DNA of 29,609 nucleotides from a virus, in the IMG/VR virus record IMGVR_UViG_3300027908_000003, positions 64,001 to 93,609 of that record, one strand, 5' to 3'. Numbering within the stretch: position 1 is the first letter of the stretch; each line of letters begins with the position of its first letter. Under the pieces are notes generated by a model. It ran no database searches and was not told the DNA's origin. It saw only the letters and a list, made by a program, of their open reading frames with translations. Position numbers and translations under genes: made by a program. Shown here piece by piece: positions 1 through 29,609 of the stretch.

Positions 1-151
1 TTAATGTTCTACCAGCAATAGAAGCTTTTCTAAATTTGGTAGTTTCAGGAGTAGCTTCAGGCTTGGTTTCCTTTCCTGTTATTGCTTCTCCAGTAAAATT
101 AGTTTCTTCTGATTCTGCAGGAAGAACTTTTTCTATAGTAGTTCTAGCCAT
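1..151 (-). CDS. Partial ORF, small structural-operon protein
   Basis: Only the first 50 codons are inside the window; the gene continues past the left edge. It begins MARTTIEKVLPAESEE and is rich in Glu, Thr and Lys. The ATG overlaps the stop of the upstream gene in a TAATG arrangement, so the two are probably translationally coupled. No family is recognised. Its position after fibre-like genes suggests a virion accessory or tail protein, which is an inference from context only. Confidence 0.6.
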   Translation of the reverse strand, partial: MARTTIEKVLPAESEETNFTGEAITGKETKPEATPETTKFRKASIAGRTL

Positions 152-606
152 TATCCAATAATTTCAAAATACAATGTGAAACTCATAATTTTAGGCGTTC
201 CTACAGGAGATTTCGTTACTATATTAATAAAATCTTCATTAGACAATTCAGTAGTAGAGGCAGTAGAGGCAGCCGTAGTTTTTACTTTTAATTCTTTATA
301 TGCAGTTATAGCCGAACCATTGCGTTTCACTTCAACAGTAACTTCAGTACCTTCTTCAATCTTATATCTAGCTTCAATTAACTTCTTTTTTTCTCCACTT
401 GCTATTTTAATAAATGTTCCAGCAAAAGTTTCTGCTTTAACTTCACCATTTACTCCCCATGACTTCTCCACCACATCTGCATCGGCAATCCATTCAGCTT
501 TACCTTCAGAATTAGAAGTAAGAGTTTTACCAGTTTCTGCTCCAGTAGGAATAACAAAAGAAGAAAGAAATTCTGGTTGATGCTCTATTTTGCGTTTTTG
601 AGCCAC
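151..606 (-). CDS. Putative tail/fibre-associated protein
   Basis: 151 aa, starting with GTG (GTG GCT CAA). The predicted protein is mostly beta-strand-like and Lys/Glu/Thr-rich. It has a phage-fibre style N-terminus (residues 14-40, with GKTLTSNSEGKAEWI resembling short collar or fibre proteins that repeat 'S-x-G-x-AxW'). It ends in a hydrophobic strand (MSFTLYFEIIG), as trimeric fibre tips often do. It lies 6 nt after the larger fibre gene and overlaps the next gene by TAATG, so it belongs to the same operon. The family is not certain; fibre or receptor-binding accessory protein is the best guess from composition and context. Confidence 0.55.
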   Translation of the reverse strand: MAQKRKIEHQPEFLSSFVIPTGAETGKTLTSNSEGKAEWIADADVVEKSWGVNGEVKAETFAGTFIKIASGEKKKLIEARYKIEEGTEVTVEVKRNGSAITAYKELKVKTTAASTASTTELSNEDFINIVTKSPVGTPKIMSFTLYFEIIG

Positions 607-612
607 TATTAT

Positions 613-1728
613 TTATCCGAATATTGATACAAAAAATGATTCAGCTGCAGCAGGTTTGACCGCAAACGAGACTTTAACTTCATTAGCTCCTGATGGTTCC
701 CATCCTATTTCTACCGGAGCAGATGGATTCCCCGCCGAATTTTCCTGCGCCTGGACCTGCAGTAACCGTGTGTTCAAATTGTGGGCCAAAGAGAATTCTG
801 TGAGGGAGTTATTACCAGTAATCGCAAATGACACTTTCCGCGAACCTCCCTTGCTGGCTGCACTTACAGCACCTTCAGCAGGCAGGGATGGAGAAGTAGT
901 AAAAGGCTTTAATTCAATTTTATTACCAGATCGTTCCGTATAAGTTCCATCTCCAACTACAGATATTCCGCTTTGAAATTCAACCCAAGTTTGTGCAGTA
1001 GTTCCTATTGTAGTTACAGTGGCAGTTTGAACAAACTCATGATCTGCATTTTCTGTTCCTTCTTCGGCGAATACTGCTGCGTCTGAAAGCTCTACAGTAG
1101 TGTTCGCGTCCGTAGTGCGAGCCATTTTCCATTTAACACCAGCTTCACCTTTTATTACAATTTCAAATATACCATTATTCTTGGCTTCAACTTGATTCTT
1201 TACAAGAACTCTTGAATTTAATGGCGGTTCTTTTCCATCAATTGTTAGCGTTCCCGTAGCGTTAGCTTCAAGAAATTCACCTGTTGCAGTACAGGCGGGT
1301 AATGCAACAAAAGTGCCTACATAAACTGGATTCTTCCAAGATAAACCATTAATTTTGCTATCTACATAAGCCTTATTAGCAGCATCTTCAGCTTCAGTAG
1401 GAGCTGATAATTTTGTAAGTTTATGCCCTACTTCTGTATTCGCAGCAAGATGTAAATTAGTTACATGAGGGGATGCTCCAGTGCCACCTTCAAGATCACC
1501 TTTTAATTTAACCCCACCGAGAACTGTTGATGACGCTTCAGGGAGCGTATATGTAGATCCATAAATCCATTCAGTACCATTATAATATCCAAATTGATGT
1601 TTAGTTGAATCATAGTAGACCCAACCTTCAGAAGGTGTAGATGGTGCCGAAGAAAGAACCTGAATACGAGTATTCAATAATTCATTATGTGCTAAATCTA
1701 TATTTTGAAGAAATCTTCTATTAGCCAC
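613..1728 (-). CDS. Tail fibre / minor tail protein
   Basis: 371 aa, GTG start with a good ribosome binding site (AAAGGAG). The N-terminus (about 14-60: TRIQVLSSAPSTPSEGWVYY, then a YYNGTEW stretch) is the modular beginning seen in many phage fibre proteins. Residues about 60-110 resemble a fibre shaft (LGGVKLKGDLEGGTG). Residues about 115-255 match the 'AANKAYVD...NGLSWK...V..G....ID G.....RVLVKNQ...NNGIFE...W.RTTDA' domain common in tail fibres. The C-terminal ~85 residues (FSLAHNLNTRLLQVQAQ) match a small beta domain that ends many fibre and receptor-binding proteins. It probably contacts the host surface; the receptor cannot be read from sequence. Recognition is from family memory, without a search. 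Confidence 0.8.
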   Translation of the reverse strand: MANRRFLQNIDLAHNELLNTRIQVLSSAPSTPSEGWVYYDSTKHQFGYYNGTEWIYGSTYTLPEASSTVLGGVKLKGDLEGGTGASPHVTNLHLAANTEVGHKLTKLSAPTEAEDAANKAYVDSKINGLSWKNPVYVGTFVALPACTATGEFLEANATGTLTIDGKEPPLNSRVLVKNQVEAKNNGIFEIVIKGEAGVKWKMARTTDANTTVELSDAAVFAEEGTENADHEFVQTATVTTIGTTAQTWVEFQSGISVVGDGTYTERSGNKIELKPFTTSPSLPAEGAVSAASKGGSRKVSFAITGNNSLTEFSLAHNLNTRLLQVQAQENSAGNPSAPVEIGWEPSGANEVKVSFAVKPAAAESFFVSIFG

Positions 1729-1739
1729 TATTCACTCCT

Positions 1740-2117
1740 TTAATTTAAGTACGCTTTTCCACCTGTTGCGGCTGAATAGATTACTTTTAACTTATTTTCA
1801 CTTATATATTCTACTGTACCCTCTAAATTTTCACCAGCCGTATCTTCAGCAGATACTGAAGGAAACTTTCCCAAATTATGAGTAATTTCCCAAATTGATT
1901 CTGCTGATCCCTGCGTATAAACAAAATGTAAATCTCCCGATCCGGATTTTCCTTCAGGACCAGGAGTGCCTATATTTACTATAGCTACAAAAGGATTGTT
2001 CTCTTCAACAACAACTACATTCTGATTTGCTTTCTCAATTACAGATACAATTGGTTCATCATTCTCTATAACAATAGTATCATTCGGTCCATTAACTACT
2101 ACAATTGGTTCACCCAT
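1740..2117 (-). CDS. Tail fibre tip-like protein with HNLGK domain
   Basis: 125 aa. The N-terminal half repeats short Val/Ile/Asn-rich strands (VVVNGPNDTIVIEND). A collagen-like GTPGPEGKSGSG segment (about 51-61) follows. The last ~55 residues carry the pattern W-x-I-x-HNLGK-x-P-x-V and end in GGKAYLN. That last domain is a common phage fibre tip module. The gene sits 3 nt after the preceding gene and 11 nt before the large fibre gene, so it is probably co-translated with them. A collagen-like linker joining a shaft to a receptor-binding tip is the likely design. It could instead be a baseplate adaptor. Confidence 0.7.
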   Translation of the reverse strand: MGEPIVVVNGPNDTIVIENDEPIVSVIEKANQNVVVVEENNPFVAIVNIGTPGPEGKSGSGDLHFVYTQGSAESIWEITHNLGKFPSVSAEDTAGENLEGTVEYISENKLKVIYSAATGGKAYLN

Positions 2118-2120
2118 AAT

Positions 2121-2612
2121 TTAAGTTTTATAGTTTTGTTGTTTCCACTTTATAGGCCCAATAAGATACTCATAATAATTGGAAGAGGAATCTTCTAAAA
2201 ATAAAGAAGTTTGGGTTTCTCCAACAGGAAATTTTTCAGTTTGCGATTTAATAGCTTTAACTGCGACTGTTCCGTTAGTTCCCCCTAGCACGATTCCTTC
2301 ACCTGTTTTCAATTCTAAAATTTCCCCCATATTAACCCAAGCTTTATAACCTGTTATATTTAATGGAGTTAATTTTTCCCAATATTCTGTTGCGCTGATT
2401 GGATTCTCATTCAAACTATCTTTCAAAGATTTATAAGCACTTCCATTACTAGCAACAGATACATCATTTATTACATAATTCTTTTCAGAGCCCCACTCAG
2501 AATTTTTGGCTGACCATTTTAAAGAAGAATATTCAGAAGGATATAGCGTAACAACAAAATCAAATGTTGTCCCAATTATACCTTCTAACTTCTCTTTGCC
2601 AGGAAGAATCAT
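2121..2612 (-). CDS. BppU-like tail/baseplate protein with inserted WxY-type domain
   Basis: 163 aa. The two ends together resemble the N-terminal beta-sandwich of BppU-like phage proteins: GTTFDFVVTLYP near residues 14-26, then NITGYKAWVNMGE near 84-97 and later strands. Between them, residues about 30-83 form a separate unit with W, Y-x-x-N-D-V, G-x-A-Y-K-S-L, N-P and YWEKL. This pattern looks like the small carbohydrate-binding (chitin-binding-like) modules in phage fibres. So a sugar-binding unit seems inserted into a loop of a structural sandwich. A role in holding fibres or binding surface glycan is inferred. It is the first gene after the tail tube gene, from which a hairpin separates it. 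Confidence 0.6.
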   Translation of the reverse strand: MILPGKEKLEGIIGTTFDFVVTLYPSEYSSLKWSAKNSEWGSEKNYVINDVSVASNGSAYKSLKDSLNENPISATEYWEKLTPLNITGYKAWVNMGEILELKTGEGIVLGGTNGTVAVKAIKSQTEKFPVGETQTSLFLEDSSSNYYEYLIGPIKWKQQNYKT

Positions 2613-2627
2613 ATTTTATCCTAAATA

Positions 2628-2673
2628 GCAGTAAAGCGCGTCCCTACACATGATAAGAACGCGCCTATACTGC
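2628..2673 (-). terminator. Intergenic hairpin after the tail tube gene
   Basis: GCAGTA (2628-2633) pairs with TACTGC (2668-2673), and inside it GCGCGT (2636-2641) pairs with ACGCGC (2659-2664), giving a 12-bp stem with small bulges and a 17-nt loop. It fills the gap between the tail tube gene and the next gene. There is no T-run after it on the minus strand, so full intrinsic termination is doubtful. A transcript-processing or stabilising hairpin that sets high expression of the tail tube gene relative to downstream genes fits better. Confidence 0.6.
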
Positions 2674-2688
2674 ACTATTCTATTGTTA

Positions 2689-3705
2689 CTAGGCGTACTT
2701 CTGTGAGAAAATAAGACCCATTGACAGTTTCGGATTAGCAATAGCCGGTTCAGCAAAACAACGGAAAGTCGTATTCACTGTAGACATATTACCAGTCTTG
2801 TTGAAGTCAAGAGTACTTGAAGTAGCAGAACGAGTCGTTTTACGGAAACAAAACGCCTTAAGCTTACCCTTATTAGAACCCATCGTGCCTTTATAAATAA
2901 CAGCAAGACGACGTTCTGTATATTCAAGCGGGTTTCCCATACCGAGAACCTTTTCTTCAGGAGTAAGTTCTGCAGTTTCCGCTCCCGGCTTCTGCGTCGC
3001 TTGCTTTAAACCTTCCCAAGCAACTTCAAGTCGTTCCTCAGAAGTTTCCGCAAGAGCAGTCTCAACAGACATCTCCCACTCATCAGGCAAAGCTGCAACT
3101 GCCGCCTGAACCTGATCAATATCCTGCAAAGACTCTGTATTATTTCGCATGATTTTGATACCACCTTTAGTAGCACCAAGATCAGACCATTCACCTTGAG
3201 GATCGTATTCACCAGCACCAGACTGTTCCCTAGTAACAGAGATTGCAACTTCTTCGGCAGATTTTTTAACAGAATTGTGAAGAACTTCAATCAACGGCTG
3301 ACCGTGATTTTTAAGTTCTCCAATAAATTCAAGTTTAGCTTCTTCTTCAGAAAGTTTTTTAGTTGCAGTTGAGTTAGTTTTAATATTCCCCGTACCGATA
3401 GAAGGAAGACCTTCTAGCGCTTCTACAATTTCTGAGATTTTAACAGTCCATTCTAATTTAGGAGTAGCATATCCACCAAATCCTAGATAAAACGAACCGA
3501 CAGAAGGTTCTATAAGTTTAGAGATTTTTTGTTTCTCGGTTTTATAGTTTGCTTCTTTTTCTAAGTTAATGATACTGTTAATTTCCGTAGGAAATTTGTA
3601 TGAGAACGGAGCAATAAGTAAACGAGCCGGTCCACGGATGAAACCTTCCCCCAGCGGTTCTACGCGCTCAAATCCGCCTCTTGATGCTGAATATGGTTCG
3701 GACAT
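2689..3705 (-). CDS. Major tail (tube) protein candidate with inserted LPSIG-type domain
   Basis: 338 aa. Residues 1-65 and 160-338 look like a tail tube protein (G-x-A-R-L-L-I-A-P near 24-33; EWSDLGATKGGIKI; C-terminal FNKTG and RCFAEPAIANPKLSMGLIF). Residues about 66-158 form a separate repeat-type domain (LEGLPSIGTGNI, KLSEEEAKLEFIGEL, GQPLIEV) that also occurs in the decoration protein at 7793-8563. The start has an AAGAAAGGAT ribosome site, as in the capsid gene, suggesting high expression. A hairpin follows the gene. Identity as tube protein rests on operon position after the connector and terminator genes and on the shape of the C-terminus. A second capsid-surface protein is the alternative. 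Confidence 0.65.
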   Translation of the reverse strand: MSEPYSASRGGFERVEPLGEGFIRGPARLLIAPFSYKFPTEINSIINLEKEANYKTEKQKISKLIEPSVGSFYLGFGGYATPKLEWTVKISEIVEALEGLPSIGTGNIKTNSTATKKLSEEEAKLEFIGELKNHGQPLIEVLHNSVKKSAEEVAISVTREQSGAGEYDPQGEWSDLGATKGGIKIMRNNTESLQDIDQVQAAVAALPDEWEMSVETALAETSEERLEVAWEGLKQATQKPGAETAELTPEEKVLGMGNPLEYTERRLAVIYKGTMGSNKGKLKAFCFRKTTRSATSSTLDFNKTGNMSTVNTTFRCFAEPAIANPKLSMGLIFSQKYA

Positions 3706-3732
3706 TGTGATCCTTTCTTGTCAGGTCTATTG

Positions 3733-4080
3733 TTACTGGCCCGACTGTCCGGGCGGATTTACCGGGGGAAGTATTTGAGTAGATTCTCCGGCCGGTTTTG
3801 GCGCTGAAATCGGGTTGAGGTTTAATACAGAAGTTTCTTTATTCTCAGGAGTATTAGTAGTCTCAACATCAGCCTCATCAGCATCTTTCTCAACAATTAC
3901 ATATGCAAAAGCTCCTAAATCTGAAAGCTCCTCATCTGTAACTAAAGTAGGGACACCAATAGGAATAACATTCCCACTGCGCGGCTTTGCCCCTCCTGCA
4001 TTATGCGGCACATCTAGTAATTCGACCAGAATCGAAGGCTCGACGCCATCGTCTGATACAGGGCTATTAACGTCGGCCAT
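3733..4080 (-). CDS. Small protein between tail terminator and tail tube genes
   Basis: 115 aa, acidic first half and Pro/Ser-rich end (SAPKPAGES, PPVNPPGQSGQ). A VPTLVTDEELSDLGAFAYVIVEK stretch (about 43-65) is the only part that looks folded. It lies in an RBS-linked series (AGAAAGGACC before the start) between the tail terminator candidate and the tail tube gene. Such short, low-complexity genes at this place in actinophages are often of unknown virion role. No family recognised. Confidence 0.6.
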   Translation of the reverse strand: MADVNSPVSDDGVEPSILVELLDVPHNAGGAKPRSGNVIPIGVPTLVTDEELSDLGAFAYVIVEKDADEADVETTNTPENKETSVLNLNPISAPKPAGESTQILPPVNPPGQSGQ

Positions 4081-4098
4081 GATGGTCCTTTCTAAATA

Positions 4099-4767
4099 TC
4101 ATAGTGATAACTTTTGGAATACATAATCAAGTTGTTTACCTTGATAAATGTAATTTTCTCCCGTCGCATTAATATTTTCCTTACGCGCCCAAGGGAGTGA
4201 AGTTGTTATTTTCGGAGGTTTTTCTATTTGCCCTACTGATCCACTAAGAGTTGAATCTTTTTTAATACATAAATGAACTGCATCAGTAAGTCTTTGAATT
4301 TTACTATCCAGAATTGACATAAGCGCCAATCCTTCTTTACTATGAGTTTTTTCTTCTTTTACTGGTCCTTCATTACATAAAATCTCAATAGTTAGATTAA
4401 TAGATGAAGTATCAAATTGATCCTCTTGAATTTGATAAGAATTTCCATTTCTTGCATAAATAAGAACAGTTGGAAGGACTTCTATAGGAGCATCAATTAA
4501 AGACATTACCTCTATACCGGCTCTGATATTTTCTTCCTTAACAGTAGGAATTACTAATTTAATATATTGGTATCCTAAAACTTCTGAAAATTCTTTATCT
4601 CTTCTATCCCATATTCCTTGAAGTTGTTCAGTCAAATCTGGAAGAAATTTAGCTATCTGACCTTTAGCAGCTCTTTGAGCAAGCTCACACTCAAAACCCA
4701 ACCCAAAAGGTTGACTGTAATTTCCAGTAAATACCGACTCATCTGTTTCTGCAAATAGCATGTTCAC
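4099..4767 (-). CDS. Tail terminator / tail completion protein candidate
   Basis: 222 aa. Residues about 50-150 carry a pattern typical of neck proteins that cap the tail tube: a long helix-strand region giving IKLVIPTVKEENIRAGIEV, then PTVLIYARNG, and SINLTIEILCNE. The end (ENYIYQGKQLDYVFQKLSL) resembles the closing strand in actinophage tail terminator proteins. RLTDAVHLCIKKDSTLSG (about 157-174) is typical of that class too. The ATG overlaps the upstream stop by 4 nt (ATGA), so translation is coupled to the connector gene. Assigned from order plus motif memory; a different connector role is possible. Confidence 0.6.
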   Translation of the reverse strand: MNMLFAETDESVFTGNYSQPFGLGFECELAQRAAKGQIAKFLPDLTEQLQGIWDRRDKEFSEVLGYQYIKLVIPTVKEENIRAGIEVMSLIDAPIEVLPTVLIYARNGNSYQIQEDQFDTSSINLTIEILCNEGPVKEEKTHSKEGLALMSILDSKIQRLTDAVHLCIKKDSTLSGSVGQIEKPPKITTSLPWARKENINATGENYIYQGKQLDYVFQKLSL

Positions 4768-5696
4768 GGAAATGGCCAGAATCCTAGATCAAATAAATCA
4801 TAGTTTCCACGCCATCCAGTCTCAAGTCTTTGAGTCCTATTTGGATCTTTAGTCACAAAACCAAGAGGGTATTCTCTTCTAGCAAGAGTGCCGTTTGATT
4901 CTGGTTGCTCATAAAACTCAAGAGAAGAAGCAGGCATTGGAACTGCCTTTCTCTGTTTTAATTCAGGAACAAAGAATGAAAGTTCTCTCCAGTTTTCTTC
5001 TAATTCAATTACTAGTCTATCTCTAAGCTTTTCTAAAGCCTGAATCATATCAGGGAAAGACGTGATTTCTACAGGACCTTGAGTAGTAGAAGTTCTATGT
5101 TGCCTAGCCCAATAGTCAATACCAGGAGTACAAAGTTCTAAAGCCACTCTCTTTGAGAAATAGTCTAATAAAGGCAATTCATAAGCAACTATCTCTTGAT
5201 CAGGTGAAACAGCTTCTTTTAATACTCTTAATTGTATAAGAGTAGCTATTTTCTGCATACGTCTTTCACCGAATGTAGGTGATCTTTTCAATGCTTCTGC
5301 GGTAACAGGCATATGATCTGATACACCGTCAACAATAGCCCCAGTTTCTACACCTATACCAGGACCATGATCAGAAATAATAATAGGAAACTCAGGAGTC
5401 TGATATTCAACTCCGTCTACCTTAAATCCCCACCACGCGAAATATTCTCCCTCAGTAGCAACATTTTCTTCAGTTAATTCGTATTTTACATTTTCTTCTT
5501 CACCATCAATTACTTCACCAGATTCACCTTCTATGAAAGGCTCACGAGAAAAGAATGAACGCATATAGAACTTGACTTCTTCTATATTCTCTACCTTTTC
5601 ACCGTTGTTCTTAGTGATCACATCAGTAAACGGCCCAGGGACGCCGAGCGGCAGGATAATTGGATTTTTTACTGATGATTCAACAGTGGTAGGCAT
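4764..5696 (-). CDS. Head-tail connector protein with N-terminal BppU-like sandwich
   Basis: 310 aa. The first ~115 residues are beta-rich: EVKFYMRSFFS, NVKYELTEENVATEGEYFAWWGFKVDG and TPEFPIII read as an Ig/BppU-like sandwich. Residues about 135-310 are helical and probably bind the portal side or form the connector ring (TFGERRMQKIATLIQLRVLKE, DMIQALEKLRDRLVIELEENW). The end is aromatic (YDLFDLGFWPFP). The gene follows a long inverted repeat after the 226-aa gene and overlaps the tail terminator candidate. Head completion or adaptor is the likely role. The sandwich may be an outward-facing domain. Confidence 0.55.
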   Translation of the reverse strand: MPTTVESSVKNPIILPLGVPGPFTDVITKNNGEKVENIEEVKFYMRSFFSREPFIEGESGEVIDGEEENVKYELTEENVATEGEYFAWWGFKVDGVEYQTPEFPIIISDHGPGIGVETGAIVDGVSDHMPVTAEALKRSPTFGERRMQKIATLIQLRVLKEAVSPDQEIVAYELPLLDYFSKRVALELCTPGIDYWARQHRTSTTQGPVEITSFPDMIQALEKLRDRLVIELEENWRELSFFVPELKQRKAVPMPASSLEFYEQPESNGTLARREYPLGFVTKDPNRTQRLETGWRGNYDLFDLGFWPFP

Positions 5697-5715
5697 TGCT
5701 ATCCCTTGAATTTAG

Positions 5716-5767
5716 GAGAGGGAAGAAAACGACCAGCGGGGATAACTGCGCCGCATTCTTCCCTCTC
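5716..5767 (-). terminator. Perfect 12-bp inverted repeat after the capsid block
   Basis: GAGAGGGAAGAA (5716-5727) and TTCTTCCCTCTC (5756-5767) are exact reverse complements, separated by 28 nt that are themselves GC-rich. The repeat lies between the 226-aa gene and the connector gene, just after the capsid genes in the direction of transcription. No T-run follows. A processing or partial-termination hairpin that lowers connector expression relative to capsid is plausible. Confidence 0.7.
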
Positions 5768-5772
5768 GCGCT

Positions 5773-6453
5773 CTACGGTTGCCCTCCGGCGTCCGCAGAC
5801 GAAGCGCCGACACCGATTAGTGCGCCGTCGCCATCCTCCTCATCGCTAGGTGAGCTACTAGTTTGAGGAGAAGTTGAGTCCAATTCATCACCTTCCGGCT
5901 CGGGAATATATTCAATCACAGCGGGCCGTTTTTTGTGATTCATCTCGTAAACAATTACATCCTGAACTGTTTGTGGATCTAAGATATCTAACTTATCTAG
6001 AATATCTCTTACACTCCAGCTATCGTATTCATGCCACGGTTCTCTCTCAGAAGGAGCTACATACTCAATAATTGACGGCCTATTCATTCCAGCTCTCTCA
6101 TACTGACGAACTTTCTCAACATCATCAAACGAAAGATCCTTCATTCTTTTTATGATCTCATTAGGATGAAGACCAATATAATCATCCCACGGAGGATCAA
6201 CAATTTGACCGCCTGGGGCCTGACGTTTACCTTCGGCAGCAGTAGCCTTTTTTCTATATAGCTCTGCCTCCTTATCAGTCAAAACTTCAAACTTATCAAT
6301 GTACCAAGTTACACCTTCTTTAATTTTCTGTTTAATATGATCAGTTAACTCCCAATCAGACAAAACATCACCAGCATAATGAGTAAAACTATCATTATCT
6401 GCGTTTGTTAATGTAACTTGTTTTTTACATAGATACGATTTTGTATCCGACAT
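5773..6453 (-). CDS. Capsid-adjacent protein with two tandem helical repeats
   Basis: 226 aa. Residues about 88-131 and 140-182 are two copies of one unit: W-x-x-Y, then a helix (EIIKRMKDLSF / DILDKLDILD), V-x-x-V/I, and YE-x-x-x-x-x-R-P-(S/A)-(I/V)-IEY. The unit resembles the actinobacterial 'YE-x-x-HKNR-x-V' helical module. The first 60 residues form a small beta unit like those in capsid-adjacent genes that report on lengths or fibres (AGDVLSDWELTDHIKQKI). The tail is Ser/Asp/Gly-rich and disordered. It lies directly after the major capsid gene. A head-tail connector or scaffold-binding role is inferred. Confidence 0.6.
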   Translation of the reverse strand: MSDTKSYLCKKQVTLTNADNDSFTHYAGDVLSDWELTDHIKQKIKEGVTWYIDKFEVLTDKEAELYRKKATAAEGKRQAPGGQIVDPPWDDYIGLHPNEIIKRMKDLSFDDVEKVRQYERAGMNRPSIIEYVAPSEREPWHEYDSWSVRDILDKLDILDPQTVQDVIVYEMNHKKRPAVIEYIPEPEGDELDSTSPQTSSSPSDEEDGDGALIGVGASSADAGGQP

Positions 6454-6493
6454 TTGAGTACTCTAATCTCTTTCTGTTGTCTAATTTATTTTA

Positions 6494-7759
6494 CTAGAAC
6501 GCCTTTGCTAATAGAAATGCTTGCGGTCTACGCATACGAACAAATCTTGAGCATCCCTGGCGCATAAAAGTAGTCTTGCTGTTGTGATTTATAATTAACT
6601 CAGACTGAGCACCAATATCCTTACGAAGTGAATTCCAAGTATCGGATATTACAACCGGACCATCTGCAACATCAGCAATATTCTCACCCTCAAACACATA
6701 GCTAGTAGTAAGAAGAATTTCTCCATTACCAAGATAGTTAGTAATCGCAGTCTGACCACGGTTATAACCAGTAAGACCAGATCCAGCAGCTTCACCAGTT
6801 TCTGCACGATAGCCAGCATCAGAAACAACAATCATCGGTGCCTCTGCCGCAACTCCACCCTGCGCGTCAGAAGGAGTTGATCCCCAAAGAAGACTACAAA
6901 TATCCTCTGGAGTAGGCAAGAAAGTATTTCTATCGGTTTGAGTCAAATAACCTCTAGCCTGGTTTGAACGCTGAAGTTTTTCATAGGTTTGTGAATTCAT
7001 GTGGAATCTAGAACCATAAACACCAGCATCATTACCAATAATTTTCTGCCAACCACGCATATCGTCAATCGGCGTAGAGTTAAGACGATCAGTCCACGGC
7101 ACCGCAGCAGAAGGCTTGTGAGTAGAAAGATACGAAGGCGTAATTTCAATTTTCTGCCCACCAGAGAAATTCACCGTCAGCGGAAGACCTTTAAATACCT
7201 GCCAACGCATAACTTCAGTAAGCCGCTCATGACGCATCTGGAGAATCTTACCCATCGTCGCAAGATCAACACCAGCACGGGCACGAATAGAAGGAACATC
7301 AGAAGTCATACGAATCCAAAGATCTTCCTTAATCTCTGTCATCTCATCTAGCAGAAGTAGATCATTAACTTCTTCGACATAATTAATCGTAGGATTATAA
7401 ATTGAAGGAGTAGCATCAGGGGAACGGAACTGCCCAATTCCAAACGGTGCTACTTCTGCAATATCTCTTTTAATTTTACGATCATATACAGGCTTCAACG
7501 GCGCGATTTCCGCCCCGATGTGAGGGATTGTCTCCCAGGCAGTCTCTAGCGCGCGGAGAACAACATCTGTGAGTGCTGACTGTGGGTAAAGATCAAATAC
7601 ATCATTACCTAATGCTCCTGCACCGGGAGAAGATACTTCCGCGCCAACTCCTGCCGCACCTGCCATCTGAGGCAAACCAGATAAACCGCTTAATGGAGTA
7701 TTATTTGCTTTCCAGAACTCTTCCAGAAACTTTCTTTGACTCATTTTGGCCTTAGCCAT
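6494..7759 (-). CDS. Major capsid protein (lambda gpE-like family)
   Basis: 421 aa, the usual size for this family. Residues about 55-200 contain the spine helix and P-domain signature of E-type capsid proteins (VLRALETAWETIPHIGAEIAP; KILQMRHERLTEVMRWQVFKG). Residues about 205-260 have the inhibitor-of-insertion strands (TVNFSGGQKIEI, W-TDRLNSTPIDDMRGWQKII). Residues about 265-285 give RFHMNSQTYEKL, and the C-terminus ends RFVRMRRPQAFLLAKAF. It forms the icosahedral shell after cleavage and expansion by the protease encoded upstream. The AAGAAAGGATC ribosome site before ATG is strong. It follows the decoration gene by 33 nt, in the expected order protease, decoration, capsid. Confidence 0.88.
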   Translation of the reverse strand: MAKAKMSQRKFLEEFWKANNTPLSGLSGLPQMAGAAGVGAEVSSPGAGALGNDVFDLYPQSALTDVVLRALETAWETIPHIGAEIAPLKPVYDRKIKRDIAEVAPFGIGQFRSPDATPSIYNPTINYVEEVNDLLLLDEMTEIKEDLWIRMTSDVPSIRARAGVDLATMGKILQMRHERLTEVMRWQVFKGLPLTVNFSGGQKIEITPSYLSTHKPSAAVPWTDRLNSTPIDDMRGWQKIIGNDAGVYGSRFHMNSQTYEKLQRSNQARGYLTQTDRNTFLPTPEDICSLLWGSTPSDAQGGVAAEAPMIVVSDAGYRAETGEAAGSGLTGYNRGQTAITNYLGNGEILLTTSYVFEGENIADVADGPVVISDTWNSLRKDIGAQSELIINHNSKTTFMRQGCSRFVRMRRPQAFLLAKAF

Positions 7760-7792
7760 GATTTTGATCCTTTCTTCTCTGACTATGGCCTA

Positions 7793-8563
7793 TTAAATGA
7801 ATACACAGGTCTTGAGGGCTTCTTCCGCTATCAAACCATACTTATTGTATTCAGGGATTAAGAGTTTATTGAAAGTACAATTCTGGAAATAAATAGGAAT
7901 AGGCTGATCAAGGTTCTGATTTTCTGCTTCATTACCCCAGAAGTCCCATTCAGGACCATCATATACTCCAATGATCTTCTCTTTAGCAGTACCAGGAGTA
8001 GTTGTAGTAGGAGTAACTTTCGGCGTAGTTCCGCCCGTAAGACCAGTGCTATTAACAACAAACAATGGCTGCGCCTGATTTCCAAGCTCCCCAATGAATT
8101 TAATTTTAATAGCTTCTTCAGTTAATTTTTTAGCAGCATTGGTAGATTCAATGTTTTCCGAAGTAGCAATAGTGCTAAGTTTGACTAATTCTTCAACAAT
8201 TTTAGTACCAGTAGCTTCCCAACTAATACCAGCAGTAGTCTGTCCACCATAAGAAATAGTGAAAGTTCCACCAGTAGGTGAACCAGTCTCAGTTAAAGTC
8301 TGAACAGCATTTGCGTTTGTACCAAGGTTTTCAAAAATCTTCACCTTAGTAGGATCAGGTTCAATTGATTCATATTTGCTTACAAATTTAGTAAGAAAAG
8401 ATCCAATCGGAATGTAATACTTGCCTGCTTCATAACCAGAAGTAGCATGTTCCTTTAAAGTCTCAGCAGCAAATACCGCTGAGAGAACAAAATCTCTACC
8501 GCCAAAACCACGTAAACAAGTTTTACGCTGGATTTCTCTATTGCGAGTCTGATAGAAAGGCAT
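7793..8563 (-). CDS. Head decoration protein with inserted repeat domain
   Basis: 256 aa. The two ends together form a decoration-type protein: residues 1-86 (GFGGRDFVLSAVF..., IGSFLTKF) and 195-256 (KIIGVYDGPEWDFWGNEAE, PIPIYFQNCTFNKL). Between them, residues about 87-180 form a repeat domain of a type widespread in planctomycete and actinobacterial surface proteins: GGTFTISYGGQTTAGISW, IVEELVKLSTI, IKFIGELGNQAQPLFVV and NSTGLTGG, then a Thr/Pro linker. The protein would bind the outside of the capsid lattice and display this module. The gene lies 3 nt after the protease gene. Placement between protease and capsid is typical of decoration genes. Confidence 0.75.
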   Translation of the reverse strand: MPFYQTRNREIQRKTCLRGFGGRDFVLSAVFAAETLKEHATSGYEAGKYYIPIGSFLTKFVSKYESIEPDPTKVKIFENLGTNANAVQTLTETGSPTGGTFTISYGGQTTAGISWEATGTKIVEELVKLSTIATSENIESTNAAKKLTEEAIKIKFIGELGNQAQPLFVVNSTGLTGGTTPKVTPTTTTPGTAKEKIIGVYDGPEWDFWGNEAENQNLDQPIPIYFQNCTFNKLLIPEYNKYGLIAEEALKTCVFI

Positions 8564-8566
8564 TAT

Positions 8567-10801
8567 TTATTTCCCTTTCCCATTCTCACTAAGAGAAAGA
8601 ATTAAAGGATCTTTTGCTAATGTAGGATCTGCTGCTGCCCATTCCTCGGCCAAATCTGCGCCGGTTTTGGGTTTATCTTTAGCGTTAGGATCTTTCGGTT
8701 TAAGCTCGGGACGATCAAGCTCAGGAGTTTCAAGTTTATTTGCAAACTCGCCAAGATCAACTTTTCCATCTTTACGCGGCAAAGCTTTCATAAAGCGCTC
8801 TGCTAGCTCAGTTGCAGTCTCAGCAACTGAAACTTCATGGCCATGATCAGAAAGTTGAAGTTTAACCGCAATATCCCCATCATCGCTAAGAGCAGTTGCC
8901 TCATACTCCTTTAGTAAACCAGGGAATGCGTCAAATCCTTCTTTCTTATACTCAGCAAGTTTAGTTTCAACTCTTGCTTCCTTCTCTTTTTTCTGGGACT
9001 CAGCTAATTTAATATTTAATTTCTGAATCTCAGTATTCTGTTGTCTCTGAAGTTCCTTGGCCTCATCAGAAAGGCCAAGCAGCTCCATTTTTTCCTCAGA
9101 CATCGCAAGGAGTGTCATTTGGCCTCCTATGGGCTGGTTATTAGTCTCGGATAGTCCGAGCCTTCTAGCTGAAGCTTCTTTTAAAGGATCAGCCATATTT
9201 GTTGAAGAATTCTTTTTAAGCTCTGGAAATTCTCTATATACAGCAGCTCTCACTTTTGACTGTTCCTCTGTAGTACCATTCTGAGCAACTCTCGCAAGAG
9301 CATTTCTGGCATGAGCAATATCATGAATCGGATATCTTTTTTCAGAAGGGTAAACAAAAGCAGAACTAGGAAGTTTGTTCCTGGCTTTAATAGTGAGTAC
9401 AGCTAAATTGGTATCAGACAAATTAGTCTCATCCATTTTCAGCTTATCCAATTGTTCTTTATCTTGTTTAGGATCAATTGTGTCACTCACCCATTTCTTT
9501 GTTACATCTATCCAATTAGCAAAAGGAGCCAATTGAACCTTTTCATCTTGAACCGTATAAGGGGCTACCCAAGCATCATTATCAGGGCCAATGCCATAAT
9601 CAACCTTTATTAATGCTTTATCATTAGTCAAATCGATCAAGAAATAGCAAGGATATGAATCCATTTCAGATCCAAAGCTACTAAGAATCTGATTTATTTG
9701 CTTTTCTACATCATGATATGACGGTTCATTACCCCACTGCACATCTGCAAGAAACTCACCTATTACCTCATTTTTTTTGGGATTAACAGGTAGTGTGGTG
9801 GTTTCTTGCGCAAGTTTTGTTGGTTTAGTTATTTCCTCCGGCTGGATTTCCGCCATAAAAGGTTTCTCAGAAAGCATCATTGGAACCACAGTAGTATCTG
9901 CAAACTCAGAGCTTCCATATGATGCCATTCCTCCCATCCACGGTTTATGCGTAAGAGCTACGTGATCAAGAGCAATCGGATAAACTTTTCCAGTAGTAGT
10001 ATTTTTATAATCATACAAAAGCCCACATGATCTTGAAGGGATAGTACCTCTTTCTACTTTACCTTTAATATCTGGCTCAGTAAACCCATGACCAGCTAAA
10101 AGAACTTTCTCACCAGGCATTTTCTGTGAATCTGCAATTTTTAAGTCTTTGATAGTCCCAGTATTCTGAAAAGTTTTATTACTATGAGCCCCAATCTCTT
10201 CACCATTAATTACTGTATCAATAGGCAGAGTTACATACTCAATTGCATTGTCTTTGAAAGCATCATAAATATCTTCAAGACCAATTTCTTTACGCTGGTT
10301 CTCAGAGTGACCGGGGATAAACACTAGAGGCTGATCTAGCTTTTCTCCATTAGGGCCAGGACGAGTAGCTAACATTCCACTCCGCGCGATTGGCGCCCAA
10401 ATCAATCCATCGTCAGTTTCTTCTGCAGGCTCATCTAATTTATCTGAGTAAATCTCTAAGCTTAGATGTAAATCTTTATCAGAAAGAAGTTTATTGAAAT
10501 CTATATCTTCCTCTGAGAAACCTACACTCATTTGTTGAACCAACTTTCCCTTTGCCCAATGCTCACCAGCGGGTCCGCCCCAAAGAAGATCCTCACAATC
10601 TTTAGGGCATTGATCATGAGAAGAATGGAAATGAGCCATATCATTCACATGAGAATCATCAAGTTCTTGACCAGAAGCAATCTTTTTACCAACTTCAATA
10701 GCCCTCGGCGTTACTGAAGATACAGGAAAATTCCCAGCAGTAAAAAGTTTAACTCCCTCTTTTGCAGAGTTCTGCATTGATTTCGTAGGTTTATTCTTCA
10801 T
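8567..10801 (-). CDS. Capsid maturation protease fused to scaffold
   Basis: 744 aa multidomain protein. Residues about 28-87 carry the phage domain ending LLWGGPAGEHWAKGKL. Residues about 90-290 read as a Mu gpI-like prohead protease (SVGFSEEDIDFN, LSLEIYSD, GTIPSRSCGLLYDY, ALDHVALTHKPWMGGM); His and Ser candidates exist but I cannot assign the catalytic pair. Residues about 345-435 are a globular segment of unknown type. Residues about 483-530 match the 'YP..KRYPIHD.AHARNALARVAQNGT' module common in actinophage proteases (DUF6582-like). Residues 565-690 are a Glu/Lys-rich coiled coil, the expected scaffold. It would assemble the procapsid and then cut capsid proteins. Confidence 0.82.
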   Translation of the reverse strand: MKNKPTKSMQNSAKEGVKLFTAGNFPVSSVTPRAIEVGKKIASGQELDDSHVNDMAHFHSSHDQCPKDCEDLLWGGPAGEHWAKGKLVQQMSVGFSEEDIDFNKLLSDKDLHLSLEIYSDKLDEPAEETDDGLIWAPIARSGMLATRPGPNGEKLDQPLVFIPGHSENQRKEIGLEDIYDAFKDNAIEYVTLPIDTVINGEEIGAHSNKTFQNTGTIKDLKIADSQKMPGEKVLLAGHGFTEPDIKGKVERGTIPSRSCGLLYDYKNTTTGKVYPIALDHVALTHKPWMGGMASYGSSEFADTTVVPMMLSEKPFMAEIQPEEITKPTKLAQETTTLPVNPKKNEVIGEFLADVQWGNEPSYHDVEKQINQILSSFGSEMDSYPCYFLIDLTNDKALIKVDYGIGPDNDAWVAPYTVQDEKVQLAPFANWIDVTKKWVSDTIDPKQDKEQLDKLKMDETNLSDTNLAVLTIKARNKLPSSAFVYPSEKRYPIHDIAHARNALARVAQNGTTEEQSKVRAAVYREFPELKKNSSTNMADPLKEASARRLGLSETNNQPIGGQMTLLAMSEEKMELLGLSDEAKELQRQQNTEIQKLNIKLAESQKKEKEARVETKLAEYKKEGFDAFPGLLKEYEATALSDDGDIAVKLQLSDHGHEVSVAETATELAERFMKALPRKDGKVDLGEFANKLETPELDRPELKPKDPNAKDKPKTGADLAEEWAAADPTLAKDPLILSLSENGKGK

Positions 10802-11328
10802 AATAAGTTTTCAAGTTCACTTGAAGGAAAAGGTGGTTGATCTAAACCAATTAAAACTCGATATGGATCACATTGTTTACCTAAATCTTCCATGATTAAA
10901 CATACCTCATCTGGAACTGCCATAATTCCCATATCTAACTCAGACAAGTTACTTCCATGCCAAGGCGGATTTGCAGCCCCTTTATCTCCATATGCAATTG
11001 CAACTCCCGGTGCTCCAGCATCAGGTACTTTAGAATGACCTTTCTTTCCTCTCCAATAACTAGTTTGACGCAAAGTGTCCTTTAAGACGCCACAAAGACC
11101 TTTCGTTTTCTCTGGGCCAAATCTCTTTAAATTATCTTTATAGCAATCACGCCAAGGAGTAGGAGACTTTGCGTAATGTCTAAGTAAGAATCTTAAATAA
11201 CCCATTGATCTTGGATTTGCAGTCACTTTTTGATAATTGTCTAAAAGAAGATCTAATCTTTTATCAATTTCCTCCATAAGAAGTTCTTCACTTCTCTTCT
11301 CAGAAGCTAATGCAATATCTGTAATCAA
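10798..11328 (-). CDS. Phage protein with WRDCYKDN...FGPEKT...WRG motif
   Basis: 176 aa. Residues about 40-95 contain SMGYLRFLLRHYAKSPTPWR followed by a Cys and the run DNLKRFGPEKTKGLC, then LKDTLRQTSYWRG. This pattern resembles a helical module in actinophage capsid and portal-associated proteins, where a conserved Cys pair and Arg/Lys-rich helices recur. The ATG overlaps both neighbours (4-nt overlaps), so it is coupled to the zinc-knuckle gene and the protease. Function unknown; a link to the portal or early capsid assembly is inferred. Confidence 0.6.
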   Translation of the reverse strand: MITDIALASEKRSEELLMEEIDKRLDLLLDNYQKVTANPRSMGYLRFLLRHYAKSPTPWRDCYKDNLKRFGPEKTKGLCGVLKDTLRQTSYWRGKKGHSKVPDAGAPGVAIAYGDKGAANPPWHGSNLSELDMGIMAVPDEVCLIMEDLGKQCDPYRVLIGLDQPPFPSSELENLL

Positions 11329-11552
11329 AATGATTCCCCGATTAGCCGCATCTCAGCATCATCTAAATGCGGAGAGAAGATATGGCTACAGTATCCGCAC
11401 CTAAGAACTGGATTTAGCTGAGTCTCGAACTCGCGCGGAAGATCAAAACGCTTATAGCTCAGCAAATCGTGCAAGTGTTTATCGTGCGGACAGCGCAGTT
11501 GTCCCGCTTCAAACAGGCGACGCTTAGCACTCCTCTCAGGCTTAGTGCTCAT
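11325..11552 (-). CDS. Zinc-knuckle protein at the head of the virion operon
   Basis: 75 aa. Two Cys/His pairs are visible: C-P-H-D-K-H near residue 21 and C-G-Y-C-S-H-I-F near residue 53, consistent with one zinc site. It is the first gene of the virion operon and precedes the 176-aa gene with a 4-nt overlap. No portal or terminase gene lies upstream in the window. No family assigned. Confidence 0.55.
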   Translation of the reverse strand: MSTKPERSAKRRLFEAGQLRCPHDKHLHDLLSYKRFDLPREFETQLNPVLRCGYCSHIFSPHLDDAEMRLIGESF

Positions 11553-11656
11553 TTACGGGATAAATTATCCTTTACCCGCGCAATTTCCCCCAGTGTCCCT
11601 AAGTACAGAATTTTCAAAAAGAAAATAATCTATAGGTAGTCAGTAAAACTTAAATA

Positions 11657-11685
11657 TTGACCAAGCTAGAGATATCTGCTAATAT
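11657..11685 (+). promoter_or_regulatory. Promoter for leader RNA and wall hydrolase
   Basis: TTGACC (11657-11662), 17-nt spacer, TAATAT (11680-11685). It is followed at once by GTATGTACATAC (11686-11697), a perfect 12-bp palindrome over the expected start site, which looks like an operator. Confidence 0.65.
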
Positions 11686-11691
11686 GTATGT

Positions 11692-11754
11692 ACATACAGA
11701 GCAGACGGGTCAGCTCTAAGGGAAATAGTCTCCTCAAAAAGGGGACTATTTTTG
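11692..11754 (+). ncRNA. Short terminated leader RNA (attenuator candidate)
   Basis: From the expected start near 11692 the transcript has a first hairpin, AGAGC (11698-11702) with GCTCT (11713-11717), and then an intrinsic terminator at 11724-11754. A transcript of about 60 nt therefore seems to end before the wall hydrolase gene. It may be an independent small RNA or a leader whose read-through controls the hydrolase. I do not recognise a known riboswitch class. Confidence 0.45.
11724..11754 (+). terminator. Intrinsic terminator in the leader
   Basis: AATAGTCTCC (11724-11733) pairs with GGGGACTATT (11741-11750), 10 bp including one T-G pair, 7-nt loop, followed by TTT from 11751 and preceded by A residues. 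Good intrinsic terminator on the plus strand. Confidence 0.8.
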
Positions 11755-11758
11755 TTAG

Positions 11759-11779
11759 TACTGTGACAACCGCACAGTA
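11759..11779 (+). promoter_or_regulatory. Dyad before the wall hydrolase (operator or antiterminator)
   Basis: TACTGTG (11759-11765) and CACAGTA (11773-11779) form a perfect 7-bp inverted repeat with a 7-nt gap. It lies between the terminator and the AGGAGG ribosome site at 11790-11795. Either a protein-binding site or an RNA hairpin is possible. Confidence 0.5.
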
Positions 11780-11824
11780 TAACCTAAATAGGAGGATACT
11801 TGTATAGGACTGCTGCTTGTCAGC

Positions 11825-12229
11825 TTGACGCTAACAGCGTTTAATATATCCAATACTGTAAAACACAAACATCATGTAAAACATCATCCAGGCTGTAGCA
11901 CTTCAACCTGCGACGCACGTATAAATAAAGTCTGGGCAGAAAATCATCGCCCAAAAGAAGTAAATAATATAACTACACTAGATTTATGTGTAGCAAATCG
12001 CGAGAATGGTGAACCAGGAAGCACTTCTTACGATACTATAAACTGGTTCGCAGTAAATGAATATTATGGAGCATACTCATTTCTACATTCAACTTGGGCA
12101 GCAGCAGGCGGCGAAAAATATTCTTTCAATGCCAATGAAGCTACTCCAAATCAACAGAGTATTGTATTCAATCATTGGTCAGCAGTAGATCCGGGCGCAT
12201 GGCCGAATACATTACCTGCTTGCGAGTAA
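11825..12229 (+). CDS. Rpf/lysozyme-like wall hydrolase, exported
   Basis: Reading from the TTG at 11825 gives 134 aa. Residues about 54-134 look like a resuscitation-promoting-factor or lysozyme fold: C-V-A-N-R-E60-N-G (catalytic Glu candidate), YYGAYSFLHSTWAAAGG, and a final C near the end pairing with C55. It should cut peptidoglycan glycan strands, either for release or for entry. The open frame extends upstream of the TTG through a hydrophobic LLLVSLTLTAF stretch that would make a short export signal, back to a stop at 11789. A perfect AGGAGG (11790-11795) sits 8 nt before an ATA codon at 11804, so the true start may be non-standard. A terminator follows. Confidence 0.7.
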   Translation: MTLTAFNISNTVKHKHHVKHHPGCSTSTCDARINKVWAENHRPKEVNNITTLDLCVANRENGEPGSTSYDTINWFAVNEYYGAYSFLHSTWAAAGGEKYSFNANEATPNQQSIVFNHWSAVDPGAWPNTLPACE

Positions 12230-12236
12230 TCTAAAT

Positions 12237-12273
12237 ACTTTGTGAATAGCCAAGGAAGGCTACACAAAGTTTT
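12237..12273 (+). terminator. Terminator after the wall hydrolase
   Basis: ACTTTGTG (12237-12244) pairs with CACAAAGT (12263-12270), and TAGCC (12247-12251) with GGCTA (12258-12262), with a 2-nt bulge. TTT follows. It lies between convergent genes and may work in both directions. Confidence 0.8.
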
Positions 12274-12281
12274 ACATCTTA

Positions 12282-12365
12282 TTAAGGTTTATCTGCCATC
12301 TTACACAGGGCAAATACAAAAAATACTATTATAATCCATATAGTTACAGCAATGTGAATTATCAT
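12282..12365 (-). CDS. 27-aa single-span membrane peptide
   Basis: Begins MIIHIAVTIWIIIVFFVFAL and ends CKMADKP, so nearly the whole peptide is one membrane span. The ATG overlaps the stop of the LuxR-type gene as ATGA, which argues for real coupled translation. It lies next to the convergent wall hydrolase gene; a holin-like or signal role is possible, but nothing beyond membrane location can be supported. Confidence 0.55.
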   Translation of the reverse strand: MIIHIAVTIWIIIVFFVFALCKMADKP

Positions 12366-12601
12366 AAGCTTTTATTTGGAATAAAACAAACTCCGTCGTG
12401 ATCTAAACCTAATTCCTCTCTAGCTATCGCTACGCATAAGCATTGAAGGGTTGTTTTTACTTCCAATCTTTCTCTAGCTTCCCCAATAGTCGATTTCACC
12501 GTACTCTTTACTACATAGCACTCCTTTGCTATTTCTTCTTGAGTCATACCTCTAGCGCTTTTTGCTAGGAACTCTAGCTGACGTTGTGTTAACTGTTTCA
12601 T
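12362..12601 (-). CDS. LuxR/GerE-type HTH regulator
   Basis: 79 aa, a stand-alone DNA-binding domain. LTQRQLEFLAKSARGMTQEEI and AKECYVVKSTVKSTIGEARERL (about 4-46) match the GerE helix-turn-helix, with the second helix as recognition helix. There is no receiver domain. Acts as a dimeric transcription factor. It starts 1 nt after the preceding stop. The dyads at 11686 and 11759 nearby are possible targets, but this is only proximity. Confidence 0.8.
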   Translation of the reverse strand: MKQLTQRQLEFLAKSARGMTQEEIAKECYVVKSTVKSTIGEARERLEVKTTLQCLCVAIAREELGLDHDGVCFIPNKSL

Positions 12602-12835
12602 TTACCGGGAAGAAGTATTAATATCACTTTGCGCGCGATCCGTGCCGAAAGTTTCTAAATTGACAAATTCTATTCCGACTATATTCTTCCACTTCATAAA
12701 TCGTACACTACTTTTACTATTAGCAAATATCACTATATCAGCTTTAGCATACTTGTCTGCTAACTCTATGCCATAAGATTTTAAATCATCGACTTCTTTT
12801 GCGCCTTCAATAACTAATACTTGTTCTACATTCAT
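12602..12835 (-). CDS. Hypothetical protein next to the SLOG gene
   Basis: 77 aa. Alternating hydrophobic strands and helices (VEQVLVIEG, ADIVIFANSKSSVRF, IVGIEFVNLETFG) suggest a small alpha/beta fold. The ATG overlaps the SLOG gene stop by 4 nt. Its C-terminus is shaped by a GC-rich motif copy at 12628-12651. No family recognised. Confidence 0.5.
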   Translation of the reverse strand: MNVEQVLVIEGAKEVDDLKSYGIELADKYAKADIVIFANSKSSVRFMKWKNIVGIEFVNLETFGTDRAQSDINTSSR

Positions 12836-13182
12836 TTCTCACCATAAACTATTGTTTCTATTCCGCGTTTTCTCGCCTCGCGGATAGTATGCCAAGTTCC
12901 CTTAGACTCACCAATAGGAAATGCATATACAATATCAGGATTTTGATCCAGCATTTCTATATTTCTAACATAGCCTGCTCGTTTTCCTAACTCATCCCAC
13001 TTAGCAGGAAACTTCTTTACTATTATTCCTGGCTTGCTTTCTGCTATTTCGCCAGCAATTGTATCTGCTCCTCTAGCGCAGCCTTGAATAACAATTGATT
13101 CAGGAGGTAAATTAGCTATTATATTGAAAATTGGTGGAATTGCCGTCCAATATCTACTTCCACATATGAGTATCTTAGTCAT
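12832..13182 (-). CDS. SLOG-domain nucleotide-binding protein (DUF2493/YspA-like)
   Basis: 116 aa, one complete domain. It starts KILICGSRYW, then VIQGCARGADTIAGEIAE (the SLOG ligand loop G-x-A-R-G-A-D), KKFPAKWDELGKRAGYVRNIEML, and DIVYAFPIGESKGT. This is the DUF2493 branch of the SLOG superfamily, related to DprA/LOG and thought to bind nucleotides or their derivatives. No DprA HTH or enzyme partner is fused. It is one of an ATGA-linked row of four genes. With MazG and an HD hydrolase encoded in the same arm, a role in nucleotide signalling or repair is inferred. Confidence 0.85.
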   Translation of the reverse strand: MTKILICGSRYWTAIPPIFNIIANLPPESIVIQGCARGADTIAGEIAESKPGIIVKKFPAKWDELGKRAGYVRNIEMLDQNPDIVYAFPIGESKGTWHTIREARKRGIETIVYGEK

Positions 13183-13592
13183 CTGTTATAATTCATTTCA
13201 CATTTATTTATTCTGAACCCAATGTCCATACCTTTACTATCTGATCTTACTCCTGCTAAATTACATCCGGCGCAAATCGCCGCCTGAAGTCCATTCTCTT
13301 TGTTCTGCTGAATTAATGCTAATAAGAACACCTGATCAGTTAAAGTAGCAAGTTGTTCTGAATTCCACTTAGCTGTAGACAGTCTAACTGTATCGCCATA
13401 TATCGGTTCCTTAGTATAAATACCAGAAGAAATATGCCAGTCATTAGCCACAATTAAATCTTCCCACGGCGGACGCGGCGCAAAAGGAATCTCGTCTAAT
13501 AGTATAATCTCCCCTACTCTAGTAACAGTAATAGGTGATCTACTCAGTAATACTCTTATACTAGTATCTGGTAAAAGATCTATATTAAGCAA
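13179..13592 (-). CDS. Hypothetical protein, TTG start
   Basis: 137 aa. In-frame stops leave TTG at 13592 as the natural start; it overlaps the upstream gene by 8 nt and the SLOG gene by 4 nt. Visible parts: VLLSRSPITVTRVGEIILLDEIPF, WEDLIVANDWHISSGIY, and a Cys pair CAGC near residue 110. No family recognised. Confidence 0.5.
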   Translation of the reverse strand: MLNIDLLPDTSIRVLLSRSPITVTRVGEIILLDEIPFAPRPPWEDLIVANDWHISSGIYTKEPIYGDTVRLSTAKWNSEQLATLTDQVFLLALIQQNKENGLQAAICAGCNLAGVRSDSKGMDIGFRINKCEMNYNR

Positions 13593-13797
13593 GTCTCATT
13601 CCCCGCGATGCTATCCCCGTCAAATCAAAATCCCTACTATTATCTACAAATTGACTTGATAAATTTGTTTTTAAAGGCGATCTGGTGTTTTTTGCTTCTC
13701 TGCTCTTGTCATCTTGGCTAATTGGTTCTGCTGGTCCCTCATCTACTGTATACTCTACATATTCTTTGTTTACGACTTTCGCAAACTTATGCAGCAT
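13585..13797 (-). CDS. Hypothetical small protein
   Basis: 70 aa, charged and probably disordered (VDEGPAEPISQDDKSREAKNT). A good AAGGAG site precedes ATG by about 9 nt. First gene of the 12282-13797 row. No family recognised. Confidence 0.5.
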   Translation of the reverse strand: MLHKFAKVVNKEYVEYTVDEGPAEPISQDDKSREAKNTRSPLKTNLSSQFVDNSRDFDLTGIASRGMRLA

Positions 13798-13850
13798 CTG
13801 TGTCTTCTCCTTAGCCGGGGGAAATTATCGCGCAAGTTCCTGCAGATATT

Positions 13851-14162
13851 CTAGTACCACATTCCTCTAAAATACTTCTTTAGAAGCTTAAACATTTCAT
13901 TATATTCTTTCTCAGTGGTCTTATTACCGTTATATGAGTAATTAAAAGTTAGTTTTCTTAGTCTAACAATATCATCCTTTGACTCATCGTCAAAATGAAT
14001 TCTTCTTAACCCCTCTGAAACAATAAAGGCTATATGACGATCTAAAGAAAAACAATCTTCTTCTCCAAAACCATCTTTAGCTCTTTCAAACCAATTTTGC
14101 AGTTTCCAATGTATGCCACGATTAGAAAGCTCTTTATTTATATAATACTTTATATTTTTCAT
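13851..14162 (-). CDS. Hypothetical protein next to tRNA-Gln
   Basis: 103 aa, helical, with RAKDGFGEEDCFSLDRHIAFIVSEGLRRI and a Lys/Tyr-rich end (EYNEMFKLLKKYFRGMWY). The ATG is 2 nt after the 3' end of tRNA-Gln, so it is probably on the same transcript. No family recognised. Confidence 0.55.
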   Translation of the reverse strand: MKNIKYYINKELSNRGIHWKLQNWFERAKDGFGEEDCFSLDRHIAFIVSEGLRRIHFDDESKDDIVRLRKLTFNYSYNGNKTTEKEYNEMFKLLKKYFRGMWY

Positions 14163-14164
14163 AA

Positions 14165-14235
14165 CTGGAGAATCTGGACTCGAACCAGAATATCAAAGAC
14201 CAAAACTTTGCAGGCTGCCTTTACCTCATTCTCCA
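14165..14235 (-). tRNA. tRNA-Gln(UUG)
   Basis: Read on the minus strand: acceptor TGGAGAA pairs with TTCTCCA (7 bp, discriminator G); T8-G9; D-stem AGG/CCT (3 bp) with GG in the loop; anticodon stem CAAAG/CTTTG with loop TTTTGGT, giving anticodon TTG; T-stem TCTGG/CCAGA with loop TTCGAGT. 71 nt, no encoded CCA (TT follows). It decodes CAA. It lies within the minus-strand row between the AT-hook gene and the 103-aa gene. Confidence 0.85.
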
Positions 14236-14263
14236 ACTCCAACGGGTGGCACGAGAAGGAATA

Positions 14264-14518
14264 CTACACCACCAGCGAAAGTCCTCCTCCTGCTGACTTC
14301 TGCGCGGCTTCCCGTGCCGCGATTTCTGCATTCGTGGGCCGACCACGCTTCTTCCCCACTTTGGATTTTTTAGAGTGCGTGTATTTCCGTTTCGGGGCAG
14401 ACACGGCCGATGAGTCAACTGAAGAATCCAATAGCCCCAATAAATCTCTGAGCGTTACCAGCTCTGCCTCTGCTCGCCCGATCTCGGCCCTGACTGGCGG
14501 CTGCAATCTCATCTTCAA
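14264..14518 (-). CDS. AT-hook-like DNA-binding protein, apparent frameshift at its start
   Basis: 84 aa in the main frame: EIGRAEAELVTLRDLLGLLDS (coiled coil) and a basic end SKKSKVGKKRGRPTNAEIAARE with the AT-hook core KRGRP. But the best start lies elsewhere: ATG at 14528 has a strong AGGAG (14535-14539) 6 nt away and reads MSQFEDEIAAA in another frame before meeting a stop. Related proteins usually begin in that way and then continue into the coiled coil. So the gene looks broken by a 1-nt indel near 14495-14515, or uses a +1 frameshift. The protein is likely a nucleoid-like or regulatory DNA binder. Confidence 0.6.
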   Translation of the reverse strand: MKMRLQPPVRAEIGRAEAELVTLRDLLGLLDSSVDSSAVSAPKRKYTHSKKSKVGKKRGRPTNAEIAAREAAQKSAGGGLSLVV

Positions 14519-14537
14519 ACTGACTCATATATTTCTC

Positions 14538-14711
14538 CTAAAACATATTTGCATTTATAGTAGTACTTCTAGTGTGATCTTTTTCTGCGAATTCTTCCAA
14601 AGCAATACGAATCACATTTGAAAGTTTAAGCTCATTGTTTATTGCATAATCTTCAAGTTCTTGCTTTAGAGTCTTCTCCAATCTGATATGGATAGTATCA
14701 TCCTTAGCCAT
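14538..14711 (-). CDS. Ribbon-helix-helix (Arc/MetJ-type) protein
   Basis: 57 aa: DTIHIRLEKTLKQELEDYA (strand and first helix), NNELKLSNVIRIALEEFAEK (second helix). This is a complete RHH domain, which dimerises and binds DNA through the strand. The ATG overlaps the MazG stop as TAATG. Its 3' end overlaps the ribosome site of the AT-hook gene, so all three are coupled. No toxin partner of a known type is adjacent. Confidence 0.75.
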   Translation of the reverse strand: MAKDDTIHIRLEKTLKQELEDYAINNELKLSNVIRIALEEFAEKDHTRSTTINANMF

Positions 14712-15121
14712 TACAGTAACGCCTTTGACATATCTGGCTCTTTGTAATTTTTCCCCTTCAAAATCTTACCATCCTCTCGGCGAATTGGCTTGCCGTCATC
14801 TCCTAGCTTACTCATGTTTGATTTATGAACTTCTAATAACGCTGTATCAAGATCAATATTGAAGACTAGAGCAGTACCATAAGTTACATAAAGTAAATCA
14901 GCAAGCTCCTTAGCCAAAGCACTTCTATCAATTTCTTCATATTGTGATCTAGTTGTATCTAGAACCTTCTTTACCTCTTTGTACTCCTCTTTTATTAAAC
15001 TTAATCTTAAATTCTTTTGTTGTTTATCATTTGGAATTTCATAAGACGAATGAAACTCTTCTAAAGCAACAGATGCAAAACTAGCTAAAGTAGAATGAAC
15101 TTCATAAGTATTTTTATTCAT
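14711..15121 (-). CDS. MazG-like nucleotide pyrophosphohydrolase
   Basis: 136 aa from ATG at 15121, chosen because it overlaps the HD gene stop (ATGAATAA). The all-alpha MazG fold is visible with metal-binding EE-x-x-E at residues 45-49 and E-x-x-D at 72-75 (KELADLLYVTYGTAL), then EVHKSNMSKLG near 95-106. It would hydrolyse nucleoside triphosphates to monophosphates plus PPi. Phage MazG proteins are proposed to clean nucleotide pools or alter alarmone levels. It overlaps the HD alarmone-hydrolase-like gene upstream and the RHH gene downstream, so expression is linked. Confidence 0.85.
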   Translation of the reverse strand: MNKNTYEVHSTLASFASVALEEFHSSYEIPNDKQQKNLRLSLIKEEYKEVKKVLDTTRSQYEEIDRSALAKELADLLYVTYGTALVFNIDLDTALLEVHKSNMSKLGDDGKPIRREDGKILKGKNYKEPDMSKALL

Positions 15122-15587
15122 GACTTTTCTCAATCAATATCAATTCATTCAATGCCTTCTGATACATTTTATTTCTTTGTAAATCTTTCTCAGTGATCTC
15201 TTTCAGTCTAGACTCATCTAAATTATCATCTAGATCGGCCATCTTAATAATCCTCGGCGCCCAATGCTCCTTCACTCGACTCATATAGCTTTTCCAAGAC
15301 TCATGTTCACGCCTTGTAAGTGAGTCAACAGTCTTAATTACTGTTAATCCAAAGAATTTTTCTATATACACATGCATCTCATCTTTATTATCACAATCCT
15401 CAATACAATCATGTAGAATTGCAGAACAAAGAACAGATTCGGAATCTTTGATATTTAAATTTCTGATCTTATACTCTACAGCGCCAAGAACGCGCAGAGG
15501 GTGAAATATATATGGATATCCTCCTAAATCAGTTTGGTTCATATGAACATCTGAAGCCAGTTTAATTGCTCCCTCTATTCTCTTCAT
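15114..15587 (-). CDS. SpoT/MESH1-like HD hydrolase
   Basis: 157 aa from ATG at 15587, which overlaps the upstream stop as ATGA. The HD signature is complete: H15 (ASDVH), YPYIFHP with H29, AILHDCIED with H59-D60 and E63-D64, and a late Asp in IKMADLDDNLDES (about 115-127). This arrangement matches stand-alone (p)ppGpp hydrolases (MESH1/small alarmone hydrolase). It lacks a synthetase domain. It would remove the 3' pyrophosphate of alarmones and so block the stringent response. Overlap with MazG suggests joint action on nucleotides. Other HD phosphohydrolase substrates are possible. Confidence 0.82.
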   Translation of the reverse strand: MKRIEGAIKLASDVHMNQTDLGGYPYIFHPLRVLGAVEYKIRNLNIKDSESVLCSAILHDCIEDCDNKDEMHVYIEKFFGLTVIKTVDSLTRREHESWKSYMSRVKEHWAPRIIKMADLDDNLDESRLKEITEKDLQRNKMYQKALNELILIEKSHE

Positions 15588-15862
15588 AGCCAATGACTTT
15601 TCGGTTTATTGTCTTTATCTTTCTTGCTAACTACTCCTGAGTAAAATGACCTATGCAATAGTGCCATTATAAAATACAGTACCGGGGAAAGTATTATAAA
15701 AGCAGGAAATATTCCCGCGATTTCTGCGCCCGAAATTCCTTCAAACATAAAAGCAGTACAATGAATTACAAATCCTATCCATAGAAATACAATAACTATT
15801 GTAATTATATTCCATATCTTATCTTCATTTGCTTTGAGGTATATCCTTTGATGTTCATTCAT
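15584..15862 (-). CDS. Two-span membrane protein
   Basis: 92 aa from ATG at 15862, which overlaps the previous stop (ATGA). Two hydrophobic segments: IWNIITIVIVFLWIGFVIH (about 16-35) and AGIFPAFIILSPVLYFIMAL (about 49-68), with a Lys-rich tail. Sits directly upstream of the HD gene. Function unknown. Confidence 0.6.
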   Translation of the reverse strand: MNEHQRIYLKANEDKIWNIITIVIVFLWIGFVIHCTAFMFEGISGAEIAGIFPAFIILSPVLYFIMALLHRSFYSGVVSKKDKDNKPKSHWL

Positions 15863-16014
15863 CTGTGCCAACCTTCTTCTTCAATCCAAGATTTTTCTTT
15901 AACTCCATCTTGTAAATAGCTATATATCTCTTCTATTTCTTTTTTATTCCCTTTAAAGTAATAATACTTATAGCATTCAATCTTATATTCATAACAAATT
16001 CTGTAATAATTCAT
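15859..16014 (-). CDS. 51-aa hypothetical protein
   Basis: Tyr- and Lys-rich: begins MNYYRICYEYKIECYKYYYF and ends WIEEEGWHR. It overlaps both neighbours (TAATG at the start, ATGA at the end), which supports real translation. No family recognised. Confidence 0.5.
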   Translation of the reverse strand: MNYYRICYEYKIECYKYYYFKGNKKEIEEIYSYLQDGVKEKSWIEEEGWHR

Positions 16015-16121
16015 TATTTTCTCTTTCTAGGTTTCAAACCACTTTCACAGCTGCAGCACCAAGCAATAAAGATTATTAAGCAAGGTACTCCAATAAATAT
16101 AGTCTCAAGTGTCTTTATCAT
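16014..16121 (-). CDS. 35-aa membrane peptide, leaderless mRNA candidate
   Basis: MIKTLETIFIGVPCLIIFIA then WCC-SCES and KPRKRK: one membrane span with a Cys cluster and a basic cytoplasmic tail. The ATG is only 7 nt after the -10 box (16129-16134), so the mRNA would start at or next to the ATG. First gene of the 14264-16121 row, joined to the next by TAATG. Confidence 0.55.
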   Translation of the reverse strand: MIKTLETIFIGVPCLIIFIAWCCSCESGLKPRKRK

Positions 16122-16128
16122 AACATAT

Positions 16129-16157
16129 AGCGTAGCACAAAATATATTAGTTGTCAA
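16129..16157 (-). promoter_or_regulatory. Promoter of the MazG/HD row
   Basis: On the minus strand: TTGACA (16157-16152), 17-nt spacer ending TGTGC, TACGCT (16134-16129), with the word TGTGCTAC over the -10. The ATG follows at 16121. Confidence 0.7.
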
Positions 16158-16243
16158 GGGAAAATTCGGCCGAGAGGAGAACTATCAATACTCTCCCACT
16201 CGCTATATCTGACCTCCCGGCGCTAGCTCAGCCGGAGAGGTAA

Positions 16244-16471
16244 TCAATCAAACCAATCTATTCCCTTTAGCCAATGAGGCTTCCATATTTGAACAACCAT
16301 TTTTGCGTAGTTCTCATCAGCGTCATCAAATGCATCGTTTAATTTTTCGACATTTAATATAAATACAATTGTAGAATCCCAATCATCTATTTCTGGATTT
16401 AAATATCCTCCAATTAGTTGATCTATCTTACACATTCTTCTTTCATTAGTAAACTTTTCTGAAATCCACAT
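16244..16471 (-). CDS. Hypothetical protein
   Basis: 75 aa from ATG at 16471, chosen because AGGAG lies 10 nt upstream; a longer frame exists but lacks a site. Acidic, with IDDWDSTIVFILNVEKLNDA and a Trp-rich end (QIWKPHWLKGIDWFD). A GTGCTACA word lies just upstream. No family recognised. Confidence 0.5.
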   Translation of the reverse strand: MWISEKFTNERRMCKIDQLIGGYLNPEIDDWDSTIVFILNVEKLNDAFDDADENYAKMVVQIWKPHWLKGIDWFD

Positions 16472-16516
16472 TTGCAGCACACTCCTGTGTAGCACAATTT
16501 CTAAAAATATATTTTA

Positions 16517-16681
16517 TTAATCAAATCTACTACACTCTATATAGATACAATCTTTATTTAATTCAATATTTGTTATTTTCTTTATTAACCCATTGTCTCT
16601 ATCAAATATTAAAATATCTTTATATTTATTATTGTCTAAATATTCTAGTTCTTTTATTAATGTATCGCTGGTTATCTTCAT
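16517..16681 (-). CDS. Hypothetical protein, leaderless mRNA candidate
   Basis: 54 aa from ATG at 16681: MKITSDTLIKELEYLDNN, YKDILIFDRDNGLIKKI, then an IELNKDCIYIE strand. The ATG is 7 nt after the -10 (16689-16694), with no ribosome site, so a leaderless transcript is likely. First minus-strand gene left of the divergent region. No family recognised. Confidence 0.5.
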   Translation of the reverse strand: MKITSDTLIKELEYLDNNKYKDILIFDRDNGLIKKITNIELNKDCIYIECSRFD

Positions 16682-16688
16682 GTAGAAC

Positions 16689-16716
16689 ATTGTAGCACAA
16701 TCTAGCAATCATGCAA
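16689..16716 (-). promoter_or_regulatory. Leftward promoter at the divergent region
   Basis: Minus strand: TTGCAT (16716-16711), 16-nt spacer, TGC-TACAAT extended -10 (16694-16689), ATG at 16681. Confidence 0.55.
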
Positions 16717-16729
16717 GCCACCTGTAGCA

Positions 16730-17086
16730 CATTAGTAGTGTTCTACATAAAATCCTGATGACGTGGGTTAGCTACCATCGACCCCGACAGCCAGTAAGCA
16801 ATCCCTAATCCGAGCATCCCCTGGGCGGGGTGCGGCGGGAAGGATACCATCGTTTACTGGATATAGGATTACCGGGAGAAGTGTCTCAGGGATTTTCTCA
16901 GGCCAATTCCCGCCGGGATGGTCACGGATGGTGGCCCGGCTAATTCGAAGGCATTACAGCACCTCTAGATTTATTCTGGTGTGGTGCGTTTACTGTTTGT
17001 TCTACACTCTGCGCGGAGTTGGGCTGGAACTTAGAACTATCATTATTTAGTGATTATTGTACTACATCAACATATTGTGCTACAAA
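16730..17086. other. Structured divergent intergenic region (origin or ncRNA candidate)
   Basis: No gene is seen in about 360 nt. Dense dyads occur: CCAGTAA (16791-16797) with TTACTGG (16854-16860); CATCCCC (16815-16821) with GGGGTG (16827-16832); GCCGGG (16912-16917) with CCCGGC (16935-16940). ACCATCG occurs at 16774 and 16846, and GGATGGT at 16916 and 16926 (10-nt spacing, inverted with respect to the first two). One GC-rich element copy lies at about 16868-16915. It separates leftward and rightward transcription. A replication origin, a structured RNA or a regulatory hub are all possible. Confidence 0.5.
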
Positions 17087-17087
17087 T

Positions 17088-17137
17088 ATAAAGATTCATA
17101 AAGAAGTATTGACATCGAAGATTGAATCTGCTTAGAT
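17088..17137 (+). promoter_or_regulatory. Promoter with ATAAAGATT box (copy 1)
   Basis: ATAAAGATT (17088-17096), 12 nt, TTGACA (17109-17114), 17 nt, TTAGAT (17132-17137). The ATG of the next gene is 6 nt further on, so the mRNA is probably leaderless. Confidence 0.7.
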
Positions 17138-17143
17138 CATAGA

Positions 17144-17368
17144 ATGAACTACGAACTGAATAAATACATCATCATCGAGTCGAACACCGGCCAGGAGGAT
17201 TTCGTCGTCCACCGGGAGAACTGCTATCACGCTGCTACTGGTAAAGGAACTACTATATCTGCTACCTCCGCGCGCTCCGCTGCCGAAGCATACATAGAGA
17301 CGTGCTACACGGAGCTAGATCACCAGTTGGGCTTCGGTACGTATCGAATAATGCCGTGCTGTAAATAA
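17144..17368 (+). CDS. Hypothetical small Cys/His-containing protein
   Basis: 74 aa: YIIIESNTGQEDFVVHREN, CYHAATGKGTTISATSARSA, then a helix AEAYIETCYTELDHQLG and final CC. Starts directly after the promoter with no ribosome site, so leaderless translation is likely. Part of the sequence (17264-17289) is a GC-rich motif copy, which sets the ARSAAEA residues. No family recognised. Confidence 0.55.
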   Translation: MNYELNKYIIIESNTGQEDFVVHRENCYHAATGKGTTISATSARSAAEAYIETCYTELDHQLGFGTYRIMPCCK

Positions 17369-17417
17369 GAACTACTCCGGCGCGATCCGTCGCCGAAAGA
17401 TCCCAAACTCAAGAAAC

Positions 17418-17466
17418 ATAAAGATTGTTCTACAGACCTTGACTTTGTTCTACAAAGTGCTACAGT
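17418..17466 (+). promoter_or_regulatory. Promoter with ATAAAGATT box (copy 2)
   Basis: ATAAAGATT (17418-17426), 12 nt, TTGACT (17439-17444), 16 nt, TGC-TACAGT (17461-17466). TGTTCTACA words lie at about 17427 and 17447. A GC-rich motif copy (17375-17400) lies upstream. Confidence 0.7.
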
Positions 17467-17500
17467 CATAGAAGTACATTCGATAAAGGGAGATATAAGA

Positions 17501-17701
17501 ATGATAGACGAATATGGACTCTCAAGAATCATTCTCCGCGCGCTTCGCACCGCTGGAAAGCTAAGTATGAGCGAACTGCAAGCAAGATGTGAATGCAACC
17601 GAGTTGATCTTGTTCGCACGCTCGAACAAATCCACAAACGCGGATATGAGATCCACAAAGAGATTGATGCTGGATTTATGATGGTGAGTCTGATCAACTA
17701 A
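17501..17701 (+). CDS. Winged-helix DNA-binding protein
   Basis: 66 aa: a winged-helix/BirA-N-like unit with IILRALRTAGKLSMSELQAR (helices 1-2), CNRVDLVRTLEQIHKRGYEI (recognition helix) and a wing strand ending FMMVSLIN. The whole protein is the domain. AGGGAG lies before the ATG. It has an own promoter with the ATAAAGATT box and is followed by an inverted GC-rich element. It could be the regulator of this box set (inference from position only). Confidence 0.7.
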   Translation: MIDEYGLSRIILRALRTAGKLSMSELQARCECNRVDLVRTLEQIHKRGYEIHKEIDAGFMMVSLIN

Positions 17702-17765
17702 AGCTCGGCAGGAAACTCGCCGATAAGATCGAAACAAGTATCTTTTCCCCGGCCAAACTCCCCCG
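17702..17765. repeat. Inverted GC-rich element (copy B)
   Basis: CGGCAGGAAACTCGCCG faces CCCGGCCAAACTCCCCCG across about 28 nt. GCCG pairs with CGGC and CGG with CCG around symmetric internal loops; AAGAT and ATCTT pair inside. It begins right after a stop codon and ends 3-4 nt before the ATAAAGATT box. Related to copies at 18000, 18337, 20755 and 25020. Confidence 0.6.
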
Positions 17766-17768
17766 AAC

Positions 17769-17817
17769 ATAAAGATTTCAAAGAAAGCTTGACATCATAG
17801 TTTCAATCTTCTATAAG
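17769..17817 (+). promoter_or_regulatory. Promoter with ATAAAGATT box (copy 3)
   Basis: ATAAAGATT (17769-17777), 11 nt, TTGACA (17789-17794), 17 nt, TATAAG (17812-17817). Confidence 0.75.
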
Positions 17818-17847
17818 TACTTTCAAGATCAAGAAAAGGAGTTTCTA

Positions 17848-18024
17848 GTGAAGCAAAGCGATCACAAAATTACATATCAACAGGACACTAAGTATGTACA
17901 CCTATTCCGCCCGGTTTGCTTTTGTGGTTGGAAGAGGGGATCATTCGTCGGTAAAGATCTAGCGGAACATTGGGGATCAGAACATTTGCACGAGACTAAA
18001 GCTCAGCAGGGAAATCGCCGATAG
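17848..18024 (+). CDS. Small zinc-finger-like protein, GTG start
   Basis: 58 aa: KITYQQDTKYVHLFRPV, CFCGWKRGSFVGKD, AEHWGSEHLHETK. The pair C-x-C plus two His (HW, EH) could bind one zinc. AAAGGAG precedes the GTG by 7 nt. The last codons run into the inverted GC-rich element that starts at 18000. The 'WGSE' codons (TTGGGGATCAGAA) recur exactly at about 20757. Confidence 0.55.
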   Translation: MKQSDHKITYQQDTKYVHLFRPVCFCGWKRGSFVGKDLAEHWGSEHLHETKAQQGNRR

Positions 18025-18066
18025 TATCGAATCAAGCATCTTTCTCCCGGCCAAGCTTCTGCCTAA
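18000..18066. repeat. Inverted GC-rich element (copy C)
   Basis: CAGCAGGGAAATCGCCG faces CCCGGCCAAGCTTCTGCC. GCAG pairs with CTGC and GCCG with CGGC around 7-nt internal loops, as in copy B. CGAATCAAGCATCTTT in the middle matches CGAAACAAGTATCTTT of copy B. It overlaps the 3' end of the preceding gene and precedes promoter copy 4. Confidence 0.6.
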
Positions 18067-18077
18067 AGAAGTCAAAC

Positions 18078-18125
18078 ATAAAGATTCGCAGAAAAGCTTG
18101 ACAGACACTTGAAACTCTGTATAGT
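18078..18125 (+). promoter_or_regulatory. Promoter with ATAAAGATT box (copy 4)
   Basis: ATAAAGATT (18078-18086), 11 nt, TTGACA (18098-18103), 16 nt, TATAGT (18120-18125). Confidence 0.75.
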
Positions 18126-18156
18126 AGTTCTTACAAGCGAAGATTGGAGATCAGAA

Positions 18157-18336
18157 ATGGATCAAATTACCCAAATAGAAGCTACTAAATATTTTTCAGA
18201 ATGGCTTGATTGGTGGAAGTCTGCCGGTGATCTAAATGACGAAGGTCCTAAAAAGCCATCTAATCTTCCAAACCACTTCATACTAAAGTTCAAGACTGCA
18301 GCTGAAATAGTAGCAGCTTCAGTAGAGGGGAAGTAG
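18157..18336 (+). CDS. Hypothetical protein
   Basis: 59 aa from ATG at 18157 (GGAGA upstream); an earlier in-frame ATG lies inside the promoter spacer and cannot be the start. ATKYFSEWLDWWKSAGDL is a Trp-rich helix, FILKFKTAAEIVAASVEG a second. No family recognised. Confidence 0.6.
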   Translation: MDQITQIEATKYFSEWLDWWKSAGDLNDEGPKKPSNLPNHFILKFKTAAEIVAASVEGK

Positions 18337-18390
18337 CCAGCAGACAGGAAATCTGGCGATTGAATCTCGCCGGATGTTTCCCCCGGTAAA
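18337..18390. repeat. Inverted GC-rich element (copy D)
   Basis: GACAGGAAATCTGGCGATTG faces TCTCGCCGGATG and CCCCCGG. Same architecture as copies B and C with a shorter centre, again between two genes. Here no ATAAAGATT box follows; the GC-rich cassette begins instead. Confidence 0.5.
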
Positions 18391-18426
18391 TGTAGCTTCA
18401 TATACAACTAAACAGGAGATTGAACA

Positions 18427-18597
18427 ATGAGCAATGACAAGCAGACACCAGAGCAGATCCGAGACAACACAATCAAAGCAGCGAAAAAGGCTTTCCTCGC
18501 CGAAGTTGCTGCCGCGAAGGCTAAGCAGGAGACGACGGTGCGCGAGGCGTGGAGCACGTTCATTGAGCAGAGCGCACCAGCAGCGAAGGCGGCGTAG
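18427..18597 (+). CDS. Small Ala/Lys-rich helical protein, first gene of GC-rich cassette
   Basis: 56 aa: MSNDKQTPEQIRDNTIKAAK, then a long helix AFLAEVAAAKAKQETTV and REAWSTFIEQSAPAAKAA. AGGAGA precedes the ATG. Another long frame over the same DNA gives an Arg-rich, non-protein-like sequence and is not used. No family recognised. Confidence 0.6.
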   Translation: MSNDKQTPEQIRDNTIKAAKKAFLAEVAAAKAKQETTVREAWSTFIEQSAPAAKAA

Positions 18598-18662
18598 TAT
18601 CCAACCGTGGTCAAATCGCAGGTGGACACAGAACGAAGCGCAGCGAGCATCCGTCGCAGCAC

Positions 18663-18728
18663 ATGATTATCAGCTCCGACGGCACGGTGTTCTGGCCGGG
18701 CGAGACGGGAGATCCGCTGTACGTATAG
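18663..18728 (+). CDS. Possible 21-aa peptide
   Basis: Reads MIISSDGTVFWPGETGDPLYV, protein-like but very short and without a clear ribosome site. A 19-codon GTG frame (18607-18666) ends on its ATG as ATGA, so a coupled tiny-gene chain between 18597 and 18749 is possible. Confidence 0.3.
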   Translation: MIISSDGTVFWPGETGDPLYV

Positions 18729-18748
18729 TCGATCAAAGGGAGCGAATA

Positions 18749-19129
18749 ATGAGCAGGCAACCTAGACCTAGCGAGCAGGTTATGGCAATGATCGCGGACA
18801 CCAAGCCAGAGTATGGCGTGTTCGACAAAAACAACAGGAAGGTGTGCTCGTTTGGCGAGAAAGTCACAGCCGAGCGTCGAGCGGAAGCCTACGACGGTGC
18901 TACGGTGCGCAAAATCGACAAGTCCGAGCTACGACCCGAGCTACAGGGATGCGAGGGCTACCGGGTAGAAGTCACAGACGCCGACGGTCTGCGCCGCCGG
19001 TTCATCGTAGGACGCTCTACAGGATGGCGTCCTGTTCATTTGGAGATCAAGCGTCGTGATTCGCACGGAGGGATGGCCTGCGACTCACGCGGTTACACAA
19101 ACGTTCGGCGTATCGAGTACGTACGATGA
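18749..19129 (+). CDS. Hypothetical protein, GC-rich cassette
   Basis: 126 aa from ATG at 18749 (AAAGGGAGCGA upstream). The frame is open further upstream but that part is Arg-rich and overlaps another gene, so the internal ATG is preferred. YGVFDKNNRKVCSFGEK, AYDGATVRKIDKSEL, YRVEVTDADGLRRRFIVGR and a basic end with RDSHGGMACDSRGYTNV. Beta-rich, single domain. Codons are GC-rich, unlike the neighbouring regions. No family recognised. Confidence 0.6.
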   Translation: MSRQPRPSEQVMAMIADTKPEYGVFDKNNRKVCSFGEKVTAERRAEAYDGATVRKIDKSELRPELQGCEGYRVEVTDADGLRRRFIVGRSTGWRPVHLEIKRRDSHGGMACDSRGYTNVRRIEYVR

Positions 19130-19611
19130 CCACACTAAACAACCAACGCGACGCCTGGGTCGAGCAGGCTAAAAAACTCGGCGAAGAGCAAGCCAAGAGT
19201 GCTGCAACGTGGGCAACGGACGCTAACTCCGACGTTGACGAGCGTAAGCGTGTGCTGCAAATGCTACGCGATGGCGACGGCGCCGCCTATGACTACCTAC
19301 CGCGTCAACCGGACCTGTCCGGCGAGTTCGCCGACGACCTAAATCCCGCGAAGCTCTACGTGGAGATTACCGGACATATCGCAGAGACTGATGCAGAAGC
19401 CGTGGACGCGATTGCCCTAGCCGACGCACTCGCAGAGGCATACGAGGAAGGCGCCTCCGAGACGTTCACGCTGGCGTGCGAAGCTGAACTGATCAGGTTT
19501 CTGCGAGTAGGACGAAACGCGGGGCGACCTCCCGCGTCCGCACGTAGAACGTGCGCTGATGAGTCCAAATCAAGAGAGGTGCAAGAATGCGCGAGCAGAG
19601 AGTGCAAGTAA
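19126..19611 (+). CDS. Hypothetical acidic protein, GC-rich cassette
   Basis: 161 aa, ATGA overlap with the previous gene. ATWATDANSDVDERKRVLQM, LRDGDGAAYDYLPRQPDLSG, EFADDLNP, then long helices (AVDAIALADALAEAYEEGAS, FTLACEAELIRFL). This resembles a family of actinobacterial phage or mobile-element proteins of unknown function with 'RVLQ-x-x-x-DGD...LP-x-x-LSGE-x-ADD'. The last 25 residues overlap the next gene and may be non-functional. Confidence 0.6.
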   Translation: MTTLNNQRDAWVEQAKKLGEEQAKSAATWATDANSDVDERKRVLQMLRDGDGAAYDYLPRQPDLSGEFADDLNPAKLYVEITGHIAETDAEAVDAIALADALAEAYEEGASETFTLACEAELIRFLRVGRNAGRPPASARRTCADESKSREVQECASRECK

Positions 19612-19841
19612 ACATCGTCAGCGACGCCACGAGCGCGCTTGACAAGCTCATAAAGAAAGCCGTAATCGACGCAGGAGTAGAGACGCCACTACAAGACACG
19701 GCCTTCAAACAGTTGGAGACGGACGGCCATATCTACCGATGCGCCGAGTGCTCGACAGGAACGCTCATCGTCGGACACCTAGACCCAATTGACGAACAGA
19801 AGGCCGACGACGCCGTAGCGCGTGCGTGGCGCAAAAAGTAA
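19587..19841 (+). CDS. Small CxxC protein, GC-rich cassette
   Basis: 84 aa: QVNIVSDATSALDKLIKKAV, FKQLETDGHIYRCAECSTG with a CAEC pair, TLIVGHLDPIDEQKADDAVA. GAGAGGTG precedes the ATG. One possible metal site. No family recognised. Confidence 0.55.
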   Translation: MREQRVQVNIVSDATSALDKLIKKAVIDAGVETPLQDTAFKQLETDGHIYRCAECSTGTLIVGHLDPIDEQKADDAVARAWRKK

Positions 19842-20223
19842 GCTAGGACGAAAGGCGCAAGCACTCAGAACAGCAACGGGTGCACAGACCCACGTTTCGT
19901 TTGTCCCACACTCGACCGACTAAGAAAGGCGATTAGCTGATGCTCCACAAACGAGAGGCAACTAGGGTTGTGCTCGCGGATCTCCTGAGGCAGAATGCTG
20001 GCCGAAGCTGGCGCTGAGAAGCGCGCAGAAGGGGATCAAACCCAATCGGCCAATCAGCAGGAACCTGCTGACGCACTGTCCGCGTGAGGCAACACACGGC
20101 CACGATAGCTCCCTCATAACCAACGGAGCAAAGTCCATTCTCTGAAGTCGAGGCAGCGGCTTCTAGAGAATGGCAATTGTAGTTTCTTTTCAGCCAGATT
20201 TCACCTGATTGGAGTTATTGGAT
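19842..20223. other. GC-rich non-coding stretch with dyads
   Basis: About 380 nt with no convincing gene. A 25-codon frame (19940-20017; LADLLRQNAGRSWR) is weak. Dyads: TCAGCAGG-AA-CCTGCTGA at 20054-20071 and the long hairpin at 20135-20173. Composition matches the preceding GC-rich cassette up to about 20175, then turns AT-rich. It could hold a structured RNA or cassette end. Confidence 0.4.
20135..20173 (+). terminator. Strong hairpin at the end of the GC-rich cassette
   Basis: CCATTCTCT (20135-20143) pairs with AGAGAATGG (20165-20173), and GAAG with CTTC inside, 13 bp with one bulged T. The sequence after it (AGTTTCTTTTC) is T-rich but not a clean T-run. Likely a weak terminator or the boundary of the cassette. 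Confidence 0.55.
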
Positions 20224-20373
20224 ATGGAAATACTAACAGATGATGAGCGCAGCGTGCTTGCACAAGCACTCAGTGAGTATTACGAAGTCGTAGATGATAA
20301 CTGCGAAGATAATGAGCTAAAGCGATTCATTGACAAGCAAATTGAGTCAATTAGCAAGAAGCTAAATATATGA
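20224..20373 (+). CDS. Hypothetical 49-aa protein
   Basis: MEILTDDERSVLAQALSEYY, acidic helices to the end SISKKLNI. First gene of the long overlapping chain; a TTGGAGT site precedes it. Similar short 'LTxxERxxLxxAL' helical proteins are common in phages. No function. Confidence 0.55.
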   Translation: MEILTDDERSVLAQALSEYYEVVDDNCEDNELKRFIDKQIESISKKLNI

Positions 20374-20474
20374 TTCTCGGATTCATAATCGTAGGTTGGG
20401 GATTTCTATGTTTGATAGTTCTTACTCTCGGCGCGATTGCTGCTGAGGCAGATCGCTATATGAAAGGGGAATGA
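20370..20474 (+). CDS. 34-aa membrane peptide
   Basis: ILGFIIVGWGFLCLIVLTL and AIAAEADRYMKGE: one membrane span. ATGA overlap at the start and a 4-nt overlap at the end. A GC-rich motif copy (20425-20449) encodes LGAIAAEA. Function unknown. Confidence 0.5.
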   Translation: MILGFIIVGWGFLCLIVLTLGAIAAEADRYMKGE

Positions 20475-20671
20475 TGATTGAGAATGTCGTAAAGATTCGA
20501 GAAGATGACGCACTCAGACTGTACAATGAATTTCTAGATTCTTGTCACGACAACATAACGGTATGTGGGTGTGTGTTTGATCCTTCATATGCTCTAAAAG
20601 AGCTTGACGAGACTGCATATAGGACCGGCTTCAATGATTGGTTGGATGCAGAAGAAATGGAAATTGAATGA
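20471..20671 (+). CDS. Hypothetical protein
   Basis: 66 aa, acidic: VKIREDDALRLYNEFLDS, C-H-D-N-I-T-V-C-G-C, then ALKELDETAYRTGFNDWLDA. The Cys/His cluster may bind metal. Overlaps both neighbours by 4 nt. Confidence 0.55.
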   Translation: MMIENVVKIREDDALRLYNEFLDSCHDNITVCGCVFDPSYALKELDETAYRTGFNDWLDAEEMEIE

Positions 20672-20856
20672 GATCAACAGCGGCCACATTCGCCGTAGCA
20701 GCCTTTCTGCCGATCTCTGTCGCTCATCGAGCAGTACAGACATATGAACGGTTGTATTGGGGATCAGAAGCGGCGCAAGTGTCTCATTGCATTAGACATT
20801 CTCCCCGCCAAGTTTCCTGCCTAGCAGAAGTCAATTGTTGTTGTAGCAACCAATGA
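20668..20856 (+). CDS. Doubtful ORF overlapping a repeat element
   Basis: 62 aa by ATGA overlap, with an exported-like beginning (ATFAVAAFLPISVAHRAV). The second half (from WGSEAAQ) is produced by the repeat element at 20755-20840 and ends in CCCSNQ. It may be a real short gene disrupted or extended by the element; low support. Confidence 0.3.
   Translation: MRSTAATFAVAAFLPISVAHRAVQTYERLYWGSEAAQVSHCIRHSPRQVSCLAEVNCCCSNQ
20755..20845. repeat. Inverted GC-rich element (copy F)
   Basis: GCGGCGCAAGTGTC...CCCCGCCAAGTTTCCTGCC. CTGCCTAGCAGAAGTCAA matches CTGCCTAAAGAAGTCAA of copy C, and ATTGGGGATCAGAA upstream matches 17969. AAGTGTCTCA is shared with the 16868-16915 copy. No promoter box follows. 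Confidence 0.5.
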
Positions 20857-20883
20857 GGGCTCACAAGGCATAATCGATATTGG

Positions 20884-21174
20884 ATGGCGCAAAAGAAATA
20901 TTATCAATATTCATCCTCAAATTTATTTGAGAGACAAGGTATGACTAAATCAGATTATGAATTGGTAGCTAATACTCTCCGCGCCCACTATGCGCCAAAA
21001 GAGAGGGGAGATTTTGGCGATATGGAAGAACAAAATAGACAAGAAATCTCTCTAGCGCTTGGTCTAGCTTTCGAGGAAAATGCAGCAATAGAAAACCCTC
21101 ATCTAAGGACACAGAAGGAAATTAGCAAATATGCCTTTGACCTAACACAATTTCTAAAGGAATGCGAACTATGA
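20884..21174 (+). CDS. Hypothetical phage protein
   Basis: 96 aa from 20884, or 77 aa from the ATG at 20941 (MTKSDYELVANTLRAHY), which resembles the start of a common actinophage family ('DYELxANTLR...ALxxAFxxENPxF'). The motif ALGLAFEENAAIENPHL fits this family. I keep the longer form with doubt. A GC-rich motif copy lies at about 20975. Confidence 0.6.
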   Translation: MAQKKYYQYSSSNLFERQGMTKSDYELVANTLRAHYAPKERGDFGDMEEQNRQEISLALGLAFEENAAIENPHLRTQKEISKYAFDLTQFLKECEL

Positions 21175-21401
21175 TCCAGATAAGAACATGGACACTTACA
21201 AAGCAAGGAGCACCACTAGAATGGCATGTGCATAGCAACAAGCCAAATCCTGGCGCGAAACATGGCGAAGTAGTCAAAGCCATAGAGCTAGAGCCTGTAC
21301 TTGATTTGCTAGAAGATTTTGTAATTCGCAATCCTCCATATCAACCGATGAGCCGAGCAAGAGAGATATTGCGAGAAAATGGGAGATTGAAAGATGACTA
21401 A
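21171..21401 (+). CDS. Hypothetical protein
   Basis: 76 aa from ATG at 21171 (ATGA overlap), preferred over an ATG 9 nt earlier. IRTWTLTKQGAPLEWHVHSN, a beta start, then VVKAIELEPVLDLLEDFVI and an Arg-rich end. No family recognised. Confidence 0.6.
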   Translation: MIQIRTWTLTKQGAPLEWHVHSNKPNPGAKHGEVVKAIELEPVLDLLEDFVIRNPPYQPMSRAREILRENGRLKDD

Positions 21402-21567
21402 GACTCATTATATAAGACTTTACCCCACTGTAAGTCCGCTTCTAGAATCTCTCTGCGGTCTAAAAGATTCATATCAGAACACAAAGCATTTTGTTGTTCG
21501 CGGCAGAGAGCAACCAACCTGTCTCACTTGCCAAAAGCTAGAGAAGAAAGAAAAAGATAATGCCTGA
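21394..21567 (+). CDS. Small zinc-ribbon-like protein
   Basis: 57 aa: THYIRLYPTVSPLLESLCGL, KHFVVRGREQPTCLTCQKLE with C-x-x-C. Overlaps both neighbours by 8 nt. One possible zinc site with C at about 21. Function unknown. Confidence 0.55.
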   Translation: MTKTHYIRLYPTVSPLLESLCGLKDSYQNTKHFVVRGREQPTCLTCQKLEKKEKDNA

Positions 21568-22216
21568 AGAAGATTTTGATCTTGCTACTGCTAAGACACT
21601 CGATTATCTATCACACGACCCAAGCACAGAAACAGAGCTAGCTTGCCAAGCAGGACACACTTTCTGGCGCAAGAAACAACGTGGTAGGCCGCCTATATGG
21701 TGTGATGAGCATAAACCTGTAAAGGATCAACCTCGCGCGATTCTGCGCCCAAACCCAAACAAGGGTTATGTAGATTATTCTTCTGGCGTTCCTACAATAA
21801 TTGAGCCAGAGCAAGACTCGGCGAGTAGTGTGATAGACACTATCCCCGGTCTAAAGCAAGCACTGACAATGGAGACATTGCACTGCGAGATTGGAGATCA
21901 CGATTGGACCAGAGAAAGCAAGAGAGGCCGCAAGCCGCCTAACTGCCCTGAGCACGCTCAGACCGGCGCAATTGTGCGCAAGGTAGAGAAGGTCCAAGAG
22001 AATAAGCAGAAGGTCAGAAAAGGGCTAGAAACGGTCATAGCGGGACTCTCCGCGCGAGTTGCTGCCGCTGCTGAGGTTGACGACGTTGCATATCTCCAGC
22101 TTCGGCAGAATCCGACCGATGAAAGTTCATTCAAACAATGGCTAAGAATGAACAGCCGATTGCTGAATGAGGTTACTGCACTTCGCTATCAAGAAAACAA
22201 ATTGAGAATGATATGA
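21560..22216 (+). CDS. Protein with two zinc/AT-hook-like modules
   Basis: 218 aa. Two copies of one module: C29-x3-H33 then QRGRPPIWCDEH (C48, H51), and C109-EIGDH then KRGRKPPNCPEH (C129, H132). Each could hold one zinc (C, H, C, H) next to an AT-hook-like RGR(P/K)P. This pattern is found in actinophage and mobile-element proteins of unknown role. A helical tail (KVEKVQENKQKVRKGLETVI, FKQWLRMNSRLLNEVTALR) follows. It may bind DNA. Three GC-rich motif copies lie in the gene, at 21729, 21957 and 22046. Confidence 0.65.
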   Translation: MPEEDFDLATAKTLDYLSHDPSTETELACQAGHTFWRKKQRGRPPIWCDEHKPVKDQPRAILRPNPNKGYVDYSSGVPTIIEPEQDSASSVIDTIPGLKQALTMETLHCEIGDHDWTRESKRGRKPPNCPEHAQTGAIVRKVEKVQENKQKVRKGLETVIAGLSARVAAAAEVDDVAYLQLRQNPTDESSFKQWLRMNSRLLNEVTALRYQENKLRMI

Positions 22217-22494
22217 GATATTTGGCCAAACTCATTGCAGATAAAGCAGAAACTGATTGGGTAGGTGGTGCTAGCGATGGAGTAGAAGCTACTTATGTAA
22301 CCCCTTCAGGAGAGAAGTTGCGTGGAATTGGGCAATATGAAGAAGAAGCTAGGAAAGATCTAGCAAAGAAGATAGAATATTGGGCTTACAAGCAAGAAAA
22401 CAATCCATATGAAGATATCATTATTCATTTCTCGAATGATGATATGGAGAGAGAAGAGGCTCGCAACACAGTTTATGTGGAGATTGACTCATGA
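22213..22494 (+). CDS. Hypothetical protein
   Basis: 93 aa: LAKLIADKAETDWVGGASDG, TYVTPSGEKLRGIGQYEEEA, DIIIHFSNDDMEREEARNTV. Alpha/beta. ATGA overlaps on both sides. No family recognised. Confidence 0.6.
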   Translation: MRYLAKLIADKAETDWVGGASDGVEATYVTPSGEKLRGIGQYEEEARKDLAKKIEYWAYKQENNPYEDIIIHFSNDDMEREEARNTVYVEIDS

Positions 22495-22940
22495 TTGAAT
22501 ATCACAACGGCAAACTAGCTATCAATGTGAAGGACCATCATCTATATGCACAAGATGATCGCTTCTCTGAGTATTCTCAGCAAGCTTTGTCTGTGGCATA
22601 TGAGGATTGCAAAGAATCTTTCTGGAATCACTTCGCACCGGAAGTTGCCGAGAAGTTTGGTTATGGCAAAGTATTTGCTGAGGGAAGAAGTGGCGGATGG
22701 TTGGTAGTTGAGAATGAACCTAATGGAAATGAAATAGAATTTACGCCTAAAGAGTTTAAAGGATTGATAAATAAGTGGGAAAATTTCCACCGCGAGATTC
22801 TTGCTGAGATGGACTATTGCTGCAATGATAGATTGATTGAGGTTCTTGCAGAAATGTCTGAGTCTGAGAAAGCTTATTATGCAGCAGTTGCAGAAGAGCC
22901 AAGCATATTTGGCGGACAAGGAGAGGACGAGGAACAATGA
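22491..22940 (+). CDS. Phage protein with GRSGGWLVV motif
   Basis: 149 aa. AEGRSGGWLVVENEPNGNEI (about 64-82) is a strong marker of a family of uncharacterised phage proteins that have this motif after a helix with W and F (CKESFWNHFAPEVAEKFGYG). The end is acidic. ATGA overlaps on both sides. The family's role is unknown. Confidence 0.65.
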   Translation: MIEYHNGKLAINVKDHHLYAQDDRFSEYSQQALSVAYEDCKESFWNHFAPEVAEKFGYGKVFAEGRSGGWLVVENEPNGNEIEFTPKEFKGLINKWENFHREILAEMDYCCNDRLIEVLAEMSESEKAYYAAVAEEPSIFGGQGEDEEQ

Positions 22941-23023
22941 TTCTAAATATATGGACATTCATTTGTGTATCTCTAGAAACTCTTGGCCGTACAGAATTTG
23001 AAGGGACATTGAAACCACTATGA
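22937..23023 (+). CDS. 28-aa peptide
   Basis: MILNIWTFICVSLETLGRTE to KPL. ATGA overlaps at both ends support translation. Function unknown. Confidence 0.4.
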   Translation: MILNIWTFICVSLETLGRTEFEGTLKPL

Positions 23024-23223
23024 GTTTTTATAAGCTAGAAGCAACTTATAATGTAACAAAGTTGGATAATTATAAGTATTCATATAAATCTCCAAAGACA
23101 TATAAATACTATTTCAGAGGTTATGCTGCGGTAGTTGACCAACAACTATATAATCTATCTCGTGGCGCAACTGTAAAAGTAAAGTCTATATCAGAGCAGG
23201 AATACATCAAGGGGACACGATGA
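23020..23223 (+). CDS. Hypothetical Tyr/Lys-rich protein
   Basis: 67 aa: YKLEATYNVTKLDNYKYSYK, YYFRGYAAVVDQQLYNLSRG, ATVKVKSISEQEY. Beta-rich. ATGA overlaps on both sides. Confidence 0.55.
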   Translation: MSFYKLEATYNVTKLDNYKYSYKSPKTYKYYFRGYAAVVDQQLYNLSRGATVKVKSISEQEYIKGTR

Positions 23224-23423
23224 GTCGTTATCTTGCAGATATTAAAGCTTGGATAGAGGTAGATCGCGGAGCAACTCCATCAGAGCATCAAGTATCTAGA
23301 GCTATTTATGATCTTCTAAAGTCAGATACAATGAATATTTGTGTAAATCTTCCTTATGGAAAATTTGAATCTTCTCGACTTGAAGTCAGCGATGTAGAAC
23401 TTACTGTTAGGAATATCACATGA
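23220..23423 (+). CDS. Hypothetical protein
   Basis: 67 aa: YLADIKAWIEVDRGATPSEH, QVSRAIYDLLKSDTMNICVN, FESSRLEVSDVELTVRNIT. Helix then strands. ATGA overlaps on both sides. Confidence 0.55.
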   Translation: MSRYLADIKAWIEVDRGATPSEHQVSRAIYDLLKSDTMNICVNLPYGKFESSRLEVSDVELTVRNIT

Positions 23424-23587
23424 CACCACCTAACCCTCCATACGTTGAACGGGCTCAGCAGCAGATCGAGTGGGAGAGCACCGTAGAAAATTCTGTAATT
23501 GATTCTCCGGGGGAAGATAGGGAAATGCCTACCCTATTGCGCCAAATTGCCCTGAGAGGAATTGTGGGGGCGGTGAAGGTAGCATGA
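23420..23587 (+). CDS. Hypothetical 55-aa protein
   Basis: MTPPNPPYVERAQQQIEWES, then LLRQIALRGIVGAVKVA. Probably helical. ATGA overlaps on both sides. No family recognised. Confidence 0.5.
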   Translation: MTPPNPPYVERAQQQIEWESTVENSVIDSPGEDREMPTLLRQIALRGIVGAVKVA

Positions 23588-23763
23588 AGAGAAACTCCAC
23601 AATGGATGATAAGGAACTAAACCAATGGCAGCTAGAGATAATCAAAATTCTGGATGATCTTCTAGAGTCAATAAAGTTTCTAGGAAACTCAGCTAGCCAC
23701 CATAATGAGATGTTTAAAGGTATAGATGATAGATTGAGAGTTTTGGAAGGAAGACCGCGATGA
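23584..23763 (+). CDS. Hypothetical coiled-coil protein
   Basis: 59 aa: DDKELNQWQLEIIKILDDLL, ESIKFLGNSASHHNEMFKGI, DDRLRVLEGRPR. Its stop meets a short frame MSMNF (ATGA), and a second coding-like segment follows in the +1 frame. Confidence 0.55.
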   Translation: MKRNSTMDDKELNQWQLEIIKILDDLLESIKFLGNSASHHNEMFKGIDDRLRVLEGRPR

Positions 23764-23853
23764 GCATGAATTTCTAGATCTTATAAAAGAACGAGACGAA
23801 TATAAGAAAAAGCTTGAAGAAATTCCTTTCGTTCTCTTGAGGGAAAGAGAAAT
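23759..23853 (+). pseudogene. Coding-like segment without a start (possible frameshifted end)
   Basis: In the frame +1 to the preceding gene: DEHEFLDLIKERDEYKKKLE, EIPFVLLREREI. This is charged coiled coil like the end of the preceding protein, yet no ATG, GTG or TTG starts it. A 1-nt deletion or a +1 frameshift at the stop of the preceding gene would join the two. After 23853 the frame loses protein-like quality. Confidence 0.4.
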
Positions 23854-24015
23854 ATGCAAGATAAGGCAATCAAAGCACGCGAAAATCTTTCTTATGCAGA
23901 GAAAGTTCAGAGAGATTCATCTTTCAAGCAATCATGTGCTTACTCAACTGAAGAAGGTTGGCTATGGGATATTTGTTGGGCTGCAGCTAAGGAATATTAT
24001 GAGGATAAGCTATGA
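23854..24015 (+). CDS. Hypothetical 53-aa protein
   Basis: MQDKAIKARENLSYAEKVQR, STEEGWLWDICWAAAKEYYE. GAGGGAAAGAG precedes the ATG. Ends in ATGA overlap. A competing longer frame on the same strand is less protein-like. Confidence 0.55.
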   Translation: MQDKAIKARENLSYAEKVQRDSSFKQSCAYSTEEGWLWDICWAAAKEYYEDKL

Positions 24016-24206
24016 ATTCATATGATCTAGAACAAAAGATAAATGATCTTGAACAGAAATATTGGAATCTATATCAAGAAGTTCAAGATGCAAATAGAAA
24101 AGCTAATAACGCTGCGCACGATGCTTCAGAAGCTAAGACAGAAGCAAGTTATGCAAATGATGAAGCTCGACGGGCGCTAGATCGCGCTGAGGAACTTTCA
24201 CAATGA
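24012..24206 (+). CDS. Coiled-coil protein
   Basis: 64 aa, nearly all heptad-like: LEQKINDLEQKYWNLYQEVQ, DANRKANNAAHDASEAKTEA, DEARRALDRAEELSQ. ATGA overlaps on both sides. Confidence 0.6.
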   Translation: MNSYDLEQKINDLEQKYWNLYQEVQDANRKANNAAHDASEAKTEASYANDEARRALDRAEELSQ

Positions 24207-24526
24207 ATGATGATTTCCTAAATCCAGAATTTGATGTACCTGAGTTTGAGTTTCCGGAGAAAGGTATAGTTGATCCTACTTCTTATCGTTGTCCTGGTAA
24301 CTCTCCCGGCGCAAATCGTGCCGCAAAAAATGATAGAAAGAAAGCATATAACAAAGCAGTACAAGAACAACTAGAAGAGGAATCAATGCAGGAGGGGAAG
24401 ATCGGCCAAAGGTGTATTGGTCCTAAAAGATCATTGGAATATAGAGCAGCTATGTATCAACAGACTTATCGGGAAATAATGAATCTATCTGTTACTACGT
24501 GCGGAATTCCTGCCGAGGAGATGTAG
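24203..24526 (+). CDS. Hypothetical protein
   Basis: 107 aa: an acidic disordered start (NPEFDVPEFEFPEKGIVDPT), RCPGNSPGANRAAKNDRKKA from a GC-rich motif copy (24301), helix KAYNKAVQEQLEEESMQE, EYRAAMYQQTYREIMNLSVT, then CGIPAEE from a second copy (24498). No family recognised. Confidence 0.55.
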   Translation: MNDDFLNPEFDVPEFEFPEKGIVDPTSYRCPGNSPGANRAAKNDRKKAYNKAVQEQLEEESMQEGKIGQRCIGPKRSLEYRAAMYQQTYREIMNLSVTTCGIPAEEM

Positions 24527-24529
24527 AAA

Positions 24530-24718
24530 ATGAATTATAATATATCAACTGATTATAGTAGTACTAGCTATCCAATTGTTCTGAATAGTAATGTAGGTCC
24601 GTTTTATCTCAACGACCATCTTAGCATTGATGAAGCTAGATTTCTATCTACAGAAATCATGAATCATGTATACTCTATTGAAAGAATGAAAGCCGATGAA
24701 AGACGAGAAAATGTCTAA
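24530..24718 (+). CDS. Hypothetical protein
   Basis: 62 aa: ISTDYSSTSYPIVLNSNVGP, FYLNDHLSIDEARFLSTEIM, helical end with ERMKADERRENV. Overlaps the next gene by 8 nt. Confidence 0.55.
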   Translation: MNYNISTDYSSTSYPIVLNSNVGPFYLNDHLSIDEARFLSTEIMNHVYSIERMKADERRENV

Positions 24719-24911
24719 GTACAGAAATGCTATAATGTTACAAGTTGTTGATCTTACTAAAGATCAAATCGCTGCTCTATATCAGTTGAATAAAAAGGTA
24801 GAGATTGAGCAGACATTTAACGGAAAGTATTTGCATACATACATTATTGCTGGTAAAGCAGAATACCATCTAGCTAAGAACGGCAAGCTCCAAAAATTGT
24901 CCAAAATGTAA
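24711..24911 (+). CDS. Hypothetical protein
   Basis: 66 aa from ATG at 24711, which overlaps the previous stop (ATGTCTAA); an ATG 15 nt earlier is possible. MLQVVDLTKDQIAALYQLNK, KVEIEQTFNGKYLHTYIIAG, then AEYHLAKNGKLQKLSKM. Last gene before an intergenic region. Confidence 0.55.
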   Translation: MSKYRNAIMLQVVDLTKDQIAALYQLNKKVEIEQTFNGKYLHTYIIAGKAEYHLAKNGKLQKLSKM

Positions 24912-25019
24912 AGAATCTATCTCTGTTTTTCCTTGGCCCAGAGCCAAATCGACAAAGACACTACATTTGATTTACTTTGGAAATTCTACGTTTGTTTTCG
25001 TTAGCCGTCTCATTTGAAA

Positions 25020-25108
25020 TATAGGGGTAAGATCGGCAGGGAATCAGGCCGGAGAGAATAGAAATATATAGAGATTTACTACCACTACCTTTCCGCGAAG
25101 TTTGCCCT
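25020..25108. repeat. Inverted GC-rich element (copy G)
   Basis: CGGCAGGGAATCAGGCCGGA faces TTTCCGCGAAGTTTGCCCTG across about 39 nt. CAGGG pairs with CCCTG and CCGGA with TTTCCG. It fills the gap between two transcription units and lies directly before the promoter at 25113, as copies B and C do. Confidence 0.55.
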
Positions 25109-25112
25109 GTAA

Positions 25113-25140
25113 TTGTCTAAGAATGGAGCTGTGCTACACT
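25113..25140 (+). promoter_or_regulatory. Promoter after copy G
   Basis: TTGTCT (25113-25118), 16 nt, TGTGC-TACACT (25135-25140). Same TGTGCTACA word as in the 16-17 kb promoters. No ATAAAGATT box is seen. The GTG of the next gene follows about 60 nt on. Confidence 0.55.
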
Positions 25141-25200
25141 ATGGAAACCATGTATGACTTTGAACTATAATCTATAAATAGAGAACTAAAAAGGAACAAA

Positions 25201-25617
25201 GTGTCTACTATACCTGTAAAGAAACCATCTAAAACGCCTAGAAAAACTGCGAAATCTATTTTGGAAGAGTGTAAAGACCGAGTTGAAAAATATGGTATTA
25301 ATGGAGTCGAGTTTCCATATAATGAAGTTGAGAATATTGCTTATTGCCCTCGCGGCCTAATTGCTGCTGTATGCAACGAAACTCATTTTGAGCGCGCGAT
25401 ATTTGATCCTCCAAAGAATCAATTTGGACTGAAGGCAGCAGAATTGCTAGATAAGGCAACAGGAAAAGAAAATAAATTAAGCGTAGGTGCAGCAGCAGAA
25501 CTCTATATTCAAAGAATTCCAGATCGGCAAGATAAACAAAAGAAAGCTGGATTGGAATTGATTGAAAAGGCACTTGAATTGGTGTTTGATTTTCCTGATC
25601 GAAATGGAAATAAATGA
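25201..25617 (+). CDS. Hypothetical protein, GTG start
   Basis: 138 aa: KKPSKTPRKTAKSILEECKD (basic, helical), RVEKYGINGVEFPYNEVENI, ERAIFDPPKNQFGLKAAELL, then a long helix. AAAAAGGAAC precedes the GTG. A GC-rich motif copy (25348) encodes CPRGLIAAV. First gene of the last transcription unit before the tRNA. No family recognised. Confidence 0.6.
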   Translation: MSTIPVKKPSKTPRKTAKSILEECKDRVEKYGINGVEFPYNEVENIAYCPRGLIAAVCNETHFERAIFDPPKNQFGLKAAELLDKATGKENKLSVGAAAELYIQRIPDRQDKQKKAGLELIEKALELVFDFPDRNGNK

Positions 25618-25802
25618 GATATGTATATGCAGTAATGAGAAATTACGAATATGAATCAGATGAGTTGCTTGGAGCTTTCAGTAGCAGAAAGTTGGCCGAG
25701 AAAGCTATAAAATCTATTAATACTCCCATTAGAACACATTGTGAAATTATAAGAATTAAACTAGATGCAAAGCTTATTTCGTGGGCAGAAGATCTAGGCT
25801 AA
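25614..25802 (+). CDS. Hypothetical protein
   Basis: 62 aa: YVYAVMRNYEYESDELLGAF, SSRKLAEKAIKSINTPIRTH, CEIIRIKLDAKLISW. It reads like small phage proteins with 'GxFSSxxxAExxI', which show an alpha/beta fold. ATGA overlap. Confidence 0.6.
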   Translation: MRYVYAVMRNYEYESDELLGAFSSRKLAEKAIKSINTPIRTHCEIIRIKLDAKLISWAEDLG

Positions 25803-25837
25803 AATACTGAATCAAAAAGCATTTGAACAAGCAAGAG

Positions 25838-25981
25838 ATGAGTATAGCCGAATTATGGGCTTTACTAAAGCAGAATGGAAGTATAAAGCCAATTAGTAAA
25901 TTGGCAGAAGAAGCTCTAGAGGCAACTATCATAAAGTTTCTAGTTGAGACTAATCAAATAAGTTGGGAATCTATTAAATGA
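25838..25981 (+). CDS. Hypothetical 47-aa protein (start uncertain)
   Basis: MSIAELWALLKQNGSIKPIS then KLAEEALEATIIKFLVETNQ to ISWESIK. ATGA overlap with the next gene. The first half overlaps another coding-like frame, 25804-25899 (NQKAFEQARDEYSRIMGFTK AEWKYKAN), which ends in TAG but starts only at ATA or CTG. The true gene here may begin at TTG 25905. Confidence 0.4.
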   Translation: MSIAELWALLKQNGSIKPISKLAEEALEATIIKFLVETNQISWESIK

Positions 25982-26085
25982 TTTCTTCAGCCAGATTTCC
26001 AAGTTTAACTATAACTATAAGATTTTGCCCCATTTGTGGGAGAACGGATAGATTTAATCTTGACATAAAGCATGACACCTGCTAG
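25978..26085 (+). CDS. 35-aa zinc-ribbon-like peptide
   Basis: FPSLTITIRFCPICGRTDRF to KHDTC: C-x-x-C-G with a further H and C, one possible zinc site. ATGA overlap at its start. The promoter at 26060-26088 lies inside its 3' end. Confidence 0.5.
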   Translation: MISSARFPSLTITIRFCPICGRTDRFNLDIKHDTC

Positions 26086-26088
26086 CAT
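26060..26088 (+). promoter_or_regulatory. Promoter before the tRNA
   Basis: TTGACA (26060-26065), 17 nt, TGC-TAGCAT (26083-26088), about 80 nt before the tRNA-like gene. Confidence 0.65.
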
Positions 26089-26167
26089 ACTAATGCAGGC
26101 TAAGCGTCCAATTATCAACCACAATTAGAGAATGCGGCCAAATAAGTAAATGCTTAGTCTGCAATTG

Positions 26168-26243
26168 GGGGCTCTAACTCCTCTGGCTTATATCCAGTTG
26201 AAAGAGTAGTCGGTACAGCCTGGTTCGATCCCAGGGAGCCCCA
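26168..26243 (+). tRNA. Unusual tRNA-Ile(UAU)-like gene
   Basis: 76 nt. Acceptor GGGGCTC pairs with GAGCCCC (7 bp, discriminator A). T-arm CCTGG-TTCGATC-CCAGG is normal. An anticodon arm CTGG-CTTATAT-CCAG with anticodon TAT matches tRNA-Ile arms that read AUA. But it starts at nt 16, where the D-arm should be; only TAACTCCT separates it from the acceptor. A D-loop-like AGTCGGTA lies after it. ACTC (nt 10-13) can pair with GAGT (nt 37-40) to extend the arm. It could be D-armless, rearranged or inactive. No CCA is encoded. Confidence 0.6.
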
Positions 26244-26261
26244 CTGGTAGCACAAGTAGTG

Positions 26262-26306
26262 CTCCTCGCGTGGCCTAGCTGCCTAGCTTGATATCAGCGC
26301 GAGGAG
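26262..26306 (+). promoter_or_regulatory. 9-bp inverted repeat over a promoter (operator candidate)
   Basis: CTCCTCGCG (26262-26270) and CGCGAGGAG (26298-26306) are exact reverse complements. The right half lies in the spacer of the promoter at 26288-26316. AGCAC-aagta-GTGCT (26249-26263) is a second small hairpin just before it. Either an operator or a hairpin closing the tRNA transcript. Confidence 0.6.
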
Positions 26307-26316
26307 ATTATATAAT
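26288..26316 (+). promoter_or_regulatory. Promoter of the FtsK transcription unit
   Basis: TTGATA (26288-26293), 17 nt, TATAAT (26311-26316), with a perfect -10. Drives the unit that starts at 26346 and includes the FtsK-type gene. Confidence 0.7.
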
Positions 26317-26345
26317 AATGAATCATATATTGAAAAGGAAATATA

Positions 26346-26612
26346 ATGTCTAAGAAAGCAACTAAGCGTGGTCCGAAGCCATTGAAGCGCAAGCAGGTGA
26401 TTCTCCGGTTGAGGGAACACAAGCGCGCCACCAGCGCCGAGCTACAGTGCTCTACCGCATTTATTTTTACGCTTCTGCAGCAGGGGCTCGTTCGGCGCGT
26501 AGGAATTGAGGACAAATCAGGGAAAGGCCGTAAGCGCATCATCTGGGCATTGACTCCGGCTGGGAATGGAGTTGCATCTGCAATACAGCGTCAGCAGAAG
26601 ATTGCTGCATAA
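26346..26612 (+). CDS. Winged-helix DNA-binding protein
   Basis: 88 aa. Basic start (SKKATKRGPKPLKRK), then VILRLREHKRATSAELQ and STAFIFTLLQQGLVRRVGIE, wing KGRKRIIWALTPAGNGVA. This is a MarR-like winged helix without effector domain. AAAAGGAA precedes the ATG. It lies directly after the operator-like repeat, so autoregulation is plausible. GC-rich relative to the genes that follow. Confidence 0.7.
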   Translation: MSKKATKRGPKPLKRKQVILRLREHKRATSAELQCSTAFIFTLLQQGLVRRVGIEDKSGKGRKRIIWALTPAGNGVASAIQRQQKIAA

Positions 26613-26625
26613 GGGGAAACAAATA

Positions 26626-26823
26626 ATGCCATATCTTGTAGAATCAACTCGCCCACCATATAAAGGTTCTAAGAAGAATCCTAATCGCAAAACTGAAATA
26701 AAAAAACGATGGTGCTCAAATACAGGCCATATGCTTGGTATTATTTCTTCTGAAAGTATTGATGCAATTAGAATTGTAATTATTTATTTGGATGAGCAGG
26801 AATTCGCGGAGAAGATAAAATGA
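26626..26823 (+). CDS. Hypothetical protein
   Basis: 65 aa from ATG at 26626 (AAGGGGAAAC upstream); an ATG 60 nt earlier overlaps the previous gene and is less likely. PYLVESTRPPYKGSKKNPNR, KTEIKKRWCSNTGHMLGIIS, then IRIVIIYLDEQEFAE. Basic first half, then a strand-rich part. No family recognised. Confidence 0.6.
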   Translation: MPYLVESTRPPYKGSKKNPNRKTEIKKRWCSNTGHMLGIISSESIDAIRIVIIYLDEQEFAEKIK

Positions 26824-27074
26824 AGATTGAAATTGATATACCAGAAGATATTATGAACATTGTTCGCCCAAATCATATGCGTCCTCTAGATATCAACATT
26901 TGGGCAAAAGATATAACACCAGATCGTTTTAGAGAGATCTGTAAAGAATATGGATTTGAGCATCGATATGGCGCAATAGTAATGTTTCGGGTTCCTCCAA
27001 ACAAGCCAGTTCTAAACGCAGACTGGATAGATAATATTGCAAAATATCATTTGTTTGGTCCGGTTGATGCATGA
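26820..27074 (+). CDS. Hypothetical protein
   Basis: 84 aa: MKIEIDIPEDIMNIVRPNHM, DITPDRFREICKEYGFEHRY, GAIVMFRVPPNKPVLNADWI. Small alpha/beta. ATGA overlaps on both sides. Confidence 0.6.
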   Translation: MKIEIDIPEDIMNIVRPNHMRPLDINIWAKDITPDRFREICKEYGFEHRYGAIVMFRVPPNKPVLNADWIDNIAKYHLFGPVDA

Positions 27075-27280
27075 GTCAAGAACTTCCAGACCCATATGAA
27101 AATGCAAGAATTAAATTTGGAGAAGCAGTACGTCTCTGGCAGCAATACGGAGCAAGTCTTGAAACTATACTGATTGAGGTTGAGTTTCAAGCGAATACTT
27201 CTATGGCCACAGATCCCGCCGCAGTAATGTGTTGGATCACTCCTATAGGATTTTCTATCGTAAAGTTGGTAGAGAAATGA
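27071..27280 (+). CDS. Hypothetical protein
   Basis: 69 aa: DPYENARIKFGEAVRLWQQY, GASLETILIEVEFQANTSMA, CWITPIGFSIVKLVEK. Helical first half. ATGA overlaps on both sides. Confidence 0.55.
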   Translation: MSQELPDPYENARIKFGEAVRLWQQYGASLETILIEVEFQANTSMATDPAAVMCWITPIGFSIVKLVEK

Positions 27281-27492
27281 TTAGACCACTGAAAAAATTT
27301 GATGCTGGAGTCTATATATTAGCAGATGGCCGGTATGAATTTGTTAGAACCAATAATGAGTGGAAGGTATATGAGAGACTAAACAATGTTAGTATTGGTA
27401 TACCATTCTATTTTAAAGCTCATTCCACTTTGAAGTCTCTAATTAAGGCGCTTGAAAATGTACCAACTACCGAATCCAAATCTTCTAACTAA
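27277..27492 (+). CDS. Hypothetical protein
   Basis: 71 aa from ATG at 27277 (ATGA overlap). FDAGVYILADGRYEFVRTNN, EWKVYERLNNVSIGIPFYFK, then STLKSLIKALENVP. Beta-rich, resembling phage 'aGxYxxxdGryxvxR...W' proteins. Overlaps the FtsK-type gene by 35 nt. Confidence 0.6.
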   Translation: MIRPLKKFDAGVYILADGRYEFVRTNNEWKVYERLNNVSIGIPFYFKAHSTLKSLIKALENVPTTESKSSN

Positions 27493-28609
27493 ATCAGCAG
27501 TCGATACTTTCGAGCAGCAAGCAGATAACCTGGCGGTTGAAACCGCGCGGAAGGAAGCTGATCTCATAGAAGATCGTTCAGAGGCTCTAGGAGCCCGTCT
27601 GAATATTGAGGAGATAATTGTCGCCCCACAGGTCATCAGCTTCAAGGCAATTCCTTCAGAAAATGTTCTAGCACGTCTCCTGCCGCGCCTCGCGCCCGAG
27701 CTACAGCTAGAGCTAGGCTGCGCTACAATCGCTATTCACGCTCCATTGCCGGGAACAAAATATGTAACTATTGAAGTACCTAGGATTGATAGACAGATTG
27801 TTAGGACCGGAGATGTAATTGATTCTGCTTCTTCTCCGCTCGAATTCCCCCTGGGGATTGATACATCTAATAATTCAATTTCATTTGATTTGAGAGAAGC
27901 ACCGCATATGCTTGCAGGCGGAACAACCGGAAGTGGTAAGAGTACTTTCCTTCACAATATGATTTGTTCTTTGCTTATGAAGACAACCCCAGATGAGCTA
28001 ATGTTCTGGATGTTTGATTCTAAGATGGTAGAGTTGCCTACTTATGATGGAATTCCTAATCTAATTACTCCAGTAGTTACAGATCCATATGAAGCTATTG
28101 AGCATTTTAAAGCAATTGTAGAGGTAATGGAAAAACGATATGCAGCCGCACGGAAATATGGCGCGAAAAATCTTGAGGAGCTAAATGAAAAACTTCCTCC
28201 GGCCGATAGATTTCCATATATTCTTGTAATAGTAGATGAGATAGCTGACCTTATTTTTCTTTCCAAGCACGAGATAGAGGAAAGCATTACACGAATTGCT
28301 GGTAAGGCAAGAGCTTGTGGAATCCACTTGGTGCTCGCAACACAATCACCAAGGCGAGAAGTAATCAGTGGATTGTTGAAGTCAAATCTACCAAGTAGAA
28401 TTGCATTCAGTACATCATCAGAGCTTGATAGCCGTATCATAATCGACAAAAATGGAGCTGGAGCACTTACAGGAAATGGTGATTCACTATTTAGTTTTAG
28501 TGGAAAAGCACCAGTAAGAATACAATCGCCATATATCAATTCTGATGAAGTTAATTCTGTCGTTGACCATTGCAAGAGCCAAACAAATATATTGGAGATG
28601 GCAGCATGA
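27458..28609 (+). CDS. FtsK/SpoIIIE-type DNA translocase
   Basis: 383 aa from ATG at 27458. An N-terminal coiled segment (about 1-50) is followed by an FtsK beta-like part (VISFKAIPSENV, ATIAIHAPLPGTKYVTIEVP) and the RecA-like motor: PHMLAGGTTGSGKST with Walker A at 154-163, FWMFDSKMVELPTYDGIPNL, Walker B ILVIVDEIAD with D260-E261, ATQSPRREVISG and LPSRIAFSTSSELDSRIIID. It forms a ring that moves along double-stranded DNA. No membrane domain and no gamma domain, so it is soluble. Smaller than host FtsK, similar to phage and plasmid forms. It overlaps both neighbours. Confidence 0.88.
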   Translation: MYQLPNPNLLTKSAVDTFEQQADNLAVETARKEADLIEDRSEALGARLNIEEIIVAPQVISFKAIPSENVLARLLPRLAPELQLELGCATIAIHAPLPGTKYVTIEVPRIDRQIVRTGDVIDSASSPLEFPLGIDTSNNSISFDLREAPHMLAGGTTGSGKSTFLHNMICSLLMKTTPDELMFWMFDSKMVELPTYDGIPNLITPVVTDPYEAIEHFKAIVEVMEKRYAAARKYGAKNLEELNEKLPPADRFPYILVIVDEIADLIFLSKHEIEESITRIAGKARACGIHLVLATQSPRREVISGLLKSNLPSRIAFSTSSELDSRIIIDKNGAGALTGNGDSLFSFSGKAPVRIQSPYINSDEVNSVVDHCKSQTNILEMAA

Positions 28610-28848
28610 GTTGGAAGACAAATCCTCCCCCTGGAAAGACTCAGAGATCAGAGCTAACTAAAAAACAAGCTCAATGTCTACGCGATTGTCAAGACAATGC
28701 GTGGCATTCAATGTTACAACCTATGACGCTTGATTTGAAGCGTGTAACAATCTATTCTTTGGCTGAACGAGGATATCTTGAAACTCGCAATAATTTTTAC
28801 CGAATTACTGAAGATGGTAGAGAATGGCGCAGAAAGCATCTAAGATGA
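28606..28848 (+). CDS. Small winged-helix-like protein
   Basis: 80 aa from ATG at 28606 (ATGA overlap with FtsK). ELTKKQAQCLRDCQDNAWHS, LKRVTIYSLAERGYLETRNN, FYRITEDGREWRR: helix pair and wing like a MarR/PadR-type fold ('L-x-x-RGYLE...YRIT-x-x-G'). DNA binding is likely. Confidence 0.65.
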   Translation: MSWKTNPPPGKTQRSELTKKQAQCLRDCQDNAWHSMLQPMTLDLKRVTIYSLAERGYLETRNNFYRITEDGREWRRKHLR

Positions 28849-29075
28849 CTGATATCTGTCCTCACTGTAAAGTTCTTCGGGGAGAATTTATCGGGGAAGG
28901 AGATTTAACTATTTACTCCGGCCGTATTCACTGCTGCGCTGATTCAAATAAATGGACACAAGTAGAGCGGGATTTGCGCCGAGAAGAATGGAGAAAATGG
29001 GACCCTTCAATTAAATTTGCTCCAGATAGACAGTGGATAGCAGAACACTTCGGAAGTAGGAGCGCTAGAAAATGA
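28845..29075 (+). CDS. Zinc-ribbon-like protein
   Basis: 76 aa from ATG at 28845 (ATGA overlap). CPHCKVLRGEFIGEG then GRIHCCADSNKW: C-x-x-C and CC could hold one zinc. The end is basic and aromatic. A GC-rich motif copy lies at 28915-28941 and spans the IHCCA codons. Confidence 0.6.
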   Translation: MTDICPHCKVLRGEFIGEGDLTIYSGRIHCCADSNKWTQVERDLRREEWRKWDPSIKFAPDRQWIAEHFGSRSARK

Positions 29076-29257
29076 CATATGATATTTATACAAGACAAGG
29101 ATATGAACATCGTAAGGCACTAGCCTTACACCATCTGAGTCATGCAATAGAACAAGGAAATAAGGACCAGTGGTTCAATGCTCTTAATGCTATGGGAAAG
29201 GCAATTGTAGAGGGAGCAGCGGCATTACAATCAATCATTAATATTATTAAAAATTAA
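29072..29257 (+). CDS. Hypothetical helical protein
   Basis: 61 aa: YDIYTRQGYEHRKALALHHL, SHAIEQGNKDQWFNALNAMG, KAIVEGAAALQSIINIIKN. Helical repeat-like. ATGA overlap. Confidence 0.55.
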   Translation: MTYDIYTRQGYEHRKALALHHLSHAIEQGNKDQWFNALNAMGKAIVEGAAALQSIINIIKN

Positions 29258-29395
29258 ATGACAGTTATTCTTCCAGAGCCATTTAAAAAAGTTTCTCCTG
29301 GCTGGTGCCTTACATTCAATTATGACCACAACTGGAAAAGAATTAAAGGTGGCAAAGAATGTAGAGATTGTGCAATAAAAGTTATGAGAGATTAA
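29258..29395 (+). CDS. 45-aa Cys-containing peptide
   Basis: MTVILPEPFKKVSPGWCLTF, NYDHNWKRIKGGKECRDCAI. Cys/His residues C17, H24, C-x-x-C near 36-39 could bind zinc. ATG directly follows the preceding stop (TAAATG). Confidence 0.55.
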   Translation: MTVILPEPFKKVSPGWCLTFNYDHNWKRIKGGKECRDCAIKVMRD

Positions 29396-29396
29396 A

Positions 29397-29552
29397 TTGG
29401 CTAAGAAAAAAGATAGAACTAAGCGTAGATATAAGCATACTTATTTGACCAAGGATCAAATGTTGAAATGGTATGATGAAGTTCTTGAGCACCTAGATAA
29501 ATTGAAAAAGAACATGATAATAAATGAAACCTTTTCGCGCAAAATCCCCTGA
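29397..29552 (+). CDS. 51-aa basic peptide, TTG start
   Basis: AKKKDRTKRRYKHTYLTKDQ, MLKWYDEVLEHLDKLKKNMI, then NETFSRKIP. Basic start then a helix. TTG is 1 nt after the previous stop. Its last codons lie in a GC-rich motif copy and overlap the next gene. Confidence 0.45.
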   Translation: MAKKKDRTKRRYKHTYLTKDQMLKWYDEVLEHLDKLKKNMIINETFSRKIP

Positions 29553-29609
29553 TAAGTATTCGCATATGAAAGCTGTTCAAGAGCTAATTCGGCGCGAGAG
29601 AACTTCTCA
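29524..29609 (+). CDS. Partial ORF at the right edge
   Basis: Begins MKPFRAKSPDKYSHMKAVQE and continues ELIRRERTS to the window end. It overlaps the previous gene by 29 nt. No family can be named from 28 residues. Confidence 0.5.
   Translation, partial: MKPFRAKSPDKYSHMKAVQELIRRERTS

What the first reader, a model, noticed from the sequence alone, without database searches (positions are those of the whole stretch)
26168..26243. tRNA-Ile(UAU)-like gene with the D-arm position missing
Acceptor stem, T-arm and total length (76 nt) are normal, and the CTGG-CTTATAT-CCAG arm is a clear tRNA-Ile(AUA) anticodon arm. But it begins at nt 16; nothing can form a D-arm before it. A D-loop-like AGTCGGTA is found after it. 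ACTC/GAGT pairing could lengthen the anticodon arm. Bacterial or phage tRNAs without a D-arm would be remarkable; arm order change or a decayed gene are alternatives. A strong promoter lies 80 nt upstream.
Basis: partly seen in the sequence, partly recalled or inferred. Interest (0 to 1): 0.65.

Follow-up and report, generated by a model that had tools for sequence, protein, structure and literature searches.

The report
Phage tRNAs with D-loop moved
The window holds one member of a widespread, largely unannotated family of phage tRNAs for isoleucine and arginine in which the anticodon arm sits where the D-arm should be and the D-loop sequence comes after it, an arrangement I could not find described for any tRNA.

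Summary
In detail: 26168-26243 has a 7-bp acceptor, a 5/7 T-arm and an Ile(UAU) anticodon arm that starts at nt 16, no D-arm before it, and AGTCGGTA after it. It is neither decay nor an artefact. They lie in phages of Streptomyces, Rhodococcus, Microbacterium and Bacteroides and in jumbo phages, mostly near other tRNAs. ARAGORN overlaps 2 of the 222. Acceptor, enclosing and anticodon stems covary at every pair; in the T-stem 4 of 5 do. All 222 anticodons are Ile or Arg. The base after the displaced GG is A in 44/44 Arg members and never in 178 Ile members, the rule seen in canonical tRNAs (A20 = ArgRS determinant). Where a canonical tRNA-Ile(GAU/UAU) lies nearby, it nearly always has the other anticodon (20:2). 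I conclude that these are functional elongator tRNAs whose D-loop is supplied from the 3' side of the anticodon arm. Expression and charging are untested. No description was found in the searched library or a 2020 review.

The parts
26168..26243 (+). whole rearranged tRNA-Ile(UAU), 76 nt
   Evidence: R1 covariance model 82.7 bits; canonical tRNAs score at most 29 bits in the same search. The window sequence is one of the model's 68 training sequences, so its own score is partly by construction.
26168..26174 (+). acceptor stem, 5' strand GGGGCTC
   Evidence: pairs 7/7 with 26236-26242; all 7 pairs covary in the family
26175..26176 (+). linker UA (positions 8, 9 of a tRNA)
   Evidence: invariant in the 68-sequence alignment
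26178..26180 (+). 5' strand of the 3-bp helix that encloses the anticodon arm (CTC)
   Evidence: pairs with 26204-26206; all three pairs show double changes
26183..26197 (+). anticodon arm CTGG-CTTATAT-CCAG, 4 bp
   Evidence: stem covaries at all 4 pairs; loop keeps U33 and a purine (nearly always A) at 37
26189..26191 (+). anticodon UAU (reads AUA, isoleucine)
   Evidence: all 222 homologues found with an anticodon-blind pattern carry Ile or Arg anticodons
26198..26203 (+). conserved internal loop strand TTGAAA, opposite CT (26181-26182)
   Evidence: invariant in alignment A1 (where it was part of the search pattern); TAGAAA and other versions in further members
26204..26206 (+). 3' strand of the enclosing helix (GAG)
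26207..26218 (+). displaced D-loop TAGTCGGTACAG; GG at 26212-26213, position-20-like T at 26214
   Evidence: GG present in all aligned members; next base A in 44/44 Arg and T or C in 178/178 Ile members
26219..26235 (+). T-arm CCTGG-TTCGATC-CCAGG
   Evidence: canonical 5/7 T-arm; stem covaries at 4 of 5 pairs
26236..26243 (+). acceptor 3' strand GAGCCCC and discriminator A; CCA not encoded
   Evidence: sequence; discriminator A in 178/178 Ile members
26060..26088 (+). promoter-like site TTGACA-17-TAGCAT with TG before the second hexamer
   Evidence: 10 of 12 consensus matches, 80 nt upstream; 1.2 such sites expected per shuffled region
26095..26162 (+). 11-bp hairpin GCAGGCTAAGC/GCTTAGTCTGC just upstream of the tRNA
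   Evidence: in the minimum-energy fold of the leader; function unknown
26262..26306 (+). 9-bp hairpin CTCCTCGCG/CGCGAGGAG downstream of the tRNA
   Evidence: fold; the orthologous place in L132 also has a strong hairpin

Best explanation
26168-26243 is a functional phage tRNA-Ile(UAU) of a so far unrecognised structural class. The chain runs acceptor, U8-A9, a 3-bp helix that directly encloses the anticodon arm, then a linker with the GG of a D-loop, then a normal T-arm. In effect the D-loop and the anticodon arm have changed places around the D-stem. The 5' strand from acceptor to anticodon loop has a nearly constant length (19 nt in 108 of 110), giving about ten stacked layers as in a normal tRNA, so the anticodon can reach the decoding site. 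The GG is inferred to dock into the T-loop, making the elbow and presenting the position-20 base to the synthetase. The tRNA is inferred to be cut out by the usual nucleases (acceptor plus T-arm are normal), to receive CCA from a nucleotidyltransferase, to be charged by host IleRS (ArgRS for the arginine members), and to supply an isoacceptor that the phage otherwise lacks. Shown here: the conserved layout, covariation, restriction to Ile/Arg anticodons, the identity-base rule and complementarity with canonical tRNAs. Inferred: folding in three dimensions, expression, charging and decoding.
For: Homologues: the first blastn hits lie in unannotated gaps, in tRNA clusters of Streptomyces phages Stanimal/Yaboi and crAss-like phage tikkala, and in an intergenic gap of Rhodococcus phage Peregrin. 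IMG/VR pattern scans. RNAalifold without guidance returns exactly this structure, 15 of 19 pairs with double changes. Pairing 96.7% against 65% in shuffles and 39-51% in slid controls; wider set 97.6%, 18 of 19 pairs compensatory, all three pairs of the enclosing helix included. With patterns blind to the anticodon arm, 222 of 223 distinct matches have acceptor and T-arm pairing, all 222 have Ile or Arg anticodons in a proper loop, and the enclosing helix pairs in 222/222 in versions CTC, CCC, ACC, CGC, TCC, CAC, GCC (about 65-69% expected per variable pair under independence). An anticodon-blind structural scan of the fetched loci also gives Ile/Arg almost only. Identity rule: A after GG in 31/34 Arg and 0/72 Ile members including divergent ones, 44/44 and 0/178; canonical tRNAs of the same loci follow it (Arg A 69/74, Ile U 28/31); A20 is the main ArgRS determinant (PMC9976931). 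Discriminator A in all Ile, G or A in most Arg. A co-resident canonical Ile(GAU/UAU) tRNA has the other anticodon in 20 of 22 pairings. The window phage uses AUA for 31% of Ile codons and its other tRNAs (Arg UCU, Leu UAA, Gln UUG) also read A-ending codons.
Against: No expression, charging or structure data. A single-sequence fold of the window copy does not clearly prefer the enclosing helix. The nearest relative found (L132, 62% identical FtsK-like neighbour) has the rearranged tRNA in the syntenic place with all other stems kept but an abnormal anticodon loop without U33, so at least one member may no longer decode. Complementarity is not absolute (Mildred21 has a canonical Ile(GAU) about 17 kb from its rearranged Ile(GAU)). 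Sequences are related, so counts are not independent events.
Confidence: 0.83

Rival explanations
1. D-armless tRNA of the mitochondrial kind: the enclosing helix merely lengthens the anticodon arm and the GG-containing linker is a passive variable region.
For: No D-arm lies between acceptor and anticodon arm; the overall plan of acceptor, one long arm and T-arm resembles mt-tRNA-Ser(AGY) (PMC7609411).
Against: The linker keeps GG in all aligned members and its next base tracks amino-acid identity as position 20 does in canonical tRNAs. The T-loop keeps TTCRA.
Confidence: 0.09
2. tRNA mimic that does not decode: a decoy or sponge for host tRNA-cleaving defences or modification enzymes, or a regulator.
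For: Phage tRNAs are known to counter tRNA-targeting defences (PMC10264068, PMC11555353, titles and abstracts); the L132 copy has an abnormal anticodon loop.
Against: Complementarity with canonical isoacceptors (20:2), exact synthetase identity bases, and the proper discriminator and anticodon loop are expected of a charged elongator, not needed in a decoy.
Confidence: 0.06
3. Decayed or mis-assembled canonical tRNA gene, or an integration-site remnant.
For: It is missed by ARAGORN and Rfam; a 3' tRNA half can be an attachment site.
Against: Over 200 distinct homologues in unrelated phages and in independent isolates keep the same layout with compensatory changes; both acceptor strands are kept.
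Confidence: 0.01
4. Circularly permuted or split tRNA gene that is processed into a canonical tRNA.
For: Segments of a canonical tRNA are present in a different order.
Against: Both ends of the acceptor stem are in normal order; the exchanged parts are internal, so neither circularisation nor splicing at a bulge-helix-bulge would restore a cloverleaf. Stems pair as they stand.
Confidence: 0.01

Closest known systems
canonical bacterial/phage tRNA-Ile and tRNA-Arg
   Same: 7-bp acceptor, 5/7 T-arm, 7-nt anticodon loop with U33 and a purine (nearly always A) at 37, discriminator A or G, GG of the D-loop, position-20 identity base, length 76-77 nt, clustered in phage genomes
   Different: no D-arm between acceptor and anticodon arm; strands in the D-stem position enclose the anticodon arm and the D-loop sequence follows it; ARAGORN misses nearly all (2 of 222 overlapped)
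D-armless metazoan mitochondrial tRNAs (mt-tRNA-Ser AGY type)
   Same: no D-arm between acceptor and anticodon arm
   Different: phage-encoded, mostly 76-78 nt, keeps GG and a canonical T-loop, has a conserved enclosing helix, Ile and Arg identity
tRNA-like domain of tmRNA
   Same: acceptor plus T-arm with a D-loop that has no normal stem (own knowledge)
   Different: here the D-loop lies 3' of the long arm, there is an anticodon, and no reading frame is inserted; Rfam tmRNA gives only a 15-bit fragment match
allo-tRNAs, tRNA-Sec, tRNA-Pyl and other non-canonical tRNAs reviewed in PMC7609411
   Same: natural departures from the cloverleaf
   Different: as described in the passages and outline read, those keep the order acceptor, D, anticodon, T; this layout is not among the classes listed there
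circularly permuted tRNA genes (title and abstract only, PMC3978253)
   Same: changed order of segments relative to the canonical gene
   Different: there the order is changed at gene level and a canonical tRNA is made after processing (own knowledge); here the mature RNA itself would have the new order

Membership tests
canonical tRNA (RF00005, cloverleaf) | 7-bp acceptor stem and 5-bp T-stem with 7-nt T-loop TTCRA | tested here: met
canonical tRNA (RF00005, cloverleaf) | anticodon arm with 7-nt loop, U33 and purine 37 | tested here: met
   CTTATAT in the window; CT/TT-NNN-R-N in members; the nearest relative L132 departs
canonical tRNA (RF00005, cloverleaf) | D-arm between acceptor stem and anticodon arm | tested here: not met
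   anticodon arm starts at nt 16; consensus fold has no such arm
canonical tRNA (RF00005, cloverleaf) | recognised by the Rfam tRNA model or ARAGORN | tested here: not met
   ARAGORN overlaps only 2 of 222 members; a few divergent members reach 29-36 bits with RF00005
functional tRNA-Ile / tRNA-Arg (aminoacylated elongator) | synthetase identity bases: Arg A20, C35, A/G73; Ile A73, U20, A35-U36 | tested here: met
   sequence level only:
functional tRNA-Ile / tRNA-Arg (aminoacylated elongator) | transcribed, CCA-tailed, charged and used by the ribosome | not testable with these tools
   needs experiments
D-armless mitochondrial tRNA | no D-arm between acceptor and anticodon arm | tested here: met
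   anticodon arm starts at nt 16; consensus fold
D-armless mitochondrial tRNA | D-loop GG absent, replaced by a simple connector | tested here: not met
   a GG is kept on the 3' side with an identity-tracking next base; its contact with the T-loop is inferred
tmRNA | tRNA-like ends around an inserted reading frame | tested here: not met
   76 nt in all; tmRNA match only a 15-bit fragment in a homologue
circularly permuted tRNA gene | 3' half precedes the 5' half, joined ends in the precursor | tested here: not met
   acceptor strands in normal order

The most novel reading that the evidence does not exclude
A natural tRNA class with a different chain topology: D-loop and anticodon arm exchanged around the D-stem, the elbow built from the 3' side, restricted to class Ia synthetase clients Ile and Arg, used by many unrelated phages, and possibly shielding these tRNAs from host enzymes that recognise the canonical D-arm.
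Probability: 0.75. Interest if true: 0.93.

Novelty: new variant of a known kind. Interest (0 to 1): 0.87.

Why it matters
The order acceptor, D, anticodon, T is treated as universal for tRNAs outside truncated organellar forms. A family that changes this order, keeps synthetase identity bases at the new place and occurs in cultured Streptomyces, Rhodococcus and Microbacterium phages would show that the L-shape can be built with another connectivity. It makes tests possible of how synthetases, EF-Tu, RNase P, modification enzymes and the ribosome read shape rather than topology. It also means that phage tRNA inventories made with current programs can miss isoleucine and arginine tRNAs, which would bias studies of codon supply and tRNA-based anti-defence, and it offers a scaffold for engineered tRNAs.

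Tried and rejected
A strict pattern with the window's own anticodon arm found nothing. Plasmids hold no match to the one consensus core tried. The scan of 84,980 genome species gave five hits: three true members in metagenome-assembled genomes (L093, L094, L095; phage-family matches such as endolysin and helicase near them) and two chance matches (L092, L096), so I found no clear evidence that cellular chromosomes carry the class. L066 in the first scan is chance; L042 is cut by a contig end. Other anticodons were sought with an anticodon-blind structural scan and with anticodon-blind patterns: none beyond misreadings of canonical tRNAs and a few chance hits. Nothing else in the window's phage resembles it above canonical background. 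A capsid search for relatives in named phages found none. Ten literature searches found no description; the library lacks most subscription papers and holds few preprints. The genome-wide model search by phylum failed for lack of a handle.

Full report
What is there. The 76 nt at 26168-26243 read GGGGCTC-TA-ACTC-CT-CTGG-CTTATAT-CCAG-TTGAAA-GAGT-AGTCGGTACAG-CCTGG-TTCGATC-CCAGG-GAGCCCC-A. Acceptor and T-arm are perfect and the anticodon arm (UAU, isoleucine AUA) begins at nt 16. ARAGORN finds only a tRNA-Gln in the window and Rfam finds no tRNA here at E<=1. A lone fold is not convincing (z -1.5), so the question had to be settled with relatives.

Relatives. A blastn search of named phages gave weak hits in Streptomyces phages Stanimal and Yaboi, crAss-like phage tikkala and Rhodococcus phage Peregrin. 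The first two groups lie in unannotated gaps of tRNA clusters, Peregrin's in an intergenic gap, and all three read with the same layout: acceptor 7 nt, UA, NCUC or NCCC, CU, 4-bp anticodon arm, UUGAAA, GAG or GGG plus U, a linker with GG, T-arm, acceptor, A. A pattern for the core found 87 stretches in IMG/VR; 68 good distinct sequences were aligned. RNAalifold, not told the structure, returned acceptor, a 3-bp helix enclosing the anticodon stem, the anticodon stem and the T-stem, 15 of 19 pairs with changes on both sides. Pair counts: 96.7% of cells paired against 65.3% after shuffling and 39-51% with slid partners.

Independent test of the unusual helix. Of 223 distinct matches, 222 have well-pairing acceptor and T-arm. 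In all 222 the enclosing helix pairs: CTC/GAG 82, CCC/GGG 77, ACC/GGT 42, CGC/GCG 6, TCC/GGA 5, CAC/GTG 5, GCC/GGC 4, one G-U version. Under independence of the two strands 65-69% would pair at each variable position. A covariance model (R1) scores the pattern-matched members at 74-97 bits and canonical tRNAs at no more than 29. Between them lie divergent members with the same layout but other internal loops, such as TAGCC, TTATA or TAAA in place of UUGAAA. With 110 members, 18 of 19 pairs show double changes, all three pairs of the enclosing helix included; the remaining T-stem pair never varies.

Identity. Every anticodon found blindly is Ile (UAU 117, GAU 51, CAU 10) or Arg (ACG 19, CCU 13, UCU 12); a descriptor-based scan of the fetched loci that does not fix the anticodon agrees and adds Arg UCG. 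The base after the displaced GG is A in 44/44 Arg and U or C in 178/178 Ile members; among the 106 aligned members, divergent ones included, A in 31/34 Arg and 0/72 Ile (Fisher 1e-23; related sequences, so not a true probability). In canonical tRNAs of the same loci the base after the D-loop GG is A in 69/74 Arg and U in 28/31 Ile. The identity review states that A20, C35 and A/G73 define arginine and that A73, positions 20-21 and the anticodon serve isoleucine (PMC9976931). Discriminators agree: A in 178/178 Ile; G 24, A 15, U 5 in Arg. So the linker behaves as a D-loop moved to the other side of the anticodon arm. Whether CAU members read AUA (with lysidine) or AUG cannot be told here.

Genome context. 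Of 215 loci, 178 have a canonical tRNA within 1 kb. Where a canonical Ile(GAU or UAU) tRNA is found in the same stretch it has the other anticodon in 20 of 22 pairings (Fisher p 3e-4); examples are tikkala (canonical UAU, rearranged GAU) and L083 (canonical GAU, rearranged UAU). 31 of 47 stretches with ten or more canonical tRNAs and a rearranged Ile have no canonical Ile. The window phage (93.6 kb record, 40% GC) has canonical Arg(UCU), Leu(UAA) and Gln(UUG); with the rearranged Ile(UAU) all read A-ending codons, and AUA makes 31% of its Ile codons. This fits codon supply; it does not prove it.

Named isolates. Searches with consensus cores find the class in 82, 45 and 6 (overlapping) records, mostly Streptomyces phages of the Stanwilliamsviridae. 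In Mildred21, Jay2Jay, EGole, LilMartin and Coruscant the Ile(GAU) member lies between a nucleotidyltransferase gene (named tRNA nucleotidyltransferase in Mildred21) and an FtsK-like gene; the window copy lies about 1.2 kb upstream of an FtsK-like gene as well. EGole's copy is annotated tRNA-Leu and Mildred21's second copy, an Arg(UCG), is annotated tRNA-Phe. Two papers counted 41-42 tRNAs in Coruscant, MindFlayer and MulchMansion; the second states that ARAGORN and tRNAscan were used (PMC7650747, PMC10690885). I did not see their tRNA lists, so whether these genes are among those counted is not known.

Mechanism. Shown: conserved layout, covariation, identity bases, isoacceptor complementarity, and a nearly constant 19-nt 5' segment before the anticodon loop (108 of 110). 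Inferred: the 3-bp helix, the 2/6 internal loop and the 4-bp anticodon stem stack to about the length of the D-plus-anticodon stack of a normal tRNA; the GG docks in the T-loop; ends are cut and CCA added as usual (CCA is encoded in only 17 of 106). Why only Ile and Arg use this form is unexplained; both belong to class Ia synthetases, with determinants at D-loop position 20 and in the anticodon.

Doubts. The nearest relative of the window (L132; FtsK neighbour 62% identical) has the rearranged tRNA in the same place, with compensatory changes in acceptor, enclosing helix and T-stem, but its anticodon loop reads AGCAACC in a 5-bp arm, without U33. It may be losing its role or have another one. 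No experiment was available.

Novelty. Ten searches of an open-access library found nothing. A 2020 review of non-canonical tRNAs lists Sec, selC-like, allo-, Pyl and mitochondrial forms and does not mention phage. Absence from this library is not proof of novelty. I rate it a new structural variant of a known kind.

Noticed in passing
L132:2796-2873: Syntenic relative of the window tRNA with all other stems kept but an abnormal anticodon loop (CCGGT-AGCAACC-GCCGG, no U33): decayed or changed decoding.
   Followed up: partly
window 26095-26162 and 26262-26306: Strong hairpins directly upstream and downstream of the tRNA; L132 also has a strong hairpin right after its copy. Possible processing, protection or termination signals; no T-run follows.
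   Followed up: partly
L117:1482-1558 (EGole), L119:1494-1569 (Mildred21): Database misannotations: rearranged Ile(GAU) labelled tRNA-Leu, rearranged Arg(UCG) labelled tRNA-Phe. In Quaran19 (L118) and Coruscant (L121) the tRNA overlaps an annotated CDS.
   Followed up: yes
L115, L116, L117, L120, L121: In Streptomyces phages a (tRNA) nucleotidyltransferase gene lies directly upstream of the rearranged tRNA, which lacks an encoded CCA.
   Followed up: no
L055:6220-6383, L058:10189-10349, L085:1410-1655: Tandem rearranged tRNAs: two or three neighbouring copies, in L085 with three different Arg anticodons (CCU, UCG, UCU).
   Followed up: partly
L123:5075-5148 (crAss-like cr130_1): tRNA annotated as Gln that ARAGORN reads with anticodon CUA (suppressor or Pyl-like call).
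   Followed up: no
L103:6827-7193: Phage-encoded tmRNA called by ARAGORN in the same contig as a rearranged Arg tRNA.
   Followed up: no
window 14164-14236: Canonical tRNA-Gln(UUG); the rest of the phage record carries canonical Arg(UCU) and Leu(UAA).
   Followed up: yes
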